A stretch of 64,000 bases of DNA from Flavobacteriaceae bacterium. Lineage in GTDB: Bacteria > Bacteroidota > Bacteroidia > Flavobacteriales > Flavobacteriaceae. How positions within the stretch are numbered: position 1 is the stretch's first letter; each line of letters opens with the position of its first letter. The notes beneath the pieces are model-generated. The model searched no databases, was not told the DNA's origin, and saw nothing but the letters and a program-made list of their open reading frames with translations. Positions 1 through 64,000 of the stretch are shown here, piece after piece. The DNA is taken from contig CANBOV010000001.1 in assembly GCA_947371275.1 (NCBI GenBank), positions 1 through 64,000 on the forward strand, read 5' to 3'. Made by a program: the position numbers and the translations under genes.

Positions 1-291
1 TTTGTACTTCTCTGAATTGGTTGCCCAATGTGCAGGCGCTTCGTCCATAAAAATACCCAACTTCCATAATTCTGGAAAATCTTGATGATTTAAATCTACT
101 TGAAAAGAGGCATCGAGCACAGTGGCAGGACCTTCTGAAGCACCGGCTCCATAACTAACGGTTACTTCCCACGGCACTGGTATTACTATAATTTCAGATT
201 GTGCTGCTGTAAACGGTAATCCAAATACGGTAGCATCGGCTAAACCGGGTTGGCTTGGATCAAAATTGTCAATGATTTGTTGTTTGGTCAT
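1..291 (-). CDS. Ureohydrolase (agmatinase/arginase) family protein, C-terminus cut by window edge
   Basis: Reverse-strand reading from ATG at 291: MTKQQIIDNFDPSQPGLADATVFGLPFTAAQSEIIVIPVPWEVTVSYGAGASEGPATVLDASFQVDL...; the VIPVPWE..VSYGAGASEGP start is typical of the agmatinase family. Not in ORF track because it is open at the edge. Confidence 0.72.
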   Translation of the reverse strand, partial: MTKQQIIDNFDPSQPGLADATVFGLPFTAAQSEIIVIPVPWEVTVSYGAGASEGPATVLDASFQVDLNHQDFPELWKLGIFMDEAPAHWATNSEKYK

Positions 292-383
292 TTCTTATAA
301 ATTACTTTGCCAATTTGCTGGCGCTTGTATGAAAGGGGCAAAGTTACAAAGTTGGTTTCTTAAAATACCCTTGGGGTATAAAA

Positions 384-413
384 AAAACCACAATGATTTC
401 TCACTGTGGTTTT
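384..413 (-). terminator. Rho-independent terminator after the T9SS metalloprotease gene
   Basis: AAAACCACA ... TGTGGTTTT inverted repeat with A/T tails, just downstream of the 434-2503 minus-strand gene. Confidence 0.7.
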
Positions 414-433
414 GATTTATGCCTTTACTATTT

Positions 434-2503
434 TTAGTTTTTCACGAATTTATGGGCAACTTTAGCTGTATTGAAATATACATTGTATACCCCAGCCGCT
501 AAAGAAGTAACATCAATGCTATCTTCGTTAGCTGTTAGTGCTTTTCTGATTACAGCTTGCCCTAACATATTGTATACGGTAATACTTTCTGAAGTATCAA
601 AATCCCCTTTAAGGTATACTACATTGGTAGCCGGATTTGGATACAAAACAAAATTATTTTTTAATGAATCAGCTATTCCTAAAAATGGAGTAACGGTAAG
701 TTGAAAAATAACCGCAACATTTGAAGATCCACTCGTGGCCGTAATAGTAATTGTATAAACTCCTGGAGCTAAAACTGCACCTGCCGCAGGTGATTGTAAT
801 AAAACAGCATCACAATTATCAGAAATAGGATTAGCTAAAGAATTGAAATTTGTTAAAGTATAGGTATTAGATGCACTTGCTTGCACTGTTTGGTCTGCAA
901 TTGCTGCCATAGTTAAATCTAATGGAGGAAGTGTATATCCTTTACTTGTAAATTTAGTTGTAATGGTTTTAACATCAGCACAAGAATAATTCATATCAAT
1001 TGCGGCTTGACGCATTGCAATCGCGGCATCTTCTTGTGTTGCTGTATGATCGGTATAAGATAATCCTTCTACAAATGCTTTATCTGTTTTTACTCTTCCA
1101 ATGGCATCCCATATTTTCATACAAGCCGTTGACCATATCTGACCATCCATATGGTTATCTTGGTATTGAATACCTGCGGGATAATTTAAACTATAGTTAG
1201 TATTTCTAGTAGAACCCCATGCTGGACCATCCCAATTAAATACTTTTTGGTAGGCCGCATTAGTAGAGGTCCATTGATTTAAACTTCTGCTATACGATTG
1301 AGCCCAATAATCACCACTTCCTTCACCTAAGCCATCATCTGTATCTCCACTATAAGAACCAGGCGTTGAACCCCCTGTCATCCAATCATGAATACCATGA
1401 CCAAATTCGTGTAGCACCACATCAGCATCTTCTGCATCATCTACCCCTCCTTCTCCGAAAGCAATTCTTTCAGAAGACGGAATATAATGAGAATTATCGG
1501 CTCCACTTAAACCAGAAGGGTCATAAAAGAATATCCCAGCATTTAATGAAGGACGGCAAACGACTCCTAATGTTTCGTTGATATAGCGAATGCTTTTATC
1601 TAAATGATAGAAGGCATTAACGGCTTCAAAACCATCTTGATTTCTATTGAAACTGAAATCGGAAGTGGCTTGTGTAAACAGTCCTTTTGATGGAGTTTCA
1701 AAATCCTTGATTTCCACGTAAGAACTCTTTAACTTATAAACTCCAGAAGTTAAATCAATTTCTGGCAATGAAACAGCTGTTCTTGCTGCGTCTAAAGAAG
1801 TATTGGTTGCGTCATTATTATCAACATAATTGCCTGTATAAGTTACATGAACTGTTGAAAGAGGATCTGGATCATATACTAATGCAGTACCCGTCACTAA
1901 GGCTAAAGTTGATGTAGTGCTTTTTGGATTCCCATTACTTTGCGCATATTTTTTATGGTCATAAATAGCAACATCTCTAACACTAAGGACGGCTGCGCTT
2001 TGGGCGTCCACTAAAACTTCCCAACTACCATTTCCAGATTTAGGATTTGTCACTACTCTATAAACTAATTTAGTTTGATTGTTTACTTTCGTAACATACA
2101 AATCATTTAAATCAACAGTATATTCACCTTCAATTTTTAAATTCTGAGCTGAACTTACTGATGCAACCTCCTTAGAGATAGCTGGAGTTGTATTAATATT
2201 TTCAATCGCGGCATCGTGAGCATCTGAAGTATATGTGATTGCATTGCTTGGATTGAAGTGTATTACTAATTCTGATTTAAACACTGGTACATTATTCATC
2301 ATTTGTTGGAAACGCAAAGTTTCTCCTGACAAGCTTTTTCTAACAAAACTTAGTTTAAAATTGTCGTTTGGTTTTATGTCTAAATCTTTACCGTGATTTC
2401 TTATCCAGGTTCTGGCAGCAGCTTCATTTGAAGAAACTTGAGCTTTGCCATAATATGAAAAAGCAAAAGTTAACGCTATGGCTAAAAGTACTTTACATTT
2501 CAT
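434..2503 (-). CDS. Secreted M36/fungalysin-like zinc metallopeptidase with C-terminal T9SS type A sorting domain
   Basis: Signal peptide; VVLHEFGHGIHD zinc motif, downstream GEGSGDYWAQS; C-terminal LYPNPATNVVYLKGDF...HKFVKN sorting domain. Confidence 0.85.
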   Translation of the reverse strand: MKCKVLLAIALTFAFSYYGKAQVSSNEAAARTWIRNHGKDLDIKPNDNFKLSFVRKSLSGETLRFQQMMNNVPVFKSELVIHFNPSNAITYTSDAHDAAIENINTTPAISKEVASVSSAQNLKIEGEYTVDLNDLYVTKVNNQTKLVYRVVTNPKSGNGSWEVLVDAQSAAVLSVRDVAIYDHKKYAQSNGNPKSTTSTLALVTGTALVYDPDPLSTVHVTYTGNYVDNNDATNTSLDAARTAVSLPEIDLTSGVYKLKSSYVEIKDFETPSKGLFTQATSDFSFNRNQDGFEAVNAFYHLDKSIRYINETLGVVCRPSLNAGIFFYDPSGLSGADNSHYIPSSERIAFGEGGVDDAEDADVVLHEFGHGIHDWMTGGSTPGSYSGDTDDGLGEGSGDYWAQSYSRSLNQWTSTNAAYQKVFNWDGPAWGSTRNTNYSLNYPAGIQYQDNHMDGQIWSTACMKIWDAIGRVKTDKAFVEGLSYTDHTATQEDAAIAMRQAAIDMNYSCADVKTITTKFTSKGYTLPPLDLTMAAIADQTVQASASNTYTLTNFNSLANPISDNCDAVLLQSPAAGAVLAPGVYTITITATSGSSNVAVIFQLTVTPFLGIADSLKNNFVLYPNPATNVVYLKGDFDTSESITVYNMLGQAVIRKALTANEDSIDVTSLAAGVYNVYFNTAKVAHKFVKN

Positions 2504-2575
2504 TTTAATAAATTTTAGTTTTTTGGTGGTTTAATAATCTACTGCAAATCAACGAATTGTTTTTTATAAAACAAA

Positions 2576-3859
2576 TTATTTCAAAGTTAAAATGCCCTGT
2601 TTTAAAATTTGTCCGAATTCATACATGTCTTCGAATGAGCAATAAAAAGGTGCTGGTGCTAATCGGATTACATTGGGTTCGCGCCAATCGGTAATTACGC
2701 CGTTTTTCATCAAATATTCAAACAAACTTCTTCCTTGGCCATGAAGAAAAACGGAGAGTTGACAAGCTCTTTCCTGTTGATTATTAGGTGTAATAATTTC
2801 GAATTCTGCTCCTACTATTTCATTATCAATTTCATAAAGAATAAATTCAAGATAAGCGGTCAATTGATTTCTTTTGGCAATTAATTTTTCCATTCCAACT
2901 TCGGCGAACATTTCAACTGATGCTAAATAGGGTGCTAAAGACAGAATTGGCAAATTACTTACTTGCCAACCATTTGCCCCAACGATCGGATCATATTGCG
3001 GTTCCATTTTGAAGCGTCGTTCTTTATTATGTCCCCACCAGCCACCAAATCGTGCTAACTGTTTATTAGTGTGGTGCTTTTCATGAATAAAACAACCTGA
3101 AGCATTTCCTGGTCCCGAATTCATATATTTATAACTGCACCAAGCGGCAAAATCAACCTCCCAATCGTGTAATTTTAATTCAATATTTCCAGCAGCATGA
3201 GCTAAATCAAAGCCTACTCTTGCGCCAACTTTGTGTCCGGCTTCGGTAATAGCCTTCATGTCAAAAACTTGACCTGTATAATAATTAACGCCTCCAAACA
3301 AAACTAGAGCCAATTCATCTCCAACCTCTTCAATCTTTGCTAGAATATCTTCTAATCGTATGTTATGTTCCCCTTCCCTTCTTTTGATTTCGACAATTGC
3401 TTCTTCTGGCTTATAACCATGGAACCCTACTTGTCCTTGAAACATATATTGATCTGAAGGAAATGCTTTTTCTTCGCAAATGATTTTGAAGCGTGTGTTT
3501 GTTGGGTGATAAAACGAAACCATTAGTAAGTGAAGGTTCACTGTCAAGGTATTCATCACTGTTATTTCAGAGGGTTTTGCGCCTACAATTGCACTTAACG
3601 GATTAGCGAATCTTTCATGATAATCCCACCATGGTTTTTCTGCATAAAAATGTCCTTCCACTGCTAAATCTGCCCAATCTTTCATTACCTCATCTACATA
3701 AGACTTCGTTCGCTTGGGCTGAAGTCCCAATGAGTTCCCCGTAAAATAAATTACATTTTTGCCCTCATGTTGAGGAAAAACAAATTCGTCTCGGTATTGT
3801 TTTAACTCATCTTGTTTATCGAGTTGCTTTGCAAATTCAATAGTATTTTGAAAATTCAT
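2576..3859 (-). CDS. kynU: Kynureninase; start moved to internal ATG (MNFQNTIEFAKQLDKQDEL)
   Basis: PLP-enzyme sequence FDLAHAAGNIELKLHDWEVDFAAWCSYKYMNSGPG. The track's 61-aa N-terminal extension runs through a terminator hairpin at 3978-4010 and is not believable. Confidence 0.9.
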   Translation of the reverse strand: MNFQNTIEFAKQLDKQDELKQYRDEFVFPQHEGKNVIYFTGNSLGLQPKRTKSYVDEVMKDWADLAVEGHFYAEKPWWDYHERFANPLSAIVGAKPSEITVMNTLTVNLHLLMVSFYHPTNTRFKIICEEKAFPSDQYMFQGQVGFHGYKPEEAIVEIKRREGEHNIRLEDILAKIEEVGDELALVLFGGVNYYTGQVFDMKAITEAGHKVGARVGFDLAHAAGNIELKLHDWEVDFAAWCSYKYMNSGPGNASGCFIHEKHHTNKQLARFGGWWGHNKERRFKMEPQYDPIVGANGWQVSNLPILSLAPYLASVEMFAEVGMEKLIAKRNQLTAYLEFILYEIDNEIVGAEFEIITPNNQQERACQLSVFLHGQGRSLFEYLMKNGVITDWREPNVIRLAPAPFYCSFEDMYEFGQILKQGILTLK

Positions 3860-3897
3860 GATTCGTTTTGTTTGTTGAGGCGTAAAAGTAAAAAAAA

Positions 3898-3925
3898 GAG
3901 TAATGAGTAAAGAGTAAAGAACAAA
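3898..3925. repeat. Heptamer tandem repeat (GAGTAAT GAGTAAA GAGTAAA GAACAAA)
   Basis: Four consecutive 7-bp units in the kynU upstream region. Confidence 0.6.
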
Positions 3926-3977
3926 GAAATTTGATTTAAGCCAAAGATTACTTTTTAGCCCTGATCGTAATGGAAAT

Positions 3978-4010
3978 AAAAAAAGCCCTGAGTGTTTCGG
4001 GGCTTTTTTT
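3978..4010 (-). terminator. Rho-independent terminator downstream of queA
   Basis: AAAAAAAGCCC-TGAGTGTTTCG-GGGCTTTTTTT. Confidence 0.8.
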
Positions 4011-4069
4011 ATTGTAATGAAGAGCAGGAAAATGGACGGCAAGAATTCCCGAACTATTCGCTCCTGAAA

Positions 4070-5119
4070 TTATATTATAAGCATCGCGTCGCCGTATGAA
4101 TAGAAACGGTATTTTTCTTTTATAGCTTCTTCGTAGGCTTTCTTCATTAAATCATGCCCACAAAATGCTGAAATCATCATTAGTAAGGTAGATTTTGGTG
4201 TATGGAAATTAGTTACCATACAATCTGCAATGCTGAAATCATAGGGAGGGAAAATGAATTTATTGGTCCATCCTTCATAAGGATTTAAGGTTCTTGCTGA
4301 AGAAACAGAACTTTCAATGGCACGCATAGAAGTAGTTCCGATACAACATATTTTTTTCTTTTTAATTTTAGCATTATTAACGATATCACAAGCTTGTTGT
4401 GAGATAATTAACTCTTCTGAATCCATTTTATGCTTTGATAAATCTTCTACCTCTACTGGATTAAAGGTTCCTAAACCTACATGTAGTGTAACTTCAGCAA
4501 AGTTTACCCCTTTAATTTCTAGACGTTTTAAAAGGTGTTTTGAAAAATGCAAGCCTGCTGTTGGAGCTGCTACAGCACCTTCTTCCTTCGCATAAATTGT
4601 TTGGTAACGTTCAGCATCTTCTTCGGTTACTTCACGGTTAATATATTTTGGAATTGGAGTTTCTCCTAGTTCCGTTAATTTTCTTCTAAATTCATTATAA
4701 GAACCATCATATAAGAAACGTAATGTTCTTCCTCTTGAAGTTGTATTATCTATAACTTCAGCTACTAATGAATCGTCATCTCCAAAATATAATTTATTCC
4801 CAATTCTGATTTTACGAGCAGGATCCACTAATACATCCCAAAGACGTTGTTCTGCATTTAATTCTCTTAATAAGAAAACTTCAATACGCGCACCAGTTTT
4901 TTCTTTGTTTCCATACATACGCGCTGGAAACACTTTGGTGTTGTTTAAAATCATTACATCTCCATCGTCAAAATAATTGATAATGTCTTTGAATAATTTA
5001 TGTTCTATGGTTTTGTTTTTTCTGTCAACGACCATCAATCTTGATTCGTCTCTGTTTTCTGCGGGGAACTCTGCCAATAATTCTGTTGGGAGATTAAACT
5101 GGAAATGAGATAATTTCAT
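4070..5119 (-). CDS. queA: S-adenosylmethionine:tRNA ribosyltransferase-isomerase
   Basis: [33 protein letters not shown]..., [28 protein letters not shown] motifs. Confidence 0.95.
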
Positions 5120-5278
5120 TTGAAAAAGTTATAGGTTATACATTAGAAATTATGAGTTAATCCCATAAAATTTAATAGCCTGCAAATATACTATCGTGAG
5201 ATAGGCGTTGTCAAGTAAAAAGGGGTTTATTTTTATATTAAGTTGCTGAGGCACTGCTTTTGTTAGCCGTGAAGGGAT

Positions 5279-6505
5279 TTATATTTCAGAAAATTGAAAT
5301 CCTATGCTTTTCAAATCATTCCAAAAAGCAGGGTATGATTTTGAGACCACCTCTGCCTCTTCAATACCGATGGAAGTTTTTAGTGCTAATGGTGCAAAAG
5401 CCATTGCCATACGGTGGTCTTGATAGGTTTTGATGGTGCAATCACTATTTATGATGGAATTTGGTTTTAGCGTTAAGCTATCATTAGTAATTCTAACCTC
5501 TGCACCAAGTTTTTGTAATTCATTTTGCAGGGCTACAAGGCGGTCTGTTTCTTTTATTTTTAAAGTATATAGTCCTGTTAACTGGCAACCGATTCCTAAT
5601 CCAAAGCAGGTTACGGCAATGGTTTGGGCAATATCCGGGGCGTCGCTTAAATGTAGGATTATGGATTTATGATTTCTAATTTGGATTTTTTTTAATCGTA
5701 TAGTATTCTCATTAAAAAAAGTTTCAACGCCAAATTCTTTATAGATTGTTACCAAAGCACTATCACCTTGGAGGCTATTTTCTTTGAAGCTAGAAAGTGT
5801 AATTTCTGTTCCTATTTCAGACAAGGCAATAATTGAATAAAAATAAGAGGCTGAAGACCAATCGCTTTCGATAGTAGCTTTTTGATTATCGATTAATGAT
5901 TTTTGATTTATAGTGATTGTATTATTTACAAAGGCAGTTTCTACTCCTATTTCATTGAGTAATTCTAACGTCATTTTAATATAGGGAGCCGAAGTGATTT
6001 CACCTTCTATGGTTAATTCCAAACCATTCTCTAATTTTGGTGCAATTAACAACAACGCTGAAATGTATTGGCTGCTAATATTTGCGGCTAAAGACACCTT
6101 GTTTATTGTTATTTTTTTTCCTTTTATCCTAATAGGAGGATAACCTTCAATCTCTTCGTACGTAATGGAGGCTCCCAATTGTTTTAAGGCATCCACTAAA
6201 ACAGCGATGGGTCTTTCTTTCATGCGAGAGGAACCTGTAAGCACTACTTCGCTATCCTCTTTTATGGCAAAATAGGCCGTTAAAAAACGCATAGCAGTAC
6301 CTGCGTGGTGAATATCAATCACTTCCTTACTTTCTTTTAAAGCTTTTTCCATTACTTCTGAATCGTTAGAATTAGAAGTGTTAACCAATATAAGATCAGG
6401 ATATAGTGCTTTAAGCAACAGCAGTCTATTGGTTTCTGATTTACTTCCCGTTAAATTAATGGAGGCATTGGATAGGATGCTAGAATGGTTAAGAAGTAAA
6501 TTCAT
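5279..6505 (-). CDS. aroA: 3-phosphoshikimate 1-carboxyvinyltransferase (EPSP synthase)
   Basis: LTGSKSETNRLLLLKALYP, HAGTAMRFLTAYFA, DHRMAMAFAPLAL. Start moved to MNLLLNHSSI at 6505; the upstream ATG lies in a tandem repeat. Confidence 0.9.
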   Translation of the reverse strand: MNLLLNHSSILSNASINLTGSKSETNRLLLLKALYPDLILVNTSNSNDSEVMEKALKESKEVIDIHHAGTAMRFLTAYFAIKEDSEVVLTGSSRMKERPIAVLVDALKQLGASITYEEIEGYPPIRIKGKKITINKVSLAANISSQYISALLLIAPKLENGLELTIEGEITSAPYIKMTLELLNEIGVETAFVNNTITINQKSLIDNQKATIESDWSSASYFYSIIALSEIGTEITLSSFKENSLQGDSALVTIYKEFGVETFFNENTIRLKKIQIRNHKSIILHLSDAPDIAQTIAVTCFGLGIGCQLTGLYTLKIKETDRLVALQNELQKLGAEVRITNDSLTLKPNSIINSDCTIKTYQDHRMAMAFAPLALKTSIGIEEAEVVSKSYPAFWNDLKSIGFQFSEI

Positions 6506-6516
6506 TTTGATTGTTT

Positions 6517-6553
6517 CACAGAGATTCACAGAGTAGCACAAAGATACACAGAG
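6517..6553. repeat. Four CACARAG heptamers at exact 10-bp period
   Basis: CACAGAG att CACAGAG tag CACAAAG ata CACAGAG between aroA and the MazG-like gene. Confidence 0.7.
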
Positions 6554-6572
6554 AAAATAGTACTTCTTAGAA

Positions 6573-6899
6573 CTATTTCAGTTTCTCGTTATTGTGATGA
6601 CGGTCGTGGTCACGATTGGTTTTTAAGTCCATTTTTTTATCGAAAGTGGCTTGTAAATCGATACCCGTTTGATTAGCTAAACACAGAACCACAAATACTA
6701 CATCGGCAAGTTCTTCTCCTAGGTCTTTATTTTTATCGCTTTCCTTTTCGGATTGTTCGCCATAGCGTCTTGCGATAATGCGAGCCACCTCTCCTACTTC
6801 TTCCGTAAGTTGGGCCATATTGGTCAATTCGTTAAAATAACGAACGCCGTGGTTTTTAATCCAGTTATCTACTTCTAGTTGGGCATTTTTTAAGTCCAT
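6573..6899 (-). CDS. MazG-like nucleotide pyrophosphohydrolase
   Basis: MAQLTEEVGEVARIIARRYGEQ...DLGEELADVVFVVLCLANQTGIDL: EExxE...EELAD MazG-type motifs. Confidence 0.85.
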   Translation of the reverse strand: MDLKNAQLEVDNWIKNHGVRYFNELTNMAQLTEEVGEVARIIARRYGEQSEKESDKNKDLGEELADVVFVVLCLANQTGIDLQATFDKKMDLKTNRDHDRHHNNEKLK

Positions 6900-6900
6900 T

Positions 6901-8826
6901 TTATCCTTTTTTAATCACAATTTTCTCGGTTTGTTTATTGACTAACTCTTTATAGAAATTCTTTAATATTTCATAATACTCTGATGCAATTATAGGTTGA
7001 TTCATTTCACAAACATATAATAGTTGAATTTGACTTCCGTTATTGGATATATTATATTTTATGGTCCCTATATTATCGGGCATCGCTACTGCTTTAGGTT
7101 GAGGAAGATTTTCTACGACGTAACCTTCTGGTATATTTATGCTTATATTAAATTTATCTTGATTTGGGTAAACAAAATCAATAGGATATTCCCTTTTGTC
7201 TTGTTTAAATGGGTTTTCGGTTGTGGCAAAGAACAAAAATGGTGATACGTACATTTTATCTCCAATAATTTCTACTGAATTAGCTGATGTAAAAGAATAA
7301 TTTTCAATTACAGGTTTAGTAATATCATTTTTATTCTGAACTTCATAATCACTAATTTCAAGACCTTGGTATCGTTTTTCTAACTTTTCTATATAGGCAT
7401 CATTAGAATCATCATTATAATTATTTCTGTAAACAAATGCATTATAATCAAAATACTGCTCTCTTATTTTTCCTGAAATTTCTCCTTTTTCGTTTACCGC
7501 TGCTAATATATTGATAACGTCTTTTGAATTACTTTTAGGCATTAAGTCAATCTCAGCAGAACTTTCATTTTTTCTAATAATTCTTCCATACCAGTTTAAA
7601 TCTCTTATGGGCAAAATGTTTGGAAGAGAATATTTACTTGTAGCATCTAACAAAATGACTTGGTTTTCTAATTCAACTCCAGAAATCACGTAATTATAGG
7701 CGGCTATACTAGGATACATAAAAACCCCATTAGATCTTGTACTAACTAAAATTGGATTTGCTTCTATTCCTGCATAGCGTAACATTGCCGTTAACATTAA
7801 ATTAATTTCGGCGACATTTCCTTTTTTTTGTTGGTAGGCTTTTTTTACTCCTATGTCGCAAGTAAAACCAAGATCTTCATTCCATGTTACTCTTGATTTA
7901 ACAAAATTAAAAATCGCGTCAATTTTTTCTTGAGTTGTTTTCAAATCTTTTAAAATAGCATCTATGTCATTTTCAAAATATCCTGTTTTTTTTAATTCTG
8001 CTCCAAAATATTCGTTCTCATAAACTTTCTTTACTACTGATTCCCAATCTCTCGAAATGTTTTCCTCAACGCCATAACTATTCTTCACTGATGCTAATTC
8101 ATAACGAATTCTCGTTCTATAATTATTAATATTATTAACGTAACCTTCTTCTTTTAAAGGTAAGATATCTTTAAATCTATAGATACATCTGTTTGTGTAA
8201 AATCCTGAACTCGCATCATTATAGCCGTCCTCAATTATCTCTGGAGTATTATATCCTGTCAATGTTTTACTGTAATAGTATTTATTAGGATATTCTACTT
8301 TGAGTTCCACAAATTTTACCGGGATTTCTTGTTGAAAAAAGAAATTTACCAATCTAAAACCATTATTAGTAAATTTTTTGATTTTATATTCAATTATAGA
8401 ACCTTCTTTAACATCAGATAACGTTATTTTCTTTCTGTAAATGTCTTTTGTCACTTCTTCTTTAAATTCTCCTTCTTTTTTGAGTTTCGTTTTAACAATT
8501 TCTCCCTTTACAAGATTGTAGGTTGCAGCGTTTGAAAATTCAACTCTTTCACCATTTCCAATAAAATAAGCTTCATCTATATTGGCATATTCATACCCTT
8601 CTTTTTTATAAATTTTTAATTTTACTTCGGTCTCAGTAACTACCTGACCAATTGTAATATCATATTTTATTTTAGAGGTTTTAAAGATAATAGCCGCCGA
8701 TGCGGCGGTATCAAGTGGACAGACTTTTTCTTGTAGTTCTTCTATAGTCACTTTGCCTAATTCATTTTTTTGGGAGAAACCAATAAAACTGATTACTAAA
8801 AATATAAATACAAGTGTTTTTCTCAT
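6901..8826 (-). CDS. DUF3857 / transglutaminase-like domain secreted protein
   Basis: Signal peptide, DUF3857-like N-terminal domain, transglutaminase-like core (KSRVTWNEDLGFTCDIGVKKAYQQKKGNVAEINLMLTAMLRYAGIEANPILVSTR). Confidence 0.7.
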   Translation of the reverse strand: MRKTLVFIFLVISFIGFSQKNELGKVTIEELQEKVCPLDTAASAAIIFKTSKIKYDITIGQVVTETEVKLKIYKKEGYEYANIDEAYFIGNGERVEFSNAATYNLVKGEIVKTKLKKEGEFKEEVTKDIYRKKITLSDVKEGSIIEYKIKKFTNNGFRLVNFFFQQEIPVKFVELKVEYPNKYYYSKTLTGYNTPEIIEDGYNDASSGFYTNRCIYRFKDILPLKEEGYVNNINNYRTRIRYELASVKNSYGVEENISRDWESVVKKVYENEYFGAELKKTGYFENDIDAILKDLKTTQEKIDAIFNFVKSRVTWNEDLGFTCDIGVKKAYQQKKGNVAEINLMLTAMLRYAGIEANPILVSTRSNGVFMYPSIAAYNYVISGVELENQVILLDATSKYSLPNILPIRDLNWYGRIIRKNESSAEIDLMPKSNSKDVINILAAVNEKGEISGKIREQYFDYNAFVYRNNYNDDSNDAYIEKLEKRYQGLEISDYEVQNKNDITKPVIENYSFTSANSVEIIGDKMYVSPFLFFATTENPFKQDKREYPIDFVYPNQDKFNISINIPEGYVVENLPQPKAVAMPDNIGTIKYNISNNGSQIQLLYVCEMNQPIIASEYYEILKNFYKELVNKQTEKIVIKKG

Positions 8827-8830
8827 GGTT

Positions 8831-10741
8831 TTATGCTTTTGAAATGACTATTTTCGAATTATCGTTTTTTGCAATTAACTCTCTAAATTTTCTGAATTCT
8901 TCATATTTTGATTTGTCATAAAAGCCTTTTTTAATAACTAACTTACGCTTACACAAAATCTTAGTTGGACTTAAAACCGTAAATTCAATTTTATAGCTGC
9001 CATATTCGGTATTTTGTTCTAACCCTACTGGTTTTGCCTCAATTAAATATCCAGCGGGTAGATTTATTTCAATTTCATCTTCATTTGTATAGCCTCTTTC
9101 AATTTGAAAAGGAAATTGACGCGAACGGTATTTTTTGGGAACGTATGAATTTTGGTCAAAAGCATTTAGGGCAAACATAAATTTGTTATCTCCTAATTTT
9201 TGCGCATACGCCTCAGCTTCCATCTCTAAATCCTCGGTAAACTGAATGGTTTCTTTATTGTTATTAAAACTTAGCGATTTGATATCTAAATTATTGATAT
9301 TGCTAAATTCTTCTTTTAATTGCTTGATTTGTTTTTCTCTGCTCAACCGCTCTTTTTGAAATTCACTATCATATTCTAATCCATAGGAATTAATTTTTAT
9401 TTTCCCCAAGAAATCTCCACTTTCAGTAATTTGATAAGAACCCTTATACACTTTTAAATTATCAGATTCAGTAAAAGTCTTTGTCTTAACAATTTCTCCT
9501 CCTTCAGGCTTTACTAGTAAAACATTTCTATCATCCGTGAAATCGCCCTGAAATCCAAATGGTTGAATTTGACTTGTACATTCTAACCAAATTAACTCCT
9601 TATCATTTGGCAACGTTAAAATTACATGATCCCCTTGTATAGAGGCAATATCTTGTTGAATGTCTCTTGTGGCGCTTCCTGACCAAACAACTGTATAATA
9701 CGATTGAACTCCAACTGCTTTTAATAAAGAACGAGTGTAATTTGTCAACGCTTTGCAATCCCCGTATCCTAATTTATCGACGTCTTTGGCTAACATAGGT
9801 TTCCAACCGCCAATCCCTACTTGGATACTCACATATCTAGTTTTTTCTTGTACATAATTATAGATAATTTTTGCAATTTTCAACGGACTTTTTTCATCAC
9901 CTATCAATTGCTTAATTTTGTTTATCGTTTCTTGAGGTAGTTCTTCTGTATCTGCTAATAATGAGCTATAGTACCATTTCCCAAACTCTGACCAGTTTGT
10001 CGCTGACCCTTCTACATTTTCTAATGCAAAATTTTCTAATGCAAAATACACGATGGGAAACACCTCAGTAAAAATAGGACTTAGGTCCTCCCGCTTTTTT
10101 GCTATTAAATTATTTACAACATAACTAACTTCTGAACTTGTTTCATTTTTTTTAACGGGAAATGATTTTGAAAAATTAACTTCTTTAGTTCTAAGTTTTA
10201 ATTCAGGTTTATAACTTATTGTGAAGGAAGCATTTTCAACACTTATAAAATAACCCTCCATGGGCCTCCATGAAGGAATAAAGGCCGTATTTGAAGTTTC
10301 TATCTCCGTTTTAACACTCATTGTAAATGGATAAAAGACTGGGGTGTAGTCTAAATAAAGCATTCTACTTTCAGAATATAGTGTGCTTCCACTTATTGCC
10401 GACTGATCACTAAAATCTCTTTTTTTAAAAGTTTTTATTTCTTTTCCTGATGCATCGTATACAGTTGCTTCAAGTTTATTAATCTTGGTATTTTTATCAT
10501 AGTGCTTCACTAAGTCTAAATCTTCCAATCCTAATTCGTTTAAAATCGTAACCACTCTTACGGTGTTTAAAGTCATTGACTTTTGGGAATCAATAGTTAT
10601 ATCAGATTTAAATAATCGAATGATTGTATTTGAATTTTGCTTTAAACTATCCGGAATATTAGCAACAGCTAAATTGGGGTTTTGTCCAAAAAGAGTAATA
10701 GAATACAGGACAAAAAATAAAGGCAATAGGTTTAGTTTCAT
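8831..10741 (-). CDS. DUF3857 and transglutaminase domain secreted protein (tandem paralogue of the previous gene)
   Basis: DKLGYGDCKALTNYTRSLLKAVGVQSYYTVVWSG transglutaminase-like Cys region; same layout as its neighbour. Confidence 0.75.
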   Translation of the reverse strand: MKLNLLPLFFVLYSITLFGQNPNLAVANIPDSLKQNSNTIIRLFKSDITIDSQKSMTLNTVRVVTILNELGLEDLDLVKHYDKNTKINKLEATVYDASGKEIKTFKKRDFSDQSAISGSTLYSESRMLYLDYTPVFYPFTMSVKTEIETSNTAFIPSWRPMEGYFISVENASFTISYKPELKLRTKEVNFSKSFPVKKNETSSEVSYVVNNLIAKKREDLSPIFTEVFPIVYFALENFALENVEGSATNWSEFGKWYYSSLLADTEELPQETINKIKQLIGDEKSPLKIAKIIYNYVQEKTRYVSIQVGIGGWKPMLAKDVDKLGYGDCKALTNYTRSLLKAVGVQSYYTVVWSGSATRDIQQDIASIQGDHVILTLPNDKELIWLECTSQIQPFGFQGDFTDDRNVLLVKPEGGEIVKTKTFTESDNLKVYKGSYQITESGDFLGKIKINSYGLEYDSEFQKERLSREKQIKQLKEEFSNINNLDIKSLSFNNNKETIQFTEDLEMEAEAYAQKLGDNKFMFALNAFDQNSYVPKKYRSRQFPFQIERGYTNEDEIEINLPAGYLIEAKPVGLEQNTEYGSYKIEFTVLSPTKILCKRKLVIKKGFYDKSKYEEFRKFRELIAKNDNSKIVISKA

Positions 10742-10790
10742 AATTACTAAATTTTACCAAATATATAAAATTAAGTAATAATTAATAATA

Positions 10791-11243
10791 CTATTCTTTA
10801 TTTTTTGTATCCATTAAGATAGTTACAGGACCGTCATTAATTAGAGCCACTTTCATATCGGCACCAAACTGTCCTGTTTGTACTTTCTTACCCAATTCAT
10901 ATTCCATTTGGCTTATAAATGCCTTATAGATCGGAATAGCATGTTCGGGTTTTGCGGCTTTGATGTAGGATGGACGGTTGCCTTTTTTTGTAGCAGCGTG
11001 CAATGTAAATTGACTTACGATTATCATTTCTCCCGCTACTTCTTTTATGGACAAATTCATCACTTCATTGTCGTCTCCAAATATTCTAAGGTTGGCTATT
11101 TTGGCCGAAAGCCAATTGATATCATCCATTGTATCGGCTTCTTCAATACCTACTAGGACTAATAAGCCTTTTTCAATATTGGCTACAATTTTAGCATCAA
11201 TAATTACAGAAGTAGAAGATACTCGTTGAATAACCGCTTTCAT
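10791..11243 (-). CDS. dtd: D-aminoacyl-tRNA deacylase
   Basis: MKAVIQRVSSTSVIID, VVSQFTL..ATKKGNRPSY, KVQTGQFGADMKVALINDGPVTI. Confidence 0.95.
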   Translation of the reverse strand: MKAVIQRVSSTSVIIDAKIVANIEKGLLVLVGIEEADTMDDINWLSAKIANLRIFGDDNEVMNLSIKEVAGEMIIVSQFTLHAATKKGNRPSYIKAAKPEHAIPIYKAFISQMEYELGKKVQTGQFGADMKVALINDGPVTILMDTKNKE

Positions 11244-11309
11244 AATTTAAGTCTTAAAATTAAAAGTACAATATCGAAAGCCATTTAATTTATGACTATT
11301 GACATAAAA

Positions 11310-12287
11310 CTACTTTCTAGTTTGATCACTAGCAATGCGATCATCGTTGTAAATATCAGCACGGTAATGTTCGTCATCACCTTCCAGTATTTTGAGGTAA
11401 CTGTTGTAACGTGACCACGCAATTTTATCTTGCTCTAAGGCCGATTTTACGGCACAATTAGGTTCGTCTTTGTGTAGGCAATTATTAAACTTGCATTCGT
11501 CTTTTAATTTGAAAAATTCAGGGAAATAATCACTTACCTCTGAGGGTTCCATATCAACAATTCCAAAACCTTTTATTCCTGGAGTATCAATTATTTTGGC
11601 ATCAAATGTCAAGTCATACATTTCGGCAAATGTAGTAGTATGTTGCCCTTGTTTACTTTGTTCTGAAATGGTTTTGGTTTTTAAATTTAGGTTAGGCTCA
11701 AGTGCATTAACCAAAGTAGATTTCCCTACTCCAGAATGTCCAGAGAACATACTTACTTTACCTTCCATACAACTTTTTAATTGGTCAATGCCTTTGTGCT
11801 CTTTGGCTGAAACCCGCAAACATTTGTACCCTATTTCACTGTAGATGTACTGTAAATATAGTTGTTCGTCTATCATTGCTTCGTCAAAGGTATCGATCTT
11901 ATTAAAGACCAATACAGCCTCAATTCCATAGGCCTCTGCTGTTACCAAAAAACGATCGATAAAACTTGTGGTTGTTGGTGGGTTATTGATAGTGATTAAG
12001 AGAAATACCACATCAATATTTGAAGCAATGATATGCGTTTGCTTTGAGAGGTTGACCGACTTTCTAACTATATAATTCTTGCGGTCGTGAATATGGTGTA
12101 TTTGACCTATGACCTCATCTGTGGTGTTATCTAATTCAAAATCTACTACATCACCCACAGCAATGGGATTGGTACTTTTGATGCCTTTCATACGAAACTT
12201 CCCTTTGATACGGCATTCAAAAATCTTATGATCTTCGGTTTTGACCGTATAGGAACTTCCTGTAGATTTATAAACTAATCCTGTCAT
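11310..12287 (-). CDS. rsgA: Small ribosomal subunit biogenesis GTPase
   Basis: Circularly permuted GTPase motifs NKID, GHSGVGKSTL, DTPGIKGFG and a C-terminal zinc region (CKFNNCLHKDEPNCAVK). Confidence 0.95.
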   Translation of the reverse strand: MTGLVYKSTGSSYTVKTEDHKIFECRIKGKFRMKGIKSTNPIAVGDVVDFELDNTTDEVIGQIHHIHDRKNYIVRKSVNLSKQTHIIASNIDVVFLLITINNPPTTTSFIDRFLVTAEAYGIEAVLVFNKIDTFDEAMIDEQLYLQYIYSEIGYKCLRVSAKEHKGIDQLKSCMEGKVSMFSGHSGVGKSTLVNALEPNLNLKTKTISEQSKQGQHTTTFAEMYDLTFDAKIIDTPGIKGFGIVDMEPSEVSDYFPEFFKLKDECKFNNCLHKDEPNCAVKSALEQDKIAWSRYNSYLKILEGDDEHYRADIYNDDRIASDQTRK

Positions 12288-12326
12288 GGTGCAAAGATAC
12301 TATTTTAGATTTTAGGTTTATAGGAA

Positions 12327-12358
12327 TAAAAAAAGTTGCCATTACTGGCAACTTTTTT
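12327..12358 (-). terminator. Rho-independent terminator
   Basis: AAAAAGTTGCC-ATTACT-GGCAACTTTTT. Confidence 0.8.
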
Positions 12359-12379
12359 ATTCCTAACGGTACTTATTTA

Positions 12380-12904
12380 TTAGTACTTGTAACCTACTCC
12401 AGTTTTAATGGCTTGAGATCCTCCAATTGCATTAGAATTAGCACCTACTGTGGTTTTGTCAGCAGTCAATAAAACAAAAGGACAACCTTGTTTAGCAGCA
12501 TCCATTTTTAATTTCTTTTGCGCTTTTTTATCCCCTGTATTCCCTGTTTGAAAGTTAATTAATCCTGTTTTACCACGAACTTCACCTACTTTTTTCAAAC
12601 CAGCAATATATCCTTTGTCTTCAAGAATAACTACTTTTTCCCAATCATCTTCTCCGTTGATTACGATTTTTTCAGTAATATCTTCTTGTCTTTTTGTTTT
12701 TCCGTAGATGATTTTCTCAACTGCATATTTACCAATGGTATTTTCTGCATCTTCACCATCATATTTAAATGTAATGGTATATTCATCAAGACGGATAACT
12801 TTACCTTCTACTGTTTCACCACTGTGTTTGTAGATTTTGTCTATTTGAGCATTTGCAACGGTTACTCCTGCTAAAAGAGTAAACAATAAAATAATTTTTT
12901 TCAT
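12380..12904 (-). CDS. Small secreted protein of unknown function
   Basis: Start at MKKIILLFTLLAGVTVANAQ (signal peptide) rather than the upstream ATG. Confidence 0.7.
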   Translation of the reverse strand: MKKIILLFTLLAGVTVANAQIDKIYKHSGETVEGKVIRLDEYTITFKYDGEDAENTIGKYAVEKIIYGKTKRQEDITEKIVINGEDDWEKVVILEDKGYIAGLKKVGEVRGKTGLINFQTGNTGDKKAQKKLKMDAAKQGCPFVLLTADKTTVGANSNAIGGSQAIKTGVGYKY

Positions 12905-13001
12905 TTTTTTTAAATTTTTTAAGCTATTAATTGATTTGTTATTTCGTTGCACAATGATACAAAAAATATTTAAAAGATTTTACTACGTCATTCGCCGTAT
13001 T

Positions 13002-14084
13002 CTATCCATTAATGATTTTTTCTTGATGGCTGATACTTTCTTGGTGAATTGCTTTAAATATTTTTAAAATAAACTCTTCACTCAACCCCTTTTCTTCTCC
13101 ATCTAAAATCATTTTACCTAAGATTTCGTTCCACCTTTTATTTTGTAAAACCGCTACGTTTTTTGCTTTTTTTAAAGCCCCTATTTGTTCTGCGACTTTC
13201 ATTCGATTTCCTAAAATCTCCAACAATTTGCCATCTGCAATATCAATACTTGCGCGAAGTTTTATCATTTCGGTATTGTAATCGTCCTCTTCGGTAGACA
13301 TTTTTTTAACCTTTAAGTCTGAAAATAACTTTTTTAATACCGTTGGAGTAATTTGTTGAGCAGCGTCACTCCATGCGTTTTCAGGATCATTATGAGTTTC
13401 AATAATCAATCCATCATAATTCAAATCTAATGCTTGTTGAGACACTTCTTGAATCATGTCTCTTCTTCCTGTGATGTGGGAAGGATCGCATATTAAAGGC
13501 AAATCAGGGAAACGACTTTGCAACTCAATGGCTAATTGCCACTCCGGAATATTTCTGTATTTAGTTTTTTCATAGGTAGAAAATCCTCTGTGAATAACCC
13601 CTAGTTTTTTTATTCCGGCGTTATATAAGCGTTCTACACCTCCTATCCAAAGAGCCAAATCAGGATTGACAGGATTTTTAACTAATACAATTTTATCAGT
13701 GCCTTTTAACGCATCGGCTATTTCTTGAACGGCAAAAGGGTTTACAGTTGTTCTCGCTCCAATCCACAAGACATCAATATCATGTTCTAAAGCCAATTTA
13801 ACATGTGTGGCATTTGCGACTTCTGTTGCCATTAACAATCCTGTTTCAGCTTTGGCTTTTTGCAGCCATTTTAAACCAATGGCTCCCACTCCTTCAAATC
13901 CACCAGGACGTGTTCTTGGCTTCCATATCCCTGCTCTGTATATACTTACATCAGATTTTTTTAATTCATGTGCTATTTTCAAAACTTGCTCTTCGGTTTC
14001 AGCACTGCAGGGACCTGCAATTACCAATGGATGGGTCAACTTAAAATCATCCAACCATTTTCTGTTTTCTAAAGTAATATTCAT
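13002..14084 (-). CDS. Bifunctional 3-deoxy-7-phosphoheptulonate synthase / chorismate mutase type II
   Basis: VIAGPCSAETEEQVL, GIWKPRTRPGGFEGVG, CDPSHITGRRD; C-terminal chorismate mutase helix LRASIDIADGKLLEILGNRMKVAEQIG. Confidence 0.92.
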   Translation of the reverse strand: MNITLENRKWLDDFKLTHPLVIAGPCSAETEEQVLKIAHELKKSDVSIYRAGIWKPRTRPGGFEGVGAIGLKWLQKAKAETGLLMATEVANATHVKLALEHDIDVLWIGARTTVNPFAVQEIADALKGTDKIVLVKNPVNPDLALWIGGVERLYNAGIKKLGVIHRGFSTYEKTKYRNIPEWQLAIELQSRFPDLPLICDPSHITGRRDMIQEVSQQALDLNYDGLIIETHNDPENAWSDAAQQITPTVLKKLFSDLKVKKMSTEEDDYNTEMIKLRASIDIADGKLLEILGNRMKVAEQIGALKKAKNVAVLQNKRWNEILGKMILDGEEKGLSEEFILKIFKAIHQESISHQEKIING

Positions 14085-14087
14085 AGC

Positions 14088-14939
14088 TTATGTTTTTCTG
14101 TTTAATATTTCTTTTATTCTATTGGTATTTTGCATTTCATTGAAGACTTCTTCGTAGTTTTCTTCTTCTAATAACTTTTTAAAATGTGTCAAATTGACAA
14201 TATATTCATCTAAACTATTAATAACATGTTTTTTATTTTGTTTAAAAATGGGAGTCCACATTGCAGGAGAACTTTTTGCTAAGCGTACGGTGCTTTCAAA
14301 TCCACTTCCGGCCATGTCAAAAATATCGCGTTCATCTTTTTCTATTTCAACTACTGTTTTCCCTAACATAAACGAGCTGATGTGGGACAGATGTGATACA
14401 TAAGCAATATGTTTGTCATGGGCTTTTGGGTCCATATACCGGATCCGCATTCCTAATTTTTTAAACAATTCCATACCTATTTCTTGCAAAGCAAAAGTTG
14501 TTTTTTCTACTTCGCATATTATATTTGTCTTCCCTTTGAACAATCCTTTAATTGCTGCTGATGGACCAGAAAACTCTGTTCCCGCTATTGGATGTGTTGC
14601 CAAAAAATTTCTTCTATACGGATGTTTTTCTACTGCTTCGCATATAGGTAATTTGGTTGACCCCACATCAATCACTAAGGTGTGCTCTCCAACCTTATCT
14701 AAAATATTTGGCAAAATTACTAAACTTACATCAACGGGTACTGCCACAATGACTAAATCAGCCTCAGAAATAATGTCAAAAGTGGCTTTTTTATCTATTA
14801 TTCCAAGCTCAATAGCTGTATCTAAATGAGTGTCATTAGCATCTATACCAATGACTAAACTACTTTCATAATGGGTTTTAATATCTAAAGCCATTGAGCC
14901 CCCTATCAATCCTATTCCTATTACATATACTTTTTTCAT
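14088..14939 (-). CDS. tyrA: Prephenate dehydrogenase
   Basis: VYVIGIGLIGGSMALDIK Rossmann motif; THPIAGTEFSGPSAA; SHLSHISSFML. Confidence 0.9.
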   Translation of the reverse strand: MKKVYVIGIGLIGGSMALDIKTHYESSLVIGIDANDTHLDTAIELGIIDKKATFDIISEADLVIVAVPVDVSLVILPNILDKVGEHTLVIDVGSTKLPICEAVEKHPYRRNFLATHPIAGTEFSGPSAAIKGLFKGKTNIICEVEKTTFALQEIGMELFKKLGMRIRYMDPKAHDKHIAYVSHLSHISSFMLGKTVVEIEKDERDIFDMAGSGFESTVRLAKSSPAMWTPIFKQNKKHVINSLDEYIVNLTHFKKLLEEENYEEVFNEMQNTNRIKEILNRKT

Positions 14940-14948
14940 CTTACTCCT

Positions 14949-16094
14949 TTAAAATCTTGAAATAGCCTCAATTATTTTTTCTTCTGTAACACATAATGAG
15001 AACCGAATATATCCTTCGCCATTACTACCAAATATAGTGCCTGGTGTGATGAATATATTTTTCTCGAACAATACTTTATTTATGAACGCCTCTGATGACG
15101 TATACTCGTTTGGGAGTTTGGCCCAAACAAACAAGCCAACACTATTATTATCAAAACTACAATTCAACTTCTCTGCTAGATTAAAAATCAATTTTCTTCT
15201 TTTTGCATAAATTTCATTCTGCTGTTCAAACCAATCTTTGCCTAGTTTTAATGCTTCTACAGCCCCCTTTTGAATTCCATATAACATACCACTGTCCATA
15301 TTACTTTTCACTTTTAAAACAGCTTCAATAAATTGAGATTTTCCCAACACCATTCCTACTCGCCAACCAGCCATATTAAATGTTTTGGAAAGAGAATTCA
15401 ATTCTAACGCCACTTCTTTAGCACCATTTACTTGTAGTATTGAAATGGGATGATTATTCAAAATAAAACTATACGGATTGTCATTAACAATTAAAATATT
15501 ATGCTTTTTACCGAAAGCTATTAACTTTTCAAACATTTGAATTGTTCCATTAACACCTGTTGGCATATGTGGGTAAGAAACCCACATCAACTTAACTTTG
15601 GTTAAATCATTTTGTTCCAATTGCTCAAAATTTGGCTTCCAATCATTTTGTTCATTTAAATCATAAAATACCGACTTGGCCTGAACTAATTCGGTTACAG
15701 CGGCATAAGTAGGATAACCCGGATTGGGAATCAAAACCTCATCACCTTCATTCAAAAATGCCAAGGAAATGTGCATAATACCTTCTTTTGACCCCATTAA
15801 TGGTAAAATTTCACAATTTGCATCTAGAATAACTCCAAAATGTTTTAGGTAAAAATTAGCCATTTCATTTCGCAACTCAGGCAATCCTTGATAGCTTTGA
15901 TATTCATGGGCTTTTGCTTCATGCATTGCTTCATTCATTACCTCTACAACGCTACTATGCGGTGTTAAATCGGGGCTTCCTATACCCATATTTATGACAG
16001 GTTTTCCTTCAGCGAGCATTTGACGTACTTCACGTAGCTTCCTAGAAAAGTAGTATTCCTGAACACTGTTTAATCTATTGGCAGTATTAATCAT
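14949..16094 (-). CDS. PLP-dependent aminotransferase class I/II (probably aromatic/prephenate branch by context)
   Basis: GIGSPDLTPHSSV, SLSKTFNMAGWRVG PLP-lysine motif; 4-nt overlap with pheA. Confidence 0.85.
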   Translation of the reverse strand: MINTANRLNSVQEYYFSRKLREVRQMLAEGKPVINMGIGSPDLTPHSSVVEVMNEAMHEAKAHEYQSYQGLPELRNEMANFYLKHFGVILDANCEILPLMGSKEGIMHISLAFLNEGDEVLIPNPGYPTYAAVTELVQAKSVFYDLNEQNDWKPNFEQLEQNDLTKVKLMWVSYPHMPTGVNGTIQMFEKLIAFGKKHNILIVNDNPYSFILNNHPISILQVNGAKEVALELNSLSKTFNMAGWRVGMVLGKSQFIEAVLKVKSNMDSGMLYGIQKGAVEALKLGKDWFEQQNEIYAKRRKLIFNLAEKLNCSFDNNSVGLFVWAKLPNEYTSSEAFINKVLFEKNIFITPGTIFGSNGEGYIRFSLCVTEEKIIEAISRF

Positions 16095-16918
16095 ATTTTT
16101 CTATTTTTATATTCCCCCAACACTTTGAATTGATTGGTCATTATTTTTAATATCTCAGTCGCTTTTTCATAACACTTGTACTTTTCAAACACCACATCCA
16201 CAAAAAATGAATATTGAAACGGCGTATCGATAATTGGCATTGACTGTATTTTGGTTAAATTCAATTTACAATTTGTCATTACATTTAGCACGGTAGCTAA
16301 ACTACCGGGCGTATCATCTAACTCAAATTTTATGGAGGCTTTATTAACCTCCTCCTCAGACAATTCATTTTTCATTTTACTGATGATAAAAAATCGAGTC
16401 ATATTATTATTAACCGTTTGAATTTCGGGAGCAATTATATCCAAATCATATAGTTTAGCGGCTACTCTACTTCCTATTGCTGCTATTCCCTTGATTTGTT
16501 TTTCATGAATTCTACGAGCTGTTTCTGCAGTATCATTATCTTCAACCAATTTAATTTGTGGATGTTTTTTAAAAAAATCCATACACTGCAACAAAGCCAT
16601 AGGATGGGAATGGACCTCAACTATATCTTCAATCTTTTGTCCAGTCAACGCCATTAAATTCTGTATTATATCCAAATAGTATTCCCCAATAATGTGCAAC
16701 TCGTTCTTATCAATCAAAGCATAATTAGGAATTATCGAACCTGCAATAGAATTCTCAATCGCCATCACTGCTAATTGTGACTGACTACTGAGCAAACTAT
16801 CAATCAAAGCTTCAAACGATAAACATTCATCTACAATAACGTTTTCCTTAAAATACTCCAGTGCCACTTGATGGTGGAACGAACCTTTAATTCCTTGTAT
16901 ACCAATTTTTTGCTTCAT
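16091..16918 (-). CDS. pheA: Prephenate dehydratase with C-terminal ACT domain
   Basis: MKQKIGIQGIKGSFHHQVALEYF; NNNMTRFFII; ACT-like DDTPGSLATVLNVM. The track's start at 16957 (MNPNESWDFFLII) is the read-through of the terminator hairpin, so start set at 16918. Confidence 0.9.
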   Translation of the reverse strand: MKQKIGIQGIKGSFHHQVALEYFKENVIVDECLSFEALIDSLLSSQSQLAVMAIENSIAGSIIPNYALIDKNELHIIGEYYLDIIQNLMALTGQKIEDIVEVHSHPMALLQCMDFFKKHPQIKLVEDNDTAETARRIHEKQIKGIAAIGSRVAAKLYDLDIIAPEIQTVNNNMTRFFIISKMKNELSEEEVNKASIKFELDDTPGSLATVLNVMTNCKLNLTKIQSMPIIDTPFQYSFFVDVVFEKYKCYEKATEILKIMTNQFKVLGEYKNRKI

Positions 16919-16925
16919 AATAATC

Positions 16926-16954
16926 AAAAAAAAATCCCAACTCTCGTTGGGATT
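16926..16954 (-). terminator. Intrinsic terminator directly before pheA (attenuator terminator)
   Basis: Minus-strand RNA AATCCCAAC-GAGA-GTTGGGATTTTTTTTT; perfect 9-bp stem + U tract; ends 8 nt before the pheA ATG. Confidence 0.9.
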
Positions 16955-16976
16955 CATATATCGTATGTTTTCTTTT

Positions 16977-17066
16977 TTACTTTTTCACATAACACAATAC
17001 TAATCCCTTTCTCTGCATAAAGAAGAAATAAAAGAAATAATTGTAATAAGTGTTAAATAGTCTCAT
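16977..17066 (-). CDS. Phe/Tyr leader peptide of the pheA operon: MRLFNTYYNYFFYFFFMQRKGLVLCYVKK*
   Basis: Codons ATG AGA CTA TTT AAC ACT TAT TAC AAT TAT TTC TTT TAT TTC TTC TTT ATG CAG AGA AAG GGA TTA GTA TTG TGT TAT GTG AAA AAG TAA; 9 of residues 7-16 are Phe or Tyr; followed by terminator then pheA. Confidence 0.88.
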   Translation of the reverse strand: MRLFNTYYNYFFYFFFMQRKGLVLCYVKK

Positions 17067-17222
17067 TGATTTTTTTGTGTTTGGCTAATATAAAAAATAA
17101 AACTTTTGGTTTGACATAAAAATAAATAAATAATTACGCTAACGTTTTCGTAAAACAGCATAAAAACGGTATTTTTTCTTTATCGATTCATTAATTATTA
17201 CATTTGTGACAAATTATCTCCC

Positions 17223-18125
17223 ATGTCAATAAAAGTTCAAAATATTTCCAAAAGTTATGGCACTCAAAAAGCATTAGACAATATTTCTTTTTCCATTAAA
17301 AAAGGAGAAATAGTCGGTTTCCTGGGCCCAAATGGTGCAGGGAAATCAACTTTAATGAAAATATTAACAACTTTCATTACTGCGGATGAGGGAGCTGCTA
17401 CGGTAAATGAAAATGACGTAATTGAATCCCAATTAAAAGTTCAGCAATCCGTTGGCTATTTACCAGAACATAATCCGCTTTACTTGGATTTATACGTTCG
17501 CGAATATTTAGCATTTAATGCTGATGTTTATAAAGTAGCTAAATCTCGTATCGAAGAAGTAATACAACTCACAGGACTAACCCCTGAAAGTCATAAAAAG
17601 ATAGGACAATTATCTAAAGGATATCGACAACGTGTAGGACTTGCTACAGCATTACTTCACAACCCAGATGTATTAATTTTAGATGAACCTACAACAGGAC
17701 TTGACCCAAACCAATTGGTCGAAATTCGGAATGTAATCAAGAATGTAGGCAAAGACAAAACAGTATTTCTTTCCACACACATAATGCAGGAAGTAGAGGC
17801 TATTTGTGACCGAGTGATCATCATTGATAATGGCAAAATAGTAACAGATAAAAAACTAAACAAATTAGTTTCGGAAGAAAGAGAACAAATCATCGAAGTA
17901 GAATTTGACAAAGCTATAAATGAATCTTTACTTCTCAATTTACCTTTCATAAAAACTTATAACAATACTAATGATAATCTTTGGACTTTAATATTTTCTA
18001 CTGATGAAGATATGCGCCCATTTGTATTTGATTTCGCTCATGAAAATGGTTTGAAAACGCTTCAAATAAGTTTAAAAAATAAAAACTTAGAACAAATATT
18101 CCGTGAAAAGACCACAAAAAAATAA
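17223..18125 (+). CDS. gldA: Gliding-motility-type ABC transporter ATP-binding protein GldA
   Basis: Walker A GPNGAGKST, signature LSKGYRQRVGLA, Walker B VLILDEPTTGLDP; overall GldA-like length and sequence. Confidence 0.8.
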   Translation: MSIKVQNISKSYGTQKALDNISFSIKKGEIVGFLGPNGAGKSTLMKILTTFITADEGAATVNENDVIESQLKVQQSVGYLPEHNPLYLDLYVREYLAFNADVYKVAKSRIEEVIQLTGLTPESHKKIGQLSKGYRQRVGLATALLHNPDVLILDEPTTGLDPNQLVEIRNVIKNVGKDKTVFLSTHIMQEVEAICDRVIIIDNGKIVTDKKLNKLVSEEREQIIEVEFDKAINESLLLNLPFIKTYNNTNDNLWTLIFSTDEDMRPFVFDFAHENGLKTLQISLKNKNLEQIFREKTTKK

Positions 18126-18878
18126 TTATTCGAATATAAGTTGACCATTATAATGGGCCGTAACTTGGGGGCTGTTAACTGGATGATTTTTAGAAATCAA
18201 ATAACCTGTACTGTATAAATCACCCTTTAAGTTCAAAACTGGGTTAACAATCATATCATTAGAACCTCGATGGTATACTGTAATATTTTGTGCAATTAAG
18301 TTTTGAGCTTCAATCCTACCATCCCCAAAATAAAAGTTGAAGTTTGCTGTATTTGTTTGACCTGATAAATAAAATCTAGAAACATTATTATTGCTTACTG
18401 TCAACGATTGATTATTGACTTCCATAACAAAATCCCCTATTCCAGCACCTTTTTCTCCATCTGCATCTTTATCCAAAGAAATCAAAGTTAAGTTAGGAAA
18501 AGTTAAAACTCCATTTGAACTTATTTTTCGATCGGTTTTTGAGTAAACCTCTTCTAACTCAGGCGTGGTAACTAAAACCTTAGTTGTCCCATAAGACCTA
18601 ACCCAATTACAACTCGTTCTATCTTTAAAAATAAGTTGGTCCCCATTTTGAGTGACTTCAATATTATCTATAAAATTTTCCCCTGCCTCAACTTGAATTT
18701 TATAATCAATCCCTTGTGTAATTACAACCTCAATCCCTTTATAAACTTTTATCTTTTTAAAGTTAGTAACAGTAACTTCTTTGACAATTATAGCACCTGA
18801 ACTTTCTACACATTCACTTGGTCTATCACAAGAATTAATAATTAAACCTACTACTAACAAACACAAATACTTTTTCAT
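18126..18878 (-). CDS. DUF2807 (head-GIN domain) secreted/lipoprotein
   Basis: Lipoprotein signal LLVVGLIINSC; FKKIKVYKGIEVVITQG...VEAGENFIDNIEV pattern. Confidence 0.75.
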   Translation of the reverse strand: MKKYLCLLVVGLIINSCDRPSECVESSGAIIVKEVTVTNFKKIKVYKGIEVVITQGIDYKIQVEAGENFIDNIEVTQNGDQLIFKDRTSCNWVRSYGTTKVLVTTPELEEVYSKTDRKISSNGVLTFPNLTLISLDKDADGEKGAGIGDFVMEVNNQSLTVSNNNVSRFYLSGQTNTANFNFYFGDGRIEAQNLIAQNITVYHRGSNDMIVNPVLNLKGDLYSTGYLISKNHPVNSPQVTAHYNGQLIFE

Positions 18879-18887
18879 ATCCTTTAC

Positions 18888-19976
18888 TTATAATCTAACT
18901 CCTACTCCACACTCGATTGCTTCAGCTAAAAACATGTGTGTTTTAATTGAAAACTCTGAATAAACACTATTTGAAAAGTAATACTTCATTCCAATTCTAT
19001 CGTAAATAGGCAGGTCCTGCTTAAACTTTCTATAAACATAATATCCCAATTGTGCTTCTAATGAGATATGATTTATAAATAATTCATGACCAACAAAAAC
19101 ACCAACACGTTTGTAATCAGTATTAGGAGCCACATTTTTTTCTGGGTATGCTATTGAATAATATCGTATATACTCTTTTAATGAATTTGTCAAAAACAAA
19201 TCAGTTCCCAATTGCAACGCTGATTTTCTACCTAGACGCTTGTCGACATAGAATCCAAGATGATAAAACACATATTGACCACTTCTTATTATTGGACTTT
19301 CATTAACTCCGGTTCTAAAGACAAAATTATACTTTAGGGGTTCTCTATAAACTCTCTTAACCATCGTTGTATCATTCATCACTAGCTTGTCATCGGTGAA
19401 ATTATAATTCAAACCCACATTTAATAAATAGGTATTAATACCACTATTAGGAGACTTAAATCTTCCGTTAGAATAATGAGTAAACATTAATCCTGCATGA
19501 AAACCAAATGGTTTAAGTAGCTTTTGATTATCGTAACTAACTCCCAAATTTGTATTATCCATAACGCGGGTACCAAAAGCCTTATTTATACTATTTGTCA
19601 CCTTGTTATAAGGATTTGTAGTAACCGCTATTCCTTGAGATATTCTTAATTGAAGATGACGGTTTAAAAAATAAAAATTATAAAGTCCTCCAGCGGCATA
19701 ACATACTCCTAATGGTTGACTCTTAAAATCCTGAAATAAAAAATACCCACCATAATCAGGGAAGTCATAAACCTTCTCCCATTCTTGGGCGCCATGTGTT
19801 CTAGCCAAAAAACTCACCATTAAACCATCAGGATGACCATTTACCAAATTCAAAACATCATCACGATGAGGCAAAACATTCCCTCTCAAAACCGATGTTT
19901 CAATAGAAAAAGTATCCTTATGTTGACCAAAAACAACAGCAGAAAGCAATAAAATGAAACTAAAAAAAGACCTCAT
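18888..19976 (-). CDS. Acyloxyacyl hydrolase / PagL-like outer membrane protein
   Basis: Start reset to MRSFFSFILLLSAVVFGQ (signal peptide); LGVSYDNQKLLKPFGFHAGLMFTHYSNGRFKSPNSGINTYLLNVGLNY. Confidence 0.65.
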   Translation of the reverse strand: MRSFFSFILLLSAVVFGQHKDTFSIETSVLRGNVLPHRDDVLNLVNGHPDGLMVSFLARTHGAQEWEKVYDFPDYGGYFLFQDFKSQPLGVCYAAGGLYNFYFLNRHLQLRISQGIAVTTNPYNKVTNSINKAFGTRVMDNTNLGVSYDNQKLLKPFGFHAGLMFTHYSNGRFKSPNSGINTYLLNVGLNYNFTDDKLVMNDTTMVKRVYREPLKYNFVFRTGVNESPIIRSGQYVFYHLGFYVDKRLGRKSALQLGTDLFLTNSLKEYIRYYSIAYPEKNVAPNTDYKRVGVFVGHELFINHISLEAQLGYYVYRKFKQDLPIYDRIGMKYYFSNSVYSEFSIKTHMFLAEAIECGVGVRL

Positions 19977-20111
19977 CTGAAAAATTAAAAACGCACAAAT
20001 ATAAAAGAATATATTAAGGAGCAAATTGTTTCTCCTTATTTGTATTGCGCGAAGCATTTAATAAAACTATAGTATAACCAACTACATTAAATAAAAAAAG
20101 AAACCGAGTAT

Positions 20112-21068
20112 TTAAAATACAGAAGATGCAATTGCCTTAATATTCTCGGCCTTTCCCATTGAATAATAATGTAAGACTGGAATGCCGGCAGCTACTAATT
20201 CTTTACTTTGAGCAATACACCATTCAATCCCAATTTGTTTCACAACATCATTATCTTTAGCTTTTACTACGGCCATTATTAAATCGTCGGGCAACTCTAT
20301 GCTAAATCGATGTGGAATCAAGTTCAACTGCTTCTTTGTAGCAATAGGTTTCAATCCTGGAATAATAGGAACCGTAATTCCCGCAGTTCTACATTTATCA
20401 ACAAAATCAAAGAACTTTTTATTGTCAAAAAACATTTGAGTAATAATATAGTCAGCGCCATTTTTAATTTTTTCTTTCAAAAAATGAATATCACTATCTA
20501 AACTTGGTGCTTCCATGTGTTTTTCAGGATAACCAGCCACACCAATACAGAAATTTGTTTTTGCGGAATTCTTTAAATCTTCGTCTAAATAAATACCGTT
20601 ATTTAAATTACTAATTTGTGTGACTAATTCACTTGCATATTCATTTCCCTCCTTTTCAGCATGAAAATAGGTCTCAGTTTTCAACGCATCACCACGCAGG
20701 GCAACCACATTATCAATCCCTAAGAAATCCAAATCGATTAAAAGGTTCTCTGTATCCTCTTTAGTAAATCCACCACACAAAATATGCGGAATAGCATCTA
20801 CATTATATTTGTTTTGAATTCCCGCACATATTCCAACTGTTCCTGGCCGTTTCTTAACAATCTTCTTTTGCAGCAAACCGCTTGGCAATTCTTTATATTC
20901 ATATTCTTCACGATGGTAGGTTACATCTATAAACGGGGGAGTAAACTCCATTAATGGGTCTATACTATCAAATATAGATTGAATATTTTGCCCTTTTAAT
21001 GGTGGCAATATTTCGAAAGAAAATAACGGTTTACCGTTTGCATTTTCTATATGTTGGGTTACTTTCAT
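20112..21068 (-). CDS. metF: Methylenetetrahydrofolate reductase
   Basis: FSFEILPPLKGQNI, DVTYHREE, NVVALRGDAL, ADYIITQMFFD. Confidence 0.95.
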   Translation of the reverse strand: MKVTQHIENANGKPLFSFEILPPLKGQNIQSIFDSIDPLMEFTPPFIDVTYHREEYEYKELPSGLLQKKIVKKRPGTVGICAGIQNKYNVDAIPHILCGGFTKEDTENLLIDLDFLGIDNVVALRGDALKTETYFHAEKEGNEYASELVTQISNLNNGIYLDEDLKNSAKTNFCIGVAGYPEKHMEAPSLDSDIHFLKEKIKNGADYIITQMFFDNKKFFDFVDKCRTAGITVPIIPGLKPIATKKQLNLIPHRFSIELPDDLIMAVVKAKDNDVVKQIGIEWCIAQSKELVAAGIPVLHYYSMGKAENIKAIASSVF

Positions 21069-21146
21069 AATTATAAGTCTTAAAGTTATAAAATCGAAAG
21101 TCGAAAGTCTTATTTAAACTTTTTGACCTTTGGTTTTATGACTAAT

Positions 21147-23810
21147 TTAATCTGCTATATTTGGTGCCAGCCATTTGTTAGCCAATTCGGTAGAAATCCC
21201 TCTACGTTTGGCGTAATCAATTACTTGATCTTCTTTAATTTTCCCCAATCCAAAATACTTACTTTCAGGATTAGCAAAATAATAACCGGAAACCGATGCC
21301 GCTGGCCACATCGCCATATTTTCGGTTAATTGCACTCCGATTTCGTTTTCTACATTTAGCAATTTCCAAATGGTTGGCTTTTCTAAATGATCTGGACAAG
21401 CTGGATAACCTGGCGCTGGGCGAATTCCTTTATATTCTTCGTTAATCAAATCTTGATTACTCAAGCTTTCATCTGAAGCATAGCCCCAAATTTCCTTTCG
21501 AACTTTTAAATGCAAATATTCCGCAAATGCTTCTGCAAATCGATCACCAAGTGCTTTAACTAAAATCGAATTATAATCGTCTAATTGCTTTTCAAATTCA
21601 GCCGCTTTTTCATCAACTCCAAATCCTGTTGTCACACAAAAACAGCCAATATAATCTTGTTTTCCCGAATCTTTTGGTGCAATAAAATCCGCTAAAGCTA
21701 TATTAGGTGCCCCAGCTGTTTTTTGAGATTGTTGCCGTAAAGTCAAAAGTTGAAGGTTGAAGGTTGAAAGTTGGATATCGTCATCATTTATTGTATTGGC
21801 CGGAAATATTCCTAAAATTCCTTTGGCGGTCAACCATTTGCGGTCAACGATTTGTTGTAGCATTTCTTGAGCATCTGCAAATAACGTTGTGGCTTGCTCG
21901 CCAACTACTTCATCTGCTAAAATAGCCGGATATTTTCCATGCAATTCCCAAGATTGAAAGAAAGGAGTCCAATCTATAAAATCTACTAATTCTGAAAGCT
22001 CCACTTCTACTTTTTGGGCTCCGATAAAATTAGGCTGAACTGGATTAAATTTGTCCCAATTCAATTGCAATTTATTTTTACGAGCATCTTCAATAGACAA
22101 GAAATTTTTATCTCTACTTCTGCTCAAATAGCCTTCTCTTAATTTATCGTATTCCTCGCGTACTGATTTAGCATAAGCTACTTTCGTCTCTGCTTGGAGC
22201 AAATTACTCGCAACCGTTACTGCCCGAGAAGCATCGTTTACATGAACCACCGTTTCTTTATATTCTGGTGCAATTTTTACTGCAGTGTGGGCTCGAGAAG
22301 TAGTTGCCCCACCAATCATTATTGGAATATTGATATTTAGTTTATCCATTTCTTTAGCGAGATAAACCATCTCATCTAATGATGGTGTAATCAATCCACT
22401 AAGACCAATAATATCAACATTCTGATCAATTGCAGCTTTAATTATTTTTTCGGGCGGCACCATAACGCCCAGATCAATGATTTCGAAATTGTTGCACCCT
22501 AAAACTACTGCTACAATATTTTTCCCGATATCGTGTACATCTCCTTTTACAGTGGCCATCAAAACTTTACCCGCAGATGAGGATTTTCCGTCCTTTTGAG
22601 CTTCGATGAATGGCAATAAATAGGCTACTGCCCTTTTCATTACGCGAGCTGATTTCACTACTTGCGGCAAAAACATTTTTCCGCTTCCAAACAAATCCCC
22701 CACAACATTCATCCCAGCCATCAAATTAATTTCGATGACATCAATTGCTTTATCAGACGCGGCTCGAGCCTCTTCCACATCTATTTCAATGAACTCATCA
22801 ATTCCTTTCACTAATGAGTGTGTTAATCGATCTTGAACTGAACCGTTACGCCATTCTTGAATTAACTTTTCATTTACTTTAAAACCACCTTTGAAACTGT
22901 CTGCTAAATCCAGCAATCGCTCTGTAGCATCATCTCTCCTGTTTAACAAAACATCTTCAACATGTTCTAATAATATCGGGTCGATTTCATCGTATATCTC
23001 AAGCATTTCAGGATTTACAATTCCCATTGTCATTCCGTTCTTAATTGCGTGAAAAAGAAACGCAGAATGCATAGCTTCTCGCACTTTATCATTGCCGCGA
23101 AAGGAAAAGGAGACATTACTGACCCCTCCTGATATTCCGGCATTTGGAAGATTTTCACGGATCCATTTGGTTGCTCTAAAGAAATCTAAAGCGTTTAATT
23201 TATGCTCATCCATTCCTGTTGCCACTGGAAAAATATTTGGATCGAATATGATATCTTCGGCAGGAAAAAGCACTTCATTTACTAGAATATCGTAACTTCT
23301 TTTACAAATTTCAATCCGTCTTTCGTAGGTATCCGCTTGCCCATCCTCATCAAAAGCCATTACAATAACGGCAGCCCCATATCGTTTAATCAATTTGGCA
23401 TGATGCATGAAGACATCTTTTCCTTCTTTAAGAGAAATCGAATTCACTATACCTTTTCCTTGAATGACTTTTAATCCTGCTTCAATAATCTCCCATTTGG
23501 AACTATCGATCATAACGGGAACACGCGCAATATCGGGTTCGGCAGCAATTAGATTTAAGAATTTGGTCATGGCATAAATACCATCCAACATTCCTTCGTC
23601 CATATTGACATCTATAATTTGAGCTCCTCCTTCAACCTGTTCTCTCGCGACTGAAAGTGCTTCTTCATATTTCTCTTCTTTAATTAAACGTAAAAATTTA
23701 CGCGATCCAGTAACATTTGTACGTTCACCAACGTTGATGAAATTAGATTCGGGCGTTACAATAAGTGGCTCCAAACCTGATAATCGTAAATATTTAAATG
23801 CTGTCGCCAT
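21147..23810 (-). CDS. metH: Methionine synthase, C-terminal polypeptide (pterin-binding, B12-binding and activation domains)
   Basis: [15 protein letters not shown]12 motif [17 protein letters not shown], activation domain [12 protein letters not shown]. Confidence 0.95.
21741..21775. repeat. Heptamer tandem repeat inside metH (AGTCAAA AGTTGAA GGTTGAA GGTTGAA AGTTGGA)
   Basis: Five 7-bp units on +; on the coding strand they encode [11 protein letters not shown] within MetH. Confidence 0.75.
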
Positions 23811-24799
23811 TATATCTTTTCTAAAATTGTTCTTGGTCTAAAATCTTTTGCAACTTCGGCGATAGCCCTAATATGCTCTGGCGTAGTTCCGCAGCATCCT
23901 CCAATAATATTTACTAAATTATCTTGCAAATATTCTTTTATTAAGGCTTGCATTTCCATTGGAGTTTGATCGTATTGTCCGAAGGCATTTGGCAAACCTG
24001 CATTTGGATGAGCCGAAATATTCAATTGGGTATTCATTGCTAAACGTTTTAAATAAGGTTTTAATTGATCTGCACCCAAAGCGCAATTGAATCCGATACT
24101 TAACAACGGTATGTGCGCTATTGAAATTAAAAAAGCTTCTACCGTTTGACCAGAAAGTGTTCTTCCCGAAGCATCGGTAATAGTTCCTGAAACCATTACA
24201 GGCATTTCAATATTACGCTCTTCTTTTACTTCTTCTATTGCAAATAATGCTGCTTTAGCATTAAGCGTATCAAAAATTGTTTCTACTAAAAGCACATCCA
24301 CACCGCCGTCGATTAATGCGTTGACTTGCTGTTTATAAGCAAATCGTAAATCATCAAAAGTGACTGCACGAAATCCAGGATCATTCACATCGGGAGACAT
24401 TGAAGCAGTTCTATTGGTTGGACCTATAGAACCCGCAACAAATCTTGGCCGGTCTGTGAATTCATCTGCCACTTCTCGTGCGATTTTGGCTGATTCATAG
24501 TTTAATTCATAAACTAAATCTTCAAGGAAATAATCGGCCATTCCAATAGTCGTTCCCGAGAATGTGTTTGTTTCTACTATATCAGCACCCGCTTGAAAAT
24601 ACAAACGATGTACCTCTTTCACTGCTTGGGGTTGCGTGATAGAAAGCAAATCGTTATTACCTTTTAGTGGATGTGAAAAATCTTTAAACCTTTCACCACG
24701 AAAATCTTCTTCTGAGAAATTATTTCTTTGAAGCATAGTACCCATAGCACCGTCTAATACTAGAATTCTTTCGTTGATGGCATCTTTAATTTTTGACAT
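23810..24799 (-). CDS. metH: Methionine synthase, N-terminal homocysteine-binding polypeptide
   Basis: [21 protein letters not shown]-like [25 protein letters not shown] Cys-Cys zinc motif; stop/start overlap TAATG with the downstream metH gene. Confidence 0.93.
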
Positions 24800-24954
24800 T
24801 TATTCTTCTTTACAAAAATTTATAAATAGTACCCTGCGATGAAATAAAAGCCTTCAGTTTAAAAGTTTAAATCTGTTGGAAATATTTCCATCTGTAGCTC
24901 AGGAGCTCCTAAATTATAGTATGTGTTATCTTGAAAGTGAGAGGAATTCTCTGG

Positions 24955-25055
24955 GTTATCTGTTCTCAATTTAACGAGATAGAATGTAGCACCTTCTTTT
25001 GGCAAAGGGTTGCTAAGCTTTCAACGGGTCTATTCCCTCCAGCTTTCGTGATAAC
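24955..25055 (-). promoter_or_regulatory. SAM-I (S-box) riboswitch upstream of metH
   Basis: Minus-strand GTTATCACGAAAGCTGGAGGGAATAGACCCGTTGAAAGCTTAGCAACCCTTTGCCAAAAGAAGGTGCTACATTCTATCTCG...CAGATAAC: P1 GTTATC/GATAAC plus S-box cores GGAGGGA, GACCC..TGAAA.C, AGCAACC, GGTGCTA. Confidence 0.92.
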
Positions 25056-25196
25056 AAACAATACGATTATGAACGGCACAAAGTAAGAACATAGAAACGG
25101 GATTTGCAAGCAAATTAAAAAAATAAAAACCTACAACGTTTTAGTGCTACAAGTATTAGTGGATTATTATTGATTAATTTTATAAATTACTGTTTC

Positions 25197-26297
25197 TTAT
25201 AAACAAACAGTTTCTTTTATTTTTAATTTTTCGGAAATTTTTAGAATGTCTGTCAACACTCCTCGAGCGGTCACTTTTTTTCCAGCTCCAGCACCTTGAA
25301 TTACTAATGGTATTTCACCATATGATTTTGTGTAAATTTCAATTAAATTATCAGCTCCTTTGAGTTGTCCAAGTGCCGAACTTTTCGGCACTGATATTAG
25401 TTTAACTTCGAGTTGCCTAGTTTGCACATTTAGTTCGCCCACATAGCGCAACGCATGATTATCCACTTGGGTAATTTTGGCAATTTGGAATGGTTTGTCA
25501 AACAATTGTTTATTGACGGAATACTCAGTCTTACAATGATTTTCATTCAGATTGGGGAGCAAAAGGGATTCAATTTTAATATCTGTGAATTCAAATTCTT
25601 GTTCGATTTCGCGTGCTAAAATCAATAATTTTCGGGCAACATCATTTCCGGATAAGTCTTCACGAGAGTCGGGTTCTGTCAATCCAAAATTTTCAGCATC
25701 TACCAAAATTTTAGAAAACGGAATATCTTCATTGGAGAAACGATTAAAAATATAACTTAATGACCCAGAAAACACACCTCTTATTTTAATAATTTCTTCT
25801 CCCGAAAAATATAAATCACTTATTGTTTGAATAACTGGTAATCCAGCTCCAACATTGGTTTCATACAGGAAGGTTTTGCCATTTTTATCGACATTTCTTC
25901 TGATTTCTCTGTAAAAATTGGTATCAAGTGTATTTGCTTTTTTATTAGCTGCAACAATATTGAATCCGTTTTGGATCAGCCGAATATAATTTTTGATGAT
26001 ATCTGAACTCGCTGTGGCATCAACCGCAATAAGGTTTTCTAATTCTTGTTCCTGCACATATTCGATAATATCTTCTATTCGAAATGGAATCGCCGATTGT
26101 GCAAAGTTAGCTTCCCATTGATTTTTGAGACCCTCTTTTTCGAAGAAAGCTAAAGTAGAATTGGTGATTATTGGAAATCGCAAATCAATATTTCTTTTTT
26201 CGAAAAAGAATTTTTGACTTTCAATTACTTGGTTTATCAATGTGCTTCCGATATTTCCGATTCCGAAAAGGACTATGTTTATTCTAAGCGTTGACAT
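25197..26297 (-). CDS. hom: Homoserine dehydrogenase (no aspartokinase domain)
   Basis: VLFGIGNIGSTLINQV; NIVAANKKANT; GVFSGSLSYIFNRF; LSGNDVARKLLILARE. Confidence 0.88.
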   Translation of the reverse strand: MSTLRINIVLFGIGNIGSTLINQVIESQKFFFEKRNIDLRFPIITNSTLAFFEKEGLKNQWEANFAQSAIPFRIEDIIEYVQEQELENLIAVDATASSDIIKNYIRLIQNGFNIVAANKKANTLDTNFYREIRRNVDKNGKTFLYETNVGAGLPVIQTISDLYFSGEEIIKIRGVFSGSLSYIFNRFSNEDIPFSKILVDAENFGLTEPDSREDLSGNDVARKLLILAREIEQEFEFTDIKIESLLLPNLNENHCKTEYSVNKQLFDKPFQIAKITQVDNHALRYVGELNVQTRQLEVKLISVPKSSALGQLKGADNLIEIYTKSYGEIPLVIQGAGAGKKVTARGVLTDILKISEKLKIKETVCL

Positions 26298-27285
26298 ATG
26301 CTTGTTGTTTTTGTTTGTTAAAAATTGGAGCTAAAATTTGAGCTAACTGTTCAAACTCGATTAAAAAAGCATCATGACCATGAATGGAATTAATTTGGTA
26401 ATAAAAAACATCTTCTTTAACAGCTTGCAATTGTTGATGTGTTTCGCGATTCTCATCGGGGGTGAAAAAATAGTCAGTATCAACGGCTATAACATGAATC
26501 GCCGCTTGGATAGTTTTGGCTACAACCAAAAAATCGCCTCTATCTCTCGTAATATCATTGGTTTTCAGTAAATGATTCATTAACTTATAGGCAGATAAAC
26601 GAAAGCGATTTTTGAGTTTTATACCATGATTTACCAACCAATTTTCAATTTGAAAGATGGATAAATTATTGAACTTGTTTCTTTGAAATCTTTGGTTAAA
26701 GGATTGCGGTGTTCTGTACAATAACATGGCATGCAAGCGAGCATCAGCTATCGGGTCATCAGAGTTATTGAGAATTTGATCCTGTATCAATACATTAGCA
26801 ATAACCCAGTCTGTGGCTTTCCAATCTGTCGCAATTGGAATTAAATTCTTAACCTTTTTAGGTTGTAAAACGGCCATTTCCCAGGCAACAGCTCCACCTA
26901 AACTACCTCCAATGATAGCAAAAACTTCTTCGATTTTCAAAAAGCGAAGGCCTTCCCAAAAAATACGTGCGATATCACGAATGGTAAAATCATGATAGGC
27001 CGAAATCAGGTTGCCAAAAATATCATCGTATCCATTCCCAGGAATATTGAACGCAATCACCGTGAAATAATGCGTATCGATGATTTTGTCTTCACCTATC
27101 AAATCGTTCCACCAGCCTGTTTCTCCTGTTACAGTTGAGTTTCCGGTCAAAGCATGATTCACTGCAACAACTGGTGCAGTGCCAATTGGCTGACCAAAAA
27201 CCTGAAAGAATAACGGAATATAAGGTCTTTGTTTTCCGCTTTCTAAATTAAAATGGAATAAGTCTATTTTTTCTAAATTTTTCAT
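26284..27285 (-). CDS. metX: Homoserine O-acetyltransferase-like alpha/beta hydrolase
   Basis: NHALTGNS, GGSLGGAVAWEMA nucleophile elbow, IHGHDAFLIEFEQL; between metY and hom. Start reset to MKNLEKIDLFHF. Confidence 0.85.
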   Translation of the reverse strand: MKNLEKIDLFHFNLESGKQRPYIPLFFQVFGQPIGTAPVVAVNHALTGNSTVTGETGWWNDLIGEDKIIDTHYFTVIAFNIPGNGYDDIFGNLISAYHDFTIRDIARIFWEGLRFLKIEEVFAIIGGSLGGAVAWEMAVLQPKKVKNLIPIATDWKATDWVIANVLIQDQILNNSDDPIADARLHAMLLYRTPQSFNQRFQRNKFNNLSIFQIENWLVNHGIKLKNRFRLSAYKLMNHLLKTNDITRDRGDFLVVAKTIQAAIHVIAVDTDYFFTPDENRETHQQLQAVKEDVFYYQINSIHGHDAFLIEFEQLAQILAPIFNKQKQQAYVNA

Positions 27286-27365
27286 TTTTCTATTTTTTAA
27301 AAGACTGTCTAAAGCCGCGAAACTGAAGACAGTCTTAGCAAACAAACCTAACCAATGGTTTTCTT

Positions 27366-28658
27366 TTAAATTAATTGTGGGCTTTTTACAGTTACAAAAG
27401 CCGCTTTTAAATCCGCTTTTAAATCATCGATGTTTTCTAAACCAACAGACAGACGAATCAAATCTTTGGTAACACCTGTTGCTTCTTGTTCAGCATCAGA
27501 TAACTGTTGATGTGTAGTGCTGGCTGGATGAATAATAAGTGACTTAGTATCTCCGATATTTGCTAATAATGAAAATAGTTTGGTAGTATCAGCTACTTTT
27601 TTAGCAGCTTCAAATCCTCCTTTTAATCCAAATGTTACTATTCCACTTTTACCTTCTGGCAAATATTCGTCGGCTAATACTTTGTATTTAGAGGTGGCCA
27701 AACCAGGATAATTTACCCATGCCACTTCTTCTTGTGTTTGCAACCATTGGGCTAAAGCCAATGCATTTTCGCTGTGTTTTTTGATTCTAATTTCCAAAGT
27801 TTCTAATCCTTGAATGGTTTGAAAAGCGTTAAACGGACTTAATGCTGCTCCGAAATCGCGTAAGCCTTCAATTCTTACTTTGGCAATAAATGAGGCAGCT
27901 CCTAGAACTTCGTAGTATTTTAATCCGTGATAACCTGCTGAGGGTTCTGTAAATTCAGGGAATTTTCCATTGCTCCAATCGAAGTTTCCAGCATCAATGA
28001 TTACACCTCCTAATGAAGTTCCGTTTCCCGTGATATATTTAGTTAACGAATGAATGACAACGTCGGCACCATATTGAATTGGGTTTAGCAAAAAGGGTGT
28101 AGCGACGGTATTGTCAACAATAAAAGGCACTTTGAAAGCTTTGGCTTCTCTTGAAATCGCTTTCAAATCGAGCACATCTAATTTTGGATTTCCTAAACTT
28201 TCTACGAAGAACGCTCTTGTGTTTTCTTTTGCCCCTTTTGTAAAGTTTTCGGGATTTGCTGGGTCAACGAAAGTTGTTGTTATGCCTAATCTTGGCAAAG
28301 TAACTTTAAGCAAATTGTAGGTTCCTCCATATAAACTGTTCGATGCTACGATATGATCTCCAGCTTTTAGCAAAACCAAAAGTGTGGTAGCAATGGCTGA
28401 AGTACCTGAAGCGGTTACGACTGCTCCAATACCGCCTTCAAGGGCGGCTAAGCGTTGTTCCAAAATATCATTCGTTGGATTGTTCAGTCGTGTGTATATA
28501 AATCCAGCTTCGGCTAAACTAAAAAGATTGGCAGCATGGTCAGAATTATTAAACACATAGGATGTAGTTTGGTAAATTGGTACCGCTCTGGTTCCTGCAT
28601 TTTTAGTAACGTCGTGTCCCGCATGTAGTGCTTTAGTGGCAAATTTTTGTGTGCTCAT
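27366..28658 (-). CDS. metY: O-acetylhomoserine aminocarboxypropyltransferase (sulfhydrylase)
   Basis: KFATKALHAGHDV, PIYQTTSYVF, YTRLNNPTNDILEQRLAALEGG, VIHSLTKYITGNGTSLGGVI. Confidence 0.93.
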   Translation of the reverse strand: MSTQKFATKALHAGHDVTKNAGTRAVPIYQTTSYVFNNSDHAANLFSLAEAGFIYTRLNNPTNDILEQRLAALEGGIGAVVTASGTSAIATTLLVLLKAGDHIVASNSLYGGTYNLLKVTLPRLGITTTFVDPANPENFTKGAKENTRAFFVESLGNPKLDVLDLKAISREAKAFKVPFIVDNTVATPFLLNPIQYGADVVIHSLTKYITGNGTSLGGVIIDAGNFDWSNGKFPEFTEPSAGYHGLKYYEVLGAASFIAKVRIEGLRDFGAALSPFNAFQTIQGLETLEIRIKKHSENALALAQWLQTQEEVAWVNYPGLATSKYKVLADEYLPEGKSGIVTFGLKGGFEAAKKVADTTKLFSLLANIGDTKSLIIHPASTTHQQLSDAEQEATGVTKDLIRLSVGLENIDDLKADLKAAFVTVKSPQLI

Positions 28659-28700
28659 GATTTTAAGATTTAAGTTATTAGTATTACGATTTTTTAAAAT

Positions 28701-28737
28701 AAAAAAGTCCCTTTGGATGGTTTACCAAAGGGACTTT
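28701..28737 (-). terminator. Second attenuator terminator (T2) upstream of metY
   Basis: Minus-strand RNA AAAGTCCCTTTGG-TAAACCAT-CCAAAGGGACTTTTTTATTTT; perfect 13-bp stem, U tract. Confidence 0.9.
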
Positions 28738-28759
28738 CAAGGTGTAGAGTAATCTACGT

Positions 28760-28855
28760 TTAAGGCTTCCACATTTGGCAATAAGGTATAACGATGCAAC
28801 AACACATCATGTGCATCATTTGGATCATCATCATATTATTTGCTGTTGTGTTCAT
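28760..28855 (-). CDS. Met/Cys-rich leader peptide B: MNTTANNMMMIQMMHMMCCCIVIPYCQMWKP*
   Basis: Read codon by codon on the minus strand; 10 of residues 8-20 are Met/Cys; lies between terminators T1 and T2 upstream of metY. Confidence 0.88.
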   Translation of the reverse strand: MNTTANNMMMIQMMHMMCCCIVIPYCQMWKP

Positions 28856-28890
28856 TTTTTTTCTAAAATTATGTTGAAATTATTTCTAAT

Positions 28891-28919
28891 AAAAAAACCT
28901 CTGCCAATGGCAGAGGTTT
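28891..28919 (-). terminator. First attenuator terminator (T1) in the metY leader
   Basis: Minus-strand RNA AAACCTCTGCC-ATT-GGCAGAGGTTTTTTT; 11-bp perfect stem, U tract. Confidence 0.88.
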
Positions 28920-28944
28920 CATTGTATATTTTAAATATTTAAAA

Positions 28945-29013
28945 TTATGCAATAGTGTACTCTGCGGAATTTTCCGGCATCATGCAACACATATGGCAAT
29001 TTGTGAATTTCAT
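28945..29013 (-). CDS. Met/Cys-rich leader peptide A: MKFTNCHMCCMMPENSAEYTIA*
   Basis: ATG AAA TTC ACA AAT TGC CAT ATG TGT TGC ATG ATG CCG GAA AAT TCC GCA GAG TAC ACT ATT GCA TAA; CHMCCMM run (6/7 Met/Cys), followed by T1. Confidence 0.8.
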   Translation of the reverse strand: MKFTNCHMCCMMPENSAEYTIA

Positions 29014-29061
29014 CTCTTTCTTATTTTATGAGACAAACTTCTGAACTATTTTTTAAATGAC

Positions 29062-29069
29062 CAAACATA
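29062..29069 (-). promoter_or_regulatory. Candidate -7 element (TATGTTTG) for the metY leader transcript
   Basis: Matches Bacteroidota TAnnTTTG about 50 nt upstream of leader A; no convincing -33 element seen. Confidence 0.4.
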
Positions 29070-29171
29070 ATTTGAAAATTTAACATTTGAAATTTATTTA
29101 TATATATTTAAATACTACGTATTTATAATTTTCATTAAATCATAAAAAAAATAAAAAAAACTAAATAGTAT

Positions 29172-29201
29172 TTTGTATTCTAATTAGTCTTTATACCTTT
29201 G
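29172..29201 (+). promoter_or_regulatory. Bacteroidota-type promoter for metK
   Basis: TTTG (29172-29175), 18-nt spacer, TACCTTTG (29194-29201). Confidence 0.6.
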
Positions 29202-29209
29202 CACACGAA

Positions 29210-29300
29210 AATGGGAGGAAAAATTTGAACTGATTGCAACCTCGGTAAAAAATGCTAAAGCAGAAACTCTCCTTTAGCATTCCCTGCAATCTTTTTTTTT
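29210..29300 (+). promoter_or_regulatory. Structured metK 5' leader: nested stems followed by U9; possible SAM-responsive element
   Basis: Outer stem GATTGCA (29232-29238)/TGCAATC (29285-29291), inner stem AATGCTAAAG/CTTTAGCATT, then 9 T. GGAGG..TTTGAA..GCAACC..TGCTAAA order resembles a shortened S-box core. Confidence 0.55.
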
Positions 29301-29332
29301 CGAATACAATAATATTAAACTAAATTATAGTT

Positions 29333-30583
29333 ATGGCTTATTTATTTACGTCGGAGTCAGTGAGTGAAGGACATCCAGACAAGGTGGCAGACCAAATTAG
29401 TGATGCATTAATCGACAACTTTTTGGCGTTTGATGCCGAGTCAAAAGTAGCTTGTGAAACTTTGGTTACGACTGGCCAGGTAATATTGGCAGGGGAAGTT
29501 AAATCAAGTACTTATCTTGATGTACAACAAATTGCAAGAGAAGTTATTCGTAAAATCGGATATACTAAAAGTGAATATATGTTTGAAGCCGATTCTTGTG
29601 GCGTTTTATCTGCTATTCACGAACAATCTGCCGATATTAATCAAGGAGTTGACAGAGCAAGTAAAGAAGATCAAGGAGCTGGGGACCAAGGTATGATGTT
29701 CGGATATGCTACTAATGAAACTGAAAACTATATGCCATTGGCATTAGATTTATCTCATGCTTTGTTAATTGAATTAGCCAATTTAAGAAGAGAAAATAGT
29801 GAAATTAAATACCTTCGCCCTGATGCAAAATCACAAGTTACTTTAGAATATTCTGATGATAACAAACCGGTAAGAATCGATGCAATTGTAATTTCAACTC
29901 AACATGATGATTTTGCAGATGAAGCTACCATGCTTGCCAAAATTAAAAGTGATTTGATTTCTATATTAATTCCAAGAATTAAGGCCAAATATCCTCAATA
30001 TGCTCATTTCTTTAACGATAATATAACCTACCACATTAATCCAACAGGTAAATTTGTAATAGGTGGACCTCATGGAGATACAGGATTAACTGGACGAAAA
30101 ATAATTGTAGACACCTATGGTGGAAAAGGAGCTCATGGTGGTGGCGCTTTCTCTGGTAAAGACCCTTCTAAAGTAGACCGTTCTGCTGCTTATGCAACTC
30201 GCCATATTGCTAAAAACCTAGTCGCTGCAGGTTTGTGCGACGAAATATTAGTGCAAGTTTCCTATGCTATTGGGGTTGCAAAACCAACATCTATTAACGT
30301 AAATACTTATGGTACTGCTAAGGTAAATTTGACCGATGGAGAAATCAGTAAAGTTGTGGAAGGTATTTTTGATATGCGCCCCTACTTTATTGAGCAACGC
30401 CTAAAATTAAGAAATCCTATTTATAGTGAAACAGCTGCATATGGACACATGGGACGTAAACCAGAAACGGTCACAAAAACGTTCCAGCTACCAAATGGCG
30501 CTCCAAAAACAGTAACAGTAGAATTATTTACCTGGGAAAAACTAGACTTTGTAGATAAAGTTAAAGCTGCTTTCGGATTATAA
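29333..30583 (+). CDS. metK: S-adenosylmethionine synthetase
   Basis: [52 protein letters not shown]. Confidence 0.97.
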
Positions 30584-30607
30584 AAAATTCCTAAACCAAC
30601 CAAATAT

Positions 30608-30640
30608 AAAAAAGCCCCAAATTGATTTTTGGGGCTTTTT
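30608..30640. terminator. Bidirectional terminator between metK and the outer-membrane protein gene
   Basis: AAAAAGCCCCAAA-TTGA-TTTTTGGGGCTTTTT. Confidence 0.85.
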
Positions 30641-30644
30641 GTAT

Positions 30645-33344
30645 TTATAAGTTATACTTCAGACTGAATAGAACATACCGTGGTTGAACAAAATATTTAG
30701 AATTTGAAATAGTATATTGATTAAAACTATTATCATTAAGAGATTTTGTGTTTAATAAATTAGTTGCTGAAATTTTAAATTCCCATTTACTGTCTTTCTT
30801 TTGATAGACTAAGCTAGACGAAAGAAAATCATATTCATTGTCTGTTGTCTTATTATTATTATAATAATGGTAAAACTCATACTCCGTAACCCACGCAAAA
30901 CTTTTGAGAAAGTAATAATCTAAGGTGACAAATGGCTTATCGGTGGTGTACTTAATATGATTGTATTCATTTAAGGTATACGTATAACCAACTTCTAAAT
31001 TTGGCATGTTCCTAAAACTTGTAGAGGCTTTGATGGTGTAGTTTTGAGTAAAACTTTCAGTATCCTTAAACTGCCCCTGCACGTTATTATAAAATTTCGA
31101 CCAATTTATACTAGCACTTAGTGAGGCTTTATAGTACTTTAGAAAAGAACGGCCATAGCTCCCCATAGAAGAGAAGGTTTCATCGGCAAAATTAGAATTA
31201 TAAACTGTTGATATTTGGTTAGCATCTACAAAATTTACTATCGATTTTACAGCATTTATGGTTCTTGTATAAGTAGCATTAGCAAAAATATTTTCAAAAT
31301 TGAACATATTATATTTAAAATAACGCAAAGAATGTACTTGTGATGTAGCATTTTCCAAATTACGATTTCCTTTAAACAAATTGCTATAGTTTGACAATAC
31401 ATATCCCTCCGCTAATCGATTGATATCGGTAAAATCATTGCTTAAAGAAAAATTATACGTTAACGTTTCTGCTTTCTTAATTTGATACACTGCATAAAAA
31501 TCCGGAAGTACCTTAGCAAAATTGGCTTTAGCACCAGATCCCAATTGTTGATTATTCATCGTGTATTGATGTAAACTCACTCCAGGATTAAAAGTGAATT
31601 TTCCACTCAATATTTTATAATGCAAACCCATAAAAACATCATTAAAAATGTATCTTACCTCATTATTGACGGTTGGATCATTTAAATCATTCTGAGCACT
31701 ATTATCTAATATTTGGAAAATGTGGGAATTAAAATTTTGATTCGAATACGTATCGCCCAACGTTATATTGATATTACTTTTGGGTGTCACCATATAATAA
31801 TAATCAAACTTGCTGTCTAATTTATTGGTTTTAACAAAACGGTTTTGATTAAGAATGGTTCTACTAGTTTGAGTTTGGGGGTTATATCCAAGTACATTAA
31901 CAAAAGGCTTCGTTTGAATATTAGCATTATAAAAAGGGTCTTCATCCTGATATAGGTGCTGTACCTCAAAAGCAATAACATTTTTATCGTTTAGCGTATA
32001 ATACAAACCTAAACTTTGATTGAATGTGGTAGGTCGTTGTTTCTTGCTCGTGAAAATAGTTTCATTGTTTGTGCCTTCTTCAAACAGGAATCGCCTGTCT
32101 AAACTACTGAACTCATCCTGCTTAGAAAGCCTTCCTAACAAGTCATAATCAAATTGAAAATTACTATTAGGCTTATAACTAGAACTCAATTTAAATAAGC
32201 CAAAGTTACTCTTCTGACGAGCCTCTTCATTACTATTGGTTTGGCTATTGTCTAAAATTCTAGTAGTTTGTGATTCCGTCTCAAGCGAGGTCTTTGATCC
32301 CGAAAATATTCCGAAACCACTCAATGTCCAAGTTTTTGAGGGATTAAATGAAAAATTTGCTGCTCCAAATTTGGTGTCGATATCTTTGGCTCTGTTGTTT
32401 CTGAGCATTGAAATCCCTAAATCATTAGAAGAAACATTAAAACTACTGCCGCCTTTAGCCATTAATTTTTTGAAGCCACCAGTCATTTTAAAATAATCCT
32501 GAATGGTCAAAGGCAGTTCGCCGATATTGTTGAAATTAGTGATGACATTGATGCTGTATTTCGGACTGTAATAAAACACTTTGGGGTTGACGATGTAGCG
32601 ATCCATTTTTTTATCACTACCACCCCCGCCTGCAGTAATATCGCCAAACCAAAAATTCTTTTTACCATCTTTTAGTTTAATATTCATTGCAACATTATCC
32701 TGATTGTTCTCTACGCCTTTTAGGATCGAGTTTTCATTATAATTTCTTAGAACTTGAACTTTATCAATAGCGTCTGCTGGGATATTTTTAACTCCTAATT
32801 TAGTGTCGCCATCAAAAAAATCTTTACCTTCTACCATTAATTTAGATACTTTTTTACCTTCTACCTCAACTTCTCCATCAGCATTCACTTCAACACCAGG
32901 AAGTTTCTTCAGCACGTCTTCAAGCTTTTTTTCTGTTCCAGTCTTAAAAGAATCTGCGTTGTAAACAATTGTATCTCCTTTAATAGAAACTGGCATTTCA
33001 CGTACAATTTCTACTCCCTCAAGTTCAATACCGCCACTTTCCATTGTAATGTTTTGCGTTATATTATCGGATTGCGTAGTAATAGTAATTTCCTTATTTT
33101 TCATCCCTAAATAACTTAACTTAACAGTATAGCTACTATTAGGTTTTAGGTTCAATATAAACTTACCTTTATCATTGGTAATGGCATAAGAATCCATGGC
33201 TTTAGTGCCTTGATTCATAGCCATGATATTAGCCATTTCTAATGGTTCTTTGTCTGTATTTTGAATAATCCCATCAAATCGAATATTCTGTGAAAAAGAA
33301 ATAATACTGAAGAACAATAAGAAGAATTGGAAAATTCGCTTCAT
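30645..33344 (-). CDS. Outer membrane beta-barrel (TonB-dependent-receptor-like) protein with carboxypeptidase-like regulatory domain
   Basis: Signal peptide; N-terminal regulatory domain; plug-like DTIVYNADSFKTGTEKKLEDVLKKLPGVEV; long barrel; start reset to MKRIFQFFLL. Confidence 0.8.
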   Translation of the reverse strand: MKRIFQFFLLFFSIISFSQNIRFDGIIQNTDKEPLEMANIMAMNQGTKAMDSYAITNDKGKFILNLKPNSSYTVKLSYLGMKNKEITITTQSDNITQNITMESGGIELEGVEIVREMPVSIKGDTIVYNADSFKTGTEKKLEDVLKKLPGVEVNADGEVEVEGKKVSKLMVEGKDFFDGDTKLGVKNIPADAIDKVQVLRNYNENSILKGVENNQDNVAMNIKLKDGKKNFWFGDITAGGGGSDKKMDRYIVNPKVFYYSPKYSINVITNFNNIGELPLTIQDYFKMTGGFKKLMAKGGSSFNVSSNDLGISMLRNNRAKDIDTKFGAANFSFNPSKTWTLSGFGIFSGSKTSLETESQTTRILDNSQTNSNEEARQKSNFGLFKLSSSYKPNSNFQFDYDLLGRLSKQDEFSSLDRRFLFEEGTNNETIFTSKKQRPTTFNQSLGLYYTLNDKNVIAFEVQHLYQDEDPFYNANIQTKPFVNVLGYNPQTQTSRTILNQNRFVKTNKLDSKFDYYYMVTPKSNINITLGDTYSNQNFNSHIFQILDNSAQNDLNDPTVNNEVRYIFNDVFMGLHYKILSGKFTFNPGVSLHQYTMNNQQLGSGAKANFAKVLPDFYAVYQIKKAETLTYNFSLSNDFTDINRLAEGYVLSNYSNLFKGNRNLENATSQVHSLRYFKYNMFNFENIFANATYTRTINAVKSIVNFVDANQISTVYNSNFADETFSSMGSYGRSFLKYYKASLSASINWSKFYNNVQGQFKDTESFTQNYTIKASTSFRNMPNLEVGYTYTLNEYNHIKYTTDKPFVTLDYYFLKSFAWVTEYEFYHYYNNNKTTDNEYDFLSSSLVYQKKDSKWEFKISATNLLNTKSLNDNSFNQYTISNSKYFVQPRYVLFSLKYNL

Positions 33345-33365
33345 TTGTATAGAGTGCCGTAGCAT

Positions 33366-34277
33366 TTAGTTACCCATTCTCATTTGCATTCTGTTCCCTC
33401 CTTGCCCTGGTCCATCATACATTTGACGCATTTCTTCCATTTTCTTTACTACCGTTTCGTCATATTTTTTTTGAGATACAACATCCCCATTGCTTGAAGC
33501 TTTAATGGCTACTTTATCTTTTGGATTAAGTACTACTTTTGAACATAGTATTATAGTTTTACCATCATTTACTTCTAAAATTAAACCCGGTAATCCCCAA
33601 TAATTATCTGGTCCTTGATTCACCGCGATTTCGGGAGTATACCAAGCGGTTACTGTAATTTCCTTTGGAATTTCAAAATCATCTATAAAATTGGTTTTTT
33701 TATTTTTATCATCTGCTTTAGAATCATCCTTTTTTTCCTCTTTATCTCTTTTTGGTCTATAATTTTTAAAATCAGTTTGACTAACCGGACGCACAGCAGT
33801 TGCCTTAAAACAAGTATAACCACCGATAACTTTTGTCTCAGATTCCATTTTCCAATTTAATTTCGGTAATGAATCTTTTACCAAAAACTCTTTGCCCATA
33901 AACTCCTTATCTACTATATATGACTTGTCTTTAACATTTTTGTAAAATGTACCGCCTCCACCTGAAATTGAATTAAACATCATTCGCATTCCACCTCGTC
34001 CTTCATTTCCCCCAGGAGCATCAAGTTTTTCTTCTTCCTTATATATTGAAGCCGATTTATCAAAATTTAGAATAAATGTCTTTTCAAACATTTTTTTCAT
34101 TCTCTCTTCAATCATTTTCTGCATTTCTGGCGTCATATCTTTATTTCCTTCAAAGCGAGATTTGAAATCAGCTGTGCTCGTTTTTGATTCATAAACAGCA
34201 ATTCCTTGAAAATCTTTTTGGGCAAAAGTGCAATAAGACGTTAATGCAATTAACAAGGTATAAGTAAGTTTTCTCAT
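33366..34277 (-). CDS. GLPGLI family protein
   Basis: Family motif YWGLPGLILEVNDGKTIILCSKV. Confidence 0.88.
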   Translation of the reverse strand: MRKLTYTLLIALTSYCTFAQKDFQGIAVYESKTSTADFKSRFEGNKDMTPEMQKMIEERMKKMFEKTFILNFDKSASIYKEEEKLDAPGGNEGRGGMRMMFNSISGGGGTFYKNVKDKSYIVDKEFMGKEFLVKDSLPKLNWKMESETKVIGGYTCFKATAVRPVSQTDFKNYRPKRDKEEKKDDSKADDKNKKTNFIDDFEIPKEITVTAWYTPEIAVNQGPDNYWGLPGLILEVNDGKTIILCSKVVLNPKDKVAIKASSNGDVVSQKKYDETVVKKMEEMRQMYDGPGQGGNRMQMRMGN

Positions 34278-34399
34278 TATTTTTCTAATTTTAAAGAACA
34301 AAGATGACGAATTGAATTAAATTATGTTACAATTTTTTGTTAAAATAGCAGTAGTAGATCTCTTGAAATTAAAACACTTTACAGTAAATTAGCACTATC

Positions 34400-35191
34400 A
34401 TGAAAAAAGTATTTTATTTTACTCTATTATTTGTTATTTCTTCAGGATTCTGTCAAAAACCCAAACTTAAAACAACGGTTATAGACACTAAAGAACTTGA
34501 AAATAAAATCTATTCAGGTTTTGATGGCTTAGGAAATAATTATTATATCAAGGAAAATGTTTTTATAAAACAAGATGCCAAGCAAAAATGGGAATATAAA
34601 AATGTTGCCCTAGGGAAAATAACTTCTGTTGATTTTATTAACCCATTACAAATTGTTCTTTTTTACGAAAACTTCAATACAGTAATAACTCTTGATAGCC
34701 AAATGAATGAAATTCAAAAATTAAATCTTTTTGACATTGACAATTCCATATTTGCTTCAAAAATTGGAATGTCCTCACAAAATCAGTTTTGGATTTATAA
34801 TGCTTTAACTCAACAAGTCATGTTGTTCAACTATGCAAACAATACCTTCAAAAATATTGGAAATCCTATTCATGAAAGTATAAAATATACCCAATCTGAT
34901 TTTAATGATTTTTATTGGATTGATGAAAACAATAATTGGTATTCAACTGATATTTTTGGCAAAGTAACTTTGTTGGCTAACATTCCACCTTGGGAAAAAA
35001 TTCAAATTATTGATTCTGACCGGCTCTTGTTTTCACATGATAGTATTCTTTACTGCCTGAACAACAAAACAAAAGTCATCTACGAAATAGAAATTGTTGA
35101 GAAATCGTTTCAGAATTTTTATTACAAAGACCAAATTTTAGCTATTTTTACCAACCAACAAATTAAGAATCTTAAATTAAAATTACCATAA
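34400..35191 (+). CDS. Hypothetical secreted protein
   Basis: Signal peptide MKKVFYFTLLFVISSGFCQ; stop overlaps the next start (TAATG). Confidence 0.6.
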   Translation: MKKVFYFTLLFVISSGFCQKPKLKTTVIDTKELENKIYSGFDGLGNNYYIKENVFIKQDAKQKWEYKNVALGKITSVDFINPLQIVLFYENFNTVITLDSQMNEIQKLNLFDIDNSIFASKIGMSSQNQFWIYNALTQQVMLFNYANNTFKNIGNPIHESIKYTQSDFNDFYWIDENNNWYSTDIFGKVTLLANIPPWEKIQIIDSDRLLFSHDSILYCLNNKTKVIYEIEIVEKSFQNFYYKDQILAIFTNQQIKNLKLKLP

Positions 35192-35805
35192 TGCACATAG
35201 CGGTAGCAGGAAACATCGGAGCAGGAAAGACAACGTTAACTCGATTTTTAGCCAAACATTTCAAATGGGAACCTCATTTTGAAGACGTAGTAGACAACCC
35301 TTATCTAGACGATTTTTACCACCAAATGGAACGCTGGTCATTCAACCTTCAAATTTACTTTTTAAACTCTCGTTTTCGTCAAGTACTGCAAATTAGAGAA
35401 AGTGGCAAGAACATCATTCAGGATAGAACGATTTATGAAGATGCACACATTTTCGCACCAAACTTACACGCAATGGGATTAATGACTAATCGAGATTTTC
35501 AAAACTACACCTCTCTTTTTGAATTAATGGAAGGTTTAGTTGGTGCTCCCGACTTGCTAATCTATTTAAGAAGTTCAATTCCTAATTTAGTGTCCCAAAT
35601 TCACAAGCGTGGACGAGATTATGAAAATACAATCTCCATAGACTATCTAAGCCGATTAAACGAACGCTACGAGGCTTGGATTAGTACTTACGACAAAGGA
35701 AAATTATTAATTATAGATGTTGACAATATTGATTTCGTTAATAATCCTGAAGATTTAGGAACGATTATTAATCGAATTGATGCCGAATTGAATGGATTGT
35801 TTTAG
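35191..35805 (+). CDS. Deoxynucleoside kinase
   Basis: P-loop VAGNIGAGKTTL; QDRTIYEDAHIFA; LIYLRSSI. Confidence 0.92.
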   Translation: MHIAVAGNIGAGKTTLTRFLAKHFKWEPHFEDVVDNPYLDDFYHQMERWSFNLQIYFLNSRFRQVLQIRESGKNIIQDRTIYEDAHIFAPNLHAMGLMTNRDFQNYTSLFELMEGLVGAPDLLIYLRSSIPNLVSQIHKRGRDYENTISIDYLSRLNERYEAWISTYDKGKLLIIDVDNIDFVNNPEDLGTIINRIDAELNGLF

Positions 35806-35815
35806 TCATCACAAT

Positions 35816-35849
35816 AAAAAAAAGCCCTGCAATTGCAGGGCTTTTTTTT
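35816..35849. terminator. Bidirectional terminator
   Basis: AAAAAAAGCCCTGCAATTGCAGGGCTTTTTTT near-perfect palindrome. Confidence 0.85.
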
Positions 35850-35864
35850 ATTGTTAATTAAATT

Positions 35865-37025
35865 TTATAAATTCAAAATCACATATTGCAAAATCAAACC
35901 TGCATTTCCAATATTTCCGTTTGCATGATTATGGAACGTAGTAAAGTAAATCGTTCCGCTATTAGTGGTACTATCACAAGACCCTAAAGTGTCCCCATGC
36001 GCCTCATGAGCCGCCCACTCCGATTGTTCTATTGTAATAGTTGTTGATATTCCTGAATCATCTGTATGACAAATTGTAATCCATCCATCGGTGCTGTCAT
36101 CACCAACAGGAGATGTAACGGCACCTCCATTAAATTTATCTGTTTTCAACATCAATGCTTCATTATTATTTGAAGGATCTTTCACTAAAACATCCCAAAA
36201 ACTGGCATCATAATTATTAATTCGTTCCCATCCTCCTAAATTATATTCAATATCAAGCGTTGAAAAACCCAAAGCTGCTGCCAAACTAGTATCACCTACT
36301 TGGGCTCCAGCGATGGTCATAGCAGACCCAGTAGTCTTAGAACATAATTTATCATCCAAAATAAAACCTCCTGCTTGACCACAATTAGGGGAATTATATA
36401 ATCCACCTGTCAAATAGGCTACAGCAAAATCCGAAGCATATAAACTACCGCCGTTAGTCACAAAATTAGCTAAATTAGTATCAATAGCGTCATTTATACT
36501 TGTGTTATTTTGCTTAGCACCACAATCCAAAAAGATAATATCATATTGTGAAACCGTCGCATAATTAGCTAAATCATCGTTAGTGATTTGCGTAATAGCA
36601 TATCCAAAACCAGTGACAACATCTTGTATTTTGTCATAAGCACCAGCCACATAGGCCATATTTGCAACTTGATCCAATCGACAAGTTGAGGCATCAACTG
36701 TTAGAATTTGATCTTTCACAACCGTAATTTGTATTGCCGTTCTAAAATTGGCTCCGCCTCCGGTTTGCATATGGAGTGTTCGTGTTCCAATTGGAGCTTG
36801 AAAAGAAAAGTCACCATTAGCATCAGTGTGCGTAAAAAATAATTGTTTATTGTCGTCTTCTACAAAAACTAAAGCACCTCCTACTGGTTTTGAACCATTC
36901 TTAACTAATAATTTTCCGGAAACGGTTCCTGTTGGTTGCTTGGTTGACGAACTGTCATCTTTGCTACAGCTTATCGTCAAAAAGATTAAAGCAGCAAGTG
37001 TCACTAAAATTGATTTAATTTTCAT
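35865..37025 (-). CDS. Lipoprotein with carboxypeptidase-like regulatory domain
   Basis: MKIKSILVTLAALIFLTISCSKDDSS lipobox; beta-sandwich-like VSGKLLVKNGSKPVGGALVFVEDDNKQLFFTHTDANGDFSF. Confidence 0.7.
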   Translation of the reverse strand: MKIKSILVTLAALIFLTISCSKDDSSSTKQPTGTVSGKLLVKNGSKPVGGALVFVEDDNKQLFFTHTDANGDFSFQAPIGTRTLHMQTGGGANFRTAIQITVVKDQILTVDASTCRLDQVANMAYVAGAYDKIQDVVTGFGYAITQITNDDLANYATVSQYDIIFLDCGAKQNNTSINDAIDTNLANFVTNGGSLYASDFAVAYLTGGLYNSPNCGQAGGFILDDKLCSKTTGSAMTIAGAQVGDTSLAAALGFSTLDIEYNLGGWERINNYDASFWDVLVKDPSNNNEALMLKTDKFNGGAVTSPVGDDSTDGWITICHTDDSGISTTITIEQSEWAAHEAHGDTLGSCDSTTNSGTIYFTTFHNHANGNIGNAGLILQYVILNL

Positions 37026-37124
37026 TGGCTTGATTGGTTTAATAAATAAAAATGTTTGATTTTTAGAGACTTGGGATTTCAAATATAACAAAAAAAACTT
37101 ATCTTAAAAGAATTATCTTGCATT

Positions 37125-39608
37125 TTAGATCATGGTGTCAAACAACGTTTTAACTTTTATTCTTTCTGCAGGTTTTGACATCTTTACTATTACTTTTTGC
37201 CCCGGTAAAACATCAAAATAATTTTCACTAAAAAAAGTATCCTCTAAAGTAGACAAATACACATTCTTTGCCAAGACATTTGAAGTGACTTCAATTGTTA
37301 ACGGATCTATTTTTTTAATTTGAATAATGGGTTTGGATAAAAGTAAATCTTTAGGTTTAACAAAGTATAAAATAGTACTTGATGGAGTATTTTTAGATAA
37401 AAATGATGCCTGAAGTACTAACTTTTTTATATCATAAGCTTCAATAACCTTTTTGGGAATGGTATATTGAACCAAACTTGAGTTCTCCAAAACATTTCTT
37501 TTAACTATAGCATTCCACAATTTAGCACCACTAAAATCAAACAAGTTTAATACTAGTTCACCTTCCTTATTTTCTATTTCATCATTCACAACATAAACAT
37601 CGTAGCGATCTTGCTCCTCTTGTACCGAAACCAGTACCTTTTCATAACTCTTCTTAACTCGATACATTACCGCTTTCCATCTTCCTAAATAATCTACCGC
37701 ACTCCATGACGTCACGGGCCAACAATCATTCAATTGCCAAAACAAGGATCCCATGCAATTAGGTTTAGCCCTGCGATGTGCTTCGATAGCTGTTTTAATT
37801 CCCTCCGCTTGAAGCAATTGCGAAACATAACCATAATCCTCAAGCGATGCTGGAACCTTGAATTCACGAGCCATATATTCGTTTATCGTTTTATAACCCG
37901 TTGGATGCTTTTGATGATTTTTGAAGGCCTCCGATTCAAAATTTAATTCCTCTTGACTGCCGAACGTCTGAACCGTTTTCCAGTCGGGCATTCCTTGAAA
38001 TCCATACTCACTCATGAAACGACCTACTTTCTTCTCATACATTTCAAATGGTTCCAAACCCCACCATACTCCCCAATAGTGGGAATCACCTTGTGTCAAA
38101 CTTTCTTTCCTTCCCCAACCAATTGAAGGCGAGGAAGCCCAATATCGGTTTTCGCTTTTAGGCACTAAACTGTCTAATGTATTTGGAATTACCTCATTAA
38201 ACAAGTGGGTGTAATCATGCCAAATTTTGACAGAATCTGTTAAAGTATAATGGTATTGCTTTTGCCAACCCCAATTGTGCCAGCCTTCATCAATTTCATT
38301 ATTACCACACCACAAAGCTATACAGGCATGATTTTGTAAATGACTAACATTATCTTTCACTTCCGCTCTTACATTAGCTATAAATTCTGCATCACCAGGA
38401 TACATTGCGCAAGCAAACATAAAGTCTTGCCACACCAATATTCCCTTTTTATCACAGGCTTCATAAAAGGCATCATCGGCATAGGTACCGCCACCCCATA
38501 CCCGTAGCATATTCATGTGAGCTGCAGCGGCATTGTCCACAATCGCTTGATAAATAGAGTCGGTGGCACGGGGTAAGAAACTATCAGCTGGAATGTAATT
38601 GGCTCCTTTCATGAATACCGGTATACCATTGAGCTTAAAATAGAATTGTTTGCCTGCCGCATCGGGTTCTTGTATCCATTCAATTGTTCGCAATCCTATT
38701 GTTATTTGTCGCCCTTCGGTTACTTGTTTTTTGGTTCCAATACTGTGGTAAAAAGTATACAGATAGGGATCTCCTAAGCCGTTAGTCCACCACAATTTTG
38801 GGTTTTGAATCTCAAATGATGTCTTTAGAATATTGGTTCCTTTGTGCAGTTTTATAACCCGTTGGCTGTCGTTAATATTCCACACATAGCTGCCTTCGGT
38901 TGTACTTTGAATAGTGGCCTTAAATTCGAGTAGGGCCTTAGTTTTGGTTAGTAGCTTTTGGGCGAAGGTAATATTGCTAATGGTTTGTTTGTTCCAGAAG
39001 AGCAGTTTGACATTTTTCCAAATCCCGGCAGTCACAAAACGAGGTCCCCAATCCCAACCGTATTGATATTGGGCTTTGCGGGTAAATACCCTTTCGTCTC
39101 CGGGTAACGTATAGGGCAATTGGGCAGCACATTCCTTACCTTTTTTTCCTGCTGAAAAGAAGGTGATTTCTAGTGTGTTCTGTCCCAGTTTCAGTAGTGG
39201 TTTCAGGTCCGCTTTCCAGGTTCGGAACATATTATTGGCAGAGAGAATAGGTGTTCCATTGCACCGAACCTCGGCATAAGTATCCAAGCCGTCAAATTCT
39301 ATAATGCAGTGTTCGTAATGAAGCTCTTTGGAGCATATAGAGAACGTTGTTTTATAGTTCCAGTCTTCGTTTTCAATCCATTGCAGTTGCTTTTCATTGG
39401 CTCCCAAAAACGGATCGGGAATGCGGTTATTGCGATATAGATCCGTGTGAACGTTTCCTGGTACTTGGGCGGACAGCCAATTGGCATCAGTTTGTTTTTG
39501 GCTTTTGAATTGCCAGGATGAGGCATTGAGGCTACGCTCGGCATTTTGGGCCAGCAAAAAATAGGGTAGCAGCAAAAAAAGTGTTTGTCTCAGCCTTAGT
39601 AGATTCAT
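37125..39608 (-). CDS. Beta-mannosidase, glycoside hydrolase family 2
   Basis: AQVPGNVHTDLYRNNRIPDPFLGANEKQLQWIE; CIALWCGNNEIDEGWHNWGW acid/base; RFMSEYGFQGMPDWKTV nucleophile region. Confidence 0.9.
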   Translation of the reverse strand: MNLLRLRQTLFLLLPYFLLAQNAERSLNASSWQFKSQKQTDANWLSAQVPGNVHTDLYRNNRIPDPFLGANEKQLQWIENEDWNYKTTFSICSKELHYEHCIIEFDGLDTYAEVRCNGTPILSANNMFRTWKADLKPLLKLGQNTLEITFFSAGKKGKECAAQLPYTLPGDERVFTRKAQYQYGWDWGPRFVTAGIWKNVKLLFWNKQTISNITFAQKLLTKTKALLEFKATIQSTTEGSYVWNINDSQRVIKLHKGTNILKTSFEIQNPKLWWTNGLGDPYLYTFYHSIGTKKQVTEGRQITIGLRTIEWIQEPDAAGKQFYFKLNGIPVFMKGANYIPADSFLPRATDSIYQAIVDNAAAAHMNMLRVWGGGTYADDAFYEACDKKGILVWQDFMFACAMYPGDAEFIANVRAEVKDNVSHLQNHACIALWCGNNEIDEGWHNWGWQKQYHYTLTDSVKIWHDYTHLFNEVIPNTLDSLVPKSENRYWASSPSIGWGRKESLTQGDSHYWGVWWGLEPFEMYEKKVGRFMSEYGFQGMPDWKTVQTFGSQEELNFESEAFKNHQKHPTGYKTINEYMAREFKVPASLEDYGYVSQLLQAEGIKTAIEAHRRAKPNCMGSLFWQLNDCWPVTSWSAVDYLGRWKAVMYRVKKSYEKVLVSVQEEQDRYDVYVVNDEIENKEGELVLNLFDFSGAKLWNAIVKRNVLENSSLVQYTIPKKVIEAYDIKKLVLQASFLSKNTPSSTILYFVKPKDLLLSKPIIQIKKIDPLTIEVTSNVLAKNVYLSTLEDTFFSENYFDVLPGQKVIVKMSKPAERIKVKTLFDTMI

Positions 39609-40273
39609 CGCATTTGGGCTTTTAGGGTCTTAATTTCGGATGCATCTGCCGTTTCATTTTCCGTTGTAATAGCAGATGAATGGTAGAAAGCAGCCTGCGT
39701 ATGATTTTGGATATCGGCTAGGTTAGCCGCGCGCAATCCCCCTCCCGGCATGATGATAATGCGGGCATTGGCTTGGGCCACCAACTGAACTAAGCCCTCT
39801 TTCCCTTCGGTTACGTTATTTGCTAGTCCCGAGGTTAGTACTGTGCTAAAGCCACACTCGATTAGTTTTTCCAAGGCCTGACTTCCTTCTGTAGTGGCAT
39901 CAAAAGCCCTATGAAAAGTACACGGCAAGGGATATGCCAGTTCTACTAACCGTTTATTTCGAAAGGTATTGATAGTACCGTCTGGACGTAAGATTCCAAA
40001 AACAAAGCCATCAGCATTTTTATGTTTGAAGTTGCGGATTGCGGATTGCATGGCTTTCCATTCTGTATCGGAATAGCAAAAGTCACCACCTCGTGGCCGA
40101 ATCATCACATAGAGCGGAATAGTTACTCGGTTACGCACTTCATCAAAAAGTGCATCGCTAGGTGTGGTTCCTCCTACTTCAAAACCATCACAAAGCTCTA
40201 TTCGGTCGGCTCCATTTTCCTGGGCTATCAAGGCAGATCGCGCATTAAAACATGCAATTTCGAGTTGGGACAT
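39605..40273 (-). CDS. cutC: CutC family protein
   Basis: LEIACFNARSALIAQENGADRIELCDGFEVGGTTPSDALF; IRPRGGDFCYSD; TFHRAFDA; IIMPGGGLRAAN. Confidence 0.92.
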   Translation of the reverse strand: MSQLEIACFNARSALIAQENGADRIELCDGFEVGGTTPSDALFDEVRNRVTIPLYVMIRPRGGDFCYSDTEWKAMQSAIRNFKHKNADGFVFGILRPDGTINTFRNKRLVELAYPLPCTFHRAFDATTEGSQALEKLIECGFSTVLTSGLANNVTEGKEGLVQLVAQANARIIIMPGGGLRAANLADIQNHTQAAFYHSSAITTENETADASEIKTLKAQMR

Positions 40274-40274
40274 A

Positions 40275-41267
40275 TTATTTCAGGTACGAATTAGAGTCAA
40301 TTAAATGGTTGCCTGAGTTATCGTTGACGGCAAAGTTAAAGCCACTTTGAATACAAAAGGCCCCATAGTTCCCATGTTTGTCGAGGGCAATAAATCCTAC
40401 TTGTATGTCTTTGAGATTTTTGTTTCGGTTTTGCGTTAGTTTGACAATGCGCATCACCGCTTCTTCACACGCTTGTTGGGGTGATTTACCTTGGCGCATC
40501 AATTCGACTACAAGGTGACAACCTGCGATTCGAATTACTTCTTCTCCGTGTCCAGTGGCGGTTGCAGCGCCAATTTCATTGTCTACATACAATCCTGCAC
40601 CGATAATAGGAGAATCTCCTACCCTACCATGCATTTTAAATGCCATTCCACTGGTGGTACATGCCCCTGATAAATTACCGGCACTATCGAGTGCAATCAT
40701 GCCAATAGTATCGTGGTTTTCGATATTGGCTATAGGTTTATAGTTGCTTGTTTTGAGCCATTCCTTCCATTCCTTTTCGGATTCCTCCACCAATAAATTT
40801 TCTTTTGGAAAGCCTTGCGCAAGGGCAAATTGCAGGGCTCCTTCCCCTACCAACATTACGTGAGGTGTTTTTTCCATTACGGCCCGTGCTACTGAAATGG
40901 GGTGTTTGATAAATTCTAGGCAAGCTACCGAACCTATATTGGCCTGTTCATCCATGATGCAGGCATCAAGCGTTACTCTCCCATCTCTATCTGGGCGACC
41001 CCCATAACCCACACTGCGTTCCGTAGGGTCCCCTTCGGGGATTTTGACACCGGCTTCTACGGCATCTATTGCTCTTCCGTTATTCTTTAGGATTTCCCAA
41101 GCGGCGCCATTGGCCTTGATTCCAAAATTCCAGGTGGATAGCACGATTGGCATATTGGATTGCTGCGGATTGGGTACCGTTCCTTTTTCTTTAGTAGTGA
41201 AGGCAGGCAAGGTTATTGCCATTGAGCCTAGTGCCGCTGTTTTTATAAAATTTCTACGATTTGTCAT
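40275..41267 (-). CDS. N4-(beta-N-acetylglucosaminyl)-L-asparaginase (glycosylasparaginase) with Tat-like signal
   Basis: TNRRNFIKTAALGSM signal; NHDTIGMIALDSAGNLSGACTTSGMAFKMHGRVGDSPIIGAGLYVDNEIGAATATGHGEE around the autocleavage Thr. Confidence 0.93.
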   Translation of the reverse strand: MTNRRNFIKTAALGSMAITLPAFTTKEKGTVPNPQQSNMPIVLSTWNFGIKANGAAWEILKNNGRAIDAVEAGVKIPEGDPTERSVGYGGRPDRDGRVTLDACIMDEQANIGSVACLEFIKHPISVARAVMEKTPHVMLVGEGALQFALAQGFPKENLLVEESEKEWKEWLKTSNYKPIANIENHDTIGMIALDSAGNLSGACTTSGMAFKMHGRVGDSPIIGAGLYVDNEIGAATATGHGEEVIRIAGCHLVVELMRQGKSPQQACEEAVMRIVKLTQNRNKNLKDIQVGFIALDKHGNYGAFCIQSGFNFAVNDNSGNHLIDSNSYLK

Positions 41268-41277
41268 ATCCGAAGTA

Positions 41278-43542
41278 TTAATTGGCGCCAATTTCATCTA
41301 CAAACAACCAAGCTGGAGAGCCTGCACCAGGGTTTCCATCTTTTATTATCCCTATGTTGGTTGCCACAACTTTGATGTATACTGCCGTTGTAGTGGGAAA
41401 CTCAATTTTCACATTTCCCTTTTGCACTTCAATTTGGTCGATAGAGGCTTTCCCTACACTAGTAAATGTTTGCCCATCTTGAGACAAGAAGACTTCGATT
41501 TGGCTAGGGTAGTAAATCCAACTGGCTTCGTTGGACAAGACCCCTATTGTGATATTACTTACTGCATTGGGTGAACCTAAATCTATAGTGGCGTTAACGT
41601 CCTTGCCTGAAAAGCCTAGCCAATCGCGTCCAAATTTTTGTTGGTTTCCTTTAATACCATTTATCAAAGCAAAAGGGCCTCCTGATTTATAATTGTCATG
41701 AGGGTTGTTGAGCAGCACAATTTTTTTAGCCGTCGCTTTATTGAGACTTAGCGGAAGTTCGATGGCATTTCCTTTTTGGACTTTCTGTTCAAAATAGGCT
41801 GCATTGAGGGTTAGGCTTTCTGAAATAGCTATAGGACCTGTGTAGGGAGATGCCTTCCAAGTAGGTAGTGTGCCATCTGTAGTATAGCGAATTCCTTTTT
41901 GGTCCTGTCCCGATTTTAAAGTAGCCCAAAGACCATTTCCATTTGGATTTGGCTCGACAGAAGTGGTTATTTCAAAAATGGCCTTACTATAGTTGATTTT
42001 TTTATAATCAAGGGAAGGTAATTGTTGTAATAATCGATTTTGGAAATCGGCATAGTTGGCCGGATTTGCAGTTCCCCATAGCACTTCAGAAAGTGCCATA
42101 ATACGAGGAAAGACCATATATTCGACTTGGGCTGGGGTATTAATGTATTCGGTCCATACATTGGCTTGTCCGCCCAAGATATAGCTTTCTTCCTCGGGAG
42201 TCAATTTAGCTGGAGTTGGATTAAACGTGTACACTTTTTCTATGGGGGTATAGCCTCCTATGGCTAAGGGTTCATTTTTGGGGTCGCCTTGGTAGTGATC
42301 AAAATAGCAATGAGAACCGGGAGACATTACTACTTCATGGTGTAGTTGGGCCGCTGCTATACCGCCTTCGGTACCACGCCAACTCATGACTGCGGCATTT
42401 GGGGCTAATCCTCCTTCTAGAATTTCGTCCCAGCCTATGATTTTACGTCCTTTACTGTTCACGTATTTTTCGATGGTTTGTACAAAATAGCTTTGGAGTT
42501 CGTGTTCGTCTTTAAGGCCTTTTTCTTTGATAAGTGCTTGGCACTGCACGCATTTTTTCCAGCGGGTTTTGGGACATTCATCACCCCCTATATGAATATA
42601 GGTGGATGGAAACAATGCAATAACCTCATCGAGTATATTTTCGAGGAAGGTTATGGTTTCTGCTTTTGGGCAAAACACATCGTCTAAGACACCCCATTGT
42701 TTTGCGACTTCAAAAGGGCCACCTGTACATGAATACTGAGGATAGGCTGCTAGAGCTGCTAAGGCATGCCCTGGCATTTCGATTTCGGGTATGATAGTAA
42801 TGTGTCTCTCGCTCGCATAGGCTATGACACTTTTGATTTCCTCTTGCGTATAGAAGCCTCCATAGCGGATGGTATCAAAAACATGTTCTCTATAATGGCC
42901 TACTGTAGAGCCTTTGCGCCAGGCTCCTACTTCGGTAAGTTTTGGATATTGTTTGATTTGAATGCGCCATCCTTGATCATCGGTTAGGTGCCAATGGAAG
43001 GTATTCATTTTGTAGAGTGCCAATTCATCGATGTACTTTTTGATAAAATCAATAGGAAAGAAATGACGGGCACAGTCCAGGTGCATACCTCGCCAAGCGT
43101 ATTTGGGTTCATCAGAAATCAGCAAACACGGCACATTTATCGTTTCTTTTGTTCCTGATGGAAGTAGTTGCAAAAGTGTTTGAATTCCATAGAAAAAACC
43201 TTCTGGATGTTCTGCATAAATTGCAATATGATTAATTGAAATCATCATTCCATAGCCTTCTTTATTACTACGAACATCAACAGAATGACTAAGACTAATT
43301 TTATTCGGTTGTACCGTTGCTAACACTATTTTCAAATCCAAACCTGTTTGTTGTTTTATCGCTTGCTGCAAATACTGCGCTTCAAACATAGTAGCATCAG
43401 CCTGAATTACAGTTTCTTTATTTAAAACAAAACTGCCTTTTTTCATTTCAACAATACTTGGCTGCGGAATTAAAGGCAATGGATTCTGCGTAAAAGCAGT
43501 ATGGAAAAGTAAAACTAGAAAAAACGTGAATTTACGAGTCAT
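41278..43542 (-). CDS. Beta-N-acetylhexosaminidase, glycoside hydrolase family 20
   Basis: WRGMHLDCARHFFPIDFIKKYID; WHLTDDQGWRIQIK; IHIGGDECPKTRW catalytic DE pair; C-terminal CBM-like region. Confidence 0.93.
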   Translation of the reverse strand: MTRKFTFFLVLLFHTAFTQNPLPLIPQPSIVEMKKGSFVLNKETVIQADATMFEAQYLQQAIKQQTGLDLKIVLATVQPNKISLSHSVDVRSNKEGYGMMISINHIAIYAEHPEGFFYGIQTLLQLLPSGTKETINVPCLLISDEPKYAWRGMHLDCARHFFPIDFIKKYIDELALYKMNTFHWHLTDDQGWRIQIKQYPKLTEVGAWRKGSTVGHYREHVFDTIRYGGFYTQEEIKSVIAYASERHITIIPEIEMPGHALAALAAYPQYSCTGGPFEVAKQWGVLDDVFCPKAETITFLENILDEVIALFPSTYIHIGGDECPKTRWKKCVQCQALIKEKGLKDEHELQSYFVQTIEKYVNSKGRKIIGWDEILEGGLAPNAAVMSWRGTEGGIAAAQLHHEVVMSPGSHCYFDHYQGDPKNEPLAIGGYTPIEKVYTFNPTPAKLTPEEESYILGGQANVWTEYINTPAQVEYMVFPRIMALSEVLWGTANPANYADFQNRLLQQLPSLDYKKINYSKAIFEITTSVEPNPNGNGLWATLKSGQDQKGIRYTTDGTLPTWKASPYTGPIAISESLTLNAAYFEQKVQKGNAIELPLSLNKATAKKIVLLNNPHDNYKSGGPFALINGIKGNQQKFGRDWLGFSGKDVNATIDLGSPNAVSNITIGVLSNEASWIYYPSQIEVFLSQDGQTFTSVGKASIDQIEVQKGNVKIEFPTTTAVYIKVVATNIGIIKDGNPGAGSPAWLFVDEIGAN

Positions 43543-43585
43543 AAATATGGTGTTTGTCATTGGCTAAATTTACACAAAAAAGTAT

Positions 43586-43618
43586 AAAAAAAAGCCCCAC
43601 ATGCGTGAGGCTTTTTTT
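43586..43618 (-). terminator. Rho-independent terminator downstream of hppA
   Basis: AAAAAAGCCcCAC-ATGC-GTGaGGCTTTTTTT (one internal mismatch). Confidence 0.75.
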
Positions 43619-43639
43619 TATATAAAGAATAATGAACTA

Positions 43640-46204
43640 TTATTTCATTGCATCCATTTTGGCTTTTACTTCATTGTAAGTACCTTCAATAGTTTCTGTA
43701 ACTTTTTTACCATCTACAGTTTTAGTAATCGTTGCTGAAACATGATTTGTACCATTTTCTAACTCTTTGATAGAAGAACCTTTAGCACAACATGATTTTC
43801 CAGCTTCTTCTTTGCACTCTTTTGGAGCTACAAATTTTCCATCGGCTCCATAATGTGACAAACAAGCTTCTTTTTGTTCTGGTGAACATTTCAAAGAATC
43901 ACACATAGCTGCGCATTGGTCTTTAGTCATAGTAGCGCATTTTGACATGTCACATTTGCCCATCATATCTCCTTTACACTCCATTTTAACATCTACTGTG
44001 CATTTCATGTCTTTACCGTCTTTAGCAACACCACTTCCTAAGATAGGAGCAATTACTAAACCAATCAAACATGTTAATTTGATTAAGATGTTCATTGAAG
44101 GACCTGATGTGTCTTTGAATGGATCACCTACTGTATCTCCCGTTACGGCAGCTTTATGAGCGTCTGAACCTTTAAATGTCATTTCTCCATTGATTTCTAC
44201 ACCAGCTTCGAAAGATTTTTTAGCATTATCCCAAGCACCACCTGCATTGTTTTGGAACACAGCCCAAAGCACTCCTGATACGGTTACACCTGCCATATAT
44301 CCACCTAACATTTCAGCTATTAACTGATTGTTATCGCCGTAAACTAATTTACCTAACAACACGATAGCAATAGGAAAACCGATGGTTAATATTCCGGGCA
44401 ACATCATTTCACGTAATGCTGCTTTCGTAGAGATTTCTACACATTTACCGTATTCTGGTTTACCAGTTCCTTCCATAATTCCTGGAATTTCTTTGAACTG
44501 ACGGCGTACTTCATATACCATATCCATAGCTGCTTTACCTACCGAGTTCATCGCCAAAGCTGAGAATACTACAGGAATCATACCTCCTACAAATAACATA
44601 GCTAATACAGGCGCTTTAAAGATATTGATACCATCTATACCTGTAAACGTAACATAAGCTGCGAATAATGCTAAGGACGTCAAAGCTGCTGAAGCAATAG
44701 CAAAACCTTTTCCAGTTGCTGCTGTTGTATTACCAACTGAATCCAAGATGTCTGTACGAGTACGAACTTCTTTAGGTAATTCGCTCATTTCAGCAATACC
44801 TCCAGCATTATCAGAGATAGGTCCAAAAGCATCGATTGCTAATTGCATAGCTGTAGTAGCCATCATAGCAGAAGCAGCCAAAGCCACACCGTAGAAACCA
44901 GCTAATGCATACGTTGACCAGATAGCACCTGCAAACAATAATACAGTTGGGAATGTAGAAATCATTCCTGTAGCCAAGCCAGCGATTACGTTAGTTCCAG
45001 CACCAGTAGATGATTTTTGTACGATAGCCAAAACTGGTTTTGTTCCTAAACCTGTATAATATTCTGTTACTGATGAAATAGCTCCACCCACAAATAATCC
45101 AATTAAAGTTGCGTAGAAAACACGCATTGCAGAAATATTTTGAAGTCCCTCACCAAAGAAAGTCATTTTCATTTCGCTAGGCAACATCAATCTTACCAAA
45201 AAGAAACAAGCCACAGCTGTTAAAACAATAGAAACCCAGTTTCCAATGTTTAAGGCCTTTTGAACTTGAGCTTCTTTAGCATCATCACTTGATATTTTAA
45301 CTAACATCGTACCGATGATAGAGAATAAAATTCCGAAACCAGCGATAGCCATTGGCAATAAAATAGGACCGATTCCGCCAAAAGCGTCTTCGATTTTACC
45401 ACCCATATCTTTAATTACATAATTACCTAAAACCATCGCAGCTAAAACAGTTGCAACATACGAACCAAATAAATCGGCGCCCATACCGGCAACGTCACCT
45501 ACATTATCTCCAACGTTATCTGCAATAGTAGCAGGGTTTCGTGGATCATCTTCAGGAATTCCTGCTTCAACTTTACCTACTAAGTCAGCACCTACATCGG
45601 CAGCTTTAGTATAGATTCCACCACCTACACGAGCAAACAATGCAATAGACTCAGCTCCTAAAGAGAACCCAGCTAAAGTTTCCAACACAACCGTCATGCC
45701 TTCAGTATCTGTCCAAACTCCACCCATAAAGAAGTGGAAGAAAAGTATAAAGAATGTTGTTAAACCTAAAACTGCAAGACCAGCAACACCTAATCCCATT
45801 ACTGTACCTCCACCAAAAGAAACTTTAAGTGCTTGAGGCAAGCTAGTTCGTGCCGCTTGAGTTGTTCTTACATTGGTTTTAGTCGCTATTTTCATACCCA
45901 TATTTCCAGCTAATGCGGAAAAGAAAGCACCAAAAATAAAGGCAACAACAATTAATAAATGTGTTTTAACACCTGGTAAAAAAGTAATACCTGCCAATAC
46001 AACACTTGCAATCAGTACAAACACTGCCAACAATCTGTATTCCGCTTTTAGGAAAGCTAAGGCTCCTTCGTAGATGTAATCTGAAATTTCTTTCATCTTT
46101 CCATCACCGGCATCTTGTTTTAAAACCCAAGATCTTTTGATAGCCATAAAAGCTAAGCCAATTAATGCCATTACAATAGGCACATAAATCATCATTGATT
46201 CCAT
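43640..46204 (-). CDS. hppA: Membrane-bound proton/sodium-translocating pyrophosphatase with a Cys-rich C-terminal extension
   Basis: GGIYTKAADVGADLVGKVEAGIPEDDPRNPATIADNVGDNVGDVAGMGADLFGSY; start reset to MESMMIYVP; ~127-aa hydrophilic tail with 11 Cys. Confidence 0.93.
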   Translation of the reverse strand: MESMMIYVPIVMALIGLAFMAIKRSWVLKQDAGDGKMKEISDYIYEGALAFLKAEYRLLAVFVLIASVVLAGITFLPGVKTHLLIVVAFIFGAFFSALAGNMGMKIATKTNVRTTQAARTSLPQALKVSFGGGTVMGLGVAGLAVLGLTTFFILFFHFFMGGVWTDTEGMTVVLETLAGFSLGAESIALFARVGGGIYTKAADVGADLVGKVEAGIPEDDPRNPATIADNVGDNVGDVAGMGADLFGSYVATVLAAMVLGNYVIKDMGGKIEDAFGGIGPILLPMAIAGFGILFSIIGTMLVKISSDDAKEAQVQKALNIGNWVSIVLTAVACFFLVRLMLPSEMKMTFFGEGLQNISAMRVFYATLIGLFVGGAISSVTEYYTGLGTKPVLAIVQKSSTGAGTNVIAGLATGMISTFPTVLLFAGAIWSTYALAGFYGVALAASAMMATTAMQLAIDAFGPISDNAGGIAEMSELPKEVRTRTDILDSVGNTTAATGKGFAIASAALTSLALFAAYVTFTGIDGINIFKAPVLAMLFVGGMIPVVFSALAMNSVGKAAMDMVYEVRRQFKEIPGIMEGTGKPEYGKCVEISTKAALREMMLPGILTIGFPIAIVLLGKLVYGDNNQLIAEMLGGYMAGVTVSGVLWAVFQNNAGGAWDNAKKSFEAGVEINGEMTFKGSDAHKAAVTGDTVGDPFKDTSGPSMNILIKLTCLIGLVIAPILGSGVAKDGKDMKCTVDVKMECKGDMMGKCDMSKCATMTKDQCAAMCDSLKCSPEQKEACLSHYGADGKFVAPKECKEEAGKSCCAKGSSIKELENGTNHVSATITKTVDGKKVTETIEGTYNEVKAKMDAMK

Positions 46205-46506
46205 AAATATAATTTTGGTTATAAATTTTATCGGGGGCAAAAATAACAAAATTTTAAGAATTTATACAAGTTGTGTTCTTTTATAAATCACAAAACTGCT
46301 AATTTCGTATAGGTATAAAGATTTTATTTTATTTTTTGAGGTAATAAGGCCACAATATAAAGAACCTTTAATCCAGAGCTTAAAGACAAGGCGCTTAAGC
46401 ATAGCGTCAAAATAAGTAAATCTCTTCAATCATTTTACAGGTTAAAATGCCAAAACTAAAATAGGAATAAATCGGAAGATATTTTCATAAATTAAAGACT
46501 AAAACT

Positions 46507-48987
46507 TTAAAAATAGAAACCGAAAGAGCCTTTAATAGTAAAGTTATTAGTATCAGGTAGATTTCTGTAATTCCCTCGCCAAGCAAAGTCTAAACGAAAA
46601 ACTTTAAAAATATTACCTATTCCAGCATTATATTCCCAATAAGGTTTTTCAGGAGCTTTGTATATCAAACCAGAGGCATTAATAGCTTTATTTTGGTCTG
46701 AAACAGTACCGTAGACTCCTTTAATCCCGACAATTTCGCGTAAATTCAATTTACGCAATACCGGAATTCGAGCAAATATCTTTCCATTGAAATTATGCTC
46801 CCATTGTAATGTTGCATATTGATCAGCGACAAATTCATAGAAATTCAAATTACTAAAGGTGTTTTCAATAATAAAATAAGTCTGATTCCCAGGAACAACA
46901 CTCATTAAACCCAACGGAATTTTACCATACGTTTTACCCAACTCCATAATAAAATTAGAACGTCCTATCGCTCCAATAATGATTGGTTGTTTATAATATA
47001 ATTGCAGTTTTTGATAATCAAAATCACTATTAATAAAACCTTTAAATCCCTGACTGTAATTCACAAAAAAGCGACTGTAAGGACTGTCAATGTCACGGCG
47101 CTCTACCCCATATCCTATAGTTTTCTTTTTAGGTGTAAATTCAATCTGTAGATTCAATTCTGATTGTTTAACTTCACTTTTGGTAGTTGTAAAGGAATCA
47201 TCTTTATAATAATCTAACTTAAATGTAGAAGAGGCAGACTCTAACGTTCTATAGGTAAATCCTAGTTGAAATGTTAGATTTTTTAAAGGTTCAATTTCTC
47301 CTTGAAGAGAGGTCAAGTTAATATTTGTTAACTTTCCATTTGAACCTGTAGTAAACAAGCCAGATGAAGCATAACTCCTCCCTAACACATCATTAGTTGT
47401 GGTCAAACTTGCCCCGATCTGTTCCACATCTCTCCGATTACCACCAGATATGATTATTCTATTTTTCTTATCAATCATCCATTTTCCCGAAGCACCATAT
47501 TTGAACTTATTATCTCCAAATCCATAAGCTGTATATCCTTGCAAACGCCATAAATCATTAGGCCCAAAATAAGTTCGCCCACCAGCTCTTAGTCTTAGTC
47601 CTTCTACTTGGTTATAACCAATTGTGGAAAATATTGGCCCATAATCAAAATGACCAGACTGTATATAACCACTCCCTAAAATAGAAACTAAATTATACAT
47701 TTGCTTGAATCGTTTAACAGTCTTGAGGGTATCAATCATTTTATAAATCTTAACTTCATCTTTGTTAAGTTTTTCAAAACGATTTTCTTGCCAAAACTCA
47801 TCCGATTTAGCGTAAACAGAATTATCTATAAAATTAATTTCGTCTTTATAAAATTTATCTGGCTTCTTTTCATCGAATTTAAAATTTTTATACAGTGTTG
47901 TTCTTTTACCATAAACTCCTTTAGATTCTTCTTTCTTTCTCAAGGCAAAATCAGACATCATATAATCTCGTGTTGGCAAAAATACTGAGTCATTTAACAC
48001 CTCAAATTCCTGTTCAATATAAATATCTTTTACCCAATTAATATTTGCACTTTTAGTCACTGCCATATTTATAGTCTTAATTGCAAACGTGGTATCATTA
48101 ACCCAAAAATCTCCTTTAAAAGTTAATTCATTTTTTCTTCTAGGATAGAATACTATGTTATAACATAATTTATTATCAATTACAGCAGTATCTGCTAAAA
48201 CATAATTATAAACATCGATTCCTGTTCTAGATAATGGACTAGTAAAACTCTTATCAAAAAAATTTAAATAGTTATCATAAATATCAAAATCACTGTATAA
48301 GTCTTTAATAAACATATTCACTCCGTCACCATTCCCAAGTCCTGAATTTTTATTAGCCTTTATTATTTCTTTGGTTTTTTTGTTTTCGTTATCTCCATAA
48401 AACTCAGATAATGTCTCATTTATGAAAATTGGCAAATAGGTTTTTCCGGTAACTTTTGAAGTATCTACGTTTTTAAACACAAACTCCATACCTTTAAAAA
48501 TCTTACTTTTCATAAAGGCACTGTCTATGGTGTTCATATCAAACTCTACTTTTTCGTATTTATCATATTGATATTGTTTGAACATCTTCAGTCCATTCTT
48601 CCTTCTTCGTTCCCATATTTTTCTAAGAATATCTAACGCAGGATTATTTTTTTTTGATGTTTTACCTGCAAATATTTTAACCTCTTTCAAGGTATTTCCT
48701 TCCGTCAAGATAACCTTAAAATCATAATTAACTTGTTTTGGTAATTTTACCTCTTTATCAGGAAAACCAACAAAAGAAACTATTAAAGCAGTATAATTCT
48801 CTGAGGATTCAATATAAAAACGCCCGTCTTCATTTGAAACCACACCAGTCTGTGACCCTTTAAAAACAACATTTGCAAAAGGAACTGGCTGCTTAGAATT
48901 GTCTAAAACAATTCCGCTAACTTTAGTTTGGGCAAAAAAAGTCGTAATAAAGAAAACAAAAAATAAACAAGAAAATATTTTTTTCAT
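46507..48987 (-). CDS. DUF5686-like outer membrane protein with carboxypeptidase-like regulatory domain
   Basis: Signal peptide; KVSGIVLDNSKQPVPFANVVFKGSQTGVVSNEDGRFYI; AGKTSKKNNPALDILRKIWERRRKNG typical of DUF5686. Confidence 0.75.
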   Translation of the reverse strand: MKKIFSCLFFVFFITTFFAQTKVSGIVLDNSKQPVPFANVVFKGSQTGVVSNEDGRFYIESSENYTALIVSFVGFPDKEVKLPKQVNYDFKVILTEGNTLKEVKIFAGKTSKKNNPALDILRKIWERRRKNGLKMFKQYQYDKYEKVEFDMNTIDSAFMKSKIFKGMEFVFKNVDTSKVTGKTYLPIFINETLSEFYGDNENKKTKEIIKANKNSGLGNGDGVNMFIKDLYSDFDIYDNYLNFFDKSFTSPLSRTGIDVYNYVLADTAVIDNKLCYNIVFYPRRKNELTFKGDFWVNDTTFAIKTINMAVTKSANINWVKDIYIEQEFEVLNDSVFLPTRDYMMSDFALRKKEESKGVYGKRTTLYKNFKFDEKKPDKFYKDEINFIDNSVYAKSDEFWQENRFEKLNKDEVKIYKMIDTLKTVKRFKQMYNLVSILGSGYIQSGHFDYGPIFSTIGYNQVEGLRLRAGGRTYFGPNDLWRLQGYTAYGFGDNKFKYGASGKWMIDKKNRIIISGGNRRDVEQIGASLTTTNDVLGRSYASSGLFTTGSNGKLTNINLTSLQGEIEPLKNLTFQLGFTYRTLESASSTFKLDYYKDDSFTTTKSEVKQSELNLQIEFTPKKKTIGYGVERRDIDSPYSRFFVNYSQGFKGFINSDFDYQKLQLYYKQPIIIGAIGRSNFIMELGKTYGKIPLGLMSVVPGNQTYFIIENTFSNLNFYEFVADQYATLQWEHNFNGKIFARIPVLRKLNLREIVGIKGVYGTVSDQNKAINASGLIYKAPEKPYWEYNAGIGNIFKVFRLDFAWRGNYRNLPDTNNFTIKGSFGFYF

Positions 48988-48990
48988 ATC

Positions 48991-49028
48991 CAAAAAAAAA
49001 CTTCATCAAGTAATTTTTGATGAAGTTT
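48991..49028 (-). terminator. Rho-independent terminator downstream of pdhB
   Basis: AAACTTCATCAA-gtaatttt-TTGATGAAGTTT with A/T flanks. Confidence 0.75.
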
Positions 49029-49048
49029 CAAATATAGGTAATTTTAAA

Positions 49049-50026
49049 TTATTTGTAAGCTACTTTTTTCACCGCTTTAATAACATCTTCGGCATTTGGC
49101 AACCACTCTTTAAGCAAAGTTGGTGAATATGGTGCAGGTGTATCAGCAGTTGTGATTCTCTGTATAGGAGCATCCAAATAATCAAAAGCTCTCTCTTGAA
49201 CCATATAAGTAATTTCAGCAGCAACACTAGCAAATGGCCATGCTTCTTCCAACACTACTAATCGATTTGTTTTCTTAACTGAATTGAGAATCGTTTCATA
49301 ATCCATAGGGCGCACCGTTCTTAAATCAATAATTTCACATGAAATCCCCTCTTTAGCTAATTGTTCTGCTGCGATATGGGCTTCTTTAATGATTTTACCA
49401 AAAGAAACTATAGTAACATCAGTACCTTCTCGTTTAATGTCAGCAACTCCTATAGGAATTGTATAATCTCCTTCTGGCACTTCTCCTTTATCTCCATACA
49501 TCTGTTCAGACTCCATAAAAATCACTGGGTCATTATCCCGAATTGCTGCTTTTAACAAGCCTTTAGCATCGTATACTGTCGACGGAACAACAACTTTCAA
49601 TCCTGGTGTATTAGCAAACCAATTTTCAAATGCTTGAGAATGCGTAGCTCCTAATTGACCTGCAGAAGCTGTAGGCCCCCTAAAAACCATTGGCATCGGA
49701 AATTGTCCCGCTGACATTTGACGCATTTTTGCAGCATTATTGATAATTTGATCAATTCCAACTAAAGAAAAATTAAATGTCATATATTCAACAATTGGAC
49801 GACAACCATTCATGGCTGAACCTACTGCAATTCCTGCAAAACCTAATTCAGCAATTGGAGTATCTATAACTCTTTTGGGTCCAAATTCATCTAACATTCC
49901 TTTTGAAGCTTTATAGGCTCCATTATACTCTGCCACTTCTTCTCCCATTAAATATACGGATTCATCGCGACGCATTTCTTCACTCATCGCTTCGGCAATC
50001 GCTTCTCTAAATTGTATCGTTCTCAT
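49049..50026 (-). CDS. pdhB: Pyruvate dehydrogenase E1 component, beta subunit
   Basis: MRTIQFREAIAEAMSEEMRRDESVYLMGEEVAEYNGAYKASKGM; DTPIAELGFAGIAVGSA; GQLGATHSQAFE. Confidence 0.92.
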   Translation of the reverse strand: MRTIQFREAIAEAMSEEMRRDESVYLMGEEVAEYNGAYKASKGMLDEFGPKRVIDTPIAELGFAGIAVGSAMNGCRPIVEYMTFNFSLVGIDQIINNAAKMRQMSAGQFPMPMVFRGPTASAGQLGATHSQAFENWFANTPGLKVVVPSTVYDAKGLLKAAIRDNDPVIFMESEQMYGDKGEVPEGDYTIPIGVADIKREGTDVTIVSFGKIIKEAHIAAEQLAKEGISCEIIDLRTVRPMDYETILNSVKKTNRLVVLEEAWPFASVAAEITYMVQERAFDYLDAPIQRITTADTPAPYSPTLLKEWLPNAEDVIKAVKKVAYK

Positions 50027-50136
50027 AAAAATTACTTTGTATCAATTTTGGATAGCAAAAGTAAAAATTTAAAATGATAAACCATTTTTTTTGGAGTTTT
50101 TTGTAGGTGGCTTATTCGAAATAACAGATTTCTAAG

Positions 50137-50152
50137 TTACGAAATCGATATA
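50137..50152 (+). repeat. 16-bp direct repeat, copy 1 (TTACGAAATCGATATA)
   Basis: Identical to 51771-51786; the pair bounds the stress gene cluster. Confidence 0.75.
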
Positions 50153-50166
50153 TTAAGTATTCTATT

Positions 50167-50394
50167 CTACTTCCACCCATGATACTTAGCAACTTCCCTA
50201 TAATATCAGATTGCTTTTTCACTATGTTCTCTTGCTAATTTAGCACTATTGTATGCTTGATTTTCATCTCCATTCACGTGATATTTCATTGCTTCTAAAT
50301 AAGCTTTTGCTGCATACTAATGCTCTTTTATCGCTTTTAATGATATTCGATGTTGACGCGCCGAATGTCTTCAAAGTTTTTATATTTTATCCAT
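50167..50394 (-). pseudogene. Decayed small helical protein gene with four internal in-frame stops
   Basis: Continuous frame MDKI*KL*RHSARQHRISLKAIKEH*YAAKAYLEAMKYHVNGDENQAYNSAKLAREHSEKAI*YYREVAKYHGWK*; heptad-like Ala/His/Tyr pattern retained. Confidence 0.75.
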
Positions 50395-50710
50395 TATTTT
50401 CTTCAAGATTATTATGATTGTCTCCACCTATACTATAGCCATTATTTTCTTCATCTTCATTCCCGTTTTTTTCTTGTTCGTCATCTAATTCTGAACCTGG
50501 TATATCCAAATCAGCACCTGATTTATCTTGATTGAAATCCTTCTCATTATTGCTCCCATCATTTCCATTGGATTCTTTTGTTTTGGTAATGTCTTCGGGA
50601 TCGATTTCGATTTCTTTCTTGTCGTTATTATAAATATCCTCATTAGGGGGATAGTTCAGGTAATTTGGCAGTACTTGGTTAGACTTAGTTAATCTTTCGT
50701 TTTTTTTCAT
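50387..50710 (-). CDS. Acidic, low-complexity (probably disordered) hypothetical protein
   Basis: 107 aa rich in D/E/N with SGADLDIPGSELDDEQE motif; overlaps the upstream gene start by 4 nt. Confidence 0.6.
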   Translation of the reverse strand: MKKNERLTKSNQVLPNYLNYPPNEDIYNNDKKEIEIDPEDITKTKESNGNDGSNNEKDFNQDKSGADLDIPGSELDDEQEKNGNEDEENNGYSIGGDNHNNLEENNG

Positions 50711-51123
50711 GATTTTTCTTCTTGAGTTATCTTCGCTCTTTCACTTTTAAGCTTTAATTCTTCCATATCTGCATCCATTTTTTCTTTCTTCATTCCTACT
50801 CTAATAAAAGCGAATAAACTCATATAAACATTGGCTATCCAAACTAATGATAACGCTGAAATAAGATAGCCTCGCCAATCATCATACAAAAGTTGAAATT
50901 TTGTTAGAAGCAAAAAGGCTAAACTTACGTAATGGCTAAAACAATATTCACATGTGAATAAGTAGAAAAATTTTCGAATGAATAATGATTTACTGTGTTT
51001 TGACTTTTCGATACAAAACGCTCTTGATTCCTTAAATATTTCTTCCCTAGTCACTGTCCATGAAATACAAGCAATTGGAATTGATAAAAGAAACAGAAAA
51101 AACAGTTGTTGACTATATAACAT
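50707..51123 (-). CDS. Hypothetical membrane protein
   Basis: 138 aa with about three hydrophobic segments; CEYCFSHYVSL motif; overlaps the following gene by 4 nt. Confidence 0.65.
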   Translation of the reverse strand: MLYSQQLFFLFLLSIPIACISWTVTREEIFKESRAFCIEKSKHSKSLFIRKFFYLFTCEYCFSHYVSLAFLLLTKFQLLYDDWRGYLISALSLVWIANVYMSLFAFIRVGMKKEKMDADMEELKLKSERAKITQEEKS

Positions 51124-51206
51124 TCAATTATAAATTTAAATTCTATTTTTTAATTCTTTCTTTAAACATAGAATTAGCTTCCATCTGCCCGTTTTTATGA
51201 CAAAGA

Positions 51207-51662
51207 TTAATTTTTAATTGGTATTATCAGTAGTGGTATTTTTACATTTTTTAAAACACTCTCAGTAACACTGCCCATAACTGCTCTTTCAAGCCAATTA
51301 TGACTATGGGATCCTAAAACAATTAAATCAGAATGCAGTTTTTTTGCTGTCTCTAAAATTATTGTTGAAAATTCTCCTTGCTCTGCGACAACCTCAACAT
51401 CAGCATTTTTTATACGATCCTTTATTTTATTTAAAAAATTTAAAGAGGATTCTATTAGGCTTTCATTATTATCTATATTAAAAAAATCATAACCATAAAA
51501 ACCCATAAATGGCTCAGAATCTATGCTATTATAATAGGAATCATCAGCCACTACGTGTAAAAGGGTAACTTTAGCATTCATACGCTGAGCCAATTCAAAA
51601 CCTTTTTCAGCGATTAGTTGTGCTGAAAGTCCATAATCAAGTGCAATTAAAATCTTATCCAT
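51207..51662 (-). CDS. Universal stress protein
   Basis: MDKILIALDYGLSAQLIAEKGFELAQRMNAKVTLLHVV...DLIVLGSHSHNWLERAVMGSVTESVLKNVKIPLLII. Confidence 0.92.
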   Translation of the reverse strand: MDKILIALDYGLSAQLIAEKGFELAQRMNAKVTLLHVVADDSYYNSIDSEPFMGFYGYDFFNIDNNESLIESSLNFLNKIKDRIKNADVEVVAEQGEFSTIILETAKKLHSDLIVLGSHSHNWLERAVMGSVTESVLKNVKIPLLIIPIKN

Positions 51663-51770
51663 TTGTGCCTTTTGTATAATTTGAACAATGTAATTCTATT
51701 TCATAAAGATACTTTACCCCCATTTTTTAATTTTTATACAACTATTATTTTCTGTTATATAATTAACACT

Positions 51771-51786
51771 TTACGAAATCGATATA
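51771..51786 (+). repeat. 16-bp direct repeat, copy 2 (TTACGAAATCGATATA)
   Basis: Identical to 50137-50152. Confidence 0.75.
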
Positions 51787-51815
51787 ATAGAGTAAAATTA
51801 TTATGCACGCATAGT

Positions 51816-51834
51816 ACATTATTCAAAATAATGT
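51816..51834. promoter_or_regulatory. Inverted repeat ACATTAT-N5-ATAATGT upstream of etfB promoter
   Basis: Perfect 7+7 inverted repeat ending 2 nt before the TAATTTTG (-7) box. Confidence 0.5.
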
Positions 51835-51836
51835 GC

Positions 51837-51844
51837 TAATTTTG
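51837..51844 (+). promoter_or_regulatory. Candidate -7 promoter element (TAATTTTG) of etfBA
   Basis: Matches TAnnTTTG; 33 nt before the etfB ATG. Confidence 0.5.
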
Positions 51845-51877
51845 TGCCTCAAATTTGTCAACAAACACTTAATAATT

Positions 51878-52624
51878 ATGAAAATATTAGTTTGCATCAG
51901 TCATGTGCCTGATACTACTTCAAAAATCAATTTCATCAATGGCGATACCGAATTTGACACAAACGGAGTGCAATTTGTAATTAATCCAAATGATGAGTTT
52001 GGATTAACTAGAGCGATTTGGTTTCAAGAACAACAAGGCGCCAATATAACGGTGGTTAACGTTGGAAACACTGATGTCGAAGCAACACTTAGAAAAGCCT
52101 TAGCCATAGGAGCTAATGAAGCTATTAGAATTAATGCAAATCCTAGAGATGGATTTTTTGTAGCAAAGCAAATAGCTGAAGTAGCAAAAAATGGCAATTA
52201 CGATTTAATAATATGTGGCAAGGAATCGTTAGACTATAATGGCGGGATGGTTCCCGGAATGCTTGCTTCTTTATTAAATTACAACTTTGTGAATTCTTGT
52301 ACAGAACTTTCAATAGAAGGAAATATTGCCAAGGTAGCAAGAGAAATAGACGGAGGGAAAGAAATAATTTCAGCAACATTACCTTTAGTAATTGGAGGTC
52401 AAAAAGGATTGGTGGAAGAAAAAGATTTACGTATTCCTAACATGCGCGGAATTATGACTGCAAGAACAAAAGTTTTAACAGTTTTAGAGCCAATAACAGC
52501 CAATTCCAATACATTGGCGGTAAAATTCGAAAAGCCAATGGCAAAATCAGCAGTAAAATTAGTTTCAGCTGATAATTTGGACGAATTAATCAATTTGTTA
52601 CACAACGAAGCTAAAGTTATCTAA
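51878..52624 (+). CDS. etfB: Electron transfer flavoprotein beta subunit
   Basis: MKILVCISHVPDTTSKINF start; NPNDEFGLTRAI; ICGKESLDYNGGMVPGMLASLL. Confidence 0.93.
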   Translation: MKILVCISHVPDTTSKINFINGDTEFDTNGVQFVINPNDEFGLTRAIWFQEQQGANITVVNVGNTDVEATLRKALAIGANEAIRINANPRDGFFVAKQIAEVAKNGNYDLIICGKESLDYNGGMVPGMLASLLNYNFVNSCTELSIEGNIAKVAREIDGGKEIISATLPLVIGGQKGLVEEKDLRIPNMRGIMTARTKVLTVLEPITANSNTLAVKFEKPMAKSAVKLVSADNLDELINLLHNEAKVI

Positions 52625-52640
52625 TTAAAATAAAAATAGT

Positions 52641-53609
52641 ATGTCATTATTAATATATGCAGAATCTGTAGACGGAAAATTTAAAAAAGTAGCTTTTGAA
52701 TTAGCATCCTATGCAAAAAAAGTAGCCGAATCTTTAGGAACAACAGTAACTGCGGTTACAGTAAATGCTGCCAATGTTTCTGATTTATCAAAATATGGTG
52801 TAGATAACATTTTAAAAGTCACTAATGAAAAGTTGGCCAACTTCAATGCTAAAGCATATGCAGATGTAATAAAACAAGCCGCACTTAAAGAAAATGCTAA
52901 AGTGATATTGTTATCATCCTCTACAGATAGTTTATACTTAGCCCCAAACGTAGCTGTTGGATTAGAAGCTGGATTTGCCTCTAATGTCGTTGGATTGCCT
53001 ACTAGCATTAACCCATTTCAAGTAAAAAGAAATGCTTTTTCTAATAAAGCATTCAACATTACAGAAATATCAACCGACATTAAAGTGTTAAGCTTAGCTA
53101 AAAACTCTTATGGCGTTTTCGAAAATAGTTCAACTTCTACGGAAGAAGATTTTACACCTATTTTGAATGATGCTGATTTCAATGTAAAAGTAGTTGCAGT
53201 AGAAAAAACAACTGGCAAAGTAACAATAGCCGATGCTGATATAGTAGTTTCTGGAGGTCGCGGTTTAAAAGGCCCAGAAAACTGGGGGATGTTAGAAGAG
53301 TTAGCTACTGTATTAGGAGCAGCAACAGCATGTTCAAAACCCGTTTCCGATTTAGGATGGAGACCACATAGTGAGCATGTAGGACAAACTGGGAAACCTG
53401 TTGCCACAAATCTATATATTGCCATTGGAATCTCAGGTGCCATACAACACATCGCCGGAATAAATTCTTCAAAAGTAAAGTTAGTCATCAATTCCGATCC
53501 TGAAGCTCCTTTCTTTAAAGTAGCAGATTATGGCGTAGTAGGCGATGCTTTTGACATTGTACCAAGATTAACTCAAAAACTTAAAGAATTCAAAGCACAA
53601 AACACATAA
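52641..53609 (+). CDS. etfA: Electron transfer flavoprotein alpha subunit
   Basis: VVSGGRGLKGPENWGMLEELATVLGAATACSKPVSDLGWRPHSEHVGQTGKPVATNLYIAIGISGAIQH. Confidence 0.95.
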   Translation: MSLLIYAESVDGKFKKVAFELASYAKKVAESLGTTVTAVTVNAANVSDLSKYGVDNILKVTNEKLANFNAKAYADVIKQAALKENAKVILLSSSTDSLYLAPNVAVGLEAGFASNVVGLPTSINPFQVKRNAFSNKAFNITEISTDIKVLSLAKNSYGVFENSSTSTEEDFTPILNDADFNVKVVAVEKTTGKVTIADADIVVSGGRGLKGPENWGMLEELATVLGAATACSKPVSDLGWRPHSEHVGQTGKPVATNLYIAIGISGAIQHIAGINSSKVKLVINSDPEAPFFKVADYGVVGDAFDIVPRLTQKLKEFKAQNT

Positions 53610-53630
53610 ACCAATTTATTAATTCAAATA

Positions 53631-53673
53631 AGAGCTGTCAGAAATATATAGTTTACTGACAGCTCTTTTTTTT
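53631..53673 (+). terminator. Rho-independent terminator after etfA
   Basis: AGAGCTGTCAG-N14-CTGACAGCTCT + T run. Confidence 0.85.
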
Positions 53674-53854
53674 GAGTTTCATTTTTTGGAGCGAAAAGTT
53701 TTTGTTACTTTGCAGTCCATATTCTTGTCATAAACTGCAAGTCCATGTAAAACGGAATCTTTATGTTAGTGTCAGGGCTAAGTACTGGATTATTGGGAAA
53801 GTTTATAATGCATTACAATAATCAAATTCTAATATCAGCAATCTAACAGCTAAA

Positions 53855-54481
53855 ATGAGTTTAGTAAAACTAACCATAAAAGGGATTTCATATAGCCAAA
53901 CACAAAATGGCGCGTATGCTTTAATTTTGAATGAAGTGGATGGAGAACGAAAACTACCCATCGTAATAGGCGCTTTTGAAGCACAATCCATTGCTATAGC
54001 CTTAGAGAAAGAAATTAAACCCCCAAGACCTTTAACCCACGACCTGTTCAAAAGTTTTGCTGATCGTTTTGACATCGTCGTAAAGCAAGTAATCATTCAC
54101 AAACTAGTAGATGGCGTATTCTACTCTAGTATTATTTGTGAAAGAGATAAAATAGAAGAAATTATAGATGCTAGAACTTCCGATGCAATTGCATTAGCGC
54201 TGCGGTTTAACGCACCAATTTTTACCTATAAAAATATTTTAGACAAAGCAGGAATTTATCTAAACACGAATCCAACAGAACATGAAAACGAAAATCAGGA
54301 GGATGATGGAGTTCTTTCAACACCAGAAACGTTTGGTCTAGAAAACAATTCAACAGTTGGAGATATTTATGTAAGCATGAGTTTATCCGAATTGCACGAA
54401 GCTTTAGAAAAAGCTGTGCAGGATGAAGATTATGAAAAAGCCGCAAAAATAAGAGACGAAATATCGAAAAGAGAAAGTTAA
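53855..54481 (+). CDS. Bifunctional nuclease (DUF151) family protein with C-terminal UvrB/UvrC-like motif
   Basis: LPIVIGAFEAQSIAIALE; ARTSDAIALALRFNAPIF; C-terminal LHEALEKAVQDEDYEKAAKIRDEISKRE. Confidence 0.88.
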   Translation: MSLVKLTIKGISYSQTQNGAYALILNEVDGERKLPIVIGAFEAQSIAIALEKEIKPPRPLTHDLFKSFADRFDIVVKQVIIHKLVDGVFYSSIICERDKIEEIIDARTSDAIALALRFNAPIFTYKNILDKAGIYLNTNPTEHENENQEDDGVLSTPETFGLENNSTVGDIYVSMSLSELHEALEKAVQDEDYEKAAKIRDEISKRES

Positions 54482-54535
54482 TTAGGTTTTTAATTATCCA
54501 TAATTCTAGTAACCTAAAAACCAAAACAACACATA

Positions 54536-55360
54536 ATGAAACAATATCATGACTTAGTGCGACATGTTTTAGAACACGGTTGTCAAAAAGGAGATAGAAC
54601 TGGTACTGGTACAAAAAGCGTCTTCGGTTATCAAATTCGTTTTGATTTAAATGAAGGTTTTCCAATGGTAACTACCAAAAAACTGCATCTAAAATCAATT
54701 ATTTACGAATTACTTTGGTTCTTAAAAGGCGATACAAATATTGGCTATCTAAAAGAAAATGGTGTTAAAATATGGGATGAATGGGCGGATGATAAAGGTG
54801 ATTTAGGTCCAGTTTATGGTCATCAATGGCGCAATTGGAATAATGAAGAAATAGATCAAATATCAGAACTAATTGACACCTTAAAAAGTAATCCAAATAG
54901 TCGTCGTATGTTAGTTTCTGCATGGAATCCTTCTGTATTACCAGACACTTCTAAATCTTTTGAAGAAAATGTTGCTAATGGAAAAGCGGCCTTACCACCT
55001 TGCCACGCATTTTTTCAGTTTTATGTAGCCGACGGTAAATTATCTTGCCAATTATATCAAAGAAGTGCCGATGTTTTCTTAGGTGTTCCCTTTAACATTG
55101 CTTCCTATGCTCTATTCACCATGATGATTGCTCAAGTTTGTGATTTACAATTAGGCGAATTCATACATACTTTTGGTGATGCACATATTTACAATAATCA
55201 TTTTGAACAAATAGAATTACAACTCTCGCGAGAACCTAAAGCATTACCTAAAATGATCTTGAACCCAAAAATTAAAAACATTTTTGATTTCACTTTTGAA
55301 GACTTTACCTTAGCTAATTACGATCCACACCCACACATCAAAGGAATTGTTGCTGTTTAA
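54536..55360 (+). CDS. thyA: Thymidylate synthase
   Basis: [76 protein letters not shown]. Confidence 0.97.
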
Positions 55361-55444
55361 ATGACTACTTTTGTATAAAACATAATTGATTTATAGCCTT
55401 AAAATTGGTAATAAATCTTTGCTTTAAAGGTGAGGTATAAATAA

Positions 55445-55470
55445 GAAAAGCCACTCTAGAGCGGCTTTTC
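55445..55470 (-). terminator. Hairpin terminator between thyA and the glycogen-binding-like gene
   Basis: GAAAAGCCaCTCTAGAGcGGCTTTTC. Confidence 0.65.
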
Positions 55471-55491
55471 CTATTTCTCACAATCTTAAAT

Positions 55492-55788
55492 TTACAATGC
55501 CAAAACACTATTTTCAGCTCCAGCAAAATCATTATAGGCATAACTATCAGCTTCTGGATCATTAACATAAGAACCATCTACTAAGTATTTAAATTCAAAT
55601 GAGTGGTCTTTTGGCAAGTCAAAAACTGCCTTAAAAGTACCATTCTTTAATTTTGCTAATTCACCCTCAGCTGGATTCCAATTATTGAAATCACCTACTA
55701 CAGCAGCTGTTACTGCTTTTTTTGCTTCGATTGAAAACGTAACTTTTACAACCGGTTTTGTTTTTATAAATTGCTTCTTAATAGCCAT
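55492..55788 (-). CDS. Isoamylase early-set / AMPK-beta-like glycogen-binding domain protein
   Basis: VTFSIEAKKAVTAAVVGDFNNWNPAEGELAKLKNGTFKAVFDLPKDHSFEFKYLVDGSYVNDPEADSY. Confidence 0.88.
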   Translation of the reverse strand: MAIKKQFIKTKPVVKVTFSIEAKKAVTAAVVGDFNNWNPAEGELAKLKNGTFKAVFDLPKDHSFEFKYLVDGSYVNDPEADSYAYNDFAGAENSVLAL

Positions 55789-55937
55789 AACTAATTCATT
55801 TATAGATTACTGAAGCAAAGTAAAGCGATTTTATCCAATGTTTAACATCACAATTCATTTTTAGGAGATTACTAAAAAGTAAGCCAATTTTAAAGAAAAT
55901 ATACAATTAACACCCATTTATAAAAAATTTCTCGAAT

Positions 55938-55955
55938 TAAGAAAACGTTTTCTTA
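55938..55955. promoter_or_regulatory. 18-bp perfect palindrome TAAGAAAACGTTTTCTTA, LacI-type operator-like
   Basis: Exact self-complement with central CG, ~150 bp upstream of the glycogen-binding-like gene. Confidence 0.5.
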
Positions 55956-56237
55956 CTACATTATCTTAAAACAACCAATCTATTATTTTAAAATATAAAT
56001 CTTATCTTTAAAGCCTAAAATCGTCTAGATTCATAAAAAATCTAGAATAATATAAATTTATTAAACACCAAATCAAGTAACAAAAGTTCCTAATATAAAT
56101 CCTTATTTCTTTTCAATCAAAATAATTATGAAAGTGTCCTTTATGAAATTTATTAAAAAAGAATTTCATTGACAAATGAATAAATACCATTCTAAAAAAC
56201 GAATAATTAAAAACCCATAAATAAATATTTCTGCAGT

Positions 56238-56720
56238 ATGATTACAATTATAGCTGCTGTCGCAGAAAACAATGCTTTAGGAAAAAACAATAAATTGCTC
56301 TGGCACTTACCTGATGATTTCAATAGATTCAAAACACTTACTTCAAATCACTATATTATAATGGGACGTAAAACTTTTGAGAGCTTCCCAAAACCCTTAC
56401 CAAACAGAACTCATGTTATAATATCACGACAAAAAGACTATGCCCATGAAGGATGTATTGTGGTAACTTCACTCGAAGAAGCGATTTCATCATGCCCCAA
56501 AGACAAAGAAAACTTTATTATTGGTGGTGGAGAAATTTATAAACAATCCATAGAGTTTGCTGATAAAATTGATATTACTAAAGTACATCATAGTTTTGAA
56601 GCCGATACTTTTTTTCCAGAATTAGAATTGAATCTTTGGCAATTAGAACATAATGAATTCCATTCAAAAGACGAGAAACACGCGTTCGACTTTAGTTTTT
56701 TAACGTACTACCGTAAATAA
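56238..56720 (+). CDS. folA: Dihydrofolate reductase
   Basis: IIAAVAENNALGKNNKLLWHLPDDFNRFKTLT; IIMGRKTFESFPKPLPNRTHVIISR; FIIGGGEIYKQ. Confidence 0.95.
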   Translation: MITIIAAVAENNALGKNNKLLWHLPDDFNRFKTLTSNHYIIMGRKTFESFPKPLPNRTHVIISRQKDYAHEGCIVVTSLEEAISSCPKDKENFIIGGGEIYKQSIEFADKIDITKVHHSFEADTFFPELELNLWQLEHNEFHSKDEKHAFDFSFLTYYRK

Positions 56721-56743
56721 AAAAACACCCCCACAGGGGTGTT
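56719..56743 (-). terminator. Terminator downstream of small membrane protein gene
   Basis: AACACCCC-CACA-GGGGTGTT, T run on the minus strand. Confidence 0.75.
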
Positions 56744-56773
56744 CTAAACCAAAATAAATAAAAGCATTACCTT

Positions 56774-57121
56774 TTATGATTCCAATAAAATCTGGCAGCT
56801 AAGGATGAAAATAATAAAAACAAGCACTAAGCCTGAAGCTATCATTATAATATTGGAAACCCTGTCTGAATACATTTCATAAAAGCCCTTAATACCAAAT
56901 ACCACAAAAGTACTAAAGGTGAAATACGTCAAAATTTCCAAAAAGTTATTTAACCCAATAAATAAGTGTAAATCAACCACATTGCCCCCAATTAAGTTGA
57001 TAGAATCTTTCAATAGAAAAAGTAAAACGAATGTGATCAATATTGAAATCAACATCCATTTTAATTCTGTAATAATGATTCTTGCATTCATACCTTCAAT
57101 TGTTTTGGTTTTCATTGACAA
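56774..57121 (-). CDS. Small integral membrane protein of unknown function
   Basis: 115 aa with about three hydrophobic helices; single-gene unit with terminator. Confidence 0.6.
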   Translation of the reverse strand: MSMKTKTIEGMNARIIITELKWMLISILITFVLLFLLKDSINLIGGNVVDLHLFIGLNNFLEILTYFTFSTFVVFGIKGFYEMYSDRVSNIIMIASGLVLVFIIFILSCQILLES

Positions 57122-57141
57122 AGTTTCTAATTATATATGAG

Positions 57142-57169
57142 AAAAAAATCCCCAACAATGGGGATTTTT
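57142..57169 (-). terminator. Hairpin + U7 located upstream of the small membrane protein gene
   Basis: Minus RNA AAAAATCCCC-ATTGTT-GGGGATTTTTTT, between a TAGATTTG box (57196-57203) and the gene start. Confidence 0.65.
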
Positions 57170-57259
57170 CATTAAATATTCATGTATTTTTATTACAAAT
57201 CTATTTTTTCGAAATGCAGCAACCTTTTATATCTAACTATCGTAATCAAAATAATGGCT

Positions 57260-57267
57260 TATATTTG
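57260..57267 (+). promoter_or_regulatory. Candidate -7 promoter element (TATATTTG) of ubiE
   Basis: TAnnTTTG match 14 nt before the ubiE start. Confidence 0.45.
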
Positions 57268-57281
57268 CCTAAAAAATAGAA

Positions 57282-58013
57282 ATGTCTAAAAGTATATTGC
57301 CTTATAAAGATTCATCTCTTGGTAAGAAAGAGCAGGTCACTCAAATGTTTGATACTATTTCAGGAAATTACGATGGATTGAACAGAGTTATTTCTTTGGG
57401 TATAGATGTCAAATGGAGAAAAAAAGTAGTTTCATTAGTAGCTGCAACTAATCCAAATACGATTTTAGATATTGCAACAGGAACAGGTGATTTGGCTATT
57501 TTGATGTCTACTACTTCTGCCAAAAAAATTATAGGCTTAGATCTCTCTATTGGCATGCTGAATATTGGAAAGAGAAAAATTCTAGATAAAAACCTTGATA
57601 ATAAAATTGAAATGGTAGTTGGCGACAGTGAAAACATACCTTACCCTGATAATTCTTTTGATGCCATTACAGTTTCCTTTGGCATTAGAAACTTCGAAAC
57701 TTTAGAAAAAGGACTCGCTGAAATATACCGAGTCCTAAAACCTAATGGACTATTTGTAATATTAGAAACTTCTGTCCCAACAAAATTCCCCTTTAAACAA
57801 GGCTACACTTTATATTCTAAATACATATTACCTTTGCTAGGCAAACTTTTTTCAAAAGACAATAATGCATATGGTTATTTGTCAGAATCTGCAGCTAATT
57901 TTCCTTTTGGAGAAGCATTAAACAATATATTGCAAAAAGTTTCGTTTATAGATTGTGAAGCTATGCCTCAAACTTTTGGCGTAGCAACCATATATACCGC
58001 AACCAAAAAATAA
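57282..58013 (+). CDS. ubiE: Demethylmenaquinone methyltransferase
   Basis: MFDTISGNYDGLNRVISLGIDVKWR; LDIATGTGDLAI; ITVSFGIRNF. Confidence 0.95.
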   Translation: MSKSILPYKDSSLGKKEQVTQMFDTISGNYDGLNRVISLGIDVKWRKKVVSLVAATNPNTILDIATGTGDLAILMSTTSAKKIIGLDLSIGMLNIGKRKILDKNLDNKIEMVVGDSENIPYPDNSFDAITVSFGIRNFETLEKGLAEIYRVLKPNGLFVILETSVPTKFPFKQGYTLYSKYILPLLGKLFSKDNNAYGYLSESAANFPFGEALNNILQKVSFIDCEAMPQTFGVATIYTATKK

Positions 58014-58035
58014 AAAATGCTTTTTCAGCGAAGCC

Positions 58036-58737
58036 ATGAAAAAAATAATTATACTCATAATCTTATTCACTATTAATAGTCAAGCCCAACTTGGTAGAAG
58101 CTTATTTACCAAAGACCCTATTATTAACTTAGAAAATTTTGATAAGCAACGAATTTATTGGGGGTATTTTTTAGGCTTTAGTACCTTTGATTATAAAACC
58201 GATTATAAAATTCCAGGATACAATATAGACGTGCAAGGACATACAGGATTCAATGTAGGTTTAGTAGGAAGCTTGAGACTCCAAGAATATTTAGAATTAC
58301 GGTTTGAACCTGGCTTATATTACGCTAGCAGAACTTTAACTTACTCCGGATTCTCCAGTGATCGCGATGCAATAAGAGAAGTGAAAGCCACTTATATCGA
58401 TTTCCCTGTATTGCTTAAATTCTGCTCTTTACGAACTGGGAATGTTAGGCCTTTTCTTGTAGGAGGTGTTTCATCCACTTTAAATCTATCCAGCAATTCT
58501 AAATCAAAAGACGATAATTTAGAACAAAAATTCCGAGTAAAACCTTGGACACAAAATTACCAAATAGGCTTTGGTGTTGATTTGTACTTCGAATATTTCA
58601 AGTTTTCTCCTTCTATTAGGGGAGTGTTTGGGTTAAATGACGAATTAATTAGAGATAAAGACCCAAACAGTCCATGGACAAGCAATATTCAATCTCTAAG
58701 AACAAGAGCTGTTTTAATAAATTTTACGTTCCACTAA
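58036..58737 (+). CDS. porT: PorT-like outer membrane protein (type IX secretion component)
   Basis: Signal peptide; NLENFDKQRIYWGYFLGFSTFDYKTDY; beta-barrel pattern; directly after ubiE. Confidence 0.75.
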   Translation: MKKIIILIILFTINSQAQLGRSLFTKDPIINLENFDKQRIYWGYFLGFSTFDYKTDYKIPGYNIDVQGHTGFNVGLVGSLRLQEYLELRFEPGLYYASRTLTYSGFSSDRDAIREVKATYIDFPVLLKFCSLRTGNVRPFLVGGVSSTLNLSSNSKSKDDNLEQKFRVKPWTQNYQIGFGVDLYFEYFKFSPSIRGVFGLNDELIRDKDPNSPWTSNIQSLRTRAVLINFTFH

Positions 58738-59462
58738 AAGTCTCTTCTAAATTCGCTTAAGAAAATGGCAGCTGCAGTAGCCACATTCAAACTTTCTGTC
58801 TTTTGAATTGAACCAAATCTAGGGATAGCAATCCGATTGATTATCATTTTTTCTAATTGAATCGAAATTCCATTTGCTTCATTTCCTAAAACCAAAATTC
58901 CTTCTTTGGTTAATGCTTCTTGATACAAATTTGCGCCATCCATAAAAGTTCCAAAGACCGGAAGTGATGTCTTAGAAATAAAATCATTCAAATCTATATA
59001 ACTTACATTTACTCTAGATAGAGAACCCATAGTTGCTTGTACCACTTTAGGATTATAAACATCAACAGTTTCAGAAGAACACAGCAATTGAACAACTCCA
59101 AACCAATCGCAAAGGCGAATTATTGTCCCTAAATTGCCTGGGTCTCTAACATCATCTAATGCTACCATCAACCCATTTTCAACTATCGGTTGTGTCAACG
59201 GTATCTTAAAAATTCCTAAACAAGAACTAGGGGTATTTAGAGCAGAAATACGCTTCATATCTTGTTCCTTTATTAGTGTTTTTTTTGAAGAAGGTACTTT
59301 ATTAAATATAACTTCTGTCTCAAATAAATGTTCTAACACAAAATTTGATTCTAACAATTCCTGTATTACTTTTACACCTTCGGCAAGAAATAATTGATGT
59401 TCCTGACGGTATTTTTTATACTGAAGACTAGTTATTAATTTTATTTGGTTTTTACTAACCAT
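58734..59462 (-). CDS. TrmH-family RNA 2'-O-methyltransferase
   Basis: LDDVRDPGNLGTIIRLCDWFG; LVLGNEANGIS; IPRFGSIQKTESLNVATAAAIFLSEFRR; start reset to MVSKNQIKLI. Confidence 0.92.
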   Translation of the reverse strand: MVSKNQIKLITSLQYKKYRQEHQLFLAEGVKVIQELLESNFVLEHLFETEVIFNKVPSSKKTLIKEQDMKRISALNTPSSCLGIFKIPLTQPIVENGLMVALDDVRDPGNLGTIIRLCDWFGVVQLLCSSETVDVYNPKVVQATMGSLSRVNVSYIDLNDFISKTSLPVFGTFMDGANLYQEALTKEGILVLGNEANGISIQLEKMIINRIAIPRFGSIQKTESLNVATAAAIFLSEFRRDF

Positions 59463-59499
59463 AAAATACTGTACTTTTGAATTAAATATTTCACAACAC

Positions 59500-62043
59500 T
59501 TGAAAAATAGTATCACAAAAATATCATTATTTATTCTAACTGGACTAATTTTCTTTGGTTGCAACACTACAAAAAGGGTTCCCGACGGAAAAAACCTCTT
59601 AACCAAAAATGATATTTATGTAGATGGTAAAAAAGATAACAGTGAAGATATTTTTAATCAATTATATCAGAAACAAAACACCTCTATTTTAGGGTATCAT
59701 CTTCGACTCAATCTCTTTAATTTAGCTCGACCAAAATCAGATTCTTTGTTCAAAGCAAATATGATTAAACATCCTAATCGCTATTACCACAAAGCTAAAT
59801 GGCTCTCAAAAAAGCAAGTGAAACGATTAGGCGAATCATTCCTATATTCTGGAATTGATGATTTTTTAAAGAGAACAGGGGAAGCACCTGTTATTTTAGA
59901 TACTGCAAGTACAAGAAAATCGTTAAGACGCTTAAAATCTTATTACTTTAATAAAGGCTATTTTGACGTTACAACTAAATATAAAATTGACAGTCTAGAA
60001 CGCAAAAAAGTCAAATTAAAATACGATATTAGTAACGGAAAACCTTATATTTTAGATACTCTTAGTACAAGCATCTCTAGCCACCCTTTAGATTCAATTT
60101 ACAAATTAAGAATATCAAATTCTCTGATACAAAAAGGAGAACAGTTTAACAAAAGTAAATTTGATGAAGAAAAAAATAGAATCACTGAAGATTTTAGAAA
60201 TAATGGAGCGTTCCGTTTTCAACAAAATTACATCACTTATAATCTAGACACCATAGTAAAAACACACAAGGTAAATGTTGATTTACTTGTAGAGAATGAA
60301 TCAATTCGAACTGAAGACAGTGTAAAATCAGCACCATTCGAATTATACAAGATTAGTAAAGTAAATATTTTCACCGATCACAATCCAAGTAATCCCAATG
60401 CTAAAATTACCGATAGTATTACATACAAAGACTTCACGCTATATGGTGTCAACAAAATTAAATACCGTCCAAAAGCTATAACCGACGGTATATTTGTAAC
60501 CAAAGGAAATTATTATGCTGACACCAAAAATGCTTTAACATCAAAATACTTAAGTAATCTTAAAGTATTCAATTACCCTCTAATTCAATACATAGAAGAT
60601 AAATCACAAAAAAACAGTTTAATAGCCAACATTTATTTGCCTCCAAGAGACAAATACACCTATGGAATTTCTAATGACTTTTCCCATTCTAATATCCAAG
60701 ATTTCGGGATTACAGGGAATACATTTCTTGGTATTCGTAATGTATTTAATGGGGCCGAAACTTTTGACCTTGGTTTCAGAGGAAATATTGGATCCTCCAA
60801 AGACTTAGCCAATCCTCGCAACAATTTTTTCAACATTTCAGAAATTGGAGTTGATGCCAACCTGAATTTCCCAAGATTATTTCTGCCTTTTAAAACAGAT
60901 AAAATAATACCCAAAACAATGATTCCGTTTTCAAAATTAAGCGTTGGGTATTCAAAACAAACCAATATTGGATTAGACAAACAGAACTTTACTAGTTCAC
61001 TTACCTACAATTGGACTCCAAAGAAAAACACCAATTTCAAATTTGAATTATTCAACATTCAATTTGTCAAAAACTTAAATCCTGGGAATTATTTCAACAT
61101 CTATAAATCATCTTATAATACCTTAAATAGTATTGCACAAAACTATATCATTAATCCAAATTATTTAGATAATAACAATTTGATAATTGGAACTGGAACT
61201 ACTGGATTTACACTAGATGCGCTTACTGGCAGTAATAATTTAAACTTATCCGCTAGCGATTTAAAATCGGTGCTGAGCATTGCTGAAAGACAAGTACGTC
61301 TGACCGAAAACAACTTAATTTTTGCTTCAAGTATTATCTACTCCAAAACCTCGCAAAAAGACCTTTTTGATAATAATTTTTATGCATTTAAAACAAAATT
61401 AGAGTCTGCAGGAAATTTGTTGTCACTCTTTGCAAGAGCTGCTAGACAGCTAAAAAATCAAAATGGAGCCAATACCATATTTGATGTAGAATTTTCACAA
61501 TACATTAAAACAGAATTTGAGTTCATAAAACATTGGGATTTAAGACGCAAAAAAGTATTAGCCTCCCGTGCATTTTTCGGAATAGCAATTCCTTATGGCA
61601 ATTCAAATAGCATTCCCTTCTCCCGAAGTTACTTTGCTGGGGGCTCCAACGACAATAGAGCGTGGCAATCCTACAGTTTAGGGCCAGGAGGCAGTAGTAG
61701 TATCCTAGATTTCAACGAAGCTAATATGAAGATAATGATGAGTACTGAATTGCGATTCAATATCTTCCAAAAACTGAATGGTGCGCTCTTTGTAGATGCT
61801 GGAAACATATGGAATGTGCTAGACAATACTACTTTTGAACCTTCAATTTTCAGCAACATCAAATCGTTAGAAAACATAGCAATTGGTTCTGGTTACGGAT
61901 TTCGATATGACTTTAATTTCTTTATCCTTCGATTCGATATGGGATTCAAAACATACAACCCCGCCAGAACCGAAGATAAATGGTTCAAAGAAATGCGCTT
62001 TAACAAATCAGTTCTAAATATTGGTATAAATTACCCTTTCTAA
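59500..62043 (+). CDS. tamL: BamA/TamA-family outer membrane lipoprotein (TamL-like), TTG start
   Basis: LFILTGLIFFGCNTTKRVPDGKNLLTKN lipobox; POTRA-like region; C-terminal surface-antigen barrel FSRSYFAGGSNDNRAWQSYSLGPG. First codon is TTG. Confidence 0.85.
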   Translation: MKNSITKISLFILTGLIFFGCNTTKRVPDGKNLLTKNDIYVDGKKDNSEDIFNQLYQKQNTSILGYHLRLNLFNLARPKSDSLFKANMIKHPNRYYHKAKWLSKKQVKRLGESFLYSGIDDFLKRTGEAPVILDTASTRKSLRRLKSYYFNKGYFDVTTKYKIDSLERKKVKLKYDISNGKPYILDTLSTSISSHPLDSIYKLRISNSLIQKGEQFNKSKFDEEKNRITEDFRNNGAFRFQQNYITYNLDTIVKTHKVNVDLLVENESIRTEDSVKSAPFELYKISKVNIFTDHNPSNPNAKITDSITYKDFTLYGVNKIKYRPKAITDGIFVTKGNYYADTKNALTSKYLSNLKVFNYPLIQYIEDKSQKNSLIANIYLPPRDKYTYGISNDFSHSNIQDFGITGNTFLGIRNVFNGAETFDLGFRGNIGSSKDLANPRNNFFNISEIGVDANLNFPRLFLPFKTDKIIPKTMIPFSKLSVGYSKQTNIGLDKQNFTSSLTYNWTPKKNTNFKFELFNIQFVKNLNPGNYFNIYKSSYNTLNSIAQNYIINPNYLDNNNLIIGTGTTGFTLDALTGSNNLNLSASDLKSVLSIAERQVRLTENNLIFASSIIYSKTSQKDLFDNNFYAFKTKLESAGNLLSLFARAARQLKNQNGANTIFDVEFSQYIKTEFEFIKHWDLRRKKVLASRAFFGIAIPYGNSNSIPFSRSYFAGGSNDNRAWQSYSLGPGGSSSILDFNEANMKIMMSTELRFNIFQKLNGALFVDAGNIWNVLDNTTFEPSIFSNIKSLENIAIGSGYGFRYDFNFFILRFDMGFKTYNPARTEDKWFKEMRFNKSVLNIGINYPF

Positions 62044-62093
62044 AATCAGAAATTATTATTTTTGTACCCTTAACTTAAAAACAACACAAAACA

Positions 62094-63161
62094 ATGGCTC
62101 ACAATATTAAACCAGGAGTAGCTACGGGCGATGAAGTTCAAGCAATTTTTAGCTATGCTAAGGAAAAAGGATTTGCACTTCCTGCCGTAAATGTTATTGG
62201 CTCAAGTACTATCAATGGTGTTTTAGAAACCGCAGCAAAACTAAACGCTCCCGTTATTATCCAATTTTCTAATGGAGGAGCGGCTTATAATGCTGGAAAA
62301 GGTCTTTCAAATGCAGGTGAAAAAGCAGCAATCGCAGGTGGTGTAGCCGGCGCTAAACATATTCACACGTTAGCAGAAGCCTATGGAGCTGCTGTTATTT
62401 TACATACGGACCATTGTGCCAAAAAACTTTTACCATGGATTGATGGTTTGTTAGATGCATCAGAAAAACATTTTGCCGAAACAGGCAAACCTCTTTTCTC
62501 TTCTCACATGATTGATTTATCAGAGGAGCCTATTGAAGAAAATATAGAAATCTGTAAAACCTATCTTGCGCGTATGAGTAAAATGGGAATGACGTTAGAA
62601 ATCGAACTAGGCATAACAGGCGGGGAAGAAGATGGTGTTGACAACTCCGATGTCGACAGTTCTAAATTATATACCCAACCTTCTGAAGTGGCGTATGCCT
62701 ATGAAGAATTAGCTAAAGTTTCCCCTAGATTTACCATTGCTGCATCGTTTGGAAATGTCCACGGAGTATACAAACCAGGAAATGTAAAACTAACTCCAAA
62801 GATTTTGAAAAACTCACAAGAGTACGTTCAAAATAAATTCAACACCGGTCCTAATCCAGTTGATTTTGTTTTCCATGGAGGATCTGGTTCAACATTAGAA
62901 GAAATTAGAGAAGCTATTTCTTATGGTGTTATCAAAATGAACATCGATACTGATTTACAATTTGCCTACACTGAGGGTATTCGTGATTATATGGTAAACA
63001 ATATTGAATTCCTTAAAACGCAAATAGGAAATCCAGAAGGAGCAGATGCTCCTAACAAAAAACACTACGATCCAAGAAAATGGATTAGAGAAGGCGAACT
63101 TACATTCAACAAAAGATTAGAACAAGCTTTTGCCGACTTAAACAATGTAAATACATTATAA
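62094..63161 (+). CDS. fbaA: Fructose-bisphosphate aldolase class II
   Basis: FALPAVNVIGSSTINGVLETA; ILHTDHCAKKLLPWIDGLL; FHGGSGSTLEEIREAISYGVIKMNIDTDLQFA. Confidence 0.96.
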   Translation: MAHNIKPGVATGDEVQAIFSYAKEKGFALPAVNVIGSSTINGVLETAAKLNAPVIIQFSNGGAAYNAGKGLSNAGEKAAIAGGVAGAKHIHTLAEAYGAAVILHTDHCAKKLLPWIDGLLDASEKHFAETGKPLFSSHMIDLSEEPIEENIEICKTYLARMSKMGMTLEIELGITGGEEDGVDNSDVDSSKLYTQPSEVAYAYEELAKVSPRFTIAASFGNVHGVYKPGNVKLTPKILKNSQEYVQNKFNTGPNPVDFVFHGGSGSTLEEIREAISYGVIKMNIDTDLQFAYTEGIRDYMVNNIEFLKTQIGNPEGADAPNKKHYDPRKWIREGELTFNKRLEQAFADLNNVNTL

Positions 63162-63196
63162 ATTTCAAATTACGAAATACGATACAAGGCGTTCCT

Positions 63197-63224
63197 TAAT
63201 TCGTAATTCATAATTCATAATTCA
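63197..63224. repeat. Heptamer tandem repeat TAATTCG TAATTCA TAATTCA TAATTCA
   Basis: Four consecutive 7-bp units just upstream of accD. Confidence 0.7.
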
Positions 63225-63233
63225 CTATTAATT

Positions 63234-64000
63234 ATGGCTTGGTTTAAAAGAACAGAAAAAGGGATTACCACCGCAACAGAAGATAAAAAAGATGTTCCGA
63301 AAGGACTTTGGTACAAATCACCAACAGGGAAAATAATTGACCAAGATGAATTGGCTAGAAATCTATGGGTAAGTCCTGAAGATGATTTCCACGTTAGAAT
63401 TGGCAGTAAAGAATACTTCGAAATCTTGTTTGACAACAATGAATTCAAAGAATTAGACGCCAAAATGACTTCCAAAGACCCCTTACATTTTGTTGACACC
63501 AAAAAATACGAAGACCGTCTAAAAGAAGCTATTGACAAAACAGGATTAAAAGACGCTGTACGTACTGGAGTAGGTAAATCAAAAGGTAATGATTTAGTAG
63601 TATGTTGCATGGATTTTGCTTTCATCGGAGGCTCAATGGGTGCCGTAGTCGGGGAAAAAATTGCCCGCGGAATTGATTATTCCATCAAAAACAGAATCCC
63701 ATTTGTGATGATTTCTAAATCTGGAGGCGCACGTATGATGGAAGCGGCCTACTCTTTAATGCAGTTAGCCAAAACTTCGGCAAAATTAGCCCAATTAGCC
63801 GAAGCTAAAATCCCTTATATTTCATTATGTACTGACCCTACAACAGGAGGAACTACGGCTTCCTATGCGATGCTAGGAGATATCAATATCTCTGAACCAG
63901 GAGCATTGATTGGCTTTGCTGGCCCCAGAGTAGTGCGTGATACTACCGGAAAAGACTTGCCAGAAGGATTTCAAACTGCTGAGTTTGTACTTGACCATGG
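63234..64000 (+). CDS. accD: Acetyl-CoA carboxylase carboxyltransferase subunit beta, truncated by window end
   Basis: [35 protein letters not shown]...[27 protein letters not shown]...[26 protein letters not shown]...[17 protein letters not shown]. Not in ORF track. Confidence 0.95.

Follow-up and report, generated by a model that had tools for sequence, protein, structure and literature searches.

How is an operon for phenylalanine and tyrosine synthesis controlled in Flavobacterium, the source genus of the 64-kb stretch of DNA analysed here (the window)? Ahead of pheA, on the minus strand, there is a short reading frame crowded with aromatic codons followed by a terminator-like hairpin, which a preliminary description of the locus took to be a leader-peptide attenuator.

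The pheA operon

The gene upstream of the operon, gldA, is divergently oriented, and the operon itself contains the following genes.

16091..16918, minus strand: pheA, prephenate dehydratase (best NCBIfam match NF008865 at 200.5 bits, below the cut-off of 219; PF00800 above its cut-off)
14949..16094, minus strand: class I/II aminotransferase (best NCBIfam matches are LL-DAP aminotransferases, below cut-off; its place between pheA and tyrA is conserved)
14088..14939, minus strand: tyrA, prephenate dehydrogenase (NF006307 at 389.9 bits, above the cut-off of 295)
13002..14084, minus strand: DAHP synthase with a C-terminal chorismate mutase domain (NF006421/NF009239 and chorismate mutase domain matches, below cut-offs)

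By its context the aminotransferase is probably the aromatic one. The order pheA-aminotransferase-tyrA-DAHP synthase is kept in 26 of 27 named loci of 3-11 kb; the exception (L080) has the DAHP synthase directly after pheA, without aminotransferase and tyrA, and its leader retains Tyr codons.

An aromatic leader ORF and its promoter

In describing the region before pheA we refer to the 5' arm of the terminator as segment 3, to its 3' arm as segment 4, and to the stretch just past the aromatic codons as segment 2.

17085..17092, minus strand: promoter -7 box TATATTAG, resembling the Bacteroidetes TAnnTTTG, 26 nt before the leader ATG
17066-16977, minus strand: leader peptide ORF, MRLFNTYYNYFFYFFFMQRKGLVLCYVKK and a stop codon, 29 codons, predicted from sequence and conservation
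17019..17048, minus strand: control codons YYNYFFYFFF, read from the sequence, with a pN/pS of 0.20 for the aromatic codons
16979..17061, minus strand: hairpin 1:2 (anti-antiterminator), minimum free energy fold of -14.4 kcal/mol, control codons on the 5' side and segment 2 on the 3' side
16997..17007, minus strand: segment 2, GGGAUUAGUAU, complementary to segment 3 and co-varying with it
16949..17007, minus strand: antiterminator hairpin 2:3, from folding
16932..16955, minus strand: terminator hairpin 3:4, segment 3 at 16955-16946, loop GAGA, segment 4 at 16941-16932

The 29-codon frame with YYNYFFYFFF that had been proposed as the leader matches the minus strand letter for letter. It is unique on both strands of the window as an ATG-started ORF of 12-45 amino acids with at least seven Phe/Tyr in ten codons, its own density being nine in ten; shuffled windows contain a mean of 0.2 ORFs with at least seven and never reach nine, and when the 400-nt upstream region was shuffled 2000 times, 19 shuffles reached seven and none reached nine. 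An in-frame ATG at 16957 (minus strand) lies at the 5' edge of the terminator, with the frame open through the hairpin into pheA, and is probably accidental because the relatives align from the ATG at 16918.

A simple alternative is that the hairpin is a constitutive partial terminator, or the maker of a small RNA, and that the ORF encodes an unrelated hydrophobic peptide or arose by chance in U-rich DNA. The genome is AT-rich, Phe and Tyr codons are T-rich, and shuffles occasionally give six aromatics in ten, all of which would favour a chance ORF; against it, the amino acids encoded are exactly the operon's products, Phe and Tyr, and such an ORF is not expected to conserve aromatic codons amid synonymous change. 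Among similar leaders pN/pS is 0.35 for the whole ORF and 0.20 for the aromatic codons (the pairs are not independent), and by this measure the predicted leader is under coding selection.

The signals for expression point the same way. A -7 element has been described for F. johnsoniae (PMC6847099), and the box in the window would place the transcription start near 17080. Of 140 loci, 124 have TAnnTT[TCA]G in the 75 nt preceding the leader ATG, usually between -23 and -38, whereas base shuffling predicts 17. The context of the leader ATG is A-rich, with A at -3 in 68% and at -6 in 63% of 140 leaders, and a Shine-Dalgarno-like 4-mer is found in none of the 140, which matches the A-rich start context without Shine-Dalgarno described for F. 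johnsoniae (PMC6847099). Together, coding selection, start context and -7 box make the leader very probably the first thing to be transcribed and translated.

Conservation of the leader in Bacteroidia

Regions upstream of pheA were gathered from the genus, family and class (110 from Flavobacteriaceae and 60 from other Bacteroidia), and a leader was scored wherever an ORF had six or more aromatic residues in a stretch of ten. In Flavobacteriaceae 108 of the 110 have one (106 starting with ATG, two with TTG), compared with 2.4 in shuffles, so that the conserved Phe/Tyr runs which an alignment of the family ought to reveal are indeed there. Elsewhere in the class a leader is found in at least 39 of 60 regions and in 16 of 24 families (0.7 in shuffles), and there is one further leader beyond these 39 that starts with GTG. 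Conservation of a predicted leader extends over most of the class Bacteroidia. The same scan found no leader at 30 pheA loci from other classes of the phylum, these loci being best-scoring matches in an uneven sample; absence from the sampled classes would point to an origin within Bacteroidia.

The leader is missing from about 20 other Bacteroidia pheA genes, namely those of one family (f13), part of another (f16) and several single loci. The attenuator reading would have been refuted by homologues with a hairpin and no aromatic ORF, and there are none in Flavobacteriaceae: in the two loci without a leader (L117 and L139) the terminator was not found either. Outside Flavobacteriaceae, L170 has a hairpin without a leader ORF, and this hairpin abuts the end of the upstream gene.

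The leader sequences diverge widely while the aromatic run stays, as in MSNNRFYFSNTYYFFFRK, MTKQYFWNGFYFYFFFKRGTGLL and MNTFFTYFNFWFYFFGKYRVVL. At least two Tyr codons accompany Phe in all 140 leaders analysed, which fits the earlier proposal that both products are sensed. A Trp codon is present in 74 of the 140. Leaders other than those of the main Flavobacterium clades repeatedly have one Trp codon within the aromatic run (YFWN, FNFW), and Trp may therefore be a third amino acid that is sensed.

This pattern of divergence bears on a second alternative, in which a free amino acid or drug, rather than uncharged tRNA, makes the aromatic peptide arrest the ribosome that is translating it. TnaC and Erm leader peptides act by such nascent-peptide arrest, and the pheA leader peptide is likewise hydrophobic. 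However, none of the analyses points to arrest. Relatives differ without constraint in how many F, Y, W and N residues they have and in what order, at constant aromatic content, indicating codon counting and not a specific arrest sequence, and parallel leaders use His, Trp or Ile/Val before the matching operons (see below). We regard an arrest sensor as extremely unlikely.

Two competing helices co-vary

The terminator stem is exact, AATCCCAAC-GAGA-GTTGGGATT on the minus strand, and it is the one terminator-like site between 11000 and 19000. The preliminary description gave it as a 9-bp hairpin with nine U residues ending 8 nt before the pheA ATG. The stem and the run of nine Ts stand, although the stem takes up two of the Ts, so that the tail is about seven long; the U tract runs to 16926, and the distance needs correction, the pheA ATG at 16918 being 7 nt further on. 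The alternative pairing is present as proposed, GGGAUUAGUAU (17007-16997) with AUAUGAAUCCC (16959-16949) giving ten pairs, one of them G.U, and one mismatch, and folding enlarges it to an interrupted 17-bp hairpin of -13.5 kcal/mol. The energies in the window are nearly equal (terminator -13.7, 2:3 -13.5 and 1:2 -14.4 kcal/mol).

The compensatory changes that the attenuator reading calls for are present in both competing helices. In 46 Flavobacteriaceae sequences helix 3:4 has 100% of cells paired and 30 double changes, and helix 2:3 has 88% paired and 22 double changes; the helix 2:3 counts are lower bounds, since MAFFT shifts segment 2 by one column in the CGAGAC group and leaves seven rows out of register. 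Neither covariation score was matched by any of 500 shuffles, counts that overstate the significance because related sequences are not independent. Segment 3 therefore co-varies three-way, with segment 2 and with segment 4. Segment 3 has 48 different cores in the class as a whole, and segment 2 changes with them, as in the 2:3 pairs GGGATTG:CAATCCC, AGGATTG:CAATCCT, CGGGACT:AGTCCCG and CGAGACT:AGTCTCG, and further in CGAGGCT:AGCCTCG, CCGGGTT:AACCCGG and GGCGGGA:TCCCGCC. A permutation test that is independent of the alignment, with one representative per core, gives a 2:3 pairing score of 17.06 for the leaders' own segments versus 12.62 (sd 0.39) with segment 3 permuted, and none of 10000 permutations was as high.

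Spacing and ribosome position

We sought segment 2 in 140 leaders over a range of -60 to +60 relative to the run's last aromatic codon. Its first base lies at +9 to +17 in 129 of them, which is the expected place for the leading edge of a waiting ribosome. In the window segment 2 starts 14 nt past the first base of the run's last Phe codon. Neither this fixed spacing to the last aromatic codon nor the co-variation of helix 2:3 is expected of a chance ORF in front of a constitutive terminator, and we consider that explanation very unlikely.

The ribosome was modelled as covering 15 nt on either side of the P-site. Across 131 loci, a ribosome waiting on the last aromatic codon hides about 8% of segment 2 and one that has reached the stop codon about 80%, and segment 2 is at least half covered in none of the 131 in the first state and in 108 in the second. 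Clades differ in whether the stop codon precedes segment 2, falls within it or follows it, and the outcome for coverage is usually unchanged. A ribosome at the stop would cover segment 2 of the window's own leader only in part, because 25 nt separate the end of its GGGAUU core from the end of the stop codon.

For RNA lacking segment 4, the 2:3 pairing has a mean probability of 0.90 while the ribosome waits and 0.00 once it stands at the stop; the corresponding values for the window are 0.94, with the ribosome on the run's final aromatic codon, and 0.00. Pairing of segment 2 with the control-codon region has a probability of 0.72, compared with 0.50 in codon-shuffled leaders, and is higher than shuffled in 103 of 118 leaders. 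Even with no ribosome present, equilibrium folding before segment 4 is made yields helix 2:3 in 99 of 118 leaders, and termination of an untranslated leader would therefore require hairpin 1:2 to fold first during transcription.

A probable four-segment attenuator

The locus thus combines an ORF of end-product codons, an intrinsic terminator just before pheA, a mutually exclusive and co-varying antiterminator, the spacing between codons and segment 2, and a 1:2 hairpin. Anatomy, co-variation and spacing together are what an attenuator predicts, and no rival considered here predicts them all. The region is very likely a classical four-segment, ribosome-mediated transcription attenuator of the pheA operon; conservation, the co-variation of both helices and the spacing all support this earlier reading, and from them we infer the regulation itself.

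Control would operate through the supply of charged tRNA-Phe and tRNA-Tyr. RNA polymerase would start about 14 nt before the leader ATG. With ample Phe and Tyr the ribosome would pass YYNYFFYFFF, reach the stop codon and sit on or near segment 2, and with segment 2 occupied the 3:4 terminator would form just before pheA. When Phe or Tyr is short the ribosome would wait in the aromatic run, barring segment 1 from pairing and leaving segment 2 free just ahead; 2:3 would then pair, the terminator would not form, and the operon would be transcribed. Termination, its relief on starvation, the dependence on leader translation and the coupling of ribosome to polymerase are all presumed in this scheme.

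Bacteroidota have an unusual sigma factor and no Shine-Dalgarno sequences. A working classical attenuator needs the first ribosome to pace RNA polymerase closely, and in the literature on transcription-translation coupling in Bacteroidota we found no paper settling the question. An attenuator conserved in dozens of Bacteroidia would be a ready-made natural reporter for coupling. The pheA leader would also supply a missing regulation for aromatic amino-acid synthesis, and it adds small ORFs that gene callers have overlooked.

Relationship to known systems

The closest parallel is pheL-pheA of Escherichia coli and other gammaproteobacteria, with a Phe-rich leader, 1:2, 2:3 and 3:4 hairpins and a terminator just before pheA. 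In contrast to pheL, the leader described here would govern a combined Phe, Tyr and DAHP synthase operon, contains Tyr codons (and Trp in 74 of 140) and has no Shine-Dalgarno sequence. The Rfam family Phe_leader (RF01859) matches at full length with a low score, 26.2 bits against a gathering score of 55, and has no match at the gathering score in 20 related loci; at 26.2 bits, a common origin is not demonstrable. Matches of the leader to the csRNA, PyrR, STnc100 and BTnc231 families are far below threshold and were judged to be due to chance. The pheST (pheM) leader of E. coli contains Phe and a Tyr codon, and differs in controlling a tRNA synthetase operon. The enterobacterial trp and his attenuators use the same mechanism, and have Trp and His counterparts in Flavobacteriaceae, but they concern other amino acids in other organisms and Shine-Dalgarno-led translation.

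The idea that such attenuation had no prior description in Flavobacteria does not hold. The main text of a transcriptomic study of Flavobacterium psychrophilum (Guerin et al. 2021, PMC9723704) reports 'strong clues' that leader-peptide attenuators precede amino-acid operons, and a structured 5' element of pheA, conserved in other Flavobacteriaceae genera and without an Rfam match; gene and organism family are those of the present leader. That main text gives no leader sequence, competing structure, co-variation or reach beyond Flavobacteriaceae. A transcriptome paper on B. thetaiotaomicron mentions short ORFs reminiscent of attenuation leaders (PMC7366714), and Naville and Gautheret (2010) stated that, before their own Firmicutes case, leader-peptide systems were known only in Proteobacteria and Actinobacteria (PMC2965389). 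The mechanism is classical. New, as far as checked, are the anatomy and co-variation of the element, its spacing rule, its content of both Phe and Tyr codons, and its range across the class.

For the F. psychrophilum study the 5' element of pheA was a structured cis-regulatory RNA of unknown type (PMC9723704), which would favour a third alternative, that the 5' RNA binds a small molecule, a tRNA (as T-boxes do) or a protein, and that the ORF is secondary. However, searches of the window's leader and of the leaders at 20 related loci gave no above-threshold match to a T-box, an aptamer or any other Rfam family, and the RNA outside segments 1-4 is short and poorly conserved. Such a ligand-binding RNA is improbable in the extreme.

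Sister leaders and neighbouring RNA elements

The same search design, applied to Flavobacteriaceae relatives, finds leaders for other amino acids. Runs of His precede hisG at 27 of 28 loci (L216-L243, with L217 weak; e.g. MTFIQLHHHHFHTCTQAS), runs of Trp precede trpE at 29 of 29 loci, with a terminator found at 25 (L244-L272; e.g. MNTILNNTWWWNFRNATFVK), and leaders rich in Ile/Val precede some ilvD genes, 11 of 30 with a terminator (L274-L303; e.g. MKRHILNIISVIVIVIISQG). Taken together, most of these leaders have a terminator behind them. Because these His, Trp and Ile/Val leaders are found in the family, the pheA leader is one of a set of predicted attenuators in Flavobacteriaceae. We think it likely that amino-acid operons all across the class Bacteroidia are controlled, as a standard device, by ribosome-mediated attenuation, which if true would require tight transcription-translation coupling at the leaders in organisms that have no Shine-Dalgarno sequences in their mRNAs. 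The window's own genome, an assembly that is 87% complete, has no match to hisG or ilvD, and most relatives have both; the other attenuators were therefore studied in the relatives. A loss of His and Ile/Val synthesis from this genome is possible.

The window carries further RNA elements. A SAM riboswitch (RF00162) at 24953-25057 on the minus strand and a SAM-II riboswitch (RF01726) at 29209-29268 on the plus strand lie about 4 kb apart. A Flavo-1 RNA (RF01705), a motif of unknown function, is present at 3953-4035 on the plus strand, and the pheA locus of a relative (L062) has a second copy at 3625-3767, next to its gldA gene.
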